Assembly (NCBI RefSeq): GCF_019823105.1
Contig: NZ_CP081960.1
Coordinates: 248,001-312,000 of the forward strand
Length of the DNA stretch: 64,000 nucleotides
From: Halobaculum magnesiiphilum
GTDB lineage: Archaea > Halobacteriota > Halobacteria > Halobacteriales > Haloferacaceae
Reading direction: 5' to 3'
The translations under genes were made by a program, and so were the position numbers. How positions within the stretch are numbered: position 1 is the first letter of the stretch; each line of letters opens with the position of its first letter. Below are positions 1-64,000 of the stretch, one piece after another. The notes under the pieces were generated by a model that was given only the letters and a program-made list of their open reading frames with translations, was not told the DNA's origin and made no database searches.

Positions 1-1764
1 CAGTCCGGCGAACTCGTCGAGCTGCTCGTTGCGCCGTCGCAACTCCCGCTCGTGTTCGACACGATTGAGCGCGGCGGTCGCCGCCGTCGCGAGGATCTCG
101 ATGAACGTTTTGTCCGGCTCGTCGAACGCGTTCGGCTCCGTCGACGAGACGATGAACACCCCGTGGTCGTCGAGCGGGTGAACGATCACGCTCCGGCTCG
201 GCGTCTCCGCGGCGAGGCTCTCGTGCGTGCGGATGTCGTCGATGTGTCGCGGCTCGCCGCTGTCGAACGCGCCCCAGACGACCGCACTGGCCGGATCGTC
301 CTCGGCTCCCCGTTCGTACATCGGGGGCTCGTCGAAGGACGACTCGACGGACTCGGCGTGGGCCGCCAGTTCGAGTCGGCAGCCACTGTCGTCGACGAGG
401 TGGACCCCGCTCAGTTGCCCTCCGAGGATCCCGCCGGCCGTGTCCACGGCGATCTCGGCGATCTCCTCGGTTGTGGACGCCCGCATCAACTGCTGGGTGC
501 GGTCCTGAAGCTCCTCGAGCACGCGCTCGCGCTCGATGCGGTGTAACACCGCAGTCGCGTGCTCGGCCAGTGTCCGCGCCATCGACACGTCGAGGTCGTC
601 GAACGCGTCGCGTTCGCGCGAGGCGACGAGCATCACCCCGTGATCCGACAGCGGGAGCGCCATCTCGCTGCGTATCGGCGTGTCCGGATTGAACAGCTCC
701 GGAGCCTCGGTGATGTCCTGGTAGACGCGTGGTTCCCTACGCTGGTAGGCCCGGCCGGCGATCCCCTCCCCGGGGGTGAACGTCGGCGGCGCCCCGACGA
801 TCTCCTCGGCCTCGCTCGTCCACGCGACCGGGACGAGTCCGTCCTCGCTCTCGTCGTAGAAATGGACGCCGTTGAACGGGAGATCGAGCACGTCGCGGAG
901 GGCGTCGGCGGCGATCTGTGCCACTTCCTCGGCCGTCGCCGCCTCGACGAGCGCCCCCGTCGCGGTGTGGAGCTCCTCGATCGCGTTCGCCCGGCGTTTT
1001 CGCTCGGTGATGTCGGTGTGCCACACGTACCAGCCGTCCGCGTGGTCCCCGTCGGTGCCCCACGGGATTCCGCTCACCAGGAACTCCCGTTCGCCGTCGG
1101 CCGTCTCGCAGACGGCCTCGCCGAGTATCGGCTCCCCATCGGCGATCCGGGACCTGACGGTCCGGTGCTCGGCCATACGATCGGCGGGAACGATCACGTC
1201 GGCGATGTCCGATCCGACGACCTCCGACGACTCGTACCCGAACGTATCCTCGAAGGCGCCGTTGACCGCCCGGATGCGATGGGTGTCGCCGCCGTCCACG
1301 ATCTCCCCCTCGATGACCGAGTTGGGAGCGTTTTCGAACAGCGCCCGGAGTCGATCGTCCGCGGCAGTTCGCTCCACCGAACAGGTTCGGTCAACCGCCG
1401 TCCGGATCCGTTCGACGAGCCGGTCGTGTCGGTCCGTCCCCGCGTCCTTCGGGAGGTAGTCGGTCGCGCCCGCCGCGAACGCGTCGCTGGCTATCGCCTC
1501 GCTCCCCTCGCCGGTGTAGATGACGAACGGAATACGTGGACGGTCCTCGCGCACTCGTTCGACCATCTCGATCCCGGTTCGTTCCGGCAGCGCGTACTCG
1601 GACACCACACAGTCGAACGTCGCCGACGCGATCCGGTCGAGTCCCTCCTCGGCGTCGGAGACGACTTCGACGACGATGTCGTCCGCGCGCTCGAACCGCC
1701 CCGCGATCGGTGCCGCCGACTCCGGCTCGGGGTCGATGTGGAGCACGCGGATCCGATCGACCAT
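1..1764 (-). CDS. Sensor histidine kinase, REC-PAS-GAF-GAF, C-terminal part cut by window edge
   Basis: The frame is open for 588 codons from the ATG at 1762-1764 to base 1. A receiver-like domain occupies residues 1-120, a PAS domain about 135-260 (ending in HTDITERKRR) and two GAF domains about 270-410 and 420-575. The last visible residues, LRRRNEQLDEFAG, are the usual lead-in to the HisKA dimerisation helix of haloarchaeal kinases, so HisKA and HATPase should lie beyond base 1. The expected phospho-acceptor Asp is Glu56 (CVVSEYALP), and the acidic pocket DD is reduced to DP (HIDPEPE), so the receiver is probably not phosphorylated normally. The conserved Thr and Lys are kept (YTGEG, YLPKD). 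It probably senses redox, light or small molecules in the cytosol; the ligand is unknown. Confidence 0.85.
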   Translation of the reverse strand, partial: MVDRIRVLHIDPEPESAAPIAGRFERADDIVVEVVSDAEEGLDRIASATFDCVVSEYALPERTGIEMVERVREDRPRIPFVIYTGEGSEAIASDAFAAGATDYLPKDAGTDRHDRLVERIRTAVDRTCSVERTAADDRLRALFENAPNSVIEGEIVDGGDTHRIRAVNGAFEDTFGYESSEVVGSDIADVIVPADRMAEHRTVRSRIADGEPILGEAVCETADGEREFLVSGIPWGTDGDHADGWYVWHTDITERKRRANAIEELHTATGALVEAATAEEVAQIAADALRDVLDLPFNGVHFYDESEDGLVPVAWTSEAEEIVGAPPTFTPGEGIAGRAYQRREPRVYQDITEAPELFNPDTPIRSEMALPLSDHGVMLVASRERDAFDDLDVSMARTLAEHATAVLHRIERERVLEELQDRTQQLMRASTTEEIAEIAVDTAGGILGGQLSGVHLVDDSGCRLELAAHAESVESSFDEPPMYERGAEDDPASAVVWGAFDSGEPRHIDDIRTHESLAAETPSRSVIVHPLDDHGVFIVSSTEPNAFDEPDKTFIEILATAATAALNRVEHERELRRRNEQLDEFAGL

Positions 1765-1790
1765 GCTAACGGATCATCATTCAGTTGCCA

Positions 1791-1800
1791 CGATATATAC
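1791..1800 (-). promoter_or_regulatory. TATA box of the sensor kinase gene
   Basis: The minus strand reads GTATATATCG, centred about 31 bases before the ATG at 1764. This is the spacing expected for an archaeal TATA box with a very short leader. More A/T-rich sequence lies just upstream (1805-1830). Confidence 0.5.
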
Positions 1801-1842
1801 GTTCGGTTACAATATCGATCATGATATAGATGCGAGCGCATA

Positions 1843-1865
1843 CCCCGTCTTCAGGCGGGGGTCAA
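1843..1865 (+). mobile_element. IS200/IS605-type right-end hairpin, solo scar
   Basis: A short hairpin (CCCCG paired with CGGGG around a TCTTCAGG-type loop) is followed at once by GTCAA. This arrangement resembles the right end of haloarchaeal tnpB-carrying IS200/IS605 elements. No transposase frame is attached. A second, better-preserved copy of the same arrangement lies 300 bases downstream in the same orientation, which suggests nested insertions. Confidence 0.45.
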
Positions 1866-1919
1866 GCGGACAACAGGCACGCTTGTTCGGTAGATTCAAA
1901 TCCGTGGTCTCTGTTCACA

Positions 1920-2168
1920 GGATGCTACGGATTCGGTGAGATGCCGTCCTCGAACCATACGGGGTGGCGAACTGTCGGTGGTTCGCACGGCGATGACATG
2001 GAATCCGACGGGGCCTCATTGGCCGGGCCACAGCCCTCCGAGGGAGGTAAACGATAGTTCCCCCGGTGTGTCGCCGGTTCCCTCCGAGTGCGGGTTGGAA
2101 CCGAAGGGCATCGACCGCCCGAATCCGATGGTCGGATTCCTCCGTCTTCACGCGGAGGAGGAGGTCAA
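1920..2168 (+). mobile_element. Orphan tnpB 3' end / omega-RNA-like scaffold of an IS200/IS605 element
   Basis: The segment ends in a hairpin (CCTCCG at 2139-2144 with CGGAGG at 2153-2158) followed by GAGGAGGTCAA. It contains the block GGAACCGAAGGGCA at about 2096-2109. From memory, both features recur at the 3' end of haloarchaeal tnpB elements, where the transcript serves as the guide-RNA scaffold of TnpB. No TnpB zinc-finger or RuvC motif can be read in any frame, so the protein-coding part seems lost. The left boundary is a guess. It could still be transcribed and used by a TnpB encoded elsewhere, or be a dead remnant. Confidence 0.45.
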
Positions 2169-2218
2169 TTTCAACACGTCCCCACGCGTGATGCTGCACC
2201 ACGACGGATCCGGCTCGG

Positions 2219-2719
2219 TCAACAGTCGTGCGTCCGGCGATCGGCGGATCCCTCGCCGGTAAGCAGTGACAACGTCGCGATGAACGTGACCGTCCCGTCG
2301 GCAACCGCCCGGGCGACCGGCGTGTCCGGGACCGCGACGGCGTAGGGGTCCACGGCGTGGCCGGCAGCATCCGTCAGATCCTCATAGAGGGCGCCGTGTG
2401 CCTCCGAGAGGGTGATGAACGCTGTCGGCGTATCGCCATCGCGGACCAGCGACGGGGTGTCGTCGTCTGCGCCGGGGACGACCACCGGGCCCGGGAGGCG
2501 GTCGGCGTCATAGCGCAGGCGCACCTCGATGTGTTCGTCCCGGACGACGAACGCGACGCGGCAGCCGGAGAGGGCGGGCCACTCGTCGGTTTCGAGGCCG
2601 TCGGACCCGTACGCGACCGCGCGGTCGACCGTCCGGGTGATGTCCCGCTTTTCGGCGTCTGATAGGGGCGACCGATTGCGAGCCGTGATCGACGACCCGT
2701 CCTCCGCTGGCGACTCCAT
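2219..2719 (-). CDS. Conserved haloarchaeal hypothetical protein, 166 aa
   Basis: I do not recognise the family. The protein is acidic, soluble and free of membrane segments. The first 20 residues are probably disordered. A compact alpha/beta domain follows, with phrases such as CRVAFVVRDEHIEVRLRY and AFITLSEAHGALYEDL. The ATG at 2719 is the first in frame, and the composition is typical of this genome, which supports a real gene. It lies between the IS scar and a decayed kinase, transcribed in the same direction as the signalling genes. The last ~15 residues are polar and may be a tail. Confidence 0.7.
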   Translation of the reverse strand: MESPAEDGSSITARNRSPLSDAEKRDITRTVDRAVAYGSDGLETDEWPALSGCRVAFVVRDEHIEVRLRYDADRLPGPVVVPGADDDTPSLVRDGDTPTAFITLSEAHGALYEDLTDAAGHAVDPYAVAVPDTPVARAVADGTVTFIATLSLLTGEGSADRRTHDC

Positions 2720-2834
2720 GCTCGGGGGTTCCGACCACGACAGAAAACGGTTCGTCTCCGAGTATCACCCGCGAAATCGGCGTGCCGGGCTCGGATAGAC
2801 GTTCGTATTGGTCCGATGTCGAACCGAACGGATG

Positions 2835-3665
2835 TCAATGAGTGGCGAACTCCACGCCGGTGATTTCGAATCGAGCACCGCCGGCCGAGCTTTCTGTGAC
2901 CGAAACCTCCCACCCGTGCGCCTCAGCGATCTGTGAAACACTCTTGAGGCCGATTCCCGAGCCACCGTCCTTTGTGCTGAACTTCTAATCGAACACCTTT
3001 TCCCGTTGATCAGGAGGGATTCCCGGCCCGTCGTCCGAAACGAAAAAGCCGTTCTCCACCGGGCTGACGGCGACGTTGACAGCCGTATCCCCGTGTTCAA
3101 CGGTATTGCGGAACAAGTTCATCAGCAAGCGTTCGAGGAGGCTGGAATCGGCCATGACTGGGTCGATCTCCCCGACATCGATATCCGCGTTGGTCGCTCC
3201 TTTCTCCATTTTACCCCAGACCCGTCGGGCGACCACTCCGATCTCCGTGGCAGCCAATTCGGTTTCGGTCGACCCGGTTCGGGTGATATGGAGCACGTCC
3301 TCGATGATGCCCTCGATTCGATTCAGCGGTCGGTCGATCGCCTCGCTTGCGATCTCCTCGCTGCCCTTGCCGGTAAACAGAATGAATGGAATGTCGGGGT
3401 CAATATCCCGGACAGTCTCCAGAAAATCCAAGCCGTCCGTGCCCGGCATCTCGTAATCGCTCACGACACAGTCGCAGTCGTTCTCTCGCAGATGATCGAT
3501 CCCTTCGCTTGCCGTTGGTTTCGTCACGACTTCGAATGCGGCGCTTTCCCGTTCGAGAAACGTCCGAACGAGGTCGCTAGCATCCGGGTCGTCATCGACG
3601 TGAAGAACCGCTATCGGGTACTCGACCGCCCCGGTGTGGGACGCGACGCCAGAATCAGTGGTCAT
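2835..3665 (-). pseudogene. Decayed receiver-histidine kinase with internal deletion and stop codon
   Basis: From the ATG at 3665 a receiver domain is intact up to LFTGKGSEEIASEA (about residue 100; acceptor Asp kept in VSDYEMPG). It then jumps directly into the second HisKA helix (LNRIEGIIEDVLHITRTG) and the HATPase domain, with an N-box-like NLFRNTVEHGD and G1-box DDGPGIP. The rest of the receiver, any PAS domain and the phosphorylated histidine are missing. A TAG at 2985-2987 interrupts the ATPase domain right after VFD. The same frame continues to the natural end with FSTKDGGSGIGL and stops at 2835. A deletion plus a nonsense mutation argue for a pseudogene, although a short receiver-ATPase protein could still be made. 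It overlaps the upstream HalOD1 gene by 11 bases. Confidence 0.85.
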
Positions 3666-3894
3666 CAGTCGCGGTCACTGAGTGGACTGTGACCCTGTCT
3701 TGGCTATCTATCACGACCGTATTCTCTTTGACGCGAAAGTGGAGTCGCCATTCGATGTCGTCCCTGGCGGCCAAGGTTTCGATGGCATCGATGTCGATAT
3801 ACTCGTACAACGTACAGGTCGGATCCGATGTATCGATGCCCTCACACTCACTGATCGCTTCGACGATCGACGTGGTGATATCGCGGTTGAGACT
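3655..3894 (-). CDS. HalOD1 output-domain protein
   Basis: The 79-residue protein matches the halobacterial output domain HalOD1 in size and pattern: two beta-strand stretches around WRLHFRVKENTVVIDSQDRVTVHS, preceded by a helix (ITTSIVEAISECEG). HalOD1 proteins are thought to be effector domains of haloarchaeal two-component signalling. The 3' end overlaps the start of the decayed kinase by 11 bases, so the two were one operon. I chose the internal ATG at 3894 (MSLNRD); an in-frame ATG at 3906 would add four residues. Confidence 0.75.
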   Translation of the reverse strand, partial: SLNRDITTSIVEAISECEGIDTSDPTCTLYEYIDIDAIETLAARDDIEWRLHFRVKENTVVIDSQDRVTVHSVTATDDH

Positions 3895-3970
3895 CATAGG
3901 TTCCACTTACCGTCCAAACTGGACATAGTTTTCATGGCACTGGCCGAACCTAATGATGGGCGCTGACTAG

Positions 3971-5425
3971 TCAGTCCGGGAACTCAAGTTGTTCTTCGAA
4001 CAGTTCCTGAAAGAGTTCCAGCTGTGCCTTTCGGAGATGAGTGTTGAACGTCTGTCTCGTGATATTCAGCCGGGAGGCGAGTTCCTCACCCGTCACGTTC
4101 CGCGGCTGTTCGAAGTAACCTGCGTGATAGGCCATCCCGAGGACGGTTTGCTGGCGTTCCGTGAGCTGTTCCTCGATGATAGTTCGAAGATACGTCGGAG
4201 AGGCGATTCGGTTCTGTGACGCGAGTTCGACGTCGGGGAACGTCTCACGGACGGTTTCGACGACGGTCACAGGGTCGACTGTCTCCGGGAACTCCCCGAC
4301 GAGCCTGCACGTTCCACCCTCGACGATGATCGAACGGAGGTTCCCGTCGAACTGACGGAAGCGTGCAGCAACCGAGTTCGGCCCGACGACGACCTCGTAT
4401 CGAGACTGCTCGTCCCGTGTGCTCAACAGACGAGCGTCCTCGGCGGTCGGTATTGTATCGAGTGTCGCTCGGACCTCAGTCGGCGTGATACCCTCCACTG
4501 TGACGTAGAGCAGCCACGACTGGTCGGGGCCGGGGACGATGCCATCGAACGAGAGATACATGCCGCCACTGAATTCCTCTCGTAGCAGATCGGCGATCTC
4601 CTCCGAGTGTAGTTCCAGTTCGATCGACGGGTCGATGATCTCCCGCCGGGCGAGTGCCAGTTCGTTCTCCTTGCGATCGGTGATATCCGTGGTCGTTCCG
4701 ATCAACCGCCGAGGGCCGTCCCGGGTATACAGTTCACCGCGACCGAGGACCCATATCGTGTCTCCGTCGGTTCGAACCATTCGGAACTCGACCTCGAACG
4801 GTCCACTCCCCTCTATGACCTCCGTTATCGCTCGCTCGACCTTCTGGATATCCTCGGGATGAAGGTACTCGGTAAACGCGTCGTAGGTCCCCTCGAAGGT
4901 GCCGGGCTCGATGCCCACCAACCGCTCCAGCGCGTCGTTCCATAACACTTCGTCCGTCTCCACGTTCCATTCCCAGACACCTGTATTGGTTGCCTCGAGA
5001 GCGACATGGAGCTGTTCCCTCGCCCTTCGGAGTGCTTCGATTCGTTCCTTCTGTCCCGTGATATCCCGTGCGATCCCGATGATCTGTATGACATCTCCGT
5101 CCCTGATCACCGGGGTAAGCTTCGTTCGCCAGGTACGCTTCCCCGAAGGCAACTCGAGAACCTCCTCGTAGGAAATCGTCTCCTCGCGGTCGGCGCATCG
5201 ACATAGGTTTGCCGTCACCTCACTCCCCTGTGGCTCGTCCAAGATCTCACGGGGAGTGGCACCACGGCATTCGTCCGCCGAAAGTCCGGTTTTCGCTTCG
5301 TGCGCCGGATTCAACTGACGAAGCTTGAACTCGTAGTCTGAGTCTGTCTCGATAACGTTATACAGGAAGATTGCATCTTTCGCAGAATTGAATATTTCTT
5401 CATATATTTGCCTACCACCTTCCAT
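3971..5425 (-). CDS. Bacterio-opsin-activator-like regulator, PAS-PAS-BAT-HTH
   Basis: 484 residues. The first PAS domain lies at about 10-125 (ends ARDITGQKER), the second about 135-260 (ends TTDITDRKEN), a BAT/GAF-like domain about 265-420, and an HTH_10 DNA-binding domain at the C-terminus (LTERQQTVLGMAYHAGYFEQPR, then TGEELASRLNITRQTFNTHLRKAQ). This is the layout of Bat, which senses oxygen or light and activates transcription in haloarchaea. The target here is unknown; no opsin gene is in the window. It is encoded upstream of the HalOD1 gene on the same strand with a 76-base gap, so it may be co-transcribed with that signalling pair. A strong TATA box sits about 30 bases before the ATG. 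Confidence 0.88.
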   Translation of the reverse strand: MEGGRQIYEEIFNSAKDAIFLYNVIETDSDYEFKLRQLNPAHEAKTGLSADECRGATPREILDEPQGSEVTANLCRCADREETISYEEVLELPSGKRTWRTKLTPVIRDGDVIQIIGIARDITGQKERIEALRRAREQLHVALEATNTGVWEWNVETDEVLWNDALERLVGIEPGTFEGTYDAFTEYLHPEDIQKVERAITEVIEGSGPFEVEFRMVRTDGDTIWVLGRGELYTRDGPRRLIGTTTDITDRKENELALARREIIDPSIELELHSEEIADLLREEFSGGMYLSFDGIVPGPDQSWLLYVTVEGITPTEVRATLDTIPTAEDARLLSTRDEQSRYEVVVGPNSVAARFRQFDGNLRSIIVEGGTCRLVGEFPETVDPVTVVETVRETFPDVELASQNRIASPTYLRTIIEEQLTERQQTVLGMAYHAGYFEQPRNVTGEELASRLNITRQTFNTHLRKAQLELFQELFEEQLEFPD

Positions 5426-5813
5426 ATTTTTCTTTTTAAGACTGCATCCTATAATATATCTGTTTTTTTACTTCCTTCAAAAACGGTCGCTTACGCCGGC
5501 ATCGGGTTCTCCCTGTGACGGAATCACCGTCCGTATCGTCCAAGTAGCCGACAGTAACCATCTCCGCGTCTGCCATGTGCAACTCTTCGAGCCGGTCCCG
5601 GCATTCGGCTGAAGTGGCATCCAGAGGAGGTAGTCCTCGTGGTGCTTGATCAAGAGATCCCATTCGATACCCTTCGAGTTCCAACGATTACTGACCCACG
5701 TTCGGATGCATCACGCCTCGTCGGACGGATTCGTTCAAATTTGTCGCCACTGACAACACGCTGATGGAGATCACCAGTACCAATGTCCCACCCGGCGCAC
5801 ACCCGGCCAACGG
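5426..5813. other. Gene-poor interval with bat promoter and a possible gene remnant
   Basis: The interval separates the divergent bat-like and membrane-protein genes. Its left edge is A/T-rich and carries the promoter of the former. An 82-codon minus-strand frame (5436-5684) has a plausible middle part (DRLEELHMADAEMVTVGYLDD), and the neighbouring frame just upstream of it reads GIEWDLLIKHHEDYLLWM. This looks like one small protein broken by a frameshift, but I do not recognise a family. I see nothing firm in the rest. Confidence 0.35.
5450..5460 (-). promoter_or_regulatory. TATA box of the bat-like gene
   Basis: The minus strand reads GATATATTATA. It is centred about 30 bases before the ATG at 5425, implying a leaderless or nearly leaderless transcript. 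Confidence 0.6.
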
Positions 5814-6245
5814 ATGTCCCCCGACCTCGTTCTCATGGCCGGCGTTCTCGCCAGTGGAGCGTTCACCCTCGTACTGGGCATCGTTCACTTCGCGATGCCG
5901 TGGCTGCTGGATTTCGACGGCGCGATACCGACCGACGGGGACCCGCTGCGTCCCCTTGAGCTGCTCGTCATCACATACCAGACGAAGCGATCGGATCTCC
6001 GTGGAATCGCCCAGATCATGAACCATGCCGTCAGCTACACGTTGGTATCGATCGGACTGGTGGAGTTGCTCGCGTCGCGATGGCTCTCGACGTGGTTCGC
6101 GCCGTACCTGTTGGCGTGGATCGCCGGATGGTGGTTTCTCCGCGCGACGACCCAGCGTCACATGGGGTCTCGCACGGGCGATCGACTGGTCGCGGCGGGG
6201 TTCGCGCTCATCGGAGTATTCCACTTCGCCGTCGCTGTGATGTAG
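5814..6245 (+). CDS. Small integral membrane protein, 143 aa
   Basis: Four hydrophobic segments are visible, at about residues 4-28, 65-85, 90-108 and 124-142. There are conserved-looking histidines and tryptophans (GIVHFAMPWLLDFDGAIP, MNHAVSY, AGWWFLRATTQRHMG). No enzyme motif is recognisable. The fold and length recall small haloarchaeal membrane proteins of unknown function. Start ATG 5814; ATG 5835 is an alternative that would shorten the first segment. It is followed by the MoaD-like gene on the same strand after a 98-base gap. Confidence 0.7.
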   Translation: MSPDLVLMAGVLASGAFTLVLGIVHFAMPWLLDFDGAIPTDGDPLRPLELLVITYQTKRSDLRGIAQIMNHAVSYTLVSIGLVELLASRWLSTWFAPYLLAWIAGWWFLRATTQRHMGSRTGDRLVAAGFALIGVFHFAVAVM

Positions 6246-6343
6246 CGAACTGGGCGGGAACAACTTCGTCGGAGATCGACAGTCGGTGCGTGGCTGTCCG
6301 CCGTGACCCCGGAGTCTTTGTCCGGCGCCGCCGAGTAAGAGGT

Positions 6344-6616
6344 GTGAACGTTCAGGTGTACGGCCCGCTCCGCTCGGCGACGGGATCGAAAGTCGTCGAG
6401 ATCGATTCCGGGGAGCTACCGGGTCGGCCGACCGTCCGCGACGTGCTCGACGCGCTGTGTGCGGCCCACCCACGTTCGGAGTCTCACCTCAGAGACGAGG
6501 ACGGAGCGTTGCGCCCGAGCGTCCGGGTGACCGTCGGCGACGACCGGGCAGACCTCGATGACCACTGCCCACCCGACGCCGACGTTCGGGTGTTCCCCGC
6601 GATGCGCGGGGGGTAG
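6344..6616 (+). CDS. MoaD/ThiS family ubiquitin-fold protein (SAMP-like)
   Basis: 90 residues from a GTG start. The beta-grasp pattern is clear: an opening strand VNVQVYGPLRSATG, a helix in VRDVLDALCAAHP and a C-terminal strand DADVRVFPAMRGG ending exactly in Gly-Gly. That diglycine tail is adenylated by an E1-like enzyme and used either for sulfur transfer (molybdopterin or tRNA thiolation) or for protein conjugation (sampylation) in haloarchaea. No MoaE, E1 or molybdenum-cofactor gene lies nearby, so the role cannot be assigned from context. It converges with the formamidase gene, the stops being two bases apart. The longer upstream frame beginning at 6080 is not credible. Confidence 0.85.
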   Translation: MNVQVYGPLRSATGSKVVEIDSGELPGRPTVRDVLDALCAAHPRSESHLRDEDGALRPSVRVTVGDDRADLDDHCPPDADVRVFPAMRGG

Positions 6617-6617
6617 T

Positions 6618-7922
6618 TCACAGTCCGTACTGTGCGCGAACGGTCTCCGCGAGCCCGACCTCCTCCAGCGTCTCCATCGGGACGAGCATGGAGAGTTGGA
6701 CGACGCCCGGCAGGCGGGCGATCTCGACGCCGCCGGTGAAGGTGCAGCGGCCGCGCACCTCGCCCTCGCTCATGTCGAGGAGGTCGCCGGCGCGGTCGAA
6801 GGCGTTCTCGGTCGCGTCGTTGATCGTCGCACCCGAGCCGACCACCTGGATCGGCGCGGCGTCGTGAAGTTCGTCCACGTCGTACTCGTTGGCGACGGCC
6901 TGCCCCGACTCCCGTTCGGCCTCCGTGTACGGCTTCGCGATGTGTGGCAGGTCCTCCTCGTTGGGAAGCAGGATCGGTCCGCCGAGATCCAGGTCCTTGA
7001 TCACCTCGACCTCCAACTCGGTCCGGCCGCTCACGTCGGTCGTGTGCAGGGAGAGCTCGCCGTCGCCTTGGTTCGCGTGGAGGTCGCCGACGTAGAGGCC
7101 GGCACCGTCGACACGGACGGGGCAGATCAGCGTCGCGCCCGGACGAACGTCGTTGGAGTCGAGATGGCCGTCGGTGCGCGCCTCCAGTTCCGACTCGTCG
7201 TCGAGCCCCCAGTCGTGGCTCGCGCCGATGAGGAACTGCCCGAAGTCGCCGGCGTTGTGCGAGTCGGGGAACTCGCGGGCCGGCGTCGTCCCGATGTTCC
7301 CGATGAACGGCTGAAGCCGGCCGAGCGCGCCCGGCATCTCGTCGGGCCCGTACAACAGGATCGGGTGCTGACGGGAGTTCTCTGGGAGCGCCATCGCCTC
7401 GTCGGCGTTCTCCGCGAGCCGCCGGGCGCCGTCCTCGTCGACGGTGACGCCGACGGTTTTCTCGTCGTCGAAGGCGACGGTGTAGCCGTACTCGAAGCCG
7501 AACGAGGACGCGTTCGCGCCGCACTCGGCACAGCGGATCGACTCCTCGCCGGTTCCCTCGACGACGCTCTCGGGCCAGGGGGTGCCGCACTCGGGACACT
7601 TGTGGTCGACGAACGGATCGTCGCCGAAGGCGCCCTCGCGTTCGGCCATGCTCCCCGTGCTCGTGGCCGCGCTCGTCACCTCGACGTCCGTGATACGCAC
7701 GACGAGCGCGTCGCCGGGTTCGGCGTTCTCGACGCGGATCGGCCGCGTCACCTCGTGGCCGCCCCTGAACTTGGGGGTGATCATCGGACCCCAGCACGCC
7801 GGCGGCGTGTGCGTGTGAACGGTTCCACCGTCGGCGACGGTCCCCGCCCACTCCTGGTCGGGACCGACGAGGCCGAGGGTGAACGCGTCCACCTCCAGCT
7901 CCTCCTGTATCTGTTGGGACAT
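6618..7922 (-). CDS. Acetamidase/formamidase family protein with zinc-ribbon insert
   Basis: 434 residues from ATG 7922 (MSQQIQEELE). The FmdA/AmdA fold is indicated by PIRVENAEPGDALVVRI, RPGATLICPVRVDGAGLYVGDLHANQGDGE and C-terminal GVVQLSMLVPMETLEEVG. Members hydrolyse formamide or short-chain amides to ammonia. Unusually, Cys109-x2-Cys112 and Cys131-x2-Cys134 form a zinc-ribbon-like insert (HKCPECG and IRCAECG) after about residue 100, which the second family member in this window (28928-29989) lacks. The gene is monocistronic and converges with the MoaD-like gene. An upstream in-frame extension to 8084 overlaps the DUF2270 gene and is rejected. Substrate unknown. Confidence 0.85.
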   Translation of the reverse strand: MSQQIQEELEVDAFTLGLVGPDQEWAGTVADGGTVHTHTPPACWGPMITPKFRGGHEVTRPIRVENAEPGDALVVRITDVEVTSAATSTGSMAEREGAFGDDPFVDHKCPECGTPWPESVVEGTGEESIRCAECGANASSFGFEYGYTVAFDDEKTVGVTVDEDGARRLAENADEAMALPENSRQHPILLYGPDEMPGALGRLQPFIGNIGTTPAREFPDSHNAGDFGQFLIGASHDWGLDDESELEARTDGHLDSNDVRPGATLICPVRVDGAGLYVGDLHANQGDGELSLHTTDVSGRTELEVEVIKDLDLGGPILLPNEEDLPHIAKPYTEAERESGQAVANEYDVDELHDAAPIQVVGSGATINDATENAFDRAGDLLDMSEGEVRGRCTFTGGVEIARLPGVVQLSMLVPMETLEEVGLAETVRAQYGL

Positions 7923-7983
7923 GCGATCGTGACTATGTGTCCCAGTCGCATAATTATCGGCGCCGAGGAACCGATCGCCGGTG

Positions 7984-8856
7984 TCAGCGCCGTTTCCGGA
8001 GGTCCTCCGACCGGAGTTCGCCCTTCGCGTGCCAGGTTCGAGGCCGGCACGCGATCCCGATCGCGGCGACGTAGAAGGCGCCAACGGTGAGGAGAACGAC
8101 TGTCCCCGGGACCATTCCGATCGCCGCGGCGGCCGGCCATGGGTCCGATGAGAAGGCCGTCGTTCGGATCAACCAGGCAGCCAGGAGGATGGCGAACAGC
8201 GGAAGATACACCCGGCGGAGCCGGTGAGCGATCGCCTCCTCGGCCGTTATCTTCAGCGTCGGCGACCGGTAGTCGTCGCCGAGGCGTTCGCGCCACTCCT
8301 CGTCGGCGAGGCCGCCCTCCGGGTCGAGCCCGTAGGCCCAGACGTTCTCCTGAATGGTGCGAACGCGCGTGCGCCAGATGTCGTACCCGCGGTAGCGACG
8401 CGACTCGATCACCAGGAAGACCGACAGCGTCGCGACGCCGACGAGGATGATGTAGTGGGGGTTGTTCGGGCTGGTGAACGCCCACGTGAGCAGCGCGGCG
8501 ATAACGACGACCCCCCAGTTCGTCGTCCGATCGAGGCGTTCGCGCCACAGCTTCATCCGGTGAAGCTCCCCCCGGTAGAGGTGCGCCATCGCCGAGCTCG
8601 GTCCCATGTCCTCGTCGAGGAGTCCCGCACCGACGTGTGGAGGCGACGCTTCGAGTGGGGTTTCCCCCGACTGTGATTCGTCGGGCTGCGATTCGGACCT
8701 TCTCCCGTCACGACCGGAGCCGACCGCGTTTCCGCCGAGGTCGCCCTCCGGAGAGCACTCGGTCTCGTCGCTGTCGGGATCGCCGTCGGGTTCTGCCGTC
8801 ATCCTCGATCGTTCCGCCAGGAAATCGTCGGTGCCGCCGTCGTCATCGACCGACAT
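7984..8856 (-). CDS. DUF2270 membrane protein
   Basis: 290 residues. The first ~85 are disordered and acidic. The DUF2270 core follows, starting at SSAMAHLYRGELHRMKLWRERLDRTTNWGV. There are two membrane segments at about 115-130 and 135-155, a soluble stretch with ENVWAYGLDPEGG and DDYRSPTLKITAEEAIAHRLRRVYLPLFA, and two more segments at about 215-235 and 243-268. The function of the family is unknown. It lies 61 bases upstream of the formamidase gene on the same strand and may share its promoter. A perfect palindromic element lies 45 bases before the start. Confidence 0.85.
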   Translation of the reverse strand: MSVDDDGGTDDFLAERSRMTAEPDGDPDSDETECSPEGDLGGNAVGSGRDGRRSESQPDESQSGETPLEASPPHVGAGLLDEDMGPSSAMAHLYRGELHRMKLWRERLDRTTNWGVVVIAALLTWAFTSPNNPHYIILVGVATLSVFLVIESRRYRGYDIWRTRVRTIQENVWAYGLDPEGGLADEEWRERLGDDYRSPTLKITAEEAIAHRLRRVYLPLFAILLAAWLIRTTAFSSDPWPAAAAIGMVPGTVVLLTVGAFYVAAIGIACRPRTWHAKGELRSEDLRKRR

Positions 8857-8900
8857 CGCCCCGGGAACTCACCCGATCCGAAGCCGCCGACATCGGCAAT

Positions 8901-8915
8901 AGTATGTACCATACT
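8901..8915. promoter_or_regulatory. Palindromic element upstream of the DUF2270 gene
   Basis: AGTATG and CATACT flank the three bases TAC, and a further half-site (AATACTG) follows at about 8920. The position, 45-60 bases upstream of the DUF2270 start, suits an operator or TFB-proximal regulator site. The cognate regulator is unknown. Confidence 0.4.
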
Positions 8916-9118
8916 GCCCAATACTGCTTCGAGCGGTTTATCGGTTTTGTCCGGCCCCGACGGGTTCGACGGTCCCGTTCATTCCTGACCGCGTTGGGAT
9001 GCATCGGACGCAATTTTGTCCAGATACCGCCAGGGGCGAACCGCAACCTTGTGCGTGTTTCGGGGGTCATCTCCGCCGACTACTGGCGGAACGAGATTGT
9101 AAATGGCACACACAACCC

Positions 9119-9124
9119 TTATAT
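9119..9124 (+). promoter_or_regulatory. TATA box of the HTH regulator gene at 9154
   Basis: TTATAT lies about 32 bases before the ATG at 9154, which predicts a leader of only a few bases. Confidence 0.5.
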
Positions 9125-9153
9125 CGCCGGAGATCGTTCGTATTACCAGACAA

Positions 9154-9552
9154 ATGCCCGATTCGATGTCCGAACAACTCCGACGGGACATGGAGTGCGA
9201 GGGGCTGCTCGAGTGCTTTCACGGCCTGAAGGAACTCGACAAGGACTGCTTCCAGGCGCTGGTTTCGGCCGACTCGCAGCTCACGATCGACGAGATCGCC
9301 GAGCGCGTCGACAGGGAGCGGTCGACCGCCTACCGCTCGGTTCAGCGACTCCTGAACGCGGGTTTCATCCAGAAGGATCAGATCAACTACGATCAGGGCG
9401 GGTACTACCACGTGTACAGCCCGAGGGACCCGTCGCAGATCGCCGACGACATGCAGCGCATGCTCAACGACTGGTACGCCAAGATGGGCCAGCTCATCGG
9501 CGAGTTCGAGACGAAATACGAGCAGTCCGAGCAGGTCCCCGCCGAGAACTGA
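9154..9552 (+). CDS. Winged-helix transcriptional regulator, 132 aa
   Basis: A DNA-binding winged helix spans about residues 35-85 (LTIDEIAERVDRERSTAYRSVQRLLNAGFIQKDQ, then a wing with YDQGGYYHVY). It resembles TrmB- or MarR-like folds. A C-terminal helix (ADDMQRMLNDWYAKMGQLIGEFETKYE) probably dimerises. The N-terminal part holds two cysteines (MECEGLLECFHGL) that could respond to redox. Start chosen at ATG 9154 because the TATA box lies about 32 bases upstream; ATG 9166 is an alternative. It stands alone, 223 bases before a thiol-disulfide reductase gene on the same strand, which is a possible target. Confidence 0.8.
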   Translation: MPDSMSEQLRRDMECEGLLECFHGLKELDKDCFQALVSADSQLTIDEIAERVDRERSTAYRSVQRLLNAGFIQKDQINYDQGGYYHVYSPRDPSQIADDMQRMLNDWYAKMGQLIGEFETKYEQSEQVPAEN

Positions 9553-9775
9553 CGGGTCACACGTCCGACTAGCACTCCAGCCAGCCTCGTTGCGCTGGTC
9601 GAATCATCGCTCTCGTAGTTCTGTTTAGTATCCCCATGACAATACATTACTGCAAGGAGAGTAACTGAATGGAGTCCGAGTTAGGATATTCCGTGGGTTC
9701 CCGGCCGTGGGCGGATTGGCATCGATCGGACACAGCGACCGTTGACTATTGTACTTGGTCGCCGACTGCGAGGTC

Positions 9776-11221
9776 ATGGACGAAGTCGATTTCCTCGTCA
9801 TCGGATCCGGTTCCGGGCTCGACGTCGCGAACGCGGCCGCGAACCGGGGACAGTCCGTCGCGATCGTGGAGAAGGGTCCGCTCGGTGGTACCTGTCTCAA
9901 CCGCGGCTGTATCCCGTCGAAGATGCTGCTGTACCACGCGGAGATCCTTGAGACGATCGAGCGGGCCGACGAGTTCCACATCGACGCGACCGTCGAGGGC
10001 GTGGACTTCTCGACGATCGTCCGGGAGGTCAACGAGGAGGTCGAGGGCGACTCGGCGTCGATCCGGGAGGGACTTCGGTCGTCGCCGAGACACGATCTGT
10101 ACGAAGGAGAGGGTCGATTCGTCGACGACAACACCGTCGAGATCGTCGGCGGCGACGACGACGGAACGCGGATCGCTGCCGATACGATCCTCATCGCGGC
10201 GGGGACGCGACCGGCGATCCCGCCGATCGACGGGATCGACGACGTGGACTATCTGACCAGCACCGAGGCCCTGCAACTGGAGACGCCGCCCGACCACCTC
10301 GTCATCGTCGGCGGCGGCTACATCGCCGCCGAGCTCGGCCACTTCTTCGAGACGTTCGGGAGCGAGGTGACGATCGTTGGTCGCCGGCCGAACCTCCTCC
10401 CGGAGGCGGACCCGGAGGTCGCCGAGGCGTTCACCGACCGCTACGGGGAGCGGATGACCGTCCACACGGGCCACGCCGCGACGGCGGTCTCGCAGTCAGA
10501 CGGGGAGGTCACCGTCGAGGCGAAGCCGTACGAGTACGGGGATGACGGCGATGACGGCGACGATGGCGGGATCGTGGACGACGATCCGGTGTCGGTGACG
10601 GGGGACGAACTCCTCGTCGCCGCCGGTCGGACGCCGAACACGGACACGTTGAACCTCGGGGAGACCGGCATCGAGACCGACGAACGGGGGTTCGTCGAGA
10701 CCGACGAGTACCTCCGGACGACCGTCGACGGCGTGTGGGCCCTCGGCGACATCGTCGGGGAATATCTGCTGAAACACAGCGCCAACCACGAGGCACAGGC
10801 GGTGGTACGGAACCTCTTCGGCGACGAGCTCGAAGCGGTCGACTACTCCGCGATGCCGTTCGCCGTGTTCGCGTCGCCCGAAGTCGCGGGCGTCGGCGCG
10901 ACCGAGGACGAACTCCGGGCGGCCGGCCGCGAGTACGCGACTCGAACGTACGCCTACGACCAGACTGCACGGGGAAGCGCGATGAAGGCGGACGGGTTCC
11001 TGAAGGCGATCATAACACTCGAGGGCGAGATCCTCGGGTGTCACATCGTCGGCCCGGAGGCGTCGAATCTCATCGAGGAGGTCGTCGTCGCGATGAAGTC
11101 GGGATCGGGGACCGTCCGGGACATCCGTGAGTCGGTGCACGTTCACCCCGCGCTCTCGGAGGTCGTCCAGCGAGGGTTCTCCGGCCAGTTCACACGAGGC
11201 GGCGACGGTCACTCACACTGA
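9776..11221 (+). CDS. Class I pyridine nucleotide-disulfide oxidoreductase, possibly bis-gamma-glutamylcystine reductase
   Basis: 481 residues from ATG 9776. FAD-binding GSGSG is at 10-14 and the redox-active pair is Cys40/Cys45 in GGTCLNRGCIPSK. NAD(P)-binding follows in VIVGGGYIAAELGHFFETFG, and the C-terminal dimer-interface base in HVHPALSEVVQRGF. The family includes dihydrolipoyl dehydrogenase, mercuric reductase and mycothione reductase. The GSGSG start and ILETIERADEFHI resemble the mycothione-reductase branch, and haloarchaea use gamma-glutamylcysteine, so a bis-gamma-glutamylcystine reductase is my favoured but unproven role. No 2-oxo-acid dehydrogenase genes lie nearby, which argues against a complex E3. 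An Asp-Gly repeat (about residues 252-262) looks like a salt-adapted loop expansion. Confidence 0.85.
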   Translation: MDEVDFLVIGSGSGLDVANAAANRGQSVAIVEKGPLGGTCLNRGCIPSKMLLYHAEILETIERADEFHIDATVEGVDFSTIVREVNEEVEGDSASIREGLRSSPRHDLYEGEGRFVDDNTVEIVGGDDDGTRIAADTILIAAGTRPAIPPIDGIDDVDYLTSTEALQLETPPDHLVIVGGGYIAAELGHFFETFGSEVTIVGRRPNLLPEADPEVAEAFTDRYGERMTVHTGHAATAVSQSDGEVTVEAKPYEYGDDGDDGDDGGIVDDDPVSVTGDELLVAAGRTPNTDTLNLGETGIETDERGFVETDEYLRTTVDGVWALGDIVGEYLLKHSANHEAQAVVRNLFGDELEAVDYSAMPFAVFASPEVAGVGATEDELRAAGREYATRTYAYDQTARGSAMKADGFLKAIITLEGEILGCHIVGPEASNLIEEVVVAMKSGSGTVRDIRESVHVHPALSEVVQRGFSGQFTRGGDGHSH

Positions 11222-13564
<2,343 letters not shown>

Positions 13565-13688
13565 CGACGCACGCGACCGACGCGCCGACTCCGTTTTCTT
13601 TCCGTTTGCTTCCTGAGCGACTAGGTAGCTCTGCGAATTCAGAAACCCCGGTTCGCCGCCGGACCCACTGTCGGTCCCGTCCGACCGG

Positions 13689-13976
13689 CTACGTCGCCGT
13701 CGCGACGTACACGCCCGCGATGTCCGTCTCCTCGACGCGGAGGGTCACCTCCGCCCCCTCGCTGGCGGGCTCGTCGGTCACAACGGTCACCGCCTCAACC
13801 GGTTCGCGTGCGAGAAACGCCCGGATCCGATCGAGCCACGACTGTCGGCCGCCCCGGCGACCGACGAGGACGTGGTGAGCGTCGGCGATCTCACGGAGCG
13901 CGGGCTGCAGATCGGCCTCGTCGAGTTCCTCGGGCCCGACGGCGTGTACCACCTCGATCGTGATCGTCTCGGTCAC
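13689..13976 (-). CDS. Small conserved hypothetical protein, 95 aa
   Basis: An acidic alpha/beta protein with no membrane segment or recognised motif. It begins MTETITIEVVHAVGPEELDEADL and contains VLVGRRGGRQSWLDRIRAFLA and a C-terminal stretch of strands (AEVTLRVEETDIAGVYVAT). The pattern of a helix with a basic GRRGG turn is faintly like universal-stress-type proteins but too short. It converges with katG. It is supported mainly by codon composition and by a clean ATG; function unknown. Confidence 0.55.
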   Translation of the reverse strand: MTETITIEVVHAVGPEELDEADLQPALREIADAHHVLVGRRGGRQSWLDRIRAFLAREPVEAVTVVTDEPASEGAEVTLRVEETDIAGVYVATAT

Positions 13977-14116
13977 GGTCGTGTGTTCGGCCGCTGGCGC
14001 ATCCCCTTGTTGGTCCTCGATGGAGATTCGCGCCTAGTCGTGTCGACGCCGACGATGAGTCAAAGGGGGGTTTGACCGTACGGCGGGCTTATCGTCGCCC
14101 TCGATAACTACCGATC

Positions 14117-14863
14117 GTGCAACACAGACGAGCCCTCCTCCGTGCGGCCGGCGTCATCGGCCTCGCGGGACTCGCCGGCTGTACCGGCCTCGCGAACGGA
14201 ACGACCGAACGACCGCTCACCGACGGCGGAACCGGGACCGACGACGCCGACGGCGGACCCGATGACGGCGGCGACGGGGACGGAACCCGTCCCTCCGACC
14301 GCGAGTACCCGCCGGGCGCGACCCACGAGGCGGCGATCGCCTCGCAGGACGCCGCGCCGGAGCTTCCGATCAGCCCGCGCGTCTCGCTCGCGAACCCGTA
14401 CGTGACGGACGGCTCCCCCGTGGTACTCCGCGTCGACGTCGAGAACGACACCGACGAGCCGGTCATGATCGGCGAGTACCGCCCCGTCGTCTTCCACTAC
14501 GTCCGAGACGCCGACGGAACGTTCGTCTGGTACCCCCACTCCGACCGATCGACGAGCGGCGAACCGGACCGGGCGCTCCCGGATCTCGACCTCGCGGACG
14601 AGGGGTGCTGGCGGCTCGCCTCCGGGATCGCACAGACGATGGAGTACGGGACCGTCGAGATCCCCGGCAGCGGGACACTCACGACGTTCGTCGGGTTGTA
14701 CGTAACACACGATGCCTCGGGCATCGATGGCTGTTTCCCGACCGGAACAGCCCGGTTCGAGACGACCTACACGGACCACACCGGCGGGATCGCGGGCGAC
14801 GAGGAATCGCCGAGCGCGAAGTGGGGCTTCGATCTGTCGATCGAGGCGATCGACTCGGCCTGA
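14117..14863 (+). CDS. Tat-exported lipoprotein, 248 aa
   Basis: The GTG start gives an N-terminus with twin arginines (QHRRALLRAAG), a hydrophobic stretch and a lipobox LAGC at about residue 22. A long Asp/Gly-rich linker follows (about 30-65), typical of haloarchaeal surface lipoproteins. The mature domain (about 85-245) is beta-rich, with VVLRVDVENDTDEPVMIGEYRPVVFHYV and a C-terminal strand set. It resembles immunoglobulin-like domains of intracellular proteinase-inhibitor type, but I cannot assign a role. It is probably anchored on the outer face of the membrane. Monocistronic; converges with the acyl-CoA dehydrogenase gene. Confidence 0.8.
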   Translation: MQHRRALLRAAGVIGLAGLAGCTGLANGTTERPLTDGGTGTDDADGGPDDGGDGDGTRPSDREYPPGATHEAAIASQDAAPELPISPRVSLANPYVTDGSPVVLRVDVENDTDEPVMIGEYRPVVFHYVRDADGTFVWYPHSDRSTSGEPDRALPDLDLADEGCWRLASGIAQTMEYGTVEIPGSGTLTTFVGLYVTHDASGIDGCFPTGTARFETTYTDHTGGIAGDEESPSAKWGFDLSIEAIDSA

Positions 14864-14888
14864 GCGGGATCGCCGTCACGACCGACGT

Positions 14889-16688
14889 TTAATCGCGCGC
14901 GTCGAGGATCGATCCGGTCAACGTCCCGGGATCGACGCTCGCGTACTGCGCCAGCGCGTCGAAGTGCTCGTCGCAGATCGTCGACCCCGACGTGATAGCC
15001 CGGGACGGGTCGGCTCGGAGGTGCTCGTCGACGAACGCCTCGGCGACGAGCGCGAGCCGCGCGTCGGGATCGCTCCCGTCGTCGGCGGCGAGTGCGTCGT
15101 CGGCGCGCGAGAGCAGCAGCGCGGCCGTCGTCACGTCGTAGATCAGGTTCGCCAGCTCCTTGGCGTGGTACTGGGCGTACTCGGCGTCCTCGGTCGCGAG
15201 CGTTCCCAGCGACGCCTGGAGCGCCTCGAACGACTCCCGGATCTCCGCCGAGAGGGCCGTGAGTCGGTCGTCGTCGACGGCGAGCAGTTCCGAGACGAAC
15301 GGGACCAACGCCTCGTGGGCGCGCTCGCGTTCGAGCACGCGAAGCACGTCAAGCGAGATGACGTTCGAGGCGCCCTCCCAGATCGGGAGCACCTGCGTGT
15401 CACGGAGCAGTCGCGGCGTCGTGTGCTCGCGGACGTACCCGTTACCGCCGAGCACCTCCATGCAGTAGGAGGCGACACCGACGGAGTCGCGAGCGGTCCG
15501 GTACTTCGCCACCGGAACCAGGAGGCGCATGAGCTTGAACGCCCGATCCTCGTCCGACTCGGTGTCGTTCCCTGACTCCGTCCTCCGCTTGTACTCGTTG
15601 TACCACCGCGCGGCCTCGAACGAGAACGTCGCGGCCCCCTCGTACTCGACGGTCAACTCCGCGAGGTCGCGTCGCATGAGCGGGTGTTCCTCGAGGCGCT
15701 TGCCGAACGTCTCCCGGTCGGCCGCGTGCACCTTCGCCTCCAACAACGCGCGGCCAATCACCCCGACGGCGCCGGTCGCGTTCGTCAGCCGCTCGTAGTT
15801 CATCATCTCCGCCATCAGCCGGAAGCCGTCGCCCTCCTCGCCGATCAGATACCCCGTGGCGCCCCGGAACTCGATCTCCCCCGTCGGCACCGACAGCGTT
15901 CCAAGCTTGTCCTTCAGGCGGCGAAACAGCGAGTCGTTCACCTCGCCGTCGATCTCACGGGGGACGAGAAACAGCGACAGGCCCGCGGTTCCGTCGGGGG
16001 CGTCGGGCGTCCGAGCGAGCGCGAGCGCCCCCTGCGCGTCGATGTTCGAACAGAACCACTTCTCGCCGAACAGGCGGTAGGTGCCGTCGTCGGCCGGCTC
16101 GGCGCGGACCTCGTTGGCGCCTACGTCGCTGCCGCCCTGCTTCTCGGTGAGGAACATCGCCCCCTCGATGTGCTCGTCGATATCGGCGCTGGTCAGTCGG
16201 TCGAGGTACTCCTCACAGTCGTGGTCGGCCGCGTCGAGCACGATCGCCGCGCCGGTCGTCATCGACGCCGGGCAGGTGAACCCGATGTCGCAGTACGACA
16301 ACAGCGCCTGCATCGCGAGCGCGTGCGTGAAGCTCGCCGGTTCGTCGCGTCCCGGCGGCGCGTGAAACGGGTCGTGCGTGAGCCGGAACTCGTCGTAGAC
16401 GACCCGCTCGTTCTCCCGCTGGTCTGGGTGGTACTCGACCTCGTTGGCGACCTCGCCGTCGGCGTCGTAGGTGTGCAGCTCCGGCGGGTGTCGGTCGATC
16501 CGGTCGGACCGGTCGGCGATGCCGTGGCCGCACGCGTGTCCGAACCGCTCCAGGATCTGGTTCGCCCACTCGAACTCCCCGTTGGGGTACGCACGTTCGG
16601 CGGCGGCCCGCAACGTCGGGTCCATCCGCCAGTAGTTGCACTCGCGGCCCGCCGAGAGGGTGCCGTAGTCGATGGGGCCAGTTGACAT
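14889..16688 (-). CDS. Acyl-CoA dehydrogenase, AidB-like
   Basis: 599 residues from ATG 16688. The N-terminal extension and family pattern match the long AidB-type acyl-CoA dehydrogenases: LTEKQGGSDVGANEV and GEKWFCSNIDAQGALALAR for FAD binding, LKDKLGTLSVPTGEIEF, MMNYERLTNATGAVG, and the C-terminal motif LGGNGYVREHTTPRLLRDTQVLPIWEGASNV. AidB of E. coli is induced by alkylation stress; most haloarchaeal members are thought to oxidise acyl-CoA thioesters. No other beta-oxidation genes lie next to it, so the substrate is open. A frame extension upstream of 16688 is possible but overlaps the promoter. Confidence 0.85.
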   Translation of the reverse strand: MSTGPIDYGTLSAGRECNYWRMDPTLRAAAERAYPNGEFEWANQILERFGHACGHGIADRSDRIDRHPPELHTYDADGEVANEVEYHPDQRENERVVYDEFRLTHDPFHAPPGRDEPASFTHALAMQALLSYCDIGFTCPASMTTGAAIVLDAADHDCEEYLDRLTSADIDEHIEGAMFLTEKQGGSDVGANEVRAEPADDGTYRLFGEKWFCSNIDAQGALALARTPDAPDGTAGLSLFLVPREIDGEVNDSLFRRLKDKLGTLSVPTGEIEFRGATGYLIGEEGDGFRLMAEMMNYERLTNATGAVGVIGRALLEAKVHAADRETFGKRLEEHPLMRRDLAELTVEYEGAATFSFEAARWYNEYKRRTESGNDTESDEDRAFKLMRLLVPVAKYRTARDSVGVASYCMEVLGGNGYVREHTTPRLLRDTQVLPIWEGASNVISLDVLRVLERERAHEALVPFVSELLAVDDDRLTALSAEIRESFEALQASLGTLATEDAEYAQYHAKELANLIYDVTTAALLLSRADDALAADDGSDPDARLALVAEAFVDEHLRADPSRAITSGSTICDEHFDALAQYASVDPGTLTGSILDARD

Positions 16689-16771
16689 GCACCACGCTCT
16701 CGGTTCCTGTCGTATCAACGTTGCCGTCGGATACCCGAACCGGATTTCCGCGGGAGGAGTCGGCCCGCTCC

Positions 16772-17641
16772 CTACTCGTTCGTTCTGACCGTTATCACCG
16801 GGACCGGGGCCGACCGAACGGTCTTCTCGGCGACGCTTCCCAACGTGATCCGGTCGGTTCCGGTGCGGCCGACCGTCCCCATGACGACGGCGTCGATGTC
16901 GTCCTCGTCGATGGTGTCGAGGATGCCTTCCACCGGGCTCCCCCGTTCGCGGTGGCGAACCACCTCGTCGATGTCGTACGCGTCGGCCCTGGAGACGACG
17001 TCGTCGAGGGCCTCGTCGGCCGCTTCGGTCCCTGATTCGGCCGCCTCGGCCGACCGCACGTCGAGTCCGAGCGATCGGTCGTCGACGACCGACAGCGCGT
17101 GGACGGTCGCACCCAGCGCGGACGCGAGCCCCAGGCCGTGCTCGACGGCGGCGGTCGCCCCCGGGCTCCCGTCGGTCGGAAGCAGGACGTTCTCGTAGGG
17201 GAACGCGAGCCGCTCGTCCGGGTGCATGCGCGCCGTCAATACCGGCACCGACGACAGCCGGACGACTTTCTCGGTCACGCTGCCGAGAAGGAACCGGGAG
17301 ATCCCCTGGCGGCCGTGCGTGGACATCACGATCAGGTCGTGTCCGTAGCGCTCGGCGTACTCGGGGATCTCCGACGGCGGGTTCCCCTGTATCACGTCCG
17401 TCTCGTAGTCGACGTCGTTCGAGACGAGCACCCGCTCGGCCTCCTCGACGACGGTTTCTCCCTGCTCGACGAGCGCGTCCACCGTTTCGCCCCCGACAAC
17501 GGTCACCGAATCGCGCGTCGTATCGGCGACGAAGAGGACGTGAACCGTGGCGTCCGCCGTGTTCGCGATCTCGGAGACGTGGTCGAGAACGGCCGTCGCG
17601 CCGTCGCTCCCGTCGAACGGAACGAGGATGTCATCGTACAT
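16772..17641 (-). CDS. Universal stress protein, two UspA domains
   Basis: 289 residues with two tandem Usp folds: 1-145 (starts MYDDILVPFDGSDGA, ATP-binding loop in STHGRQGISRFLLGSVTEKVVRLSSVPVL) and 150-289 (ENVLLPTDGSPGA, loop in GTVGRTGTDRITLGSVAEKTVRSAPVPVI). Both G-x2-G-x9-G(S/T) ATP signatures are intact, so it probably binds ATP. These proteins help cells survive starvation and other stress by unknown mechanisms. It is divergent from a small membrane protein; a perfect inverted repeat lies between the two starts. Confidence 0.9.
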   Translation of the reverse strand: MYDDILVPFDGSDGATAVLDHVSEIANTADATVHVLFVADTTRDSVTVVGGETVDALVEQGETVVEEAERVLVSNDVDYETDVIQGNPPSEIPEYAERYGHDLIVMSTHGRQGISRFLLGSVTEKVVRLSSVPVLTARMHPDERLAFPYENVLLPTDGSPGATAAVEHGLGLASALGATVHALSVVDDRSLGLDVRSAEAAESGTEAADEALDDVVSRADAYDIDEVVRHRERGSPVEGILDTIDEDDIDAVVMGTVGRTGTDRITLGSVAEKTVRSAPVPVITVRTNE

Positions 17642-17732
17642 GGTCGATCGGCGTACCGTACTCTCCGCAGTCCGTAATGGTTTGTCCCCGCCGCGCTCGG
17701 AACAGTCCGTCGCGATCGAACCTCCGCCGGCA

Positions 17733-17760
17733 GATATATCATTGTCGTTCGTGATATATC
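17733..17760. promoter_or_regulatory. Inverted repeat between divergent UspA and membrane-protein genes
   Basis: GATATATCA (17733-17741) is the exact reverse complement of TGATATATC (17752-17760), separated by ten bases. The repeat is just upstream of the ATG at 17775 and about 92 bases from the UspA start at 17641. It includes TATA-like sequence on both strands, so it may be both a bidirectional promoter and an operator. No dedicated regulator gene is adjacent. Confidence 0.5.
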
Positions 17761-17774
17761 AACCACGGAGCGTG

Positions 17775-18083
17775 ATGGTTGTGAACACACCACCTGCAGG
17801 CGGGACAGATCGGGCGCCCCGAAAGCGGTCCCCCGGCAGTTCCCCTTCAAATCCGCGAGCGGCTGTCGGACACGCCCTCTGTGCGGCGATCGGGTTCGTC
17901 GCGACGGTCGCGTTCGCCGTCCTCTTCTACTCGGAGTTGGTGGCCGCGATCGAGGGACTCCAGCCGGAACTATTGACGACGACCGCGTTGGTGTTCGTCC
18001 TCGTTTGGGTGTGGGCGGGGATCTGGACGGCGGCCGAGGCGGCGTGGGAGTGGCGATCCAGGCGGACCCGACTCGAACGGTAG
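17775..18083 (+). CDS. Small two-helix membrane protein, 102 aa
   Basis: The N-terminal ~30 residues are polar and basic. Two membrane helices follow (about 38-58 in AAIGFVATVAFAVLFYSELV and 68-88 in TTALVFVLVWVWAGIWTAAEA), and the C-terminus is basic (WEWRSRRTRLER). No family recognised. ATG 17775 was chosen because longer upstream readings run through the inverted repeat. It probably shares stress-related regulation with the divergent UspA gene, an inference from the shared intergenic repeat. It is followed by a perfect hairpin. Confidence 0.65.
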   Translation: MVVNTPPAGGTDRAPRKRSPGSSPSNPRAAVGHALCAAIGFVATVAFAVLFYSELVAAIEGLQPELLTTTALVFVLVWVWAGIWTAAEAAWEWRSRRTRLER

Positions 18084-18101
18084 CGATCGAGTCGGATTCC
18101 T

Positions 18102-18121
18102 CCCACGGCTAAAGCCGTGGG
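18102..18121. repeat. Perfect hairpin, IS200/IS605-end-like or terminator
   Basis: CCCACGGC and GCCGTGGG form an eight-base stem with a TAAA loop, 18 bases after the stop at 18083. Flanking ATTCCT and CTTCCTCC resemble the terminal hairpins of haloarchaeal IS200/IS605 elements. It could be a solo element end, and it could serve as a terminator for the gene before it. Confidence 0.45.
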
Positions 18122-18252
18122 CTTCCTCCTTGCATCTCTGTGACCGTAGTGGGGACGCCAGCCGTCGATAGTCCCGAGTTCGAACGCATGGTCGCCCCCG
18201 AGCCACCGGGACACGCCGGTGCAATTAAATCCCGAACGCGGACAGGTCGGGT

Positions 18253-19689
18253 ATGGCGAACGACGAGCGGCCGACGATCTCGGTCGGCAGCGGCTCCACT
18301 GACTCGACTCCGAGCGACGCCGAGGGGGTCGCGATCGCGTGTCTCCGCGCCGGCATCGAGGCCGCCCTTCCCGAGACGGTCGTCGCCGATGCCGTCTCGC
18401 TGGACGGTGACGCACTCCGCGTCGGCGACGCTACCTACGACCTCGGTGCGTACGACCGGGTCGTCGTGGTCGGGGGCGGCAAGGCGGCCGACGGCGCGGC
18501 GGCCGCGCTGGAGTCGCTCCTGGGCGATCGGATCGACGCGGGCACGGTCGTCGTCGACGACACGGGGAGCTCCGCCCCCGGGGGCAATGTGGACAGCGCA
18601 CGGAGCGAACAGGTAGAACAGGTCGAACGGATCGAACGAGTCGTCGGCGGACATCCTGTCCCGACGAGCGACGGCGTCGAGGGGACCGAACGGGCGGTCG
18701 AGTTGGCTCGGTCGGCAGGCGAGGAAACGCTCGTGCTCGCGGTGATCACCGGCGGCGCGAGCGCCCTGTTCGCGTCGCCGGTCGACTCGGTCGGCCTGTC
18801 CGCGTTGTGCGAGACCACGGACGCGATGTTGAGCGCCGGCGCCGACATCGACGAGATCAACGCCGTCCGCAAGCATCTTTCCCGGGTGAAAGGTGGCCGG
18901 TTCGCGGCGGCGGCCGCCCCCGCGATGGTCGTCGGGGTCGTCCTCAGCGACGTGGTCGGCGACGACCTCGGCGTGATCGGGAGCGGTCCGATCGCGCCCG
19001 ACGACTCGACGTACGCCGAGGCGCTCGACGTGCTCGACCGCTACGGGATCGACGCGCCGACCGTCGTCCGCGACCACTTGGAGCGCGGCGCACGCGGCGC
19101 CGAGCCCGAGACGCCGACCGCCGACGCGACGGCGTTCGACCGGGTCGACACGCACGTGATCGCCTCCGCGGCGACCGCGCTGGATGCGGCCGCGACGGCT
19201 GCGAAAAAGCGCGGGTACGACCCGTTGATCCTGTCGAGTCGCATCCGGGGGGAGGCCCGCGAGGCGGGCGTGACGCACGCCGCGATCGCCGAGGAGATCG
19301 TCGACTCGGGGAACCCGCTCGACCCGCCGGCGCTCGTCCTCTCGGGGGGCGAGACGACGGTGACCGTCGAGGGCGACGGGACCGGCGGGCCGAACCTCGA
19401 ATGTGTCCTCGCCGCCGGCATCGAGTTCGCGAGCCCCGACTCGCCGGTTCAGGGTCGGTCCGTCGCGTTCCTCGCGGCCGACACGGACGGTCGCGACGGC
19501 AGCACGGACGCCGCAGGGGCAGTAGTGACGCCGCAAACGATCGCGGACGCCGCCGACGCTGCGGACGCACGCGCCGCCCTCGACGATAACGACGCGCTCC
19601 CGGCGCTTTCCGAGCGCAACGCGGTCGTCACGACCGGCGCGACGGGGACGAACGTCAACGACCTCCGAGTGATCGTGGTCGGAGAATGA
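18253..19689 (+). CDS. Glycerate 2-kinase (DUF4147/MOFRL family)
   Basis: 478 residues. The N-terminal DUF4147 domain has YDRVVVVGGGKAADGAAAALE, the substrate-loop region VVGGHPVPTSDGVEGTERA, VLAVITGGASALFASP and the lysine region NAVRKHLSRVKGGRFA. The MOFRL C-terminal domain has LVLSGGETTVTVEGDGTGGPNLE and FLAADTDGRDGSTDAAGAVV. The enzyme phosphorylates D-glycerate at C2 with ATP, feeding 2-phosphoglycerate to glycolysis, and in haloarchaea serves glycerate or semi-phosphorylative sugar catabolism. A Val/Glu-rich stretch (SEQVEQVERIERVVGG) near 119-134 precedes the active-site loop. No sugar-degradation genes are adjacent. Confidence 0.9.
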   Translation: MANDERPTISVGSGSTDSTPSDAEGVAIACLRAGIEAALPETVVADAVSLDGDALRVGDATYDLGAYDRVVVVGGGKAADGAAAALESLLGDRIDAGTVVVDDTGSSAPGGNVDSARSEQVEQVERIERVVGGHPVPTSDGVEGTERAVELARSAGEETLVLAVITGGASALFASPVDSVGLSALCETTDAMLSAGADIDEINAVRKHLSRVKGGRFAAAAAPAMVVGVVLSDVVGDDLGVIGSGPIAPDDSTYAEALDVLDRYGIDAPTVVRDHLERGARGAEPETPTADATAFDRVDTHVIASAATALDAAATAAKKRGYDPLILSSRIRGEAREAGVTHAAIAEEIVDSGNPLDPPALVLSGGETTVTVEGDGTGGPNLECVLAAGIEFASPDSPVQGRSVAFLAADTDGRDGSTDAAGAVVTPQTIADAADAADARAALDDNDALPALSERNAVVTTGATGTNVNDLRVIVVGE

Positions 19690-19722
19690 GCGGGGACGGA
19701 CCGCGGCTGCCGTGCGTCGGAA

Positions 19723-21156
19723 TTACTCCTCGAGCGCGCCGTTCAACACCTTCGCCGCGACCAACACCGGGTCCCAGACGGGACTGAACGGCGGGGCGTA
19801 CGCGAGATCCAGCCGTTCCACCTCGTCGACGGTGAGCCCGCCCTCCAGAGCGGTCGCGACCGTGTCGATGCGGACCGCTGCCCGATCCTTGCCGACGATG
19901 GAGCCGCCGATGAGTCGACCGCTGGCGCGGTCGGCGACGAGCGTCACCGTCGTCTCCTCGTTGCCGGGATAGTAGCCGGAGCGCGAGCCCGCGGTGATCG
20001 TCCGAGAGACGGGGTCGAACCCGGCGTCTCGGGCCTCGTCGGCGTCGATAATTCCGGTTCGCCCGCACTCCTGTTCGAACGCCTTCACGACGGCGGTGCC
20101 CGCGATCCCGCCGGTTTCGGTCGGCGTTCCGGCGAGGGTTCGGCCGATCGCCCGCCCGGCGCGATTCGCCGTCAGCCCCAGCGGGACCCACGCCGTCTCG
20201 CCGGTAACGACGTGGTGGTCTTCGGCGCAGTCGCCGGCGGCGTACACGTCCTCGACGGCGGTCTCGCCGTACTCGTCGACCGCGATCGCGCCTCCCTCGC
20301 CCAACTCGACTGGCGTGTTTTCGACGATCTCGACGTTCGGCGTGACGCCGACGCCGACGACCGCCAGTTCCGCATCCAGCGTCGAACCGTCCTCGCACCG
20401 AACGCCCGTAACACGGCCGTCCTCGCCGAGCACTCGGTCGACCTCGGCACCGAGGTGGAGGTCGACGCCACGTTCGCGGAGGTGGTCGGCGACCGTCTCC
20501 CCCACCGCCTCGCCGAACATCGGGACCGGCAGCGCCGAGCGTTGGAACAGGTGTACGTCCACGTCCCAGGCGTCGAGCGCCTCGGCCATCTCGACGCCGA
20601 CGTACCCGCCGCCGACGATCGCGGCGGTCTCGGGCGGCGCCATCGCGCCGTAGCGGGCGACCAGCTCGTGATCGAGGGAGTCCCCGCCCCCGAGGTCGTC
20701 GACGTCGAACTCGTCGGGCGGCGTGAGCATCGCGCGCACGGCCGCCGCCGAGTCGAGCCCGTGGATCGTGAACGCGCCGGTCAGCTCGCTGCCGGCGATC
20801 GGGTCGGTCCGAGCTGTCGCGCCCGTCGCGACGACGAGGTCGCCGTACGGCTGCTCGAAGGAGTCCTCGGGTCCCGCGACCGAGACCGTCCGGGCGTCGG
20901 TGTCGATGGCGACGACCTCGTGTTCGCGCCGGAGGTCGATCCCCCGTTCGTCGATCTCCGCGGGCGACAACGACAGCAGGTCGTCGAGTTCGTCGACCTC
21001 GCCCTTGACGAAGTACGGCTCGCCGCAGTGGGCGTACGACACCCACCGGCCGCGCTCGAACACGATCACCTCGCGGTCGGGGTCCTCGCGGGAGAGCTTG
21101 CTCGCCGCGCTCAACCCCGCCGCGTCGCCGCCGACGATAACGACCGGATCTGTCAC
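19723..21156 (-). CDS. CoA-disulfide reductase / NADH oxidase-like flavoprotein
   Basis: 477 residues. FAD-binding VVIVGGDAAGLSAA is at 5-18. The single redox cysteine Cys44 lies in SYAHCGEPYFVKGEV, the place of the active Cys in NADH oxidases and CoA-disulfide reductases. The NAD-binding loop is in AAIVGGGYVGVEMAEAL, the second FAD motif VYAAGDCAEDHHVVTG, and the C-terminal dimer motif LAYAPPFSPVWDPV. Substrates could be CoA disulfide, oxygen or a persulfide. It converges with the glycerate kinase gene. An upstream extension to 21214 is unlikely because MTDPVVIVGG is a typical N-terminus. Confidence 0.87.
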   Translation of the reverse strand: MTDPVVIVGGDAAGLSAASKLSREDPDREVIVFERGRWVSYAHCGEPYFVKGEVDELDDLLSLSPAEIDERGIDLRREHEVVAIDTDARTVSVAGPEDSFEQPYGDLVVATGATARTDPIAGSELTGAFTIHGLDSAAAVRAMLTPPDEFDVDDLGGGDSLDHELVARYGAMAPPETAAIVGGGYVGVEMAEALDAWDVDVHLFQRSALPVPMFGEAVGETVADHLRERGVDLHLGAEVDRVLGEDGRVTGVRCEDGSTLDAELAVVGVGVTPNVEIVENTPVELGEGGAIAVDEYGETAVEDVYAAGDCAEDHHVVTGETAWVPLGLTANRAGRAIGRTLAGTPTETGGIAGTAVVKAFEQECGRTGIIDADEARDAGFDPVSRTITAGSRSGYYPGNEETTVTLVADRASGRLIGGSIVGKDRAAVRIDTVATALEGGLTVDEVERLDLAYAPPFSPVWDPVLVAAKVLNGALEE

Positions 21157-21262
21157 ACGGGAAGTCCGCCGGGAATCGACTTACAGCTATCGCCGACGGT
21201 TCGAACGGGCGCACATCCGTCGATCCGCCCGGGTCGGTGATCGACTCGACCGGTCGCCGGCG

Positions 21263-22417
21263 TCAGGACAGCCGCTCGCTCGCGATCGCGGCCCCTTCGT
21301 CGAGCGCTTCCAGCTTCGCCCACGCGATCTCGGGGTCGACCATTCCGAGGCCCGCTTGCGTGCCGAACCCACAGTCGGGCGCGGCGACCAGCGGCGTCGA
21401 GTCGTCGACCGCGTCGGCGACACGCTCGATCCGGTCGGCGATCGTCTCCGGATGGTCGATGACGTTCGTCTTCACGTCGACGACGCCGGGGATCAGCGTC
21501 CAGCCGTCAGGCACCGGCTGCTCGGCGAACGCGCGGTATTCGTGTTGGTGACGGGGGTTCGCCTGTTCGACGCTGAGTCCGGTGATGTCGGCCTCGTAGA
21601 TCTCCGGGAGCATGTCGGCCAGATCCGTGTCGAGGTGGTGGGGCCCCTCGTAGCTCCCCCAGCAGGTGTGGAGGCGGACCTGGTCTGCGGGGACGTTCGA
21701 CAGCGCCTCGTTGAGCGCCTGCACGTGCAGGCCGGTCGCCTCCCTGATCTCTTCAAGCGGGGCGTCGGCGTAGGCGGCGGTGTGTCCGATCGTGAGCAGT
21801 TCGGGCGCATCGATCTGGAGGGTCAACCCGGCGTCGGCGACGAGTTCGTACTCCTCGGCCATTGCGTCCGCGACGGCGAAGAGGTACTCGTCGTAGGAGT
21901 CGTAGTGCTCGTTGACGTGCGTGGCCGTGACGACGCTCGGCGACGCCGCGGTCATGAACGTGTCCGCGAAGTCCGCGTCGGCGGCCTCGACCGTCTCCTG
22001 AAACTGCGCGATCTCCGCTTCGGCCTCCGCTCGTCCGGTGTACTCGACCGGGCCCGTGACGACCGGATGCTTCGAGAGGTCGATCACGTCGGTCTTGAAC
22101 GTTTCCTCGGCGTAGTCGGGGAACTCCTGGAGGTCCGCCCACAGTTCCTGCTCTCGCTTGCCCTCGATCCCGCTAAGACGGTCCGCGACGTACCAGTTGA
22201 ACGAGACCCGGGACTGCTCGCCGTTGTTGGCGATGTCGATGCCGGCATCCGCCTGCCGTTGGACCACGTCGCGGGTGGCGTCGGCGACGGTCGAGTCCCA
22301 CTCTTCGGCGTCGACGTTTTCGCCGTCCTGTCGGTCGGTGAGGAGATCGAGCAGCTCCGGCGGTCGCGGGAGGCTTCCGATGTGCGTCGTCCGGATCCGG
22401 TCGTCGTTGTCCGTCAT
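21263..22417 (-). CDS. MetE-like (cobalamin-independent) methionine synthase family protein
   Basis: 384 residues, the size of the MetE catalytic half without the N-terminal duplicate. TTHIGSLPRPPELLDLL opens the barrel. Zinc ligands are expected in RLHTCWGSYEGPHH (His/Cys) and in VAAPDCGFGTQAGLG (Cys). NNGEQSRVSFNWYVADRLSG is the typical E-x-S/G stretch of the family. Archaeal core MetE proteins transfer a methyl group to homocysteine from a corrinoid protein or folate donor; this longer branch could also act on other methylated compounds. It is monocistronic with a very clear TATA box. Confidence 0.82.
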   Translation of the reverse strand: MTDNDDRIRTTHIGSLPRPPELLDLLTDRQDGENVDAEEWDSTVADATRDVVQRQADAGIDIANNGEQSRVSFNWYVADRLSGIEGKREQELWADLQEFPDYAEETFKTDVIDLSKHPVVTGPVEYTGRAEAEAEIAQFQETVEAADADFADTFMTAASPSVVTATHVNEHYDSYDEYLFAVADAMAEEYELVADAGLTLQIDAPELLTIGHTAAYADAPLEEIREATGLHVQALNEALSNVPADQVRLHTCWGSYEGPHHLDTDLADMLPEIYEADITGLSVEQANPRHQHEYRAFAEQPVPDGWTLIPGVVDVKTNVIDHPETIADRIERVADAVDDSTPLVAAPDCGFGTQAGLGMVDPEIAWAKLEALDEGAAIASERLS

Positions 22418-22446
22418 GAGAACGTAGGATAGTAATATATTCGAAG

Positions 22447-22456
22447 TATTTTATAA
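22447..22456 (-). promoter_or_regulatory. TATA box of the MetE-like gene
   Basis: The minus strand reads TTATAAAATA, centred 34 bases before the ATG at 22417. It is one of the best archaeal promoters in the window. Confidence 0.65.
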
Positions 22457-22614
22457 CTCATGGTAGTCGCAATCGGGACCCGCTATGTCGCCCTTTTCGA
22501 TTCGAGGCTCGACGGGTCACTCTCGAACGCTCCTGTCCGTGTACGAATATCGGAGACCTCGAAATAGCGAACGGCAGTATCCGGGAGGAATCGGGGCACT
22601 CACTGCGACGTGAC

Positions 22615-22926
22615 CTACTCGTCGTCCGAGTTCGAGCGGACGAGGACACCGCCACCGCCGCGAACGGTTACCCGTCGACCGGCGACGGTGAACGTCACGA
22701 CCACCTCGGTCGCGCTCTCGGTGACAGATTCCGACTGGAAGAACGCGTCCAACGCGTCGGGGTCGACGGCGTCGAACAGTGGTTCGAGGGTGGCAGCCTC
22801 CCGACCGAAAGCCAGCGCGAGCGTCTCGACGACCGCTATCGACGGAGCCGTCGAAGACCAGTCGTACTGCGCGTGAGCGATCTCGTCGTCTCCACAGGAT
22901 CCGTCCTCGTCGGACCCATCAGCCAT
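22615..22926 (-). CDS. HalOD1 output-domain protein
   Basis: 103 residues. The HalOD1 pattern is clear: a start strand AQYDWSSTAPSIAVVETLALAFGRE, a middle helix LEPLFDAVDPDALDAFFQS and two closing strands EVVVTFTVAGRRVTVRGGGGVLVR. The family is a presumed output module of haloarchaeal phosphorelays. It is separated by 56 bases from the TrmB-like gene upstream (22983-23783) on the same strand, suggesting co-transcription. No kinase is adjacent. The N-terminal residues contain a Cys and are acidic and flexible. Confidence 0.8.
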   Translation of the reverse strand: MADGSDEDGSCGDDEIAHAQYDWSSTAPSIAVVETLALAFGREAATLEPLFDAVDPDALDAFFQSESVTESATEVVVTFTVAGRRVTVRGGGGVLVRSNSDDE

Positions 22927-22982
22927 ATGCGATTCCTCCGGACTTCGGTGGTGAATTGGTGTTGGTTGTGGTGATCATCTAC

Positions 22983-23783
22983 TTACTCGGCTTCGTCAGC
23001 GCCCTCCAACCGCCACGTGAAGATCGCTTTCAACACGACGACGAGACTGTTCTTCTCTCCGGATCCCCAGATCGCCGTCTCGGAACGCGGATCCGTCGGG
23101 GCCGCATCCGCGCCGTTGACGAGCACGCTCACGAGCGTCCGCGAGCCATCGACCATCAGGAGCCGCCCCGCCGGCGTGTCCGACCAGATCCACAGCGATT
23201 CGAACAACTCAGCGTCGGGGATCTCCTCGTGGATCCGGGTTTGGACGTCCGCCGAGACGCCGCCGAGTCTGATCGTTACCCCCCGCGATGCGGCCGCACC
23301 CAGTTCGTCGACGATGTCATCGGTGAGCAGGTCCTCGACGGTCATGTAGACGATCTCGTCGTCGGCCCCACGTATGAACTCGAACACGCGATCTTCGACC
23401 GCCTCCTCTCCATCGACCGTCCAGACGCCGCGCTGTTCCTCGCTCCGTTCAACAGGTTCGAGTTCGTCCAATGCCGTGCGCAGGATCGAAAGACGGTGAT
23501 CCGTCTTCAGTTCGAATTTCCGGCTGGTGGTGTCGGCCGAAATCGCCCGGAACTCCTTGGGCGAGGACTGTTTCACGTCGACCAGCCCGAGATCGTGGAG
23601 TTCGTCGATCGCGTCGTACACCCGGGTTCGAGGCACGTCCGAGACGCCGCTCACGTCCTTCGCCGTTCCCGTCCCTAAGTTCACGAGGGCGACGAACGTC
23701 CGCGCGGCGTACGCGCTGAGTCCGAACTGTTCGAGCTGTTCGATCGCGACCGAACGGGGGTCATCGGACGGATCAGTACTCAT
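22983..23783 (-). CDS. TrmB family transcriptional regulator
   Basis: 266 residues from ATG 23783. The N-terminal winged helix lies at about 10-80 (QLEQFGLSAYAARTFVALVNLGTGTAKDVSGVSDVPRTRVYDAIDELHDLGLVDV). A dimerisation coil follows, then a PLD-like sensor domain (VYMTVEDLLTDDIVDELGAAASRGVTIRLGG). TrmB proteins bind sugars or other ligands and switch transport and catabolism genes. Its closest relative in the window is the frameshifted gene directly divergent from it, so the pair arose by duplication. The longer reading to 24263 has no homology and runs through the intergenic region. Confidence 0.87.
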   Translation of the reverse strand: MSTDPSDDPRSVAIEQLEQFGLSAYAARTFVALVNLGTGTAKDVSGVSDVPRTRVYDAIDELHDLGLVDVKQSSPKEFRAISADTTSRKFELKTDHRLSILRTALDELEPVERSEEQRGVWTVDGEEAVEDRVFEFIRGADDEIVYMTVEDLLTDDIVDELGAAASRGVTIRLGGVSADVQTRIHEEIPDAELFESLWIWSDTPAGRLLMVDGSRTLVSVLVNGADAAPTDPRSETAIWGSGEKNSLVVVLKAIFTWRLEGADEAE

Positions 23784-24169
23784 TGTAGTGCCGCTGTTAT
23801 GTGGAAACCCAGCCACGGAAGATGGCCGGGTCCGGCACGGATCGGGTTGTGGTTGGGACACAAATCCGGGTAGCGTGCCGGTTAATGGGAAAGGGCGATA
23901 GCCACATATGTCTTTTGTGATTAACTGAGTAAAATCGTAGGGAAGCAAGTATCCCGAATCGTTTCCGTCGAATTCGCGCGCCACTATTTGTAATCCTCCG
24001 AGTGACAACAGAGAATGGATGGAGAGGATACAGTACCAGCGAGGACAATATCGTCGGGTTCGCTCGGTGCCGCATCCGGATCTGCCACGCGGAGAGTGAC
24101 AACGCCTATCGGTCCAGCGACGCAACTTTTCGAGAACTCCGGGCATTCCCGGGTTACGAGTTGGGACAC
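23784..24169. other. Intergenic region between divergent TrmB paralogues
   Basis: There is no credible gene. The part around 23895-23940 is A/T-rich (CACATATGTC and nearby) and may hold promoters for both sides. The undecamer GTTGGGACACA occurs just before the ATG at 24170 and again at about 23850. This may reflect a duplicated start region left by the paralogue duplication. Confidence 0.4.
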
Positions 24170-24975
24170 ATGAGCGCGAACGAAACAGTAGAAGAAGCAG
24201 TCGAAGTACTCCAGGAACTCGGCTTGAAAGAGTACGAGGCACAGTGTTTCGTCGGGTTGTCACGCCTCTCGACGGGCACGGCGAAACAGCTCAGTGAGAT
24301 AACTGACGTTCCCCGAACACGAGTCTATGACGCCGTTCGATTGTTGGAAGCGCAGGGGCTCGTCGAAGTCCAGCATTCCAGTCCACAGCGGTTTCGTGCC
24401 GTTCCGCTCGAAGAGGCGACGAACACACTCCGGGACCAGTACGAGGCCCGCGTTGAGCGCCTCGAGAAGGCAATCGAACAAACAGACCCCGTAGAACCGA
24501 CGGACGAAGACCCGGTCCAGCAGGTCTGGACGATGTCCGGGACGGACGCGATCGCGAATCGGTCGAACAAGCTCATCGGAAACGCGACCGAGGAGATCGT
24601 GTTGGTTCTCGGTGACGAGTCGCTGTTGACTGAAGATATGGTCGAGAGCCTGAACGAACTCGAACCCGGAGTTGACTTGCTGATCGGGGCGGTAACCGAG
24701 TCGCTCGAGGCGCAGGTTCACGACGCCGTCCCGAACGCCACGACGTTCCTCTCGGGGCTGGATTGGCTCCGTAGCGAGGAGGGATCCGACGAGACCTGTC
24801 GATCGGGCGGCTCCTGCTGGTCGATCGGTCGACGATCCTCGTCAGTACGATCGTACCCAGCACAAGCGAGGAACAGGCGATCTTCGGCGGCGGGTTCCGC
24901 AACGGGCTCGTCGTGATCTCGCGGCGATTGCTGGCGCAGGGGTTGCTTCCCCAACACGATCCGCACCCAGAATAG
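24170..24975 (+). pseudogene. TrmB family regulator with frameshift near its C-terminus
   Basis: From ATG 24170 a full TrmB-type winged helix (VLQELGLKEYEAQCFVGLSRLSTGTAKQLSEITDVPRTRVYDAVRLLEAQGLVEV) and most of the sensor domain are intact up to about codon 210. The frame then runs into a low-complexity tail and stops at 24916. Shifting frame near 24800 restores the family C-terminus: IGRLLLVDRSTILVSTIV, then AIFGGGFRNGLVVISRRLLAQG, ending with TAG at 24973-24975. It matches the divergent paralogue (GRLLMVDGSRTLVSVLVNG, AIWGSGEKNSLVVVL). A one-base loss is the simplest explanation. The DNA-binding half could still act, but ligand sensing should be impaired. A sequencing error cannot be excluded. 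Confidence 0.8.
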
Positions 24976-25083
24976 TCGCGAGCATAGTTCCGGGAATGGA
25001 TCAGCGGCTCGGTCGCCACCCGTTCGAGCCACGGTCGGGTGGCCTGCGCAACCACGATGACCGATGTCCCGCCGTCGCAACTG

Positions 25084-25416
25084 TCACAGCCAATCGTCGG
25101 GCAACCGGTCCCGATTCTCATCGAGGAGTTCGAGGAGCGGTTCGATCTCGTCGAATCGAGGACCGATGGTCACGGAACCACGGTCCGGGTTCGCCTCGAC
25201 GAAGCCGTGCTCGTCGAGCTTCGGGAGGTGAACGTGGTTCATCGACAGTTGGAGGGTGTTGCCAGCCGTGTCGTGCTCCAGTAGGTCGACCTCAAGGGGC
25301 AGGGCGTCGTCCTCCGTTTCCGCATGAAAGAGCGCAAGGAGCAGTCGTCGCCGATCAATGTGACTCAGTGCGGAAAGCTGAGTGTCGAACGAAGCCGAAG
25401 AAATTCCCTTGCTCAT
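25084..25416 (-). CDS. ArsR-like winged-helix protein (DUF7344-type)
   Basis: 110 residues. The pattern LSALSHIDRRRLLLALFHAE, then LQLSMNHVHLPKLDEHGFVEANPDRGSVTIGPRFDEIEPLLELL, is typical of the small haloarchaeal winged-helix family often found near TrmB and signalling genes. The recognition helix is in TAGNTLQLSMNHVHLPKL. It converges with the frameshifted TrmB gene. The target is unknown. The start at ATG 25416 follows an A/T-containing stretch (TATAGATTC) that may be the promoter. Confidence 0.8.
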   Translation of the reverse strand: MSKGISSASFDTQLSALSHIDRRRLLLALFHAETEDDALPLEVDLLEHDTAGNTLQLSMNHVHLPKLDEHGFVEANPDRGSVTIGPRFDEIEPLLELLDENRDRLPDDWL

Positions 25417-25642
25417 GTGAATCTATACGAAGGCTCAGTCGGTTAACCTCTCACATTTTCATTAACAAGGTGTTTTTGACTATCCGAGTGAATCTTCCCG
25501 GGCCCGGGCGCTAACTTCGTCTACCTAGCAGCTTGACCTTGAGGTGGATTTCTCACGGAATGTGTTGACAACGGCGCTCGTTCCGACGTGTGCGCAACTC
25601 GCACGATACGCTCAAACCCGTGGGGGCCGTGCGCTCGGTCAC

Positions 25643-26335
25643 ATGATGCTCCCCACCCATGCGCTCGCCGGCGCCGCCCTCGCGGTTCCGCTGGCGGTGC
25701 TGGTGCCCGAAGCGGCCCCCGTGGTGCTCGCTGCGGGGCTGTTGGGCGGGATCGTGCCGGATCTCGACCTGTATGTCGGCCACCGGCGGACCCTCCATTT
25801 CCCCGTGTACTACTCGCTTGGCGCTATCATCGCGGTCCCGTCGGCGCTCGTACTCGGCACCGTCGCGAGCGTCGCGCTCGCGGCCGCGATCGTCGGTGCG
25901 GCCGCCCACAGCGTCGCCGACGTGTTCGGCGGCGGGCTCGAACTCCGGCCGTGGCAAGCGACCGCCGACCGGGCGGTGTACGACCACTTCAACGGTCGCT
26001 GGATCGCGCCGCGTCGCTGGATCCGATACGACGGCGCCCCCGAGGACCTCCTGTTGTCGGCGACGCTCGCGGCCGGACTGTGGAGCTTCGTCGCCGCCGA
26101 TATTCGGCTCGTCGTCGCCGGAACGCTCGCGGTGGCGGCCGTGTACACGGTTGTGAGACGCGTTCTCCCGAACATCGTCGAGGTGGTCGTCCCCGCGCTC
26201 CCGGCAGGGGTCGTCTCCTCGCTCCCCGCGCGCTATCGTGAGCCGGCACCGACCGGTTCGGCGACCGGCGCGGATGTGGCTCGCCGCGAGCGCGACGCGA
26301 GCCAGTCCGCCCGCGCAGCGCGGGACGGACGGTAA
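25643..26335 (+). CDS. YdjM-like membrane-bound metal-dependent hydrolase family protein
   Basis: 230 residues. The N-terminus MMLPTHALAGAALAV, the metal-ligand pattern GGIVPDLDLYVGHRRTLHFPVYYSLG and later GAAAHSVADVFGGG match the YdjM (LexA-regulated, DUF457-like) family, whose Asp/His residues would bind a metal at the membrane. Four or five hydrophobic segments lie between residues 5 and 185. The C-terminal 50 residues are soluble. ATG 25643 was chosen; the frame extends to 25544 without a fitting start. It is two bases upstream of the next gene, forming a two-gene operon. Confidence 0.82.
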   Translation: MMLPTHALAGAALAVPLAVLVPEAAPVVLAAGLLGGIVPDLDLYVGHRRTLHFPVYYSLGAIIAVPSALVLGTVASVALAAAIVGAAAHSVADVFGGGLELRPWQATADRAVYDHFNGRWIAPRRWIRYDGAPEDLLLSATLAAGLWSFVAADIRLVVAGTLAVAAVYTVVRRVLPNIVEVVVPALPAGVVSSLPARYREPAPTGSATGADVARRERDASQSARAARDGR

Positions 26336-26337
26336 CC

Positions 26338-27045
26338 GTGCACGACGCGGCCCACGTCGCTGCGACGCTTCTGCAGGCCGGGATCGTCGCCATGGGGGTC
26401 GTCGCGATACGGCGGGCGGACGCGGCCGCCGTGATCAACGCCGCGTTCGCGCTCACGGTCGCGTTGGTACCCGCTGGAGTGGCCGCAGTCGCACCGACGG
26501 CGGTCGCGGAGGCGATGTCCGCCACTCCCGAACTGTCGCTGTGGCTCGCGCTGGCGGGGTTCCTCCACGTCGTCGGGATGCTCGGCTGGTACGACACCGT
26601 CAGGTGGTGGGACCACCTCACGCACACGCTCTCGGCCGGGTTGCTCGCCTCGTTGGTCTACGGCAGTCTGGTCGCCGTCTCACGCTCGTCTGGTCCCGTC
26701 TTCTGGCCCGGTGGTCTCGCCGGCGCGACGATCGGCTTCGTGTTCGCGCTCGGCGTGTTCTGGGAGATCGGCGAGCTCCTCGCGCGGGACATCGCCGACT
26801 GGCTCGACATCGAACCGGTGCTGGTTCACTACGGGTGGCGCGATACGGCGCTCGATCTGGTGTTCGACGTCGTCGGCGCGCTGCTCGTCGTCGGTGTGGA
26901 TCTCAGACTGTTCGTCGAAGTCGCCGCCGTGTCGCCGACGGCGACCCGAACAGCGCTGGTGTGGACCGGACAGGTAGTCGGCGCGGGATCGGTACTGACC
27001 GTGGCGGGAATGCTCCTCACGCGTTACGCGAGGGACGCGAGATAG
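26338..27045 (+). CDS. Integral membrane protein, YjdF/DUF2238-like
   Basis: 235 residues from GTG 26338, two bases after the previous stop. Six hydrophobic segments are visible. The motifs WYDTVRWWDHLTHTLSAGLLA and FWEIGELLARD, then YGWRDTALDLVFDVVGALLV, recall the DUF2238/YjdF membrane family, where His, Glu and Asp lie near the membrane surface. The function of that family is unknown. Coupling to the metal-dependent hydrolase upstream suggests a shared role at the membrane. Confidence 0.72.
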   Translation: MHDAAHVAATLLQAGIVAMGVVAIRRADAAAVINAAFALTVALVPAGVAAVAPTAVAEAMSATPELSLWLALAGFLHVVGMLGWYDTVRWWDHLTHTLSAGLLASLVYGSLVAVSRSSGPVFWPGGLAGATIGFVFALGVFWEIGELLARDIADWLDIEPVLVHYGWRDTALDLVFDVVGALLVVGVDLRLFVEVAAVSPTATRTALVWTGQVVGAGSVLTVAGMLLTRYARDAR

Positions 27046-27059
27046 GACGGTGCTACGAG

Positions 27060-27488
27060 CTATTCGTTGAGGTTCCTGAGTCCGGCGGGTTCGACGACCG
27101 CTTGGCGCCATCGAGTTAACACTGCACGGGTCACGACCTGTGGTTGCCTTACACCGTGGAGAAACGAGGGTTCGGCGGTGCCGGCGTCGGGCGGAGGATG
27201 AAAGTGTGTGTCCGGAGCGGCGGTCTTCGGGTGGTTGTCGAACCGGAAGTCGACCCCCTCGGGTTCGGTGTAGTGATACCTGTATGCACCTCGAACCCAC
27301 CACGTGATCTCCATCCGACCTGGAGATTCGACTCCCCGAGAGAACGTGAGAACGAGCTCCGTCGGATCGATCGGGTCGTCGAAGCACGTCGCCTCCACGA
27401 GCGGTTCCTCGTTCAAACAGAGATCGCGGATCTGCGTGAGTATCGAGTAGGAGACCGGGCCGATGGGCCCGTCGATGGAGTCGCCCAT
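27060..27488 (-). CDS. Candidate toxin, DUF6516-like, 142 aa
   Basis: Start ATG 27488 is four bases after the stop of the HTH gene, typical of a tight pair. The pattern EITWWVRGAYRYHYTEPEGVDFRFDNHPKTAAPDTHFHPPPD resembles DUF6516-type proteins, which have Arg-Tyr-Asp-Asn and His-rich blocks and often follow small HTH genes in haloarchaea, where they are suspected toxins. The family link is from memory and is not certain. No catalytic residues are proven; the three His around residues 92-96 and the Arg/Asp pair are the best candidates. The product is cytosolic. Confidence 0.6.
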   Translation of the reverse strand: MGDSIDGPIGPVSYSILTQIRDLCLNEEPLVEATCFDDPIDPTELVLTFSRGVESPGRMEITWWVRGAYRYHYTEPEGVDFRFDNHPKTAAPDTHFHPPPDAGTAEPSFLHGVRQPQVVTRAVLTRWRQAVVEPAGLRNLNE

Positions 27489-27492
27489 CCCG

Positions 27493-28029
27493 TTATTGGG
27501 TTGCGGCACCGAGGTCTCGTGCTCGGCCGTAGTTGATCGCCGCCTGGGTGATGTGCAGGTTCCGCTCCGTCGTTTGCCACTCGGAGACCGCTTCCCACGC
27601 GCACTCGGTCGCACCAGGTTCGAGTGACGTTGCGAGATCCTCCGGCGAGGCCGCATCGTACGTCTCCTCGAACTCGCCGATACGGCGCTTCATGTCGTGA
27701 ACGCTCTCGATGAGTTCCTGACGAGAACGCTCCGTCGCCAGCTCTCGAATCCGCCGATACAGAACCGTATCCTCGTTGCGACGATACCGTGTCGCACCCT
27801 CCTCCTCGGTCGCGGATGCGGTCCCGATCTCGACGAGCGACTTCAGATGTTTCCGGGCGGTCGGCTCGCTCACCAGCGCCTCGGCGGCGACTTCCGCCGC
27901 GGTTTTCGGCTCCGATGGCTGTTCGATCACCTGCTGAACGCGTTCCAGCGCCGTCGTCGAACGCTTCCAGTCCTCGCGGGCTCGCGAAACCGGATTCCCT
28001 CCATCGCCGGGCTCCGAGTCGTCGCTCAT
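27493..28029 (-). CDS. Winged-helix regulator, candidate antitoxin, 178 aa
   Basis: The HTH lies at about residues 28-85 (ALERVQQVIEQPSEPKTAAEVAAEALVSEPTARKHLKSLVEIGTASATEEEG). A predicted coil follows (DTVLYRRIRELATERSRQELIESVHDMKRRIGEFEETYDAASPEDL), then a C-terminal helix. This is the layout of haloarchaeal HTH proteins paired with DUF6516-like partners. It lies immediately upstream of the candidate toxin gene. Its promoter region contains an inverted repeat overlapping an A/T-rich core, which suggests autoregulation. Confidence 0.7.
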   Translation of the reverse strand: MSDDSEPGDGGNPVSRAREDWKRSTTALERVQQVIEQPSEPKTAAEVAAEALVSEPTARKHLKSLVEIGTASATEEEGATRYRRNEDTVLYRRIRELATERSRQELIESVHDMKRRIGEFEETYDAASPEDLATSLEPGATECAWEAVSEWQTTERNLHITQAAINYGRARDLGAATQ

Positions 28030-28051
28030 ACACGATCTTCACGAGCGAGAG

Positions 28052-28080
28052 ACAATATATGTTTCTCCGAAAAATATTGT
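28052..28080. promoter_or_regulatory. Inverted repeat in the promoter of the HTH/DUF6516-like pair
   Basis: ACAATAT (28052-28058) is the reverse complement of ATATTGT (28074-28080) with a 15-base spacer, 23-51 bases before the ATG at 28029. It overlaps A/T-rich TATA-like sequence, a good place for an autoregulatory operator of the HTH protein. Confidence 0.45.
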
Positions 28081-28154
28081 TTTCATCGTGGGCGGACCAC
28101 CGGTAGGTCCGAGTCGTCCGCCGTCCCCGACGGTGTGGCGTTCCGAGACTATAC

Positions 28155-28931
28155 TTACGAACGACGACCGAAGGACGACGCGCCGACCTTAGCCGCCGCA
28201 TCGAGGGTGTCGTAGGTGTCCGCTCCGCCCTCAGCCTCGTAGATCACCCAGTCGATGCCATGGCCGCTGGCCGCGTCGGCGACGGCCGACAGGTCGATGT
28301 CGCCGTCGCCGACCGGGACCGTCGTTCCCGCCTCTGCGTCGTAGTCCTTGAGGTGAAGAAGGTCGATCCGGTCGGCGTACCGCGAGAGCAGCGTCAGCGG
28401 CTCGGCGCCGGCGGCGCCGGCCCATCCGAGATCCGGTTCCAGACCGACGCCGTCGGCGAGCGCCAGCAGGCGATGTAACGCGTACTCGCCGTCGACCCGG
28501 ACGAACTCCTGATCGTGGTTGTGGTAGTGGAGGTCCAGCCCGTGGTCCGACAGCTCGTCGGCGGCCGCGGAGAGCCGTTCGGCGGCCCGCCGAACCGACG
28601 CCGCCGACCGGAAGTGTTCGGGATCGAGCCACGGAACGACGACGCGGTCGCAGCCGAGGGTAGTACACGTCGCGGCGACAGCCGCAGGCTCCGACTCGAT
28701 CGCTGCCAGGTCCACGTGAGCGCCGGCGGCCGACACGCTCGTCGCGTCCAGCGCCCCCCGGAGGTCGTCGGGGTCCTCGCCGGCGACGCCGGCGGCGTCG
28801 ACGCCCGCGAACTCCACGCCCTCGACGCCGGCGTCGCCGACGTGCCGGATGACGGTGTCGAGTGGATCGTCGATGTCCCGGAGACTGTACAGCTGGAACC
28901 CGAATCGGGGGCCGCGTGGGGAGTCGCTCAC
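28155..28931 (-). CDS. Sugar phosphate isomerase/epimerase family protein (TIM barrel)
   Basis: 258 residues from GTG 28931. The AP-endonuclease-2-like TIM barrel is indicated by FGFQLYSLRDIDDPLDTVIRHVG, GVEGVEFAGV, VVVPWLDPEHFRS, HGLDLHYHNHDQEFVRV (metal His/Asp), GLEPDLGWAGAAG and RIDLLHLKDYDA (Lys and Asp after the HL pair). It resembles IolE- or IolH-like isomerases that bind a divalent metal. Substrate unknown. Its GTGA start overlaps the stop of the second formamidase-family gene, so the two form an operon. Confidence 0.83.
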   Translation of the reverse strand: MSDSPRGPRFGFQLYSLRDIDDPLDTVIRHVGDAGVEGVEFAGVDAAGVAGEDPDDLRGALDATSVSAAGAHVDLAAIESEPAAVAATCTTLGCDRVVVPWLDPEHFRSAASVRRAAERLSAAADELSDHGLDLHYHNHDQEFVRVDGEYALHRLLALADGVGLEPDLGWAGAAGAEPLTLLSRYADRIDLLHLKDYDAEAGTTVPVGDGDIDLSAVADAASGHGIDWVIYEAEGGADTYDTLDAAAKVGASSFGRRS

Positions 28932-29989
28932 GCGTTCCCCTCCGTGTCCTCGCCGGCGGCCGAACCCGACCGCGAACCACCGCCATCGGGCCCCGAGAGC
29001 ACCGACTCGGGGAGGTACGCCGAAACCGTCCAGTTCGGTGCGTCGACGACCTGGTTGATCTTCAGGTCGACCGCCGCCGAACAGAGCACGTACGCGTCCG
29101 GACGGGAGAACCCTCGCCGGTCGTGGAGGTGGGTGATCATGTCGCTGACCGCCGCTTTCGCCGCGTCCATCAGGTCCGGCTCGATGCCGGTCGTCGCGTA
29201 CATCCGCTCGTCGTGACCGGCGGAGGTGAACGGGCCGTCGGTCTCGAACTGCGGGCCGTCGACGCGGTGATCGTCGACGAGATCGAGGCGGAGGGTGACG
29301 GCCATCGGCGCCTCGATACCGGTGAGACACACCTCGCCGTCGCCCTGTGCGGCGTGACAGTCGCCGATAGAGAACAGCGCCCCCGCCGCCTCGACCGGGA
29401 GGTACAGGCGGGAGCCCGCGGTCAGGTGTTTCACGTCCACGTTTCCGCCGACGCGACGCGGCGGCATCGTCGAGTGTGGCCCCTCGTCGCCGGGAGCGAC
29501 GCCGAGGTTCCCCGGGAACGGCGCCAGCGGCACCGCCACGTCGGGCGCGTCGGAGTCGACGAACGTCGCGACGGGCGTTCCCTCGCGGGAGGCGTCGAGA
29601 TCCCACTCCCGGACGTGCAGGTCCCGGAACTCCTCGGGGAGCAGCCCGCCCTCACGCTCGCCGGGCGGGACGGCTGTGACACCCCAACCTCGGTGTTCGA
29701 ACGCGAGCAGGTCGACCGCGAGCGTGTCGCCGGGCTCGGCACCCTCGACGGCGACGGGGCCGGTGAGCGGGTGGCCGTCGGCGTCGACGGCGAGCAGTTT
29801 CTCGACGGTCGCCGGCGGTTCGACCTGGCCGTCGTAGGCGTCGCGACAGTCGAAGCGGATCACGCTCCCCGGATCGACGGTGAGGGCGGGATCGATCGCC
29901 GCGTCCCATTCGTAGTGGACGGCCTCGTCGGCGGACAGTTCGTACTCCGGATCCGGCGCGTCGGGGACGGCGAAGCGGCGCTGAGACAC
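28928..29989 (-). CDS. Acetamidase/formamidase family protein, 353 aa
   Basis: The FmdA/AmdA family is indicated by YEWDAAIDPALTVDPGSVIRFDC, PVAVEGAEPGDTLAVDLLAFE, FPGNLGVAPGDEGPHSTMPPRRVGGNVDVKHL, GALFSIGDCHAAQGDGEVCLTGIEAP and EPDLMDAAKAAVSDMITHL. It is the standard length and has no zinc-ribbon insert, unlike the other member at 6618-7922. Enzymes of this family hydrolyse formamide or acetamide. Operon partner of a TIM-barrel isomerase-like gene (overlap GTGA), so a sugar-amide substrate is conceivable, but this is a guess. The C-terminal ~15 residues are acidic and disordered. Confidence 0.85.
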   Translation of the reverse strand: MSQRRFAVPDAPDPEYELSADEAVHYEWDAAIDPALTVDPGSVIRFDCRDAYDGQVEPPATVEKLLAVDADGHPLTGPVAVEGAEPGDTLAVDLLAFEHRGWGVTAVPPGEREGGLLPEEFRDLHVREWDLDASREGTPVATFVDSDAPDVAVPLAPFPGNLGVAPGDEGPHSTMPPRRVGGNVDVKHLTAGSRLYLPVEAAGALFSIGDCHAAQGDGEVCLTGIEAPMAVTLRLDLVDDHRVDGPQFETDGPFTSAGHDERMYATTGIEPDLMDAAKAAVSDMITHLHDRRGFSRPDAYVLCSAAVDLKINQVVDAPNWTVSAYLPESVLSGPDGGGSRSGSAAGEDTEGNA

Positions 29990-30125
29990 GGGTGACAGTG
30001 CCGCGCCGAGGGGTATAAGTCATCCCGGCACCGGGCGACGACCGGATGGCGGCGACACCCTCGAACCACGGACGTCCGGAAGCGCGATTCGTAACGTTCA
30101 GACCCACCGGCGACCGACACCGACC

Positions 30126-31061
30126 GTGACACGGTATCGAAGCCTCGGGCTGTTTCTCGTGTTGGCGGCCGTCTGGGGATCGGCGTTCATGGCGATCAAG
30201 GCGGGGTTGGCGTACTTCCCGCCGGTGCTGTTCGCGGCGATCCGCTACGATATCGCCGGCGTCGTGATGCTGGCGTACGCCCTGTACGCGACGGACGTGC
30301 CGTTGCCCCGCGACCGTGCGGAGTGGACCGAGGTCGCCATCGGGGCGGTGCTGCTCATCGCGTTGTACCACGCGCTGTTGTTCATCGGGCAGACCGATCC
30401 GACGGTGACGAGCGCGGCCGCCGCGGTCGTCGTGAGCCTCAGCCCGGTGCTCACGACCGGCTTCGCCAGAGCGTTCCTCCCCAGCGAACGCCTGACTGCG
30501 GTCGGTATCATCGGCATGGTCCTGGGCCTCGTCGGCGTCGCGGTCCTCTCGGAACTCGACCCCTCGAACCTGCTGGCAGGCGGCACGGTTCCGAAGCTAC
30601 TCATTCTCGGCGCCGCCGCCGCGTTCGCGCTCGGCAGCGTCCTCACGCGCCGTGTCGACTCGGATCTCCCGATCGCGACCATGGAGGCGTGGGCGATGAT
30701 CGGCGGCGCGCTGATCATGCACGTCGTCTCGCTCGCGCTCGGGGAGACGGCCGGACGTATCGTTCTCAACGGGGAGTCGATCGCCGCGCTCGCGTATCTC
30801 TCGATCGCTGCGAGCGCGATCGGCTTTCTCATCTATTTCGAGCTGCTCGAACGCCTCGGAGCCATCGAGATCAACCTCGTGAGCTACGTCGCGCCGATAT
30901 TCGCGGCCCTAGCGGGATGGGCGTTCCTCCAAGAGGTGCCGTCGGTCGCGACGGCGGGCGGGTTCCTCCTCATCTTCGCGGGGTTCGTCCTGCTGAAGCG
31001 AGGCGCGATCCGCGCCGAGATCACGGCGTGGACCGGCACCGACGCGAGGACCGCGGACTGA
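30126..31061 (+). CDS. EamA/DMT-family transporter
   Basis: 311 residues from GTG 30126 with ten membrane segments in two EamA repeats (1-140 and 150-300). Typical motifs are LVLAAVWGSAFMAIKAGLAYFPPVLFAAIRYDIAG and the second-repeat LSIAASAIGFLIYFELLERLGAIEINLVSYVAPIFAALAGWAFL. It moves metabolites across the cell membrane; the substrate cannot be told. Divergent from the second formamidase-family gene. It precedes the XDH-like gene by 63 bases on the same strand, so it might carry that enzyme's substrate or product. Confidence 0.88.
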   Translation: MTRYRSLGLFLVLAAVWGSAFMAIKAGLAYFPPVLFAAIRYDIAGVVMLAYALYATDVPLPRDRAEWTEVAIGAVLLIALYHALLFIGQTDPTVTSAAAAVVVSLSPVLTTGFARAFLPSERLTAVGIIGMVLGLVGVAVLSELDPSNLLAGGTVPKLLILGAAAAFALGSVLTRRVDSDLPIATMEAWAMIGGALIMHVVSLALGETAGRIVLNGESIAALAYLSIAASAIGFLIYFELLERLGAIEINLVSYVAPIFAALAGWAFLQEVPSVATAGGFLLIFAGFVLLKRGAIRAEITAWTGTDARTAD

Positions 31062-31124
31062 CCGCCCTGCTCCGGTCGCCGCCTCCGGCGGACTTATCGG
31101 CGCCCCCGGCGACCTCCCGACACC

Positions 31125-32216
31125 ATGGACACGCGACTCGGCGAGTACGTCGACGAGTTCACCCGACGCGACTGGCAGACGCTCGACCCCGACGCCGTCG
31201 ACGAGCCGGTCCGCATTGCGCTGGTCGGGCTCGGCTGGTTCTCGCGCGAGTGGGCGCTCCCGGGGATCGAGCGCTCGGCGTTCACCGAGGCGACCGTCGT
31301 CACCGACATCGACGCCGACGCCGTCGACGAGGTCGCGTCCGAGACCGACCTGACCGGCGTCACGCCCGAGGCGTTCCGCGCGGGCGAGGTCGCCGGCGAG
31401 TACGACGCGGTGTACGTCGCGACGCCGAACGCGACGCACCTCGAGTACGTGGAGGCCGCGGCCGAGCAGGGGAAGGCGGTGTTGTGTGAGAAACCGATGG
31501 AGGCGTCCGCAGACCGCGCCGAGAGCCTCGTCGAGGTGTGTGCGGACGCCGGCGTCCCCCTGATGGTCGGCTACCGGATGCAGACCGACCCCGTCGTCAG
31601 ACGACTGCGGGACCTCCTCGATGCGGGGTTCGTCGGCGACCCCGTCCACGTACACGCGACGATGTCGCAGACGATGCTCGGCGAGCTCACCGGCGATCCC
31701 GACCAGTGGCGCCTCGACCCCGACCTCTCGGGCGGCTGTGCGCTCATGGACATCGGGATCTACCCGCTCAACACGACGCGGTTCGTGCTCGATGCCGACC
31801 CGGTCGCCGTCTCGGGTACCACCCGCACGGAGCACGAGGCGTTCGCCGGCGTAGACGAACACGCGGACTTCCGGCTGGAGTTCCCCGACGGCGTCGCGGC
31901 GATGTGCACCGTCAGCCAGAACGCCGCCCACGCGAGCCGGCTGGAGATCACCGGGACCGAGGGGCGGCTGATCCTCGATCCGGCGTTCTACGAGCGCGAG
32001 GAGCGCGAGCTGGCGGTCGAACGCGGCGGCGTCCGGATGGACGTGGAGGTCGACCCGGTCCACCAGGTCGAGGAGGAGTTCGCCTACTTCGGCCACCACC
32101 TGCTGACCGACACGCCGATTTATCCCGACGGTCGCCACGCGTTGATCGACTCGCGTGTGTTGGAAGCGATCTACGAGTCGGCCGAGACGGGGGAGGTCGT
32201 TCAACTGACCGAGTAG
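31125..32216 (+). CDS. Gfo/Idh/MocA oxidoreductase, D-xylose dehydrogenase-like
   Basis: 363 residues. The N-terminal Rossmann domain begins at VRIALVGLGWFSREWALPGI. The family signature is AVLCEKPMEAS (Lys in EKP is catalytic), followed by VPLMVGYRMQTDPVVRRLRDL and SGGCALMDIGIYPLNTTRFVL (Asp/His region). The opening VEEFTRRDWQ-like stretch (VDEFTRRDWQ), YRMQT, PDQWRLDP and MDIGIYPLNT closely resemble the D-xylose 1-dehydrogenase of Haloferax volcanii as I remember it. That enzyme oxidises pentose to the lactone with NADP. The rest of the pentose pathway is not in the window, so the substrate may differ. Confidence 0.87.
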   Translation: MDTRLGEYVDEFTRRDWQTLDPDAVDEPVRIALVGLGWFSREWALPGIERSAFTEATVVTDIDADAVDEVASETDLTGVTPEAFRAGEVAGEYDAVYVATPNATHLEYVEAAAEQGKAVLCEKPMEASADRAESLVEVCADAGVPLMVGYRMQTDPVVRRLRDLLDAGFVGDPVHVHATMSQTMLGELTGDPDQWRLDPDLSGGCALMDIGIYPLNTTRFVLDADPVAVSGTTRTEHEAFAGVDEHADFRLEFPDGVAAMCTVSQNAAHASRLEITGTEGRLILDPAFYEREERELAVERGGVRMDVEVDPVHQVEEEFAYFGHHLLTDTPIYPDGRHALIDSRVLEAIYESAETGEVVQLTE

Positions 32217-32358
32217 CCGGGGGCGTCCTCGATGACGGCCACGTCGCGAAGCTGGCTTCAGTGCGAACGGGGCGCTCGACACGAACGCGTTGTCGCGTCC
32301 GACCACGACGACGGGGACCGACCGAACGCTTTTCTCGGCTTTTCTCGTGTTCTTTCGT

Positions 32359-32562
32359 ATGAGTACGGGACGCAAGATCAGCCTCATCGAGGAGGAGGAC
32401 GGCGGGTGGTCGGCGATCGACGAGGAGGTCGGCGTCGCCAGCCAAGGGGAGACGCGCGAGGAAGCGCTCGCGAACCTCGACGATGCGGTCGAACTCACGA
32501 TCGAAGCACGCGAGGACGACACGGAGGCTCCCGATGCGGACGCTCCGTGGTTCGACGCGTGA
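32359..32562 (+). CDS. hicB: HicB-like antitoxin, 67 aa
   Basis: The RNase-H-like HicB pattern is present: ISLIEEEDGGWSAIDEEVGVASQGETREEALANLDDAVELTIEA. In intact HicAB modules the HicB protein neutralises the HicA mRNA interferase and represses the operon. The downstream hicA is a decayed fragment, so this antitoxin is an orphan in its own module. Start at ATG 32359; the in-frame extension from 32290 has no homology. The C-terminus (TEAPDADAPWFDA) is complete. Confidence 0.8.
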   Translation: MSTGRKISLIEEEDGGWSAIDEEVGVASQGETREEALANLDDAVELTIEAREDDTEAPDADAPWFDA

Positions 32563-32583
32563 CAGGCCCCCCGCGGAGACCGA

Positions 32584-32658
32584 GTGAAGATCGGGACACT
32601 CCAGAGCATCGCCGACGACTTCGAGGAATGATGTTACTGGATCGACGAAAACAGCTGA
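32584..32658 (+). pseudogene. hicA: hicA toxin remnant
   Basis: Immediately after hicB, one frame reads VKIGTLQSIADDFEE, then a TGA, then CYWIDENS and a second stop. This matches the C-terminal end of haloarchaeal HicA proteins, where a segment like IGTLRSIADDAGAxDFEEFCxWIDxN is usual. The whole N-terminal two-thirds, including the catalytic His, are gone, and the region around DDFEE carries a small deletion plus the stop. It cannot encode an active toxin. Length and position (22 bases after the hicB stop) fit the normal gene order. Confidence 0.75.
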
Positions 32659-32753
32659 TCCGGCCGTAGCGACCGAACCGGTGACTCCAGATCGACGCGA
32701 TCCGGACTCCGCTCTTACATACGATCATAAAGGGAGAAGGTCAGCCGCCGGAT

Positions 32754-33011
32754 ATGGGGACCGAACGAACGACCCTGCGGCTGTCGGACGAACGGAAACG
32801 ACTACTGGACCAAGCGGCCGGGATCGTCGCGGCCGGCGATGTCGACGATCCGCCCCGGTCCGACGTGATCGACGCGGCGCTTACCCACCTCGTCCAGTCG
32901 GCGCGGAACGTCGAGGACGCGAGGGAGGACTACGACCCGCGGACGATTCAAGATATCGCGAACACCGACGTTCTTGGGTTGTATTATCGGACAAGTATTG
33001 AAAGCCGCTAG
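32754..33011 (+). CDS. Ribbon-helix-helix-like DNA-binding protein (DUF7386-type), 85 aa
   Basis: The N-terminus GTERTTLRLSDERKRLLDQAAGIV has the strand-helix pattern of ribbon-helix-helix proteins. SDVIDAALTHLVQSARNVEDAREDYDPRTIQDIANTDVLGLYYRTSIESR is a recurrent haloarchaeal family typically present in many copies near mobile regions. It likely binds DNA as a dimer. No toxin partner is adjacent: the next gene is an unrelated A/T-rich membrane protein. It may be a remnant antitoxin or a host-specific regulator. Confidence 0.75.
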   Translation: MGTERTTLRLSDERKRLLDQAAGIVAAGDVDDPPRSDVIDAALTHLVQSARNVEDAREDYDPRTIQDIANTDVLGLYYRTSIESR

Positions 33012-33053
33012 AGGTAATAACTATTTTACCATCTACCCACACACAGCCGGAAT

Positions 33054-33665
33054 ATGTCATTGTCTCCGGAGACAGTCGAATGGCTTCTTTCAAATCTGGA
33101 GTTTCTATTTAATATCACTATCCGTGGATTGACACTCGCCGCCCCAATCGCGATTTTATACAGATTCTGGTATGGTGGCAAATCAAGGCTCAAATTCAAA
33201 CAGATCAAGGATCCCAGAGAACGGAACTGGAGCCGCCATAAGAACAATTCACCGATACTTTGGTCAAACTATGTTCACTATATCGCAGTTAACCGAGGTT
33301 GGTGGCCGGGTATCATTTGGGATGTATCGCTTCAGTGTGTTGAGTTCAATACAGGCGAACGGATTGCTGACGGTGAAGAAACACTACACGATGTCTATCT
33401 TGATATCTACAAAGGGGGAGAGTCCGAACGAATAGATACTGAGAATCCCCACACGCGAGAAGAGCGAACTCTTGAGGGGCGGGATATCACTCATATCAAA
33501 CTTGGTCCAAAAGTCAACGAGAATGGGGATTTCGCTGAATTAGCCACAAACGCAGAAACAGCTACATTCTATTTTGAGGCTGAAGTCGAGGATAATAAGG
33601 GACGATCCAAGGTTCCGTTCTCCGCTAAAATGGATGTCTCAGATGTGGACACTGAGAGGAATTAG
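33054..33665 (+). CDS. A/T-rich, single-span membrane protein of unknown function
   Basis: 203 residues, with a membrane segment at about 20-40 (NITIRGLTLAAPIAILYRFW). The remainder is cytosolic and beta-rich (WDVSLQCVEFNTGERIADGEE, KVNENGDFAELATNAETATFYFEAEVEDNKG). I do not recognise the family. Base composition is far more A/T-rich than the surroundings and codon use is not typical of this genome, so the gene was probably acquired recently, perhaps from a virus or plasmid. It sits next to a ribbon-helix-helix protein and a decayed HicAB pair. Confidence 0.6.
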   Translation: MSLSPETVEWLLSNLEFLFNITIRGLTLAAPIAILYRFWYGGKSRLKFKQIKDPRERNWSRHKNNSPILWSNYVHYIAVNRGWWPGIIWDVSLQCVEFNTGERIADGEETLHDVYLDIYKGGESERIDTENPHTREERTLEGRDITHIKLGPKVNENGDFAELATNAETATFYFEAEVEDNKGRSKVPFSAKMDVSDVDTERN

Positions 33666-33672
33666 TCCGTGA

Positions 33673-33954
33673 TCAATCCGCCCGCGAGACACCGCCCGCG
33701 GCGCCGTCGTTCTCAAGGAAAATCTGTCCGGCGACCCGCCAGATCGGCGCACACTCGTGCAACGCCGGAACTTGGTCGTTCTCGGGGACACGGACCAGGT
33801 ACGTCCGTTCCCTCAGCCGCTCGGTGAACGCGGTAGTGTTCTCGGTGAGTTCTCCGTCCTCGTCGAGGAACCCGTCGGGCTCCAGAAAACCAGACCGCTC
33901 CAGCACGATCCCGACGAAGTCGGTCCCGATCGTCCGTAGCCGTCTGTGGGGCAT
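33673..33954 (-). CDS. Small conserved hypothetical protein, 93 aa
   Basis: A soluble acidic protein starting MPHRRLRTIGTDFVGIVLERSGFLEPDGFLDEDGELTENTTAF and continuing with TYLVRVPENDQVPALHECAPIWRVAGQIFLE. I recognise no family. Composition is typical for the genome. It lies 24 bases downstream of the CBS-domain gene on the same strand, suggesting a bicistronic unit, and it converges with the A/T-rich gene. The C-terminal ~10 residues are probably a flexible tail. Confidence 0.55.
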   Translation of the reverse strand: MPHRRLRTIGTDFVGIVLERSGFLEPDGFLDEDGELTENTTAFTERLRERTYLVRVPENDQVPALHECAPIWRVAGQIFLENDGAAGGVSRAD

Positions 33955-33978
33955 ATCCGGGCGCGACCGAAACCACCC

Positions 33979-34410
33979 TCAGCCTCGATCCGACTCCCAC
34001 TCGCTCGCGCTCGCGTCGAGTTGCTGGGCCTCCCGGACGAAGTCGCTGTAGTGGGCGACGATGTCACCGTGGGTCACGATCCCCACGAGTTCGGCGTCCT
34101 CGACCACGGGGAGCTTCTTGACCCCGCGGTCGTTCATCCGCGTGACCGCCGCCCTGACAGTCGCGTCAGGGGCGACCGTTCGCAACGGGTGGCTCGCGGC
34201 TTTGTCGACGGGGATGTCGTCGAACCCTCGCCCGGTGACCGCGCCGGCATGGACGATATCCGTCTCCGTGAGGATCGCCATCGGCGTTCCGCCCTTGGTG
34301 ATCAGTACGCTCCCGATATCGGCGTCGAGCATCACCTCCGCGGCGTCCTGAACGGTCACGCCGGCGTCGCAGGTGACGACCTCCCGCGTCATGAGATCGC
34401 GGACGAGCAT
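33979..34410 (-). CDS. CBS-domain pair protein
   Basis: 143 residues forming one Bateman module: CBS1 about 5-60 (MTREVVTCDAGVTVQDAAEVMLDADIGSVLIT) and CBS2 about 72-125 (SHPLRTVAPDATVRAAVTRMNDRGVKKLPVVEDAELVGIVTHGDIVAHYSDFV). Such proteins bind adenylate nucleotides or related ligands and often control other proteins. The gene is followed by the small hypothetical gene, so it may regulate that protein. No attached effector domain. Confidence 0.88.
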   Translation of the reverse strand: MLVRDLMTREVVTCDAGVTVQDAAEVMLDADIGSVLITKGGTPMAILTETDIVHAGAVTGRGFDDIPVDKAASHPLRTVAPDATVRAAVTRMNDRGVKKLPVVEDAELVGIVTHGDIVAHYSDFVREAQQLDASASEWESDRG

Positions 34411-34479
34411 GGTCGGCCGTCGCAGCGGGGGTACTCAGTTGTGTCGCTCGGTCTCGCAAAACTCCCCTGTGAGCCGTCT

Positions 34480-35235
34480 TCAGGCCATGTACCCACCGTC
34501 GATGACGAGCGGGTGCCCTGTCACGAACGACGACTCGTCCGAACAGAGCCAGACGACCGCGCTGGCGACCTCCTCAGGTTCGCCCATCCGACGCAGAGGC
34601 TTCGCCTGCACGATCTGGTCGATGGTCTCCTCGCCCATCTCGTCGCTCGCGCGGTCGATCATCTCCGTGTCGATGACGCCCGGACAGACCGCGTTCACGC
34701 GGACGCCGGCGGGGCCGTACTGGGCCGCCGCGGCACGGGTGAGCCCGACGACCCCGTGCTTGCTCGCGACGTACGGGGCGCCGCCTGCGGCGCTGAGCCC
34801 GGCGATGGAGGACATATTGACGACCGCGCCGCCGCCGTTGTCGGCCATCACGGCGAGCTCCTCGGTCAGACAGTTCCACACGCCGGTCTGATTCACGTCG
34901 ATCACCCGCTTCCAGTCCTCGAGCGACTGGTCGGCAATCGGCGCGCTGCTCCCCTCGATCCCGGCGTTGTTGAGTGCGAAGTCCGGGACGCCGTAGGTGT
35001 CGATCGTCTTCTCGACAAGCGACGCCACGTCGTCGGCGTCGCTCACGTCCGTCTCGACCGCGGTCGCCTCGCCGCCGTCCGCTTCGATCAGGTCGACCGT
35101 CTCCGCGAGGTCGTCCGCGTCGATGTCCGCGACGACCACGCTCGCACCCTCCGCGGCGAACCGCTCGGCCGTTGCTCGTCCGATGCCCGCTGCTCCCCCG
35201 GTGACGATCGCGACACCGCCCTCGATTCCGTTCAT
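34480..35235 (-). CDS. Short-chain dehydrogenase/reductase
   Basis: 251 residues. The cofactor loop TGGAAGIG is at 12-19 and NNAG at about 88-91. The catalytic Ser is in VVNMSSIAGLSAAG, Tyr and Lys in PYVASKHG, and the C-terminus is VTGHPLVIDGGYMA. These are the marks of a classical SDR. Asp in VVVADIDADD after the second strand favours NAD over NADP. The substrate is unknown; similar haloarchaeal enzymes act on alcohols, sugars or acyl intermediates. Start at ATG 35235; a TRAP transporter lies on the same strand beyond a 213-base gap. Confidence 0.88.
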   Translation of the reverse strand: MNGIEGGVAIVTGGAAGIGRATAERFAAEGASVVVADIDADDLAETVDLIEADGGEATAVETDVSDADDVASLVEKTIDTYGVPDFALNNAGIEGSSAPIADQSLEDWKRVIDVNQTGVWNCLTEELAVMADNGGGAVVNMSSIAGLSAAGGAPYVASKHGVVGLTRAAAAQYGPAGVRVNAVCPGVIDTEMIDRASDEMGEETIDQIVQAKPLRRMGEPEEVASAVVWLCSDESSFVTGHPLVIDGGYMA

Positions 35236-35448
35236 GAGATATCAGAACGTGTCAACGTATTCAGACGACAAATAGTCACCGGCGAGGAATCTCCCGGGAG
35301 ACGGCTTCACGCCTGTCTGAACCGTTACAGTCGTGTACCAATGGCGACCGTGCTGTGGCGAGCTGTCGGTCGCGCGCTTCCCGAGGGCGTCAGTTCCGTC
35401 AGCTGTCAAAGAAGAGCCAGGCCGGAAAACGGCGGCTGCCGAGCGACC

Positions 35449-37569
35449 CTACTCGCGCTCGGGCTGCTCGGTCCCCGGAACGCCGCCACCGCTGGATAGG
35501 CCGAGGGTACGCGTGAGGACGCCGACCGGGTCGGGACGACCGGCGAACGACTGCAGCACGTACATCGCGATCACCAACAGCACCGCGGCGGTCTGGACGA
35601 CCCGCGAGGGGTACACCATCGCGAGCACGCCGGCGACGAAGAACGAGATGCGCGAGGTGATCGTCACCACGTCGCCGAAGACGAACCGGTAGTTGATCCC
35701 GTGGATCATCGCGATCGCGCCGAACAGCGCGAACCCGCCGGAGGTCAGCGACAGCTGGTTGAACTCCGCCGAGACGACCTCGGGGTGGTAGACGAACGTG
35801 AACGGGAGGATGAACAGCGGCGCCGAGAGCTTGATCGCCTCCCAGCAGCTCCGCCAGAAGTTCGCGCCCGCGATCCCGCAGGCGACCGCCACGCACGTCG
35901 CGATGGGCGGCGTCAGCCCCGCGAGGATGGCCGCGTAGAACACGAAGAAGTGTCCCGCGAACTCGGGGAGGAAGAACTGGCTGATGAGCGTCGGGGCCAC
36001 CAGCAGCGCGACGATGGTGTACGACGCCGTCGTCGGCATCCCCAGCCCGAGGATGATGCAGATGATCATCGAGAGGATGGCCGCGATCAGCAGGACGCCG
36101 CCAGACAGGTCGAGCAGCGTCAGCGAGATGGCCGTCGGCACACCCGTCGCGGTGAGGATGTCGACGACGCCGTTGATGGCCGCGAGGATGATCGTCACCG
36201 GGGCGAGCACGACAACCCCCTCGCGGGCGCCGTCGAGCGTCTCCCAGCTCGTCCGCTTGAGCGACTCGACCACCGTCTCGTCGGCGTCGCCGACGGCCGA
36301 GTGGATCACCGGGAACAGCATGCCGGTGAGCAGCATCGCGCCGGTCGTCCACAGCGCCGCGGTGCCGACGGTCACCTGCTCGACGCCGAGCTTGTAGATG
36401 AGCACCGCCAGCGGGATGCCGTACTTCAGGCTCTCGGAGGCGAACTCCGAGCGCGGCATCTTGTCGTTCAGGAGCGTCGATGGGTCGGTGTCGTCGAGCT
36501 GTGGGGCCGCGACGTAGTGGACCGCCACGAAGATTGTCAGCGACAGGATAACCGCGGGGATGATCCCCGCGATGATCACGTCGACGTAGGTGACGCCGGT
36601 GATGAGCGACGCCATGATGAACGCACCCGCGCCCATGACCGGCGGGAGCACCTGCCCCGCCGTGGAGGCGACCGCCTCGATGGCGCCCGCGGTCTCGGGC
36701 TTGACGCCGTTGCGCTTCATCAGCGGAATGGTGAACGAGCCGGTCATGCCCGCGTTCGCGGTCTGACTCCCGTTCACCGAGCCGATCACCGCACTGGAGA
36801 GCACCGCCGTCTGGGCGATGCCCGAGTCGATGTACTTCGCCGAGCGAAACGCCAGCCGCATGATCAGGTCGAAGGCGCCGTACGCCTTCAGGAAGCCAGC
36901 ATACAGTAGGAACAGCGCGATCCACGCGGCGACCAGCTGCGTCAGGAAGCCGAAGAAGCCGTCGATGCTGACGACGACCGTCCGGAGGATGCGCTCGACG
37001 CCGAGCCCGCCGTGCTGGAGCGGTCCCGGCGCGTACATCCCGAAGTAGCCGTAGCCGAACCCGAGCAGTACGACGGCGACGAACGTGCCGCCGAAGGACC
37101 GCCACGTCAGGTACACCATCACGACCGAGAAGACGGCCGCCATCACGTACTCGTGCGGCAGCGCGCGTCCGGCGCGTTCGACGTACAACGCCTGGAAGTT
37201 CACGGACATGTAGACCGTGGTCGCGATCACGTCGATCGCCGACAGCGACAGTAACGCCGCGTCGACCCTGTTACCGGGACCGTAGGCGCTCTTGAGGTCG
37301 GCGAGGAGGTGTCCGTTGCCGTCCCCGTCGGACAACGCCATCAGCTCGGTGACGATGTACAGGATCAGGATGCCGCCGAGGAAGGCGACGCCGAACTGCG
37401 CGCGTGGCATCGGGTAGAACCGGGTGTACAGCATCACACCCGCCCAGAACACCACGGACAGGGCGATGAGCACGTTCCGCAGCGAGACCAGCTCGGCGTC
37501 CCACGGCTGTGCACGGTCGAAGCTCACGTCGCCTGTTCCCGCCCTCGCGCCCGCTTCCGCGTCACTCAT
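35449..37569 (-). CDS. TRAP transporter permease, fused DctQM-type (TAXI subfamily)
   Basis: 706 residues with about 17-20 hydrophobic segments. The N-terminal ~200 residues form the small DctQ-like part. The large DctM-like part follows, with SAVIGSVNGSQTANAGMTGSFTIPLMKRNGVKPETAGAIEAVASTAGQVLPPVMGAGAFIMA, the classic signature of TAXI-type fused permeases, and a second repeat ILGLGMPTTASYTIVALLVAPTL. It imports a carboxylate-like or other solute with sodium or proton gradient, using the binding protein encoded just upstream. An extra TATA box in the 125-base gap suggests it can be transcribed separately. Confidence 0.92.
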   Translation of the reverse strand: MSDAEAGARAGTGDVSFDRAQPWDAELVSLRNVLIALSVVFWAGVMLYTRFYPMPRAQFGVAFLGGILILYIVTELMALSDGDGNGHLLADLKSAYGPGNRVDAALLSLSAIDVIATTVYMSVNFQALYVERAGRALPHEYVMAAVFSVVMVYLTWRSFGGTFVAVVLLGFGYGYFGMYAPGPLQHGGLGVERILRTVVVSIDGFFGFLTQLVAAWIALFLLYAGFLKAYGAFDLIMRLAFRSAKYIDSGIAQTAVLSSAVIGSVNGSQTANAGMTGSFTIPLMKRNGVKPETAGAIEAVASTAGQVLPPVMGAGAFIMASLITGVTYVDVIIAGIIPAVILSLTIFVAVHYVAAPQLDDTDPSTLLNDKMPRSEFASESLKYGIPLAVLIYKLGVEQVTVGTAALWTTGAMLLTGMLFPVIHSAVGDADETVVESLKRTSWETLDGAREGVVVLAPVTIILAAINGVVDILTATGVPTAISLTLLDLSGGVLLIAAILSMIICIILGLGMPTTASYTIVALLVAPTLISQFFLPEFAGHFFVFYAAILAGLTPPIATCVAVACGIAGANFWRSCWEAIKLSAPLFILPFTFVYHPEVVSAEFNQLSLTSGGFALFGAIAMIHGINYRFVFGDVVTITSRISFFVAGVLAMVYPSRVVQTAAVLLVIAMYVLQSFAGRPDPVGVLTRTLGLSSGGGVPGTEQPERE

Positions 37570-37657
37570 GAGTTATCACGCTCGATACCCGGAGTCCATC
37601 TGCCACCCGCTGTTGGATAGTTGCACACATTGAATCGTATGATCGTGATGATCGTAC

Positions 37658-37685
37658 CTATAAATTGTCGCCCGATCGGGGGCGA
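37658..37685 (-). promoter_or_regulatory. Hairpin then TATA box between TAXI genes
   Basis: On the minus strand a short stem (TCGCCC with GGGCGA) follows the stop of the binding-protein gene by about ten bases. It is followed at once by AATTTATAGG, a good archaeal TATA box about 90 bases before the permease start. Together they look like partial termination plus an internal promoter that separates expression of binding protein and permease. Confidence 0.45.
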
Positions 37686-37694
37686 TAGTTGGTT

Positions 37695-38828
37695 CTATTC
37701 GTTCTCGCCGTCGGTCCAGCTGTCGTCCCAGACGTCGTTCGCCTGGAAGAAGTCAGCGACACCGGCGTGAACCGGGAGGTCCTCGAGGACGGCGGTCGTC
37801 ATCGTCTCGGGGTCGGAGTGGTCGAGCGTGGTCGGGTCGGCCTCGCGGATGGCCTCCCAGTGTTCGCTGGCGAGACGCGCGACCTCCTCGGTCGCGCCCG
37901 CGGGCACGTCCGGACCGAACGCCCACTGGCCTGCGAGGACCCACGCCGTGGTGGTGTCGGCGATGCCGGTAACGTCCTGCTCCCACCCGTACGGCTCGAG
38001 GCCCTCCTTCTTGATCGCGCCGCCGACGTTGTCGATCGCCGACGTGAAGTTGTCGTCGACCTCGATGACGTTCAGCCCGCCGCCCGAGCGCACGTCGACC
38101 TCCTGCACCCAGCTGGAGAGGGCGACGCCGTTGGCGCCGTAGATACACATCGCGTCAACGCGACCCTCCTCGACGGCGCCGGCGATGTCGCTGGTGCCGA
38201 CGTTGAGGATGTCGTTCGGCTCCCACAAGCCGGCCTCGCGGATGACTTCCTCGGTCAGCAGCCGCGTCCCGAAGCCGGGCTGGATCGGATAGATCGTGTA
38301 CCCGCCCTCCGCGAGGTCGGCCGTCGAGGTGATCCCCGACTCCTCGGTCGCGACCCAGTAGATCTCCAGGTTCGTGAACACGTATCCCTGGTGCGGGAGG
38401 CTGTCGACGGGCGCGTCCGCGAACGGCCCCTCCTCGTTCAGCGCCTTCGAGAGGGAGTTGTTGTCGACACCCATCGAGTTGATGTTGTCGCTGTCGTACT
38501 CGTAGAGGTTCGCCGTCCAGCCGTCGGTCACCTGAACGGAGATGTCCAGGATGTCGCTGTGCTGGCTCGCCGCGCGTGCCAGCGCCTGTCCGGCCTGCTG
38601 GGTCGAACTCCCGGTGGAGGTCCCCGCGATCGTCAGCTGGTAGCTCTCGGACCCGCCGTCGCCGCCGGACCCACCGTCACCGCCGCCATCGCCGCCGCCG
38701 TTTCCGCCGTCGCCACCATCGCCGCCGTCACCGCCGTTTCCGCCGCCGGTACACCCGGCGAGCGTGATTACGCCCATTGTTCCTGCGCCTGCCAGCACGT
38801 CACGCCTGTTTATGTCGTCACCAGACAT
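37695..38828 (-). CDS. TAXI-family TRAP substrate-binding lipoprotein
   Basis: 377 residues. A Tat signal with NRRDVLAGAGTMGVITLAGC gives a lipid-anchored protein on the outer membrane face. A Gly/Asp repeat linker of ~30 residues (GGDGG units) follows. The TAXI-binding fold includes LTIAGTSTGSSTQQAGQALARAASQ, the SMGVDNNS-type segment, AEGGYTIYPIQPGFGTRLLTEEVI and DAMCIYGANGVALSSWVQEV. It captures the substrate and delivers it to the fused permease encoded downstream. TAXI systems often move glutamate or other carboxylates, but the ligand here is unknown. Confidence 0.92.
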   Translation of the reverse strand: MSGDDINRRDVLAGAGTMGVITLAGCTGGGNGGDGGDGGDGGNGGGDGGGDGGSGGDGGSESYQLTIAGTSTGSSTQQAGQALARAASQHSDILDISVQVTDGWTANLYEYDSDNINSMGVDNNSLSKALNEEGPFADAPVDSLPHQGYVFTNLEIYWVATEESGITSTADLAEGGYTIYPIQPGFGTRLLTEEVIREAGLWEPNDILNVGTSDIAGAVEEGRVDAMCIYGANGVALSSWVQEVDVRSGGGLNVIEVDDNFTSAIDNVGGAIKKEGLEPYGWEQDVTGIADTTTAWVLAGQWAFGPDVPAGATEEVARLASEHWEAIREADPTTLDHSDPETMTTAVLEDLPVHAGVADFFQANDVWDDSWTDGENE

Positions 38829-38917
38829 GGCTATCTCTTAACGTACAGCATTGTTAACCATGGTGGTTAGGGCAGGGTTGTCAAATATAGGCATACGATG
38901 ATGATAGATATTGAAAC

Positions 38918-38952
38918 ACATGATCGGAACGGTACATACTAATCGATCATGT
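38918..38952. promoter_or_regulatory. Inverted repeat upstream of the TAXI-binding-protein gene
   Basis: ACATGATCG (38918-38926) is the perfect reverse complement of CGATCATGT (38944-38952), separated by 17 bases. It is about 90 bases before the binding-protein start in an A/T-rich stretch, a fitting place for an operator controlling the TAXI genes. The regulator is not identified. Confidence 0.5.
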
Positions 38953-39041
38953 CTTTTTTCAGTTGGCGACCTCTCACCCCTACAGTCTTGCAGTGTTCAA
39001 TAAATACAGGGAGAGGATCCGAGGAATCGAACCGGGCTTCG

Positions 39042-39482
39042 TTAGCGGTCGCCTGCGACGATCACCGGACGCTCGCCGTCGATGATGATACGCTGTGTGA
39101 CGCTCCCGAACAGTGCCTTCCCCGCAGGACTCCGCTTGCGGGCGGCCAGGAGGATGGCGTCGGCGTCCCGTTCCTCGGCCTCCGCGAGGACCTCCTCGGC
39201 GGCATCGCCGGTCCGTTCGGTCACCTCGACGGGAACGCCGAGGTCGTCGACCGCGTCCCGTACCGTCGTGACGGTCTCGGGAAGCCCCTGCAGCTCGCCG
39301 ATCTCGTCGTTGATCGACTCGATCACCGACCGGCCGGCCTCGTCGGCAGGCGCGTCGACGGTCTCGTGGACGTGGACGACCGTCACTCGAAGGTCATCGC
39401 GTCCCGGGAGCGACCGGAGCGTCTCGATCTGGTCGGCCGTTCGGTCCTCGTCGTCGTCGACCGCGAGCAGAACGTGGTACAT
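39042..39482 (-). CDS. Universal stress protein, single UspA domain
   Basis: 146 residues. The start is MYHVLLAVDDDEDRTADQIETLRSL and the C-terminal loop is ADAILLAARKRSPAGKALFGSVTQRIIIDGERPVIVAGDR. The G-x-G-x9-G(S/T) ATP signature is only partly kept (RKRSPAGKALFGS), so nucleotide binding is uncertain. UspA genes often sit beside TRAP or MFS transporters in haloarchaea and may modulate them; here it lies between the TAXI genes and the MFS gene, all on the minus strand. Confidence 0.85.
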   Translation of the reverse strand: MYHVLLAVDDDEDRTADQIETLRSLPGRDDLRVTVVHVHETVDAPADEAGRSVIESINDEIGELQGLPETVTTVRDAVDDLGVPVEVTERTGDAAEEVLAEAEERDADAILLAARKRSPAGKALFGSVTQRIIIDGERPVIVAGDR

Positions 39483-39597
39483 GCGAGCGGCAGTTGCGCG
39501 GCGTCCGGTATATAATTTCGTCGCCGGCGACGGTGGTTCGTCGGCGACGGCGTCCCGACGCCACCCGACCAGTCGTGGCTTCGAGTCGAAGACAGCG

Positions 39598-40791
39598 TCA
39601 GTCGGCCGCCGCGGCCACGGTGTCGGCCGGCGGCTCCGCGACGATCACCCTGACGACGAACACTGCACCAACCGTGACGACGGCCGCAAGCATGAGCCAC
39701 CCCGCGCGGTAGCCGTACGTGTCCGCGAGGTAGCCGAACGCCGGCGGGGCGAACAACGCCCCGCTGGTGAGCGCGAGCTGGCCTCCGCCGGTGGCGCCGC
39801 CCATCTCCTCGGCTGAGACGACCGTCGCCATACAGGAGTAGTACACGCCGGTGAACCCCAGCAGGAAGAACCCGAGCGCGACGAACGCGACCGTGGTGGG
39901 TGTCCGGCCGGCGACGACCGCAACCGCCACGAGCGAGACCGCGCTCGCGATCGCCTGTGCGAGGAGGATCCCGCCGATCCGGCGCGTCGGGTCGCCGGGC
40001 AGGGCGTCACTGAGCCACCCGGTGAGGACGCGTCCGACGCTCCCCGAGACCTGGACCGCCGCCAGCACGACCCCGCCGAACGCGATGGACGCCCCGACGG
40101 AGTCGGTGACGTGGATCACGGTGTATCCGGTCGTCGTGAACAGCGCCGCGCCGAGACAGAACCCGGCGGCGGTCAACGCCCGGTACGGAGGGTTCGCGCC
40201 GAGCTTTCGGAAGTCCGGGTAGCTCGCCTCGCCGCCGGGCTCGGTGCCGCGGTAGACGAGCCAGAACAGGACCGCGACGACCGCACCCGTCCCGGCGGCG
40301 ACGTAGAAGCCCGCTTCCCAGTAGAGGACGCCCGCGATGCCGGTCACGAGCAGCGCGCTCGCGCCGCTGCCGGCGGTGACGCCGACCTGTTTCACGCCCA
40401 TGACGACGTTCTGTCGTCCGGGCGGCGTGTTGTCGAAGACGGCCTTGTTCGTCCCCGGCATCGCGGTCCCGTACAGCGATCCGAGGAGGAACGCGCTCGC
40501 GAGCAACGCCGGGAACGACCACGCCTGCGTGACGAGGAACGCGCCCGTCGAGACGCCGATCAGGCCGACGGTGAGCATGCGTCGTTCCCCAAAGCGGTCG
40601 GTGAGCGCCCCGAGCGGAAGCAGGAACACCGCGTACCCGAGCGTCAGCGACGTGACCACGAGCCCGACCGCGGCGCCTGAGAGGTCGAACTCCGCGCGGA
40701 AGAACGGCGTGGCGGCGAAGATCGCGTAGTAACAGACGCTCGCGGCGACCTGCCAGGAGAGAATCAGCGAGACGATCCGATAGAGTCCCAT
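39598..40791 (-). CDS. MFS transporter, 12 membrane segments
   Basis: 397 residues from ATG 40791. Twelve hydrophobic segments; typical MFS motifs [23 protein letters not shown] between helices 2 and 3 and [18 protein letters not shown] between helices 8 and 9. [23 protein letters not shown] resembles members of the oxalate/formate or nitrate antiporter type. Substrate unknown. The longer reading to 41361 overlaps the divergent malic enzyme promoter and gene and is rejected. It is followed by the single-domain UspA gene. Confidence 0.87.
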
Positions 40792-40954
40792 TCGCCAGAC
40801 GGTGCTCGGTCGGCCGGCTAAAGCCCTCGGGTAGCGGCCGGTTCGGCGATCGCCCAGTTCACTGATCGACCGGTTCGCCGATCGCTCGATCCGTCGCCGC
40901 GGCGTCGGAGTGTCGGAGCGAAAGAGACTCGGGTGACCCATCGAGTCGTGACCC

Positions 40955-43216
<2,262 letters not shown>

Positions 43217-43479
43217 CGAGCGACCGACTGGTGACGGGCCTTCAGCGACCGTTCGCCCGTCGCGACTGACGCCCGGTGTCGATTCGGACGGGTCGACCCT
43301 GACGGACACGCCGGACGGTCCTGCCCGACCGATATCGACGTTCATGCACCCTCAGTTCAAATATGGCGTCGTTCTTTCCGGAATCGAGTGCGTGTTCGGA
43401 TGAACGCCCGAGGTCGTCGTCGCAAACGGGACGAACCAAACGTATTTGAACGACGGCGGTGAGAGTGAGATAGACGCAG

Positions 43480-43998
43480 ATGGACCTGACCAGCAGCCAG
43501 CGGGAGATCCTGAACACCCTCGTCAACGGGTACGAGGAGACGGAGTCCCCGATGCCGGCCACCGAGATCGCCGAGGTGTGCGACCGGCACGTGGGGACGA
43601 TCCGGAACCTGATGCAGATGATGAAGTCGCTCGGGTTGGTCGAGGGCGTCCCGGGATCGGAGGGCGGGTACGTGCCGACCGACGCCGCCTTCGAGGCGCT
43701 GGACCGCGATCCGGTCGACGGCGGCGAGGGCGAGACCCTGGGCCTTGCCCACGACTACGACCGGGTCGACGTGGCCGTCGAGTCGATCGACTTCACCAAC
43801 GTCCACCACCCGGAGAAGTGCCGCGCGACCGTGACGTTCCGGGAGTCCGTCACGCGGTTCAGCGTCGGCGACCCGGTGATCGTCGGGCCGACGCCGAACT
43901 CGGGGCTCGTGATCACGGGACAGGTCGAGGCGACCGACGAGGGACGCAACGTTCTCCATCTGGACGTGAAGCGGATGGAAGCGCCGCTGGAGCCATAA
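43480..43998 (+). CDS. Winged-helix regulator, Rrf2-like, 172 aa
   Basis: The HTH is at about residues 5-65 (SQREILNTLVNGYEETESPMPATEIAEVCDRHVGTIRNLMQMMKSLGLVEGVPGSEGGYVPT), close to Rrf2-type winged helices. The C-terminal ~95 residues form a beta-rich ligand-binding domain (FTNVHHPEKCRATVTFRESVTRFSVGDPVIVGPTPNSGLVITGQVE). The lone cysteines (Cys29, Cys114) are not a classic FeS cluster. It lies downstream of malic enzyme on the same strand with a 263-base gap and an A/T-rich TATA candidate (CGTATTTGAA, near 43441), so it is probably separately expressed. Confidence 0.8.
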   Translation: MDLTSSQREILNTLVNGYEETESPMPATEIAEVCDRHVGTIRNLMQMMKSLGLVEGVPGSEGGYVPTDAAFEALDRDPVDGGEGETLGLAHDYDRVDVAVESIDFTNVHHPEKCRATVTFRESVTRFSVGDPVIVGPTPNSGLVITGQVEATDEGRNVLHLDVKRMEAPLEP

Positions 43999-44073
43999 GG
44001 GCGGCCGCGCGCTGAGGAGCGCGTCCGCGCCGCGAGTCGGACCCCCCGATTCTACAGGCGGGGCAGGCCGAGT

Positions 44074-44096
44074 GCCTCGGGGCTTGACCCCGAGGC
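44074..44096. repeat. Nine-base perfect hairpin between convergent genes, IS-end-like or terminator
   Basis: GCCTCGGGG and CCCCGAGGC form a perfect stem with a five-base loop. It lies four bases past the stop of the NAD synthetase gene (minus) and downstream of the HTH gene stop (plus). The stem and flanking sequence recall terminal hairpins of haloarchaeal IS200/IS605 elements. It may end transcription from both sides. Confidence 0.5.
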
Positions 44097-44099
44097 GGT

Positions 44100-45857
44100 T
44101 CACGGGTCCGCAGTCGACGAGTCGAACGCCAACTCGAGTTCGTGAAAGTAGCATCGAACGTCGCGGGGGTCAGTTCGACCGCCCGTCGTCGGCGGTCGCG
44201 ACCGCGTCCGCTCGGACGCGACGTGCGTGGCGGCACACCGCCGGACGAGTTCCCGGTCAGCGTCGACCGCGTCGGCGGTCCGCTCGATCCCGAGGTCGCG
44301 GTCGACGAGGCGGACGAGGATCGCATCGACCAGTTCGGGGGACGCACCGCCGATAGTCTCTCGAGTGTCGTCCGGACGGACCGCGTCCGACCGACAGCGG
44401 TCACGCCGGTCCGCGTACGCGAACGAGCACCCGAGCTGGCGCCCGACCGCGTCCAGCTCGCTCGCGTACGTGGCGCCCACCGGCCGGAGGTCCGCGGCCG
44501 CGTCGCCGTACCGCGTCGTCCGCCCGAGGAGGGTGTCGGTCCGGTTGGTCGTACCCACGACGAGCCGGTCGTCCACGTTGGCGACGTAGTACCGGCAGGC
44601 CGTCCGGACCCGTGAGACGAACTCGCCGAGGTCGGTCGCACCCGCGTGCTCGGTGACTCGCGACGGAAGCGCCGACTCGAGTTCCGTGACGAGCGGCCTG
44701 ATCGTCACCCGGTCGTCGGAGATCCCGAGGTCGTCGGCGATCGACTCGGGGGACGGGGCATCGCGTCCGGCCGCCTTGTGACACGGGAGGTGGAGCCCGC
44801 GGACCCGGTCGGCCCCGAGCGCCTCGACGGCGATCGCGGCGGCGACGCTCGATTCCCGGCCTGTCCCCAGATCGACGACGACGCCCTCGGCGTCGGCGGC
44901 CTCGACGCGGGACCGAACGAGTTCGCTGGCACGCTCGACGATCGAGGCCGCCAGACGGGAGCCGCCGTGGACCGCGCGATCCGCGTCCGAGTCGGCGTCC
45001 GGTTCGGTCGCCGCGTCCGGGACGGTCCGGGACGGCGCCGGCGGCCGCGACCGCTTGTGGGCGTTTCGTTCGACCCGGTCGACGATCCGGTTGACGGTAT
45101 CGCCGTCGACGCCCGTCGACTCGTCGATCGCCGTCGCGGGGTCGTGCGGCGACGTGTCGACGAGCGCTCCCAGGACGGTATCGAGCGTCGCATAGGAGGC
45201 GCCGAGCTCTGACTCGTCGGTCTGTCCTCGCCAGAAGCCTGCCGTCGGCGGCCGGGAGACGATCTCCGGCGGCACGTCGAGGTGTGTCGCGAGCGCCCGC
45301 ACCGCCGTCTTGTCGTACTCGCCGAGGGGGTGCAGGTCTGCGGCGCCGTCTCCGTACTTGGTGAAATAGCCGAGCAGCCGCTCGGTCCGGTTGCTCGTCC
45401 CGACGACGACGCCGTCGGACGCGTCGGCGACGAGGTGGGCACACGCCATCCGGAGGCGTGCCGAGAGGTTCCCGGCGGCGACGGCGTCGCCATCAGCCGC
45501 GATCCGGGGGGCGACGTATCGCTTGAACACGTCGAGGGCGGGCTCGAGCGGCACGGTCGCGTGATCCACGCCGAGCGAGTCGGCGTACGACCTGGCGTCG
45601 CGAACGTGTCGCTCGTCCGTTGTGTCCGTCGGCATGATCAGCGCCGTCACCGCGTCGGCGCCGAGCGCATCGACCGCGAGCGCGGCCGTGGTGGCCGAGT
45701 CGACGCCGCCGGAGAGACAGACGACGCCGTGCGACGCGTCGACCGCTTCGGCCGTCTCCCGGATCAGCTTCGTCGACCGGGAGCGAAGCAGCGCGGGGTC
45801 GCCGGTCCTTGGGCTTCCGTCGGTCGGTCCGGCCGTCTCGGAGCATCCGGCCGCCAC
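44100..45857 (-). CDS. nadE: Tandem NAD synthetase, first half active, second half degenerate
   Basis: 585 residues made of two NadE-like halves. The first (about 22-275) has the ATP-pyrophosphatase P-loop SGGVDSATT (49-57), VVGTSNRTERLLGYFTKYGDGAADLHPLGEYDKTAVRAL, and AGFWRGQTDESELG. It should convert deamido-NAD to NAD with ammonia. The second half (about 300-560) aligns over the same regions (VVVGTTNRTDTLLGRTTRYGDAAADLRPVG), but the P-loop is replaced by LGTGRESSV at 330-338 and the GQTDE block is missing. It cannot bind ATP in the normal way. NadE normally works as a dimer, so the fusion may form an intramolecular pseudo-dimer. No glutaminase domain is attached. Confidence 0.88.
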   Translation of the reverse strand: MAAGCSETAGPTDGSPRTGDPALLRSRSTKLIRETAEAVDASHGVVCLSGGVDSATTAALAVDALGADAVTALIMPTDTTDERHVRDARSYADSLGVDHATVPLEPALDVFKRYVAPRIAADGDAVAAGNLSARLRMACAHLVADASDGVVVGTSNRTERLLGYFTKYGDGAADLHPLGEYDKTAVRALATHLDVPPEIVSRPPTAGFWRGQTDESELGASYATLDTVLGALVDTSPHDPATAIDESTGVDGDTVNRIVDRVERNAHKRSRPPAPSRTVPDAATEPDADSDADRAVHGGSRLAASIVERASELVRSRVEAADAEGVVVDLGTGRESSVAAAIAVEALGADRVRGLHLPCHKAAGRDAPSPESIADDLGISDDRVTIRPLVTELESALPSRVTEHAGATDLGEFVSRVRTACRYYVANVDDRLVVGTTNRTDTLLGRTTRYGDAAADLRPVGATYASELDAVGRQLGCSFAYADRRDRCRSDAVRPDDTRETIGGASPELVDAILVRLVDRDLGIERTADAVDADRELVRRCAATHVASERTRSRPPTTGGRTDPRDVRCYFHELELAFDSSTADP

Positions 45858-45859
45858 GG

Positions 45860-46084
45860 TCAGTCACCTCCCGGCCCGTCTTCGCCCCCGAGGTCGAGGG
45901 CTGTCGCGTCCGTCGCCGGCGCTGGCGCTGGGAGGTCGTACGCGACGCTCGACTGGATCCACGCGTTCACCCGGTCGCGATCGTACACGATCACGCCGCC
46001 GTCGCCGAGCGAGAGGCGTCCGTATCTGTGTGTCACGGACGGATCCGTCGGCGCGTCGCCCTCGGCGCGCGGGTCCGTGGTCAT
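45860..46084 (-). CDS. Small haloarchaeal protein, DUF7331-type, 74 aa
   Basis: The conserved core is SVTHRYGRLSLGDGGVIVYDRDRVNAWIQSSVAYDL, which matches a small haloarchaeal family of unknown function. The N-terminal ~18 and C-terminal ~20 residues are low-complexity. It lies two bases before the tandem NadE gene on the same strand, so it is probably co-transcribed with it. No catalytic motif is visible. Confidence 0.75.
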   Translation of the reverse strand: MTTDPRAEGDAPTDPSVTHRYGRLSLGDGGVIVYDRDRVNAWIQSSVAYDLPAPAPATDATALDLGGEDGPGGD

Positions 46085-46603
46085 GACGATCCTCCCACGG
46101 TCGCCGTCACAGTGCGGACCGGACGAACGTGGCTGTCGGAACCGTTCTGCGGCGCTGTCACATTAGATCTGTACACTCCACGGAGATTTTCCGATACAGC
46201 TAATTGGTTGTTGCAGGATTTGGGATTTAGTCTGGAGGTGCGTCCACTCATCGTAGTGAGAACACCGATATCGATCGTAAAAGTATTTTCGGACAGTAGA
46301 ATAATATCCCACGATTTCAGCTAGTGTACTAGAACACGAAGTCGACAGTGTGTGGACAGTCACTAGATTTGTCAGTGTATATGTTCCGATCCAAAGAGAA
46401 AGCGACGCACGTGTACATCCGGTCCGGACCGGTCGCCGCAGTTCTCGCGTGGGACTCGTCCCGGCGAGAGGATCGTACGTCGCCGGTGCCGTTTGCGGTC
46501 CGCTCGGGGTAGCCGGATCGTACCCCCTTACGTACGGCGGATTCGTCCAGTTCGGGAGGGCCCGTTCCGGCGCATGATACTAGCAGGATAACACTTAGTA
46601 CCC
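46085..46603. other. 519-base gene-free region upstream of the AAA/beta-propeller operon
   Basis: There is no credible gene (a 66-codon minus frame lacks homology). The middle (about 46180-46330) is markedly A/T-rich. Sequence near 46575-46600 could carry the promoter of the operon beginning at 46604. The DUF7331 gene diverges to the left. Confidence 0.55.
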
Positions 46604-47749
46604 ATGAGTCTGGTATATCTGTCAATGCCGCTTCGTCCCGTCGATCGCGACGTTCTGGAAGATATCTCACAGGACATCTCACAGTCCAACTATGGATTCC
46701 TGTACGTCGACCGCGTCCGCGACGACCTGAAGGACCAGTACCAGAGTCGGGAGAAAGGCCGATTGAAGGCGCCGAAGCTGTCGACGTCAGACGTGAAGGA
46801 GTCCCTTCGCGATCTGGCGGAGGACGAGAACTACAGCCTCGAACGGATCCGGTCGGGGGTGTTCTACTGGGACCCGTTCGGCAGCGGCACCCGGACGGGG
46901 ATCACCGAGCGCCTCAAGGGCGTTTTCCGTGACCAGATGGTCGTCACGACGGAGGACCTCCGGAAGGCGTTCGACCTGGCCCACGAGGACGCGGACTTCT
47001 TCGCCAAGCAACTACGGCGACAGAACCTCGTGATGCGTATCGCCGCGGGGAGCCGGGACTACTACTCCGTCGGTTCACGCCTGAAGGAGGAGACGGGCGA
47101 AGACGACCTCAAGGGGAAGCTCAAGCGGCGGGCGACCCACGGCAAACTCTCGCACGGCCAGTTGGAGGAAGCCATCTCGGTGGCCGCAACCTCGGACGTG
47201 ATCGGCTATCTCCAGGGTGAGGGGCTCATCATCGACATGGACGGCGAGTACCTCGTCCGGAGCGCGCTGGACGAGTTCGCCGAGAAACTCGCCGACGACC
47301 TCGGCGACGACGTGAGCCGGGCGTTCGAGGACGCCGGCAACGTGATGCCGACCGGCGAGTACGACTCGCTGATAGAATCGGAGATCGAGGTCCGGTCGAA
47401 CGTGCTCGCGCATGTCAGATCCAGCGGCGCAGACATCGGCAAACGGGACGTCATCGAGGCCGTCCGGGAGCAGTACGACGACGAGGACGGGGATCCGCAC
47501 GTCGAGGTGCTCGATGCGCGCAGCCTCGCCGTGGCCGTCGAACCGTTCGACCGGATGGTCGAGGGGCGAGCCGAGGACCTCACCCGACCCCTGCTGCAGG
47601 ACCTGACGGCGACGACCGCCGACAACCTCAAGCAGGAACTCCGTGAGGAGATCGAGGACCTTCACCTCACGACGAGCGACGCCGGCAACGCGTACGCACG
47701 AACGAAGGTCCGCGAACGCGGCGAAGCGCTGATCGACGAGCGATTCTGA
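46604..47749 (+). CDS. Tandem winged-helix-like protein, first gene of the AAA operon
   Basis: 381 residues without membrane segments. Helix-turn-helix-like repeats are visible at about 90-150 (VTTEDLRKAFDLAHEDADFFAKQLRRQNLVMRI), 165-220 (KLKRRATHGKLSHGQLEEAISVAATSDVIGYLQGEGLII) and 260-320 (VRSNVLAHVRSSGADIGKRDVIEAVREQYDDE), suggesting a chain of winged helices. Such chains occur in ESCRT-II and UFL1-type scaffolds as well as DNA-binding proteins; the fold here is my inference. The C-terminal ~60 residues are helical. It is followed by the coiled-coil gene after 25 bases. Start ATG 46604; ATG 46625 is possible. Confidence 0.7.
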   Translation: MSLVYLSMPLRPVDRDVLEDISQDISQSNYGFLYVDRVRDDLKDQYQSREKGRLKAPKLSTSDVKESLRDLAEDENYSLERIRSGVFYWDPFGSGTRTGITERLKGVFRDQMVVTTEDLRKAFDLAHEDADFFAKQLRRQNLVMRIAAGSRDYYSVGSRLKEETGEDDLKGKLKRRATHGKLSHGQLEEAISVAATSDVIGYLQGEGLIIDMDGEYLVRSALDEFAEKLADDLGDDVSRAFEDAGNVMPTGEYDSLIESEIEVRSNVLAHVRSSGADIGKRDVIEAVREQYDDEDGDPHVEVLDARSLAVAVEPFDRMVEGRAEDLTRPLLQDLTATTADNLKQELREEIEDLHLTTSDAGNAYARTKVRERGEALIDERF

Positions 47750-47774
47750 TCCCCCCATACCCCCACCAATTACA

Positions 47775-48809
47775 ATGCGATACACGAGCTTCGAGGAAGA
47801 CAAGGAGTCCGGAACGGTCGTCGCACGACCGAAGAGCCAGACCGATTCGGCGGTGCGGTTCGAGCACGGCTTCGCCGAGTGGTCCGACGAGGACAGCGGG
47901 AACTGGGAGGAACTGCTCGCACACCTCATGGAGGAAGTCCTCGGCGGCGAGGAGCTCTCCATCGACCAGGACGGCAACGCGGTGATCGACGTCGAGGACG
48001 CCGCACAAACGCTCGCGGAGAGCGAACACGCCCGCAGCGAGGACTCCGCGCGCGCCATCATCGACTACCTCGGCCACAACGACATCGTCACGATCGAGCA
48101 GTCGACAGTGACCGTGCTGCGGCCGCCTCACACCTACGACGAGGACGAGATGGACCGCGCGGTGAAGATGTACAGCAACTGGGCGGCGGCGTTCGACACG
48201 CTCACCGAGCGAATCGAGACGGCGGTCAGCCGGGTCGAAGAGGCCCAAGAGCGGCTCACCTCGCGCGCCGAAGAGACGACCGACGTGACCGAGCACCTCC
48301 AGAACCTCCGCGAGAAGCGCGAGGAGTACAAACAGGAGATGCTCTCGATCGCCGGCGACCGCGATATCGACGACCTCGACGAGGAGGAACGCCGGAAGTT
48401 CGATCACGCCCGCGAGCAGTACTACCACTACGACAACCTCGTCGAGCAGGAGGAGAAGCAAGGAGAGACGATCCCGAACCCGAACCCCGATCAGATGGAC
48501 CTCGGGGAGATCATCAACCAGCTCGAATCGACCAAAGACCAGTTCTCGATCGAGCAAGAGCGCCTGCGCGACCGCATCCGGACCCAACAGCTGTGGCCGA
48601 CGGAGGCGGTCGCCGCCTCCGAGCAGTTCACGAACGTGCTGTCGGCGATGGGCAACGTCGTCCCCAAGCAACAGCGGATGGAGGAGGAGGACGCACAGAG
48701 CGTCCTCGACGGCCTCCGCGGCAACTCCGAGGAGATGGCCGAGCTAAACGAATCCTCCCAGGCGATCGCCCAAGAAGAAACCGAGACGGGACCGATCACG
48801 GAATCGTGA
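47775..48809 (+). CDS. Coiled-coil protein with N-terminal helical/winged domain
   Basis: 344 residues, acidic. The N-terminal ~115 residues look like a compact domain, possibly winged helix (EELLAHLMEEVLGGEELSIDQDGNAVIDVEDAAQTLAES, then IIDYLGHNDIVTIEQSTVTVL). Residues ~130-290 are a long heptad-rich coil (AFDTLTERIETAVSRVEEAQERLTSR, then LQNLREKREEYKQEML). The C-terminus is helical and polar. No known family recognised. Co-transcribed with the winged-helix-like gene upstream and the helical and AAA genes downstream. A scaffold or adaptor role is likely. Confidence 0.7.
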   Translation: MRYTSFEEDKESGTVVARPKSQTDSAVRFEHGFAEWSDEDSGNWEELLAHLMEEVLGGEELSIDQDGNAVIDVEDAAQTLAESEHARSEDSARAIIDYLGHNDIVTIEQSTVTVLRPPHTYDEDEMDRAVKMYSNWAAAFDTLTERIETAVSRVEEAQERLTSRAEETTDVTEHLQNLREKREEYKQEMLSIAGDRDIDDLDEEERRKFDHAREQYYHYDNLVEQEEKQGETIPNPNPDQMDLGEIINQLESTKDQFSIEQERLRDRIRTQQLWPTEAVAASEQFTNVLSAMGNVVPKQQRMEEEDAQSVLDGLRGNSEEMAELNESSQAIAQEETETGPITES

Positions 48810-48887
48810 GGATGTGGTTCGGGACCAGTTCGAGCGTCGACGACGGCGTCGAGTCGCGACCGCCGTCCGGAGAGATTTCGGGGGGTC

Positions 48888-48892
48888 GGAGG
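48888..48892 (+). promoter_or_regulatory. Ribosome-binding site supporting the GTG start at 48900
   Basis: GGAGG lies seven bases before GTG 48900, one of the few clear Shine-Dalgarno sites in the window. It decides the start of the helical protein gene within the operon. Confidence 0.6.
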
Positions 48893-48899
48893 TAACCGC

Positions 48900-49544
48900 G
48901 TGTCCCGCCCGTCCACCGTCGACCCGTGGGTCGACCGCGTCGCCGCCGTCGAGCACACGTGCGACCGGATCCTCTCGTGGACGGAGCCGCCCGAGCCACG
49001 GCGGGTCTGGGCGGCGATCGCGTCGTTCGACGCGTCGCTGCGCGGGATCGGGACGGTGCTGGCCGATGCATACCCCCTCCCGGTCCCGGCGACGACTGAC
49101 GACGGGCGGATCGCGGAGGCGGTCGAGCGAGTGATCACGGCGGCCATCGACGGCGAGGAACCGCCGACGGACGCCGTCGAGACGGCCCGCGACGCGGATC
49201 GGATCACGGTCGTCGAGTCCGGGTCGCCGACGGTCCCGCTCGCGACTGCCGGCGCGCCGGTCGCGAACTGGTTCGTGCTGGTTCCGGTCGTTGCCGACCG
49301 ACTCGACCGCGCCGCCGGCATGGTCGAGCGCGGCGCCGGCCGGATGGAACTGTACGACCGCGACGACTCCGCGGCCGCGCTGTACGACGTCGCGGGCGCG
49401 CTTCGTGACACCGGGACGACGGTTCGAAACGTTGCCACGCGGACGCTGTGGGTCAACCCGCCGGACGGGTTGGTCGACGCCGAGGACAGGCGGGTTCGCG
49501 AATACGTGACCCGAACGATGAACGCCTACAACCCAGTCACATGA
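48900..49544 (+). CDS. All-helical protein of unknown function, 214 aa
   Basis: From GTG 48900, the protein is predicted mostly alpha-helical with no membrane segment (DRVAAVEHTCDRILSW, VERVITAAIDGE, and the long C-terminal helices MVERGAGRMELYDRDDSAAALYDVAGALRDTGTTVRNVATRTLWV). No family recognised. Its stop overlaps the ATG of the AAA gene (ATGA), so translation of the two is coupled. It may be an adaptor for the AAA ATPase. The next-upstream gene ends 90 bases earlier. Confidence 0.7.
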   Translation: MSRPSTVDPWVDRVAAVEHTCDRILSWTEPPEPRRVWAAIASFDASLRGIGTVLADAYPLPVPATTDDGRIAEAVERVITAAIDGEEPPTDAVETARDADRITVVESGSPTVPLATAGAPVANWFVLVPVVADRLDRAAGMVERGAGRMELYDRDDSAAALYDVAGALRDTGTTVRNVATRTLWVNPPDGLVDAEDRRVREYVTRTMNAYNPVT

Positions 49545-51187
49545 CGAGTGTCAATCTCACGCCGATCACGAAGGAGGAGCAGCCGACGTCCCACGTCACC
49601 GTGGGAGAGAGCAAAGTGGGGCCGAGCGCCGAGATCGCCCGCGTCCGGCACGCGGGCCGGGAGGCGTTCTTTCGCGTCGACACCGAGGACGACGGCTTCG
49701 CGAGCACGATCAAGAACAAGGTCTACCTGAACAGCAACGTCGCGACGCTGTTCGGCGGCATCAACCGAACGAACGACTTCTACGTCGACACCGACGTGTC
49801 GCTCGGGTCGGTCCGGACCTGCAAGCGCGCGAGCATCTACGCCGAAGGGGTCAACGAGGAGGCGCTGGCCTCGGCGCTCGCCGAGCGTCAGTTCCTATTG
49901 CATCCCATCCACGAGGTGGCCGACATCGGCGGCGAGCGTGTCGAGTTCGTCGTCGACGAACTGGAGCCGCGGGGGACGACCCTCCGGGTCGACGACGACA
50001 CCGAATTCGAGTTCCTCGACGAACCGCCCGCGAGCACGGGCCCGCCGGCCGGAGCAGACGTCGGCGCGAGCGGAGGGGGCGACGGGTCGGCCGGCGGCGG
50101 TAGAGGCGGTGCCGGCGGGCAGGCCGACGAGGAGGAGGCCAACATCGACATCACCCCGAAGAACCCGACGACGAGCTTCGAGGAGGACGTCGCGGGACTG
50201 GAGGAGGTGAAGCAGACGGCGGAGATGATGCTGTCGCTGTTCGAGCCGGACGTGCGCGACGAGGTCGTCGAGCGTTACGGCGAGGAGTTCGCCGACCGCG
50301 GCGGCGGCATGATGCTGTACGGGCCGCCCGGCTGCGGGAAGACGCTCGTCTCGGAGGCGATCGCCTACGAGGCGAAGCACAACACCGACATCGAGGACAG
50401 CTACGGCGAGGTCGTCTTCCTCGAGGTTCGCGGCAGCGACGTGGTCTCGAAGTACTCCGGCGAGTCCGAGAAGAACGTCCGCGCGGCCTTCGAGCAGGCC
50501 CACGAAGCCGCCGGCGACGGGTTCGCCGTCCTCTTCTTCGACGAGGTGGAGACGCTCATCCCCGACCGGTCGGACGACAACCTCCAGCGCCACGAGCGCG
50601 CGCTGACGAACGCGTTCCTCCAGGAGATGAACGACGTGGAGGACAACCTGCTGGTGATCGGCGCGACGAACATGCCCTTCAGCATCGACCCGGCGGCGAC
50701 CCGACGGTTCCCGATCCAGCAGTTCATCCCGCAACCCGACGCCGACGTGATGTCGGAGGTGTGGCGCACGTCGCTGGGACGCATCGGCGAGGACCTCGAC
50801 GAGGAGGCGCTCGAGGAGCTGGGGGAGGCGTCGGTCGGGTACACTCCCGCCGAAATCGCCGACCGCGTGCTCGGCTCGGAGCTGCAGCGCGAACTCATCG
50901 AGAGCGTCATCGACGGCGACGCGATCACACCCGACAAGCAGTACCTCCTGGAGAAGCTGGAGGAGTCGGAGCCCAAGACGGTTCGCCAGTACGTCTCATC
51001 GACGATGAAGCAGGCCTCGGAACTTGAGGGGTACCCGGAAATGAAGCGCTACCTCGAGGAGCAGGCCAAGCAAATCCGTGAGGAGAACGCCGCGAGCGCG
51101 GACGCGAACGCGGCCGCGACGCCCGACGGCGGAGCCCCCGCGGACGACGGCCCGGACGAGCCGGGTGAGGACACGGGGGCCGAGTAG
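49541..51187 (+). CDS. Cdc48/Vps4-like AAA ATPase
   Basis: 548 residues. The N-terminal domain (about 1-165) is beta-rich and vaguely like Cdc48 N-domains. A Gly/Ala-rich linker (165-200) follows, then one AAA module with Walker A GPPGCGKT (261-268), Walker B VLFFDE (330-335), pore loop KYSGESEKNVR (from Lys304), sensor-1 GATN (374-377) and the pair Arg388-Arg389 as candidate arginine fingers. The small helical lid is near SVGYTPAEIADRVL. The C-terminus is disordered. AAA proteins of this type pull apart or remodel protein complexes as hexamers. Its overlap with the helical gene and position before the beta-rich gene make it the motor of this operon. Confidence 0.88.
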   Translation: MTSVNLTPITKEEQPTSHVTVGESKVGPSAEIARVRHAGREAFFRVDTEDDGFASTIKNKVYLNSNVATLFGGINRTNDFYVDTDVSLGSVRTCKRASIYAEGVNEEALASALAERQFLLHPIHEVADIGGERVEFVVDELEPRGTTLRVDDDTEFEFLDEPPASTGPPAGADVGASGGGDGSAGGGRGGAGGQADEEEANIDITPKNPTTSFEEDVAGLEEVKQTAEMMLSLFEPDVRDEVVERYGEEFADRGGGMMLYGPPGCGKTLVSEAIAYEAKHNTDIEDSYGEVVFLEVRGSDVVSKYSGESEKNVRAAFEQAHEAAGDGFAVLFFDEVETLIPDRSDDNLQRHERALTNAFLQEMNDVEDNLLVIGATNMPFSIDPAATRRFPIQQFIPQPDADVMSEVWRTSLGRIGEDLDEEALEELGEASVGYTPAEIADRVLGSELQRELIESVIDGDAITPDKQYLLEKLEESEPKTVRQYVSSTMKQASELEGYPEMKRYLEEQAKQIREENAASADANAAATPDGGAPADDGPDEPGEDTGAE

Positions 51188-51189
51188 CC

Positions 51190-54100
51190 GTGGACGACGC
51201 CGGCTCGAACCCGGAGGAGTGGGACGACGCCTCGGCGGACCCTGACTCCGACGAGTGGGGCGACCGACCGGACGACGGCCGGGACGAGCCGACGAACGAG
51301 GCAGCCGTCGACGAGTCGGAAGCGGCGGCAACGGCGGAAACAGCGAGCGAAGCGACGACGGCGGAACCGGCCGACCCGGCGGAAGCGACGGAAACGACGA
51401 CACCGCCTGACTCCGATGACGCGTCGGACGACGCCGACGACGAGTTCGGCCCGGATGCCGACGAGGCTGAGGTCCCCGAACGGTACGTGCAGGTGGACGC
51501 CTTCGACATGCCGGAGGTCGCGGCCGCCGACGCCGGCTCCGGCGCCATCGCGGTCGCGACCGCCGACGGCCGGATCTCGCTCATCACGTCGGGCGACCGT
51601 CGCCGGGTCGCCCGCAGGGACGACGTGGTCGACGTCGCCGTCGCGGACAGGGTGTACGCACTCGGCGACACGGAACTCGAGGCGTTCTCGCACGCGGGGA
51701 GCCGAGTGTGGGGCGTCGACATCGCGGACGGCCGGTCGGTCGACGCCGACCCCGATGCCGATCGGGTGTACGTCAGAACCGGCGACGGCGAGTTCGTCGT
51801 CATCGAAGGCCGGACCGGCATCGAGGCGGGCCGGTTCGACCAACCACATGCCGAGGTCGCCGAGTCGCCGGCGGTCGCGGCCGCGGACGGCAGGCTCGCG
51901 GTCGCCTCGTGGTCGTTCCTGACGGTGCTCGATTCCTCGGGCGATCAGCTCGACGAGCAGACGCTGTCGGGCGCAGTCACGGACGTCGGGCTGCTTCCCG
52001 GGCGTGCGGTTGTCTCCCTGAAGGACGGCCAACTCGTCGGCTACGAGGGTGACGAGCAACTGTGGGGGATCGACGGCGACGTCTCCTGGCTGGCGGACGC
52101 CGGCGTCGCCGGGCTGGCGGCCCGCGTCGCCGGCAGCGACTTCGCGGTCGACGCCGACGGTAACCGTCACCCGATGGACGGGGTCAGCGGCACGCCGATC
52201 GCGGCGACCCCGTCGCTGGACCTCGTGTGTACGGTCGGAAGCGGGACTGCGACGGTGTACGCGGCGGTCGGACGGGCCGACGAGTCGGTCGGCGTCCGCG
52301 TCGAGTCGGAGTCGCTTCGGCCAGCCGACCCGACCGTCGTGCTCGCGTTCACGAACGAGGGCGACCGCGCCGTCGAGGTCGACGCGAGCGTCGAGGCCGA
52401 GGGCGCCGACGTCGCCTCCTCGACCGTGTCCGCCACGATCGACGCCGGCGCGACCCAGCGTCGGCGCGTCTCGCTGCAGGCGCTGTCGGCCGACGAGGTG
52501 ACGGTCGCCGCCGCCGTCGGCGAGGCGTCGACCGAGAAGACCCTCGAGGTCCAGGAGGAGACCACCGCGCTCCACGTCGAATCGGTCCTCCACGGCGTCG
52601 AGGACGGCGTGCTGTCGGCGGCGATCGACGTGGAGAACGACGGGGAAACGAGCGTGACGGGCGTGACCGTCGGCGAAACGCCGGTCGGGACGCTCGATCC
52701 GGGGGAGTCCGAGCGAGTTCCGTTCGAGCAGGACCTCCCCAGCGGCGCGGTTCGTGTTCGGGCGGACGGCGTCGACCCCCTGGAGGCCGAGACGAGCGTT
52801 CCCGCGACGCCGACGGGGATCGAGATCGAAGCCGAGTCCGACGGCTTCCTCTCGGTGACGCTGCACAACGACACGCCCGTCGCCGTCGACGACGAGGTCA
52901 CGATCGACGGCGTTCCCGACGGGAACGGCTCGTTCTCGATGCCGGTGTCGATCCCAGCGAACGGCGCCTATCGGCTCGCACTCCCGGTCGCCTCCTCCGG
53001 CGAGCGCTCCGTGACGGTCGAAACGAGCGGCGGGCGCGTCTCCGAACGGCTCTCGCTGAACCGGTGTTCGCTGCTTCAGGACGACACCGGCGGAGGCGTC
53101 GCGAACCGAGCTGGCGGCGGCAGCACCGATCGGGGCGTGTCCGGATCGTCGACCGGGACGGCCGCCGGTCCGCGGTCGGATCGCGGCGGCGGATCCGTCC
53201 CCGTCTCCATGGACCGGCAGTTCCCGTCGGCCGACCCCAGGCGGGGCGTCGTGTTCGAGGAGCGGTTGGTGGTGTCGAACGAGTCGGCCGAACCCGTCGA
53301 GTTCGAGCTTCGAACGGACGACGGTGCCTACGCCCAGCGACTGAAGGTCCGCGCGAACGGGCAGGCGGTCGGCACCCGATACCACGTGCCGCTCGAGTCC
53401 ACGCTGTCGCTCCCGCGAGTCGAACTCGAACACGAGGGACGAACCACGTCGGTTCCCGCGACCGAACTCGCGGTCGATGACGGCGGGCTGGTCGCGGTGA
53501 TCGCATGGGGGCAGTCCGCCGACGGCGACGGCGGCGAGCTCTCGGTGACCGTCGAGAGCGACGAGGGAACGTGGGAGGTCGAGGAGGCCGTCGTCGGCGG
53601 CGAGCCGTCGGAGCAGATCGACGCGGAGGTGACTCCCGATTCGCCGGCACATGCCACGGTCGCCACGCCGTACACGCTCCGCGACGACGTTGCGAAGGCG
53701 TTCGTTCGTGCCCGCCGGACCGACGGCCGATCGACGAACGGAGAGGTCCAGCAGGTGAACACTCTCGTCGTTCACGAGTCGGTCGTGGGCGGCGATGGCG
53801 ACCGCGTGGACGACCTGACCGTCGAGGTGGAGCCAGACTCGCGCGTCGAGCGCGGCTTCGGGTCGGTGTTCCTCTCCGTCACGAACGACGGCTCTCGGCC
53901 GGTCGGCGGCGTCTCGATCGACGCGGACGGGCCGCACGTCGAGAAGGCGATGTACGCCGACGGCGACGACGGCGAGACGATCCCCCCGGAGTCGTCGATC
54001 CGGTACCTGGTCGACCTCGAGGGCGTCGAATCGGGCGACGAGGTCGTCGTCGACGCCGAGATCTCCGCCGGCGAGGCCGCCACGCGCGCGACCGTCTCGG

Positions 54101-54204
54101 CGGTCGCCGACGACGAGGCCGCCGTCGCGTCCGACGACTGGACCCTCGACGTCGAGACGGACGAGTCCCGACTGCCGTCCCGACTCTCGACGCAGTACGA
54201 GTAA
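51190..54204 (+). CDS. Large cytosolic beta-propeller / beta-sandwich protein, 1004 aa
   Basis: From GTG 51190. The first ~95 residues are an acidic disordered stretch. Residues ~100-360 show repeats of strands typical of a PQQ-like or WD-type beta-propeller (AIAVATADGRISLITSGDRRRVA, VYVRTGDGEFVVIEGRTGIEAG, AVVSLKDGQLVGYEGDEQLWGI). About five immunoglobulin-like or CARDB-type domains follow (such as PTVVLAFTNEGDRAVEVDASVEAEGADVASSTVSATI). There is no signal peptide or membrane segment, so it should stay in the cytosol, unlike most CARDB proteins. It follows the AAA gene by two bases and may be its substrate receptor or scaffold. Converges with the membrane-protein operon. Confidence 0.75.
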   Translation: MDDAGSNPEEWDDASADPDSDEWGDRPDDGRDEPTNEAAVDESEAAATAETASEATTAEPADPAEATETTTPPDSDDASDDADDEFGPDADEAEVPERYVQVDAFDMPEVAAADAGSGAIAVATADGRISLITSGDRRRVARRDDVVDVAVADRVYALGDTELEAFSHAGSRVWGVDIADGRSVDADPDADRVYVRTGDGEFVVIEGRTGIEAGRFDQPHAEVAESPAVAAADGRLAVASWSFLTVLDSSGDQLDEQTLSGAVTDVGLLPGRAVVSLKDGQLVGYEGDEQLWGIDGDVSWLADAGVAGLAARVAGSDFAVDADGNRHPMDGVSGTPIAATPSLDLVCTVGSGTATVYAAVGRADESVGVRVESESLRPADPTVVLAFTNEGDRAVEVDASVEAEGADVASSTVSATIDAGATQRRRVSLQALSADEVTVAAAVGEASTEKTLEVQEETTALHVESVLHGVEDGVLSAAIDVENDGETSVTGVTVGETPVGTLDPGESERVPFEQDLPSGAVRVRADGVDPLEAETSVPATPTGIEIEAESDGFLSVTLHNDTPVAVDDEVTIDGVPDGNGSFSMPVSIPANGAYRLALPVASSGERSVTVETSGGRVSERLSLNRCSLLQDDTGGGVANRAGGGSTDRGVSGSSTGTAAGPRSDRGGGSVPVSMDRQFPSADPRRGVVFEERLVVSNESAEPVEFELRTDDGAYAQRLKVRANGQAVGTRYHVPLESTLSLPRVELEHEGRTTSVPATELAVDDGGLVAVIAWGQSADGDGGELSVTVESDEGTWEVEEAVVGGEPSEQIDAEVTPDSPAHATVATPYTLRDDVAKAFVRARRTDGRSTNGEVQQVNTLVVHESVVGGDGDRVDDLTVEVEPDSRVERGFGSVFLSVTNDGSRPVGGVSIDADGPHVEKAMYADGDDGETIPPESSIRYLVDLEGVESGDEVVVDAEISAGEAATRATVSAVADDEAAVASDDWTLDVETDESRLPSRLSTQYE

Positions 54205-54441
54205 TCCACGGGGGCGCAACCGAGTAGCAGCCGGAACCGACCGCGGTCAACGCGCTCGGGCCAGTTTTCATCCGACTCCTGTATGCGGCTCCTGTGGTCG
54301 TCTCCTGTACCAGATACCGTTGGTCGACTCTATGAGTGCGTACGGACCGGACCCAGCGAAACGAAATTCACCGACGAACAGTGACGGCCCCGTCGGGAGT
54401 CCTGCTCGTGTGTCACCAGTGACGGGCCAGCCGGGAGCTCC
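54205..54441. other. Convergent intergenic region between the two large operons
   Basis: 237 bases with no credible gene. The two operons end here tail to tail, so it probably contains terminators; I see no strong hairpin. Confidence 0.5.
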
Positions 54442-57180
54442 TCACGTGGACGTCCGCGCGAGGAACTCGCCGGTCGTAGCCGCCTCGGCGTCCTGCACGT
54501 ACGCGTACGTGCGGAAGGCGACCCGAACGAGCACGAGCACGACGACGAGCGCGTAGGTCCCGATCGCCCCGAAGAGACCGTAACGACTGATCGTCAGGCG
54601 CCCCTCGACAGTCGCAGCCCGATCGGCCGTGGTACTCGCCTCGTCGGTAGCACCGGCCGCCTCGAAGCCCTCAACGGAGTCGTCGTAGCGGCCGTTGATT
54701 CGGTTGATGCGTTCGAGCGCGGTGTCCGCGCGCGCCGGGTTGAACACGAGCGGGTAGCCGGCGAGCACGAGCGTGGCGTTCGATCGGTACCCCGCGTACG
54801 CGGAGTCGGCCGACGCACGGTCGTCGGCGGCGGCGTCAACGAGGGACTGGTAGCGCGCCGAAGCGTCCTCGTACTCGGACTGGTGTCGTTGCTCGGCCTC
54901 CTCGTCGCCCGTGTAGTCTGCGAGTTGCATCAGCGACCGGTGTGCCTCCGCGGACTGGATCGCGGTCTCGTTAGCCTCGGCGACCTCGCTGTAGTGCTCA
55001 CGCTGGGTGGCGACGGTGGCCTCGAACGCCGAATCGGCCGCCGCGACCCCGCTCTGTGCGGTCGATCGAAGCTCGGGCTGTTCGAGCGAGTCGGCGTACT
55101 GCCGCATCAGGTCACGGGCGACGGCCGCCCTGGCGAGCGAGCGCTGTGCCTGCGCGTAGCTCCCGTTGCTCTGTGCCGCCCGGGCGGCGTCGAGCGAGTC
55201 GACGAACAGCAGCGTCGCCCGTCCCGCCGCCAGCCCCCGCGAGAGGTCGGAGCCAGGGACCTCGTCGTCGCCACGGAGGCGCTCCTCCATCGACAGGAGC
55301 ATCTCGTTCATCGGTCCGGCGGTGTCGCGTTTCCACTGTTCCTCGGAGTCGTACTCGCCGAGGGGCTCGGTGATACGGTCGAAGCTGTACGGCTTCGCCG
55401 CCGCGGTCACGGTGATCGTCTGTGTCTCGACGCCGTCGCCGGAGATGCGGAACCGCCAGCGGTACTGCTGGTACAGCTCCGCCTGCGTATCGAACTGCAG
55501 CGCGACGACCATCGGCCGCACTTCGCCCGCATCGACGGTGCCGCTGGGCTGGCTGACCACAGTGAGCCAGCGGTCCGGGCCGTCGACCTTCTCGACTTGC
55601 AGGTTCTCGATCGACTCGAAGCCGAGCCGCTCGGCCACGTCGATCGTCTGCGTGCGGTTCTCGGTGATCGTCACGTCGCCGTACGTGACGGACTCGGACA
55701 CCGACAGCTCGGGTTCCTGTGCGATCGTCACCGTCCGCGTGATCGTCTGTGTGCCGGCGTCCTCCGTCTGCACGGTTATCTCGACGTCGTATTCCCCCTC
55801 AGGCGTGTCGTCGTCGGCCGCCAGCGAGAGCGTCGCCGAGCCGGTCGAGAGTCCCTCGACGGTGTTCGGGACGCTCGAGACGTCGGCGGTGATGTACTCG
55901 CCGCCCTGCACCATCTCCGCCTCGGCGCTCACGACGTTCATCTCCAGGTCGCCCGAGTTGACGATGCCGACCTCCTCGCTCGCTTGGAACGTCGAGGTCG
56001 AGGACTTGGGTTCGTCGAACGGGATGTCCGTGTCGGACGCCTCGACCTCCTCGAGGTTCGCGGGGTAGATCACCCGACCGGTGACGGTGAAGGTGTAGCT
56101 GGGAGCGTCCTGGGCCTCGGGCGTCACGCGCACGTCCCACTCCAGTTCATCGTGTTGGTCCGCGCTGTCGCGCGCATTCATCGTCACCGAGACGGTGTCG
56201 CTGCCGCCCGGGCTCGTGGTGGCGTACTGGAGCCCGTCGAAGGAGACGCTGCCGTCAGTCTCCGCGCCGATGATCTCGACATCAAGCCCGTCGATGCCGT
56301 CGTTGCCGGCGATCTCCTCGATCTGGAAGTCGGCCGTGCTGGAGGAACCGACGAGCACGTCGCCGACGTTCACCTCGTCGTCCGGCACGGAGGCGATCGG
56401 CGGCTTCGCGACGTCGACGGAGACGGTCACATCCCGGTTTTGGGTACTCTGGAGGTTGTCCTCCAGCGTCATCGTGAAGCTATACGATCCCGCCGAGACG
56501 TCGTCGTCAGCGGTGACCTGTATCTCCACGTCGCCCTCGTCGTTCGCGTCGATCGTGTCGGGGATCGATTCGGTGTCGACGGAGAAGCCCGAGGGGACGT
56601 TCGAGAACGTCGCTTCGGAGATGACCATCGCACCCTCGCCCGTGTTCGGGACGCTCACGTCGAAGGTACTGGACTGCGACTGGCTGTCGGGATCATCGAA
56701 CACCAGCGTCGGATCCCCGGCATCCGGGAAGCCGAACTCGGGGTACAACACGTCAACAGACACGTCGAGGCTCTCGGAGTGTGAGGCTGCACCGGAGATC
56801 TGGGCCGTCCCGGAGTACGTCTGTTCGCTGACCTCTCCAGTCACGCTAACGTCGTAGGTGACCTCGTACTCCGCGCCTGCGACGACGGTCCAGGAACTGG
56901 AACTCCCTCCGCCACCGCCACCTGCGTCGATCCGATCCCACGAGTCGAACTCGAAGACGACGTTCCCGTTCGCCCGGGTGATCTCATCGGTCGCCTGAAC
57001 TGTCCCGTTCGAGTTAGCCGTGAACGTGAACGACAGCTCGTCGGTCACCGTCTGGTCGGTGAGCGCCGCGTCCTTCTCGACGGTCGTGGAGACCCCGACT
57101 GCCGGCGTCGCCGCGCCGAGCGCGACGACGACGGCGAAAATGATCGCGAACAGTCGCACTGCGGTGGTCGTCCGGGTCAT
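54442..57180 (-). CDS. Exported membrane-anchored protein with beta-sandwich ectodomain, 912 aa
   Basis: From ATG 57180, a Sec-type signal peptide (TTTAVRLFAIIFAVVVALGAATPAVGV) is followed by ~570 residues of beta-sandwich repeats of CARDB/Ig type (for instance STFDVSVPNTGEGAMVISEATFSNVPSGFSV, and TADFQIEEIAGNDGIDGLDVEIIGAETDGSVSF). A helical segment rich in Ala/Glu/Arg (about 610-830) comes next, then a C-terminal membrane helix (GAIGTYALVVVLVLVRVAFRTYAYV) with a short cytosolic tail. The bulk lies outside the cell. ATG overlaps the stop of the upstream gene (ATGA), so it is translated in sequence with it. No known family recognised. Confidence 0.8.
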   Translation of the reverse strand: MTRTTTAVRLFAIIFAVVVALGAATPAVGVSTTVEKDAALTDQTVTDELSFTFTANSNGTVQATDEITRANGNVVFEFDSWDRIDAGGGGGGSSSSWTVVAGAEYEVTYDVSVTGEVSEQTYSGTAQISGAASHSESLDVSVDVLYPEFGFPDAGDPTLVFDDPDSQSQSSTFDVSVPNTGEGAMVISEATFSNVPSGFSVDTESIPDTIDANDEGDVEIQVTADDDVSAGSYSFTMTLEDNLQSTQNRDVTVSVDVAKPPIASVPDDEVNVGDVLVGSSSTADFQIEEIAGNDGIDGLDVEIIGAETDGSVSFDGLQYATTSPGGSDTVSVTMNARDSADQHDELEWDVRVTPEAQDAPSYTFTVTGRVIYPANLEEVEASDTDIPFDEPKSSTSTFQASEEVGIVNSGDLEMNVVSAEAEMVQGGEYITADVSSVPNTVEGLSTGSATLSLAADDDTPEGEYDVEITVQTEDAGTQTITRTVTIAQEPELSVSESVTYGDVTITENRTQTIDVAERLGFESIENLQVEKVDGPDRWLTVVSQPSGTVDAGEVRPMVVALQFDTQAELYQQYRWRFRISGDGVETQTITVTAAAKPYSFDRITEPLGEYDSEEQWKRDTAGPMNEMLLSMEERLRGDDEVPGSDLSRGLAAGRATLLFVDSLDAARAAQSNGSYAQAQRSLARAAVARDLMRQYADSLEQPELRSTAQSGVAAADSAFEATVATQREHYSEVAEANETAIQSAEAHRSLMQLADYTGDEEAEQRHQSEYEDASARYQSLVDAAADDRASADSAYAGYRSNATLVLAGYPLVFNPARADTALERINRINGRYDDSVEGFEAAGATDEASTTADRAATVEGRLTISRYGLFGAIGTYALVVVLVLVRVAFRTYAYVQDAEAATTGEFLARTST

Positions 57181-58178
57181 TGACCCGACACCTCCACGGG
57201 GTCGCGAGGGACGATCCGTCCCACCTTCGAGCCGTCGACGTCCTCGGCCCACGTCGCGATCCGCCAGCCGAACGCGGCGGCGACGAGGCCGACGAGGAGC
57301 GCGTACACGAGCGCGAGGATCGTCGCGGCGACCGACAGCGAGAACAGCGCGTCGCTGGTGGCGGTCGCGAGCGTGTTCGCGCGTTCACTCTCGGCGTCGA
57401 GCCCGTGTTTCTCGGCCAACTGTACGGCGACGGCGGCGTCGCTGTTCGCCGACCGCGCGTCGGTGTACGTGCCGAACACGCCCGGACCGAGCGCGGTTAT
57501 CGCCGCGACGGGCGAGCCGCACGCGTCGCCGCAGTCGTCGACGAACGTCCCGGCGGCGCTCATCGCCGACTCCATGCGCTCGCGGTCGGACTCGTAGATC
57601 GCCCGAACTCGGCTCGCCTCGGCGCTCACCGTCGAGTACCGGTCGCTCGCGCCGGCAGCCTCGAACGCCGCCGCGGCGCTCTCGAGGGCGACGAGTTCCG
57701 CCGACGTGTCGGTCGCCTCGCGAGAGCGCTCGTACAGCGCCTCGCCGCGCTGGCGGTAGAAGCGTTCGAGGCCGAGACGCGCCAACGTCGCGTAGTTGTC
57801 GCCGCCGGCCGCCTCGAGCTGATCGATCGCCTCCGCGGTGGCGTCGGCTCGGTCGAGGCTCTCGGAGCTGCTTTCGTTCTGTGCGGCGCCGTAGGCCGCG
57901 GTGAACTCGTCGAGGACCGCCACGACCGCGGCCATGCGTTCGCGGTCGGCCTCGGTGAACTCGCCGGTCTGTACGTCCGTGACCGCCTGTCCGCGCATCA
58001 CCTCGAACTCGCTGTACGTCGACAGCGCCGGCGAGTCCTCGTACTGCCGCAGTTCCGCGAGGAACTCGTCGGCCGTCTCGGCGTCCGTCTGGGCCGCTCC
58101 GACGGGCACCGTGCCGACGACGAGCAGGAGACACACGGCAAGCGTCGCGATCGGTGGGGTTGAGTGATTGGATAGCAT
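57177..58178 (-). CDS. Exported helical protein with C-terminal membrane helix, 333 aa
   Basis: Start ATG 58178 gives a signal peptide (PPIATLAVCLLLVVGTVPVGAAQ), a long alpha-helical ectodomain (about 30-275, rich in Ala, Glu, Arg and Ser; VAVLDEFTAAYGAAQNE, ESAAAAFEAAGASDRY) and a C-terminal membrane segment (SLSVAATILALVYALLVGLVAAAFGW) with a 25-residue cytosolic tail. A cysteine pair (DDCGDACGS) could form a disulfide outside the cell. No known family recognised. Its helical ectodomain resembles the membrane-proximal helical part of the downstream protein, so they may interact. Translation is coupled to the downstream gene by an ATGA overlap. Confidence 0.78.
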   Translation of the reverse strand: MLSNHSTPPIATLAVCLLLVVGTVPVGAAQTDAETADEFLAELRQYEDSPALSTYSEFEVMRGQAVTDVQTGEFTEADRERMAAVVAVLDEFTAAYGAAQNESSSESLDRADATAEAIDQLEAAGGDNYATLARLGLERFYRQRGEALYERSREATDTSAELVALESAAAAFEAAGASDRYSTVSAEASRVRAIYESDRERMESAMSAAGTFVDDCGDACGSPVAAITALGPGVFGTYTDARSANSDAAVAVQLAEKHGLDAESERANTLATATSDALFSLSVAATILALVYALLVGLVAAAFGWRIATWAEDVDGSKVGRIVPRDPVEVSGQ

Positions 58179-58180
58179 CG

Positions 58181-61078
58181 TCAGTACATCGTCCTGTTGA
58201 GTCGGTCGAGCAGCCGCGGGTGTTCGAACAGTTCCGCGACCGCCTCGGCGAACCCGGCGACAGCGAAGACGAACGCCGCGTTGCGCACCTCGTCCGACTC
58301 CCTCGTCTCGCTTTCGTACGCCTGGAGTTCCTCGAGTACGTCGCCCGCGGGGGAGATGACGTTCACCTCGCCACGGTTGTCCTCGACGGTCGATTCGGCC
58401 TCCGAGAGCTTCGATTTCAGTTCGGCTCGCTGGCTCACACGGTCGGCCGCTGCCAGCTCGAAGAGGTCGTCGAGGTCGTAGTCGGCCCGCCACTCCTCGG
58501 AGGCCTCGCGCATGTCGGCGCACGCGCTGAAGAGGTCGACGTTGTGTTTCGTGTTCATCGCGTTGTCGACGCCCTCGACGCAGCCGCGACCCGCGGACAA
58601 CGTCGCGTCGACGACCGGATCGGGTTCGACGCCGGTCTCCGCGAAGCGGGTTCCCGACTCGGGGACCCGTTCGACGGCGTCGGCCAACGACTGCGCGACG
58701 CTGGCGTAGTAGCCGTGGATGGCCGAGTCGAGACGCCCACCCGGCAGGAGGTCGTCCGCCTCGCGGCGCAACGCCTCCAGCGATTCCCGCTGTGTCGCCG
58801 ACAACTCGTATTCGAAGGGCACGTCCAGTGTGACGGACGTGGTGTCGTCCTCGGGGACGGTGACCCGCGATCGAACGTCCTCGAACGGGGCGCCGTCGAC
58901 CGAGCCGACCAGGGTATACTCGCCCGCCGGAAGGCCGACCGCGTCGTCGCCCTCGTCGGTCGGGCTCGACTCCTGGAGCCGCTCGCGAAGCCACTCGTCG
59001 TCGGTATCGAGGCTAACATCTACCGCGTCCGTCGGCTCCCCGCCGATCGCGGTTTCGAGCCTGAGTGTGCCGGTCTTACCGACGACCCGCAGCTCCGACG
59101 GGAGGTCGTTCGGGTCGTTCACCCTGCGGGAGTCGGGCTCGTATCGATCGTGTGTCGCGGTCACCTCCACGGAGGAGGCGGTCACCGGGAGCGTCAGCGA
59201 CGCCCGCCCGTTGGCGTCGGTCGGCTCGGAGATCCGCTCGCCGTCGAACTCGGCGGTCACGGTCGCACCCTCCACCGGCTCCCCGGTCTCGTCGATGACG
59301 CTGACGTGTTTGCTCACGGGTTGGAAGCTGAGAGTCAGTTTCTCGTCGAGCAACTCCGCCGTCTCGGTGACGGTGGTGCCGTTGTAGGAGGCGGTGAACT
59401 CGTACGGCTCGGCGTTGAGCGTCCACGTAACGACCCCGCCGTCGACGGCCTCTTCTCGACCGCCGCTTTCGTGGTTGACGCCGCTCGTCGACGCCGATGA
59501 CTGCCCGGTCGGGCGTGCCGTCAGGTACACCTCATCCGAGAGCCGCTCGTTCGCGAACCCGTCGGTGATCCGAACGCGGACGTCCCGCGTCCGCTGTGTT
59601 GCTGCCGACGCGCCGGAGCCAGAGCCGCCGCCTATCGACTGGCCGACGACGTAGCCGACCCCCAACACGATCAGCACGGCCAGTCCGGCGCCCAAGCCGA
59701 GCGTGAACTGACCGCCGGGGACGCCCCCGGAGCCGAACGGGAGCAGGGACGACTCGTTCCCGGTCGACCCGTTCGGCGCGGCCGTTCCGTTCGTCCCGGT
59801 CGCCTGCGTACCGTTCGTCACCGGAACGAGCGACGAGCTCCCCTCCCCGTCGCCGACGGCAACGGTTTGTGACGGCGCGTTGGCGAAGGCGACGACCATT
59901 CGGTAGGTGCCGTTCCTATCGAGGCCTTGTCCGTCCGGGAGCCCGGACAACGCGAGCGTCGAGCCGTCCGTGGCCGCATCGCTCACCACTTCGATATCGC
60001 GTTCGGTCGACAACAGGACGAACGAGACGTCCTGTCCAGTGAAGCTCGTCTCCGCGAGAGTCACGCTCCGTTGGCCGTCGTCGACGGCCGCGGAAACGGC
60101 GCCGGTAGGCTCGTGGGTTTGCGACAGAACCGACGAGCCGTCCGTCGAGACATCGACGGCGATGCTGTCGGTGCCGGCGACGTACTCGTTCTCGACGGTC
60201 ACCGACGTAACGCCGTCAGTCCCCTCCGCGGTCGTCGTCTCCGCGTACTCGCCGTCCGGGTCGGTCGTGTTGAGGTACACACCGTATTCAGTGTCGGCGA
60301 CCAACAGCGGCGACTGTACCGTCACGCGTCCCGGCGACACGAGGACGGTCGCGTCGGGGGCGACGTCAGCGAGCGTCACGCCGGTATCGCCCGTGACCGA
60401 CGGTCCGCCGTCGATCGCCGCGAGCGTCAGGGTCGCCGGGGGCGCCAGCAGCCCGGTGAACGCGCCGTTTCGGTCGATCGTGACCGTCCCGTTCTCGAGC
60501 GTCGCCGAGAGCGTCGCGGACCGGTCGTCGCCGTCGGCGGTCGCCGCAAGATCGAACGACGACCCATTGAGGCCTGCGGTTGCGTCCGTCGCATCCAGGG
60601 TAAGCCGTCCGCTGTCGTCGAAGGACGCGCTCCCGTCGGCGATGTCGAGGTGCCGGAGGTCGACACCCTGTTCGGTGAGGTAGTCGGTCCGGTTCCCATC
60701 GGACTCCTGATACACCTGGACGGTCGCGTTCGCCAGGGAGAAGTCGGGGAGGTCACTCGAGGCGACTCGGTAGCGGTACACTTCGCTCTCGTTCGGGTTC
60801 TGAGCCGTTGTGGTGACGGTGTCTTCCTCGCCGGCCGATTCAATCAGGACGTTCACCTCCGACTCGTCGCCGACACGCTCGGCGTCGAGTTCGAACTCGA
60901 GCGTTCCCGAGTCCGTCCGGTTCAGGTCACCGGGCGCCATCACCGTCCCCGAGGTCGTCAGTTCGTCCGCCGTGTCGGAGGCGGGAGCGACGGCAGTCAC
61001 GGCCGCCGTCGCCGGTCCGGCGACGAGCGCGAGCGCGAGGAGCGCAACGAGCACCGACTGGAGTGTGCTGGTTCCCAT
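58181..61078 (-). CDS. Transmembrane protein with external and cytosolic beta-sandwich parts, 965 aa
   Basis: From ATG 61078. A signal peptide (1-26) is followed by an outer region of ~430 residues of beta-rich repeats with N-glycosylation-type sites. A single membrane helix spans about 458-479 (TLGLGAGLAVLIVLGVGYVVGQ). A cytosolic part of ~480 residues begins with a beta domain at 495-595, then a carboxypeptidase-regulatory-like domain (HVSVIDETGEPVEGATVTAEFDGERISEPTDANGRASLTLP), a PEGA-like domain (TGTLRLETAIGGEPTDAVDVSLDTDDEW) and a C-terminal helical region. It links the cell exterior to the cytosol and could anchor the FtsZ-like protein encoded directly upstream (5-base gap). The longer reading to 62035 covers the FtsZ-like gene and is not real. 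Confidence 0.82.
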   Translation of the reverse strand: MGTSTLQSVLVALLALALVAGPATAAVTAVAPASDTADELTTSGTVMAPGDLNRTDSGTLEFELDAERVGDESEVNVLIESAGEEDTVTTTAQNPNESEVYRYRVASSDLPDFSLANATVQVYQESDGNRTDYLTEQGVDLRHLDIADGSASFDDSGRLTLDATDATAGLNGSSFDLAATADGDDRSATLSATLENGTVTIDRNGAFTGLLAPPATLTLAAIDGGPSVTGDTGVTLADVAPDATVLVSPGRVTVQSPLLVADTEYGVYLNTTDPDGEYAETTTAEGTDGVTSVTVENEYVAGTDSIAVDVSTDGSSVLSQTHEPTGAVSAAVDDGQRSVTLAETSFTGQDVSFVLLSTERDIEVVSDAATDGSTLALSGLPDGQGLDRNGTYRMVVAFANAPSQTVAVGDGEGSSSLVPVTNGTQATGTNGTAAPNGSTGNESSLLPFGSGGVPGGQFTLGLGAGLAVLIVLGVGYVVGQSIGGGSGSGASAATQRTRDVRVRITDGFANERLSDEVYLTARPTGQSSASTSGVNHESGGREEAVDGGVVTWTLNAEPYEFTASYNGTTVTETAELLDEKLTLSFQPVSKHVSVIDETGEPVEGATVTAEFDGERISEPTDANGRASLTLPVTASSVEVTATHDRYEPDSRRVNDPNDLPSELRVVGKTGTLRLETAIGGEPTDAVDVSLDTDDEWLRERLQESSPTDEGDDAVGLPAGEYTLVGSVDGAPFEDVRSRVTVPEDDTTSVTLDVPFEYELSATQRESLEALRREADDLLPGGRLDSAIHGYYASVAQSLADAVERVPESGTRFAETGVEPDPVVDATLSAGRGCVEGVDNAMNTKHNVDLFSACADMREASEEWRADYDLDDLFELAAADRVSQRAELKSKLSEAESTVEDNRGEVNVISPAGDVLEELQAYESETRESDEVRNAAFVFAVAGFAEAVAELFEHPRLLDRLNRTMY

Positions 61079-61083
61079 CTCGG

Positions 61084-62283
61084 TCACCTCGCGTTGATCG
61101 ACACGTAGCGTTCGAGGTTCTCCGTGAGGTCGGCGACGTGCGCCTCCGAGATGGAGTCCTCGGGCGCGTTCCCGAGCTGACGTGCGGCCTCGACGTTCTG
61201 CTTGTGCGTCTCGAAAGCGTCCCGAGAGTGATCGAGCAGCGGGTTCAGGTCGAAGCCGCCGAGCAACACCAGCACGTCCACGTCGTTGCCGCGGGTCTGC
61301 TTCGGCGTGAGCGTCGTCATCCCGACCGCGCCGCCGATGTCGTTGTCGCGCTTCCACTCGCCGAAGGCCGACTGGACGCCGGTCTCGGTGATGTCGCCCG
61401 ACTCGATGAGCTGTTCGGGCGCGCGAACGACCGCGTACGCCGCACGCGCCGTCGTCACGTCCATCGGGACGAACGTCTGTTCGGCCGCGCGGTCGAACAT
61501 CAGTTCGTATTCGAGCATCCGCCCGTTGAGGCCGGTCGCGACCGCGGGCGTGAAGTGGTACGCGCCGATGTTCGACGGCTGGGCGACGTAATCCTCCACG
61601 TCGATGACGCCGCGGGCCTCGCGGCCGGCGCTGATGAACAGGTCGATCGCGGTGACGATCTTGTCGTTCACCGCGTCGTAGCTGCCCTGATCCCCGTCGC
61701 CGTCGAGGTGGGAGTTGCTCGCCAGCAACACCATGTCGGCGTTCTGCTGGCCGTCCCGTCGCATCAGGAGGCGTGACAGCCCCATCAGGGCGTTGAACTG
61801 CCGCTGTGCGGGCTCGTCGTAGTAGGGCCACGCCGCCAGCGCGACGTGGACGACGCTGTCCATCCAGGGCCGGAGGTTCGACGCGTCCGACCCGCCGGAC
61901 AGCTGTTCGATCAGGTACGGGATCGACCCGTTGCCGGTCCCGCCGCCGAGCGTCGTCATGTGCATGAACGCGTCGGCGCCGGTCATCCGCTCTTGAATGT
62001 CGCCGACGATGAGGTCGACGTCCTCGCGTGCACACTGCTCGCCGGCGATGAAGTTGTTGCCGACGCCGCGCTTGGATCCGAACACCGTCGTGTACTCGGA
62101 GGTGTCGTCGAGCGACGCCCGCTCGATGGTGTTCAGGATGTCCGCGCGGTTCGTGTTCAACAGCGCGATCCTGTCGTCGATGCCGGGGTTCTCCTCGCGG
62201 GCGAGCAGTTCGGCCGCGATCCGGCCGCCGCCCTCACCCGATGCGACCACGCCCCAACGGGTGAACGTGTCCGCCCGGGACAT
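61084..62283 (-). CDS. Divergent tubulin/FtsZ-family GTPase (FtsZ-like-1 type)
   Basis: 399 residues. The FtsZ/tubulin fold is shown by SGEGGGRIAAELLA (15-28), LLNTNRADI (41-49) and the tubulin signature GGGTGNGS (113-120). The catalytic T7 loop of FtsZ, G-x-I-N-x-D-x-x-D, is replaced by GVIDVEDYV (225-233), so hydrolysis may be weak or differ. It lacks the usual FtsZ C-terminal tail. It is neither FtsZ1, FtsZ2 nor a typical CetZ; it fits the divergent family predicted to drive membrane remodelling. It overlaps the coiled-coil gene (ATGA) and precedes the membrane protein by five bases, so a filament scaffold tied to those proteins is likely. Confidence 0.82.
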   Translation of the reverse strand: MSRADTFTRWGVVASGEGGGRIAAELLAREENPGIDDRIALLNTNRADILNTIERASLDDTSEYTTVFGSKRGVGNNFIAGEQCAREDVDLIVGDIQERMTGADAFMHMTTLGGGTGNGSIPYLIEQLSGGSDASNLRPWMDSVVHVALAAWPYYDEPAQRQFNALMGLSRLLMRRDGQQNADMVLLASNSHLDGDGDQGSYDAVNDKIVTAIDLFISAGREARGVIDVEDYVAQPSNIGAYHFTPAVATGLNGRMLEYELMFDRAAEQTFVPMDVTTARAAYAVVRAPEQLIESGDITETGVQSAFGEWKRDNDIGGAVGMTTLTPKQTRGNDVDVLVLLGGFDLNPLLDHSRDAFETHKQNVEAARQLGNAPEDSISEAHVADLTENLERYVSINAR

Positions 62284-64000
62284 CAGGCGCTCACCCCCGT
62301 CTCGTCGGCGGCGACGTCGGCGTCGAGCTCACGCAGCGTCGTGCGAATGAGGTCGTCGGAGGCCGGTACGGAGAGGAACTTCCGCCGCATTTCGTCGTAT
62401 GTCATCGTTTCGCCGTCACTCAGGTTGTGGGTCGTTATGGTGTCCAGCCGCGACCGGAACTGGTCGTGGTCGTACACGAGGACGCGCCCGTCGTCGAGCG
62501 TCGCCTCGTGGCCCTCCTCCTCGGCCCACAGGACGAGGAGACAGGGGACGTACTCGGCCGCGACGGGGATGTCCGAGTCGGGCGTGAGGTACTCGTCGGC
62601 GGCGAATCCCTCCTCCAACTTGGGCGCCACCGTCGGGAGTTGGCTCCGCACATCATCGGTGTCGTCACCGCAGACGCGCTCGCGGAGCCCGATCTCCTCG
62701 AGCACGAGTTCGACGGACTCGTCGTCGGAGACCTGCAACGTCGCCTCCGCGTCGGCGAAGCTCTCGGTCGGCGTGGTCGCGGTGACCGTGTACTCACCGT
62801 AGGGCACCTCGTCGAACGTCGCCTCCGTGGCGACGAACGTGCTCGCCGTCTCGCGCTCGGAGACGCCGTCACCGGAGAGTTCGATCGTCAGATCGTGCTC
62901 CTCCCCGGTCGAGGTCGCCAACTGCGCGGTGGCGGTCACGGCGTACGACTCGCCGCCGCCCTCGGCGGTGATCGCCGGCACCGACTGGTCGAACTCGACG
63001 CCGTCGTTCGCCTCGGCGTACAACTCGAGGAACGGCGTCGCGTCACGGACCGGCAGGTCGTCGCCGGTTACGCGCCCCTCCGTCCGAACACCGTCGGCGA
63101 TCCGCTCTTCGACCATGCCGTAGGAGTCGGCCACGGAGGCCTTCGACTCGGCCGAGTCGACCGCCTCCGTCAGGTCGGCTGCGGCCGCGAGCCACTCCTC
63201 GCGGAACGCGTCTAGGTCATCGGACTCGCGGAGCCGCGCCTCGTAGTCGGTCGCCACCGCCGGCGGCGCCGTGTAGAAGCCGACCGGCACGTCCGCGTCC
63301 CTGATCACCTCGACGTTCGTCTCCAGTTCCGTCTCGAGGGTCGCCACGACGCTCGTCGCCGCCCGGCGAACGTTCTCGCCGACGGCGTCCAACTCGTCGC
63401 TCGCGAGCGCCGAGTCGATACCTGAGAGCGTCTCGCGCGCCTCATCGAACGTCCGCAGGTCCTCGTCGGCCGCGTAGCGGTCGACGTCGACGGAGTCGAT
63501 CGTCGAGAGGAGCTTGTCGATGCTGTCGCGGTCGGCGGTGAACGCCGCGCTCACCTCCGACTCGGCGTCGCCCTGGGCGTCGTCGATGGCGGCGCTGGCG
63601 GCGTCCCAGTCGGCGTCGTCGATAGCTGCGCGCGCAGTTTCGAGATGGGACTCGATCCGCGCGGCGTCGCCGTCGTACTCGTCGACGGTCGATTCGATGC
63701 GGTCGACCGCGTCCTCGAACACGTCGGCCGCCTCCTCGCGCGCCTTCGAGAGGACGCGCTCGGTCTCCTCGGGGGCACCGCCGTCGGGGACGTCGTTCGG
63801 TACCGTCGAGACCGGCACGCCGTCGCCGTCGAGCACGGACTCGTTGACCGAGCGCGCGCCCTGCCGGGCGTGTTCGATCTGCGAGCGGCCGAACTCCGCG
63901 AACGACTCGTCGCGATCGTCGGCGAAGGTGCTCACGTCGGCCTGCAGCTTGTCGAACTCCTGCACGCGGCCGGGCGAATCGACCGAGATCGTCGCCGCGG
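62283..64000 (-). CDS. Coiled-coil protein, first visible gene of the FtsZ-like operon, truncated at the edge
   Basis: The frame is open to base 64000, so the start is outside the window; GTG 63965 is an internal candidate but the reading continues upstream (AATISVDSPGR). The visible ~570 residues are mainly helical with heptad repeats (about 1-330 of the visible part). A beta-sandwich segment follows (YAVTATAQLATSTGEEHDLTIELSGDG, and VPYGEYTVTATTPTESFADAEATLQV, PEGA-like). The C-terminal region (GRVLVYDHDQFRSRLDTIT, then MTYDEMRRKFLSVPASDDLIRTTLREL) looks like a winged-helix-like end. No known family recognised. Its stop overlaps the start of the FtsZ-like gene, so it is a stoichiometric partner. 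Confidence 0.75.
   Translation of the reverse strand, partial: AATISVDSPGRVQEFDKLQADVSTFADDRDESFAEFGRSQIEHARQGARSVNESVLDGDGVPVSTVPNDVPDGGAPEETERVLSKAREEAADVFEDAVDRIESTVDEYDGDAARIESHLETARAAIDDADWDAASAAIDDAQGDAESEVSAAFTADRDSIDKLLSTIDSVDVDRYAADEDLRTFDEARETLSGIDSALASDELDAVGENVRRAATSVVATLETELETNVEVIRDADVPVGFYTAPPAVATDYEARLRESDDLDAFREEWLAAAADLTEAVDSAESKASVADSYGMVEERIADGVRTEGRVTGDDLPVRDATPFLELYAEANDGVEFDQSVPAITAEGGGESYAVTATAQLATSTGEEHDLTIELSGDGVSERETASTFVATEATFDEVPYGEYTVTATTPTESFADAEATLQVSDDESVELVLEEIGLRERVCGDDTDDVRSQLPTVAPKLEEGFAADEYLTPDSDIPVAAEYVPCLLVLWAEEEGHEATLDDGRVLVYDHDQFRSRLDTITTHNLSDGETMTYDEMRRKFLSVPASDDLIRTTLRELDADVAADETGVSA

Follow-up and report, generated by a model that had tools for sequence, protein, structure and literature searches.

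An intact and a variably degenerate NAD synthetase domain joined in one haloarchaeal protein

Introduction

Pairs of a catalytic protein and a pseudoenzyme, derived from gene duplication, are a well-known general class. For NAD synthetase (NadE), we found no description of such a pair in the open-access literature, nor of any NadE–NadE fusion (subscription journals lay outside the search). The enzyme itself is central to metabolism and works as a dimer, with the pocket for NaAD located at the subunit interface (PMC6946656). Single-domain archaeal NadE uses ammonia (PMC3376133), and gene islands that bring together PII and nadE are already known (PMC7196632).

Here we describe a gene of Halobaculum magnesiiphilum in which two NadE domains – the first with all its catalytic motifs, the second degenerate – are joined in a single chain. 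The fusion is a real and maintained variant of a known enzyme, and its second halves form a graded series from intact to inactive.

The fused gene and its two domains

The host genome comprises four contigs (3.73 Mb), and the window – the whole stretch of DNA analysed here, 64,000 nucleotides long – corresponds to positions 248001-312000 of contig C3, a secondary replicon. The closest named record to its sequence is Halobaculum roseum plasmid unnamed2 (89.6% identity). The fused gene occupies positions 44100-45857 of the window on the minus strand, with a GTG start codon at 45857 and a product of 585 amino acids. PF02540 (NAD_synthase; cut-off 21 bits) matches this protein twice, with 235.7 bits in the N-terminal half (N-half; domain at residues 20-278, 45024-45800, minus strand) and 111.3 bits in the C-terminal half (C-half; residues 300-580, 44118-44960, minus strand). 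The original prediction of two NadE-like domains in one chain is thus borne out at exactly this open reading frame, with the strand as a detail that it had not given. The whole protein scores 401.6 bits against NF010587 (cut-off 255), and a Pfam search of the chain found no glutaminase domain, only NAD_synthase and weak matches to other HUP/ATP-pyrophosphatase families. A canonical NadE is encoded separately, at position 1540060 of the 2.97 Mb contig C1 (275.5 bits). As for earlier steps of NAD synthesis, quinolinate synthase (NadA), of which Haloferax volcanii has one, gave no match in the whole genome of the window's organism, which may rely on salvage for NAD.

In the motif alignment, the N-half reads SGGVDS at the pyrophosphate loop (residues 49-54; 45696-45713, minus strand), followed by ARLRM, GTSNRTE, TKYGDGAAD, DKT, PTAGFW, GQTDE at the P2 loop (residues 211-215; 45213-45227, minus strand) and AHKR, so every element of the NadE motif test (SGGxDS, GTxNRTE, KYGDG, DK, GQTDE, HKR) is found in it. 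At the aligned columns, the C-half has GTGRES in place of SGGxDS (residues 331-336; 44850-44867, minus strand), SRVRT, GTTNRTD, TRYGDAAAD, YAS, RSDAVR, DDTRE and ERTR. Of the residues expected of an active enzyme, SGGxDS, the catalytic lysine and GQTDE are all absent from it, with GTGRES, YAS and DDTRE in their stead. In terms of the motifs known for the family, these changes do away with the pyrophosphate loop, with the lysine and the threonine that bind ATP, with the P2 loop and with the HK pair, and they turn the Mg-binding Glu into Asp. The individual motifs read earlier from the sequence – SGGVDS and GQTDE in the first half; NRTD, LLG and YGD in the second – are all present.

The putative NaAD-site residues give a mixed picture in the C-half: R416 and D456 are kept, HK has been lost in most Halobaculum and the lysine of TKYGD has been replaced by Arg or Pro in most (these residues are ascribed to the NaAD site, and to one chain or the other, after UniProt/HAMAP annotation). 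For the idea of an asymmetric retention, by which the N-half would keep the cis and the C-half the trans residues, the comparison gives a mixed result.

Distribution and origin of the fusion

Haloarchaeal homologues with the same architecture, for which the original prediction had proposed a search, are indeed found: the fusion is encoded in 16 sampled haloarchaeal genomes, namely nine of Halobaculum (the window's own, G010, G011, G012, G014, G015, G016, G017 and G019), two of the Haladaptatus family (Haladaptatus pallidirubidus, G335, and G289) and five of genus g89, to which Halocatena marina and H. salina belong. It is missing from two further sampled Halobaculum genomes, G013 (85% complete) and G018 (93% complete), and at an E-value of 1e-70 matches among 393 genomes of the phylum were confined to Halobaculum. 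The fusion is also carried by eight plasmid records (H1-H8), each with a single match over nearly the full length, and all of them are haloarchaeal. As the architecture recurs in 15 genomes besides that of the window, chance and assembly error are ruled out as its source. So is a duplicate of recent date, decayed and confined to this strain – the objection that the original prediction had raised against itself – the fusion being common to 16 genomes.

In trees of the separated halves (one of 139 rows and a careful one of 56 rows), all N-halves form one clade (support 94 in the former tree and 88/80 in the latter) and all C-halves another (99 and 100/99, respectively). Both lie inside a haloarchaeal paralogue group that we call NadE2, with canonical NadE outside, a pattern that indicates one fusion event as its simplest reading. 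Origin as a tandem copy of the chromosomal NadE is ruled out, since both halves group in NadE2, apart from the canonical copy.

The motifs of the N-half are kept in all 16 fused proteins, none of which has a degenerate N-half. The C-half is largely canonical in six (Halobaculum sp. CBA1158, Haladaptatus, G289, G461, G433 – where the pyrophosphate loop reads SGSVDS – and Halocatena marina) and degenerate in ten: eight from Halobaculum, together with G467 and G358 of the Halocatena genus (DGRKRS). The label of a degenerate second half, as originally proposed, therefore suits the window's protein and fails for the family as a whole, 6 of the 16 C-halves being largely canonical. On the full-length tree, degeneration of the C-half needs two changes, and its single origin is rejected, a joint clade of the degenerate proteins having a p-AU of 0.00017. 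To judge from these alignments and trees, the functional motifs of the C-half were lost separately at least twice, in the eight Halobaculum and in the two members of the Halocatena genus. Two losses within Halobaculum itself are conceivable, because in the half-by-half tree H. marinum has an N-half that diverges earlier than that of CBA1158, with weak support.

The fusion thus began with two intact halves, and the division into a catalytic and a pseudoenzyme half is therefore a secondary condition of particular lineages, reached at least twice. The original reading of a catalytic/pseudoenzyme dimer, putatively obligate and perhaps with a regulatory second site, is a reasonable one, and the maintenance of a dead half stands, as set out below; the asymmetry, however, is derived and not inherent in the fusion.

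Selection on the degenerate half

Pairwise comparison among six degenerate Halobaculum proteins (Nei–Gojobori; H. limi was left out, and H. marinum gives pairs close to saturation) gave dN/dS values of 0.24-0.43 for the C-half versus 0.10-0.31 for the N-half. None of the ten degenerate proteins has a stop codon or frameshift. Catalytic residues have been lost while purifying selection persists, as in a pseudoenzyme, and the dead half is evidently maintained: its frame is open, its dN/dS lies well below 1 and its NadE fold is complete.

Constraint is unevenly distributed within the C-half. It has been lost in the P2-loop region (residues 477-503; 44349-44429, minus strand), which is without GQTDE and has a mean pairwise identity of 0.23 across eight species, versus 0.74 in the N-half, and partly lost in the P-loop (0.57 versus 0.92). 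It is retained in the strands, in the GTTNRT segment (0.81) and in the helix aligned to GN-ARxRM (0.73). In the tail helices, the C-half is the better conserved of the two (0.62 versus 0.42), and the C-terminal tail FHELEL (44130-44147, minus strand) occurs in all 16 fused proteins with small variations.

In every Halobaculum pair compared, evolution is faster in the C-half than in the N-half, the P2 loop of the C-half drifts freely and different species stand at different stages of loss – all of which would be expected of a tolerated relic, made redundant in catalysis by the fusion, decaying slowly and merely harmless to the fold, while the N-halves of two chains pair as in ordinary NadE. We nonetheless regard such a relic as unlikely, given the uninterrupted frames of the ten degenerate proteins, the dN/dS range of the C-half, the better preservation of its tail helices and C-terminal tail relative to the equivalent tail of the N-half, and the whole NadE fold that it is predicted to retain.

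Predicted structure and a working model

An AlphaFold2 model of the full-length protein, built with the 16 fused sequences, has a mean pLDDT of 80.8 and a pTM of 0.84, the latter as confident as would be expected of one packed unit. Its N-half superposes on NadE of Pyrococcus horikoshii (2e18) with a Z score of 29.5 and an rmsd of 2.0 over 254 residues. When folded alone (pLDDT 73.1, pTM 0.73), the C-half still adopts the NadE fold, with a Z score of 25.0 to 2e18 and an rmsd of 2.7 over 234 residues. Its helix aligned to ARxRM is predicted with a confidence of about 93 in the full-length model versus 78-84 alone, and its C-terminal tail with 81 versus 34, a gain which indirectly suggests that the helix and the tail pack on the N-half.

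We favour, as reasonably probable, an ammonia-dependent NadE2 fusion that forms a NadE dimer within one chain, in which a single site works and the C-half is a pseudoenzyme partner. Two NadE2 subunits would have been fused head to tail in an ancestor in which both halves were intact; in most Halobaculum, the C-half would then have become a pseudoenzyme partner as its ATP/Mg site disappeared, together with the P2 loop and the catalytic lysine. Still folding as NadE, it would pack on the N-half in place of the second subunit – a putative geometry, judged by pTM and pLDDT – so that the pocket for NaAD would still be built at the dimer interface. The N-half alone would adenylate NaAD, its probable substrate, and add ammonia, leaving the C-half a structural or perhaps allosteric role. 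Counted against such a built-in partner are the uneven retention of NaAD-site residues in the C-half and its faster evolution relative to the N-half.

The same structural comparisons bear on the substrate. The solved structures closest to the fusion, in sequence as in fold, include Francisella NMN synthetase (3fiu), archaeal NadM can take NMN (PMC3376133) and a canonical NadE is present in the genome, so one might imagine that NadE2 fusions produce not NAD but another amide, such as the NMN that the Francisella enzyme makes from NaMN. We consider this very improbable: 2e18 outscores 3fiu (a likeness by sequence and fold that is silent on the substrate of 2e18 itself), and NadE of Methanocaldococcus jannaschii is without appreciable NMN synthetase activity (PMC3376133).

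Neighbouring genes and regulation

Immediately upstream of the fusion lies a gene for a 74-residue DUF7331 protein (45860-46084, minus strand), whose stop codon precedes the start codon of the fusion by 2 nucleotides. All Halobaculum loci that were checked conserve it at this place. Among six genomes of the genus checked for DUF7331, each has one chromosomal copy, and a second copy is found only in the four with the fusion. In Haladaptatus pallidirubidus and G289, the gene order is DUF7331, amt, PII, a separate degenerate NadE-like gene and the fusion (L142:5906-10629 and L145, minus strand, 7440-12385). No PII gene lies beside the fusion in the window's genome, where the only one is at C1:2011132.

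These neighbours invite the reading that the C-half is a non-catalytic sensor, binding NaAD, NAD, an adenine nucleotide or a partner such as PII or DUF7331 and thereby controlling the N-half. In its favour are the operon that joins the fusion to amt and PII (Haladaptatus and G289), the linkage of DUF7331, the parts of the nucleotide region (GTTNRT, YGD and D456) retained in the C-half, and the precedent of bacterial glutamine-dependent NadE, whose inhibition by NAD is relieved by PII (PMC7196632). Yet where PII is linked to the fusion, as in Haladaptatus and G289, the C-half is intact; the sole PII gene of the window's genome lies elsewhere, and the P-loop and HK have been lost from the C-half. 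A sensor therefore seems to us rather improbable. Similarly little weight attaches to the bolder scenario in which a doubly active ancestral fusion turned into a catalytic/pseudoenzyme protein at least twice, the dead half now serving as a regulatory subunit by which PII, DUF7331 or a bound nucleotide would convey the status of nitrogen or NAD.

The additional NadE-like gene of Haladaptatus (NAD_synthase, 97.7 bits) reads SGDVDS, has lost most other motifs and is publicly annotated as 7-cyano-7-deazaguanine synthase. Its counterpart in G461 is full length and nearly intact, and such third copies group together in the 56-row tree. On the Halocatena salina plasmid, a 79-residue 'hypothetical protein' upstream of the fusion (L143:8694-8933) is a C-terminal remnant of the same gene. 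A further archaeal linkage of PII to NadE is seen in Candidatus Mnemosynella, where Amt-PII-Amt-PII lies directly upstream of a single NadE (L073:1471-5798).

A winged-helix regulator of family PF03444 is encoded convergently with the fusion (43480-43998, plus strand). The five genomes checked each contain exactly two PF03444 genes, one of which adjoins NadE2, fused or single, in all five (G108:C2:68681, G103:C1:3668568, G061:C26:150398, G130:C23:311314 and the window's own); the NadE2-linked proteins are 45-47% identical to the Halobaculum copy. No recognisable NAD synthesis genes adjoin the chromosomal PF03444 copy. Such linkage across genera is unlikely to be due to chance and suggests that the PF03444 protein is a dedicated regulator of NadE2. 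The fusion most likely serves as a second NAD synthetase in addition to the canonical one on the chromosome, and gene linkage would place it under a local PF03444 regulator. The single-domain NadE2 of G103 (L033, C1:3667608-3668366) has altered motifs – RGGLDS, GSVTRTD, FET and GYADE – and is perhaps another NadE moving towards a pseudoenzyme.

Two other features of the region deserve mention. In several Halobaculum, the downstream neighbour is a malic enzyme to which a phosphotransacetylase-like domain is fused (PF00390, PF03949 and PF01515; 40955-43216, plus strand). On the other side lies a five-gene cluster (46604-54204, plus strand), which H. roseum also has next to its fusion and H. halobium has in similar form. 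It encodes coiled-coil proteins whose similarity to JetC is very weak, an AAA ATPase like the IetA/TRIP13 models and a 1004-residue protein without a family; it is perhaps an unrecognised defence or DNA-maintenance system.

Significance and comparison with known systems

A single genus offers a natural series, in which the second site is intact in Halobaculum sp. CBA1158, partly lost in H. marinum and fully lost in the window's species, with the Haladaptatus fusion also at the end where both halves are intact. With this series, one could test directly whether two working sites are required in NadE or merely a second subunit that completes the first. Public labels such as 'NAD+ synthase' – or, for the third copy in Haladaptatus, '7-cyano-7-deazaguanine synthase' – conceal pseudoenzyme NadE domains.

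Among described systems, the fusion resembles ammonia-dependent NadE (PF02540, NF010587; 2e18 of P. horikoshii) in its fold, in the catalytic motifs of its N-half and in having no glutaminase domain; it differs in carrying two domains per chain, the second without ATP/Mg and P2-loop residues, and, from canonical NadE, in belonging to the NadE2 paralogue group. With Francisella NMN synthetase (3fiu) it shares the fold, and 3fiu is among its nearest solved relatives by sequence; that protein, however, is single-domain, and the likeness is one of fold and sequence. Glutamine-dependent NadE likewise has its synthetase domain fused to a second domain, but there the partner is a nitrilase-like glutaminase, whereas here it is a second NadE. 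As in the PII-nadE islands (PMC7196632), the fusion follows amt and PII in Haladaptatus and G289, which differ in having a fused NadE of the ammonia type and an extra degenerate NadE gene; in Halobaculum, this linkage is absent. Finally, as in other catalytic/pseudoenzyme pairs, duplication was followed by a one-sided loss of catalysis with the fold retained; what sets the fusion apart is that intact and inactive forms coexist within one genus.
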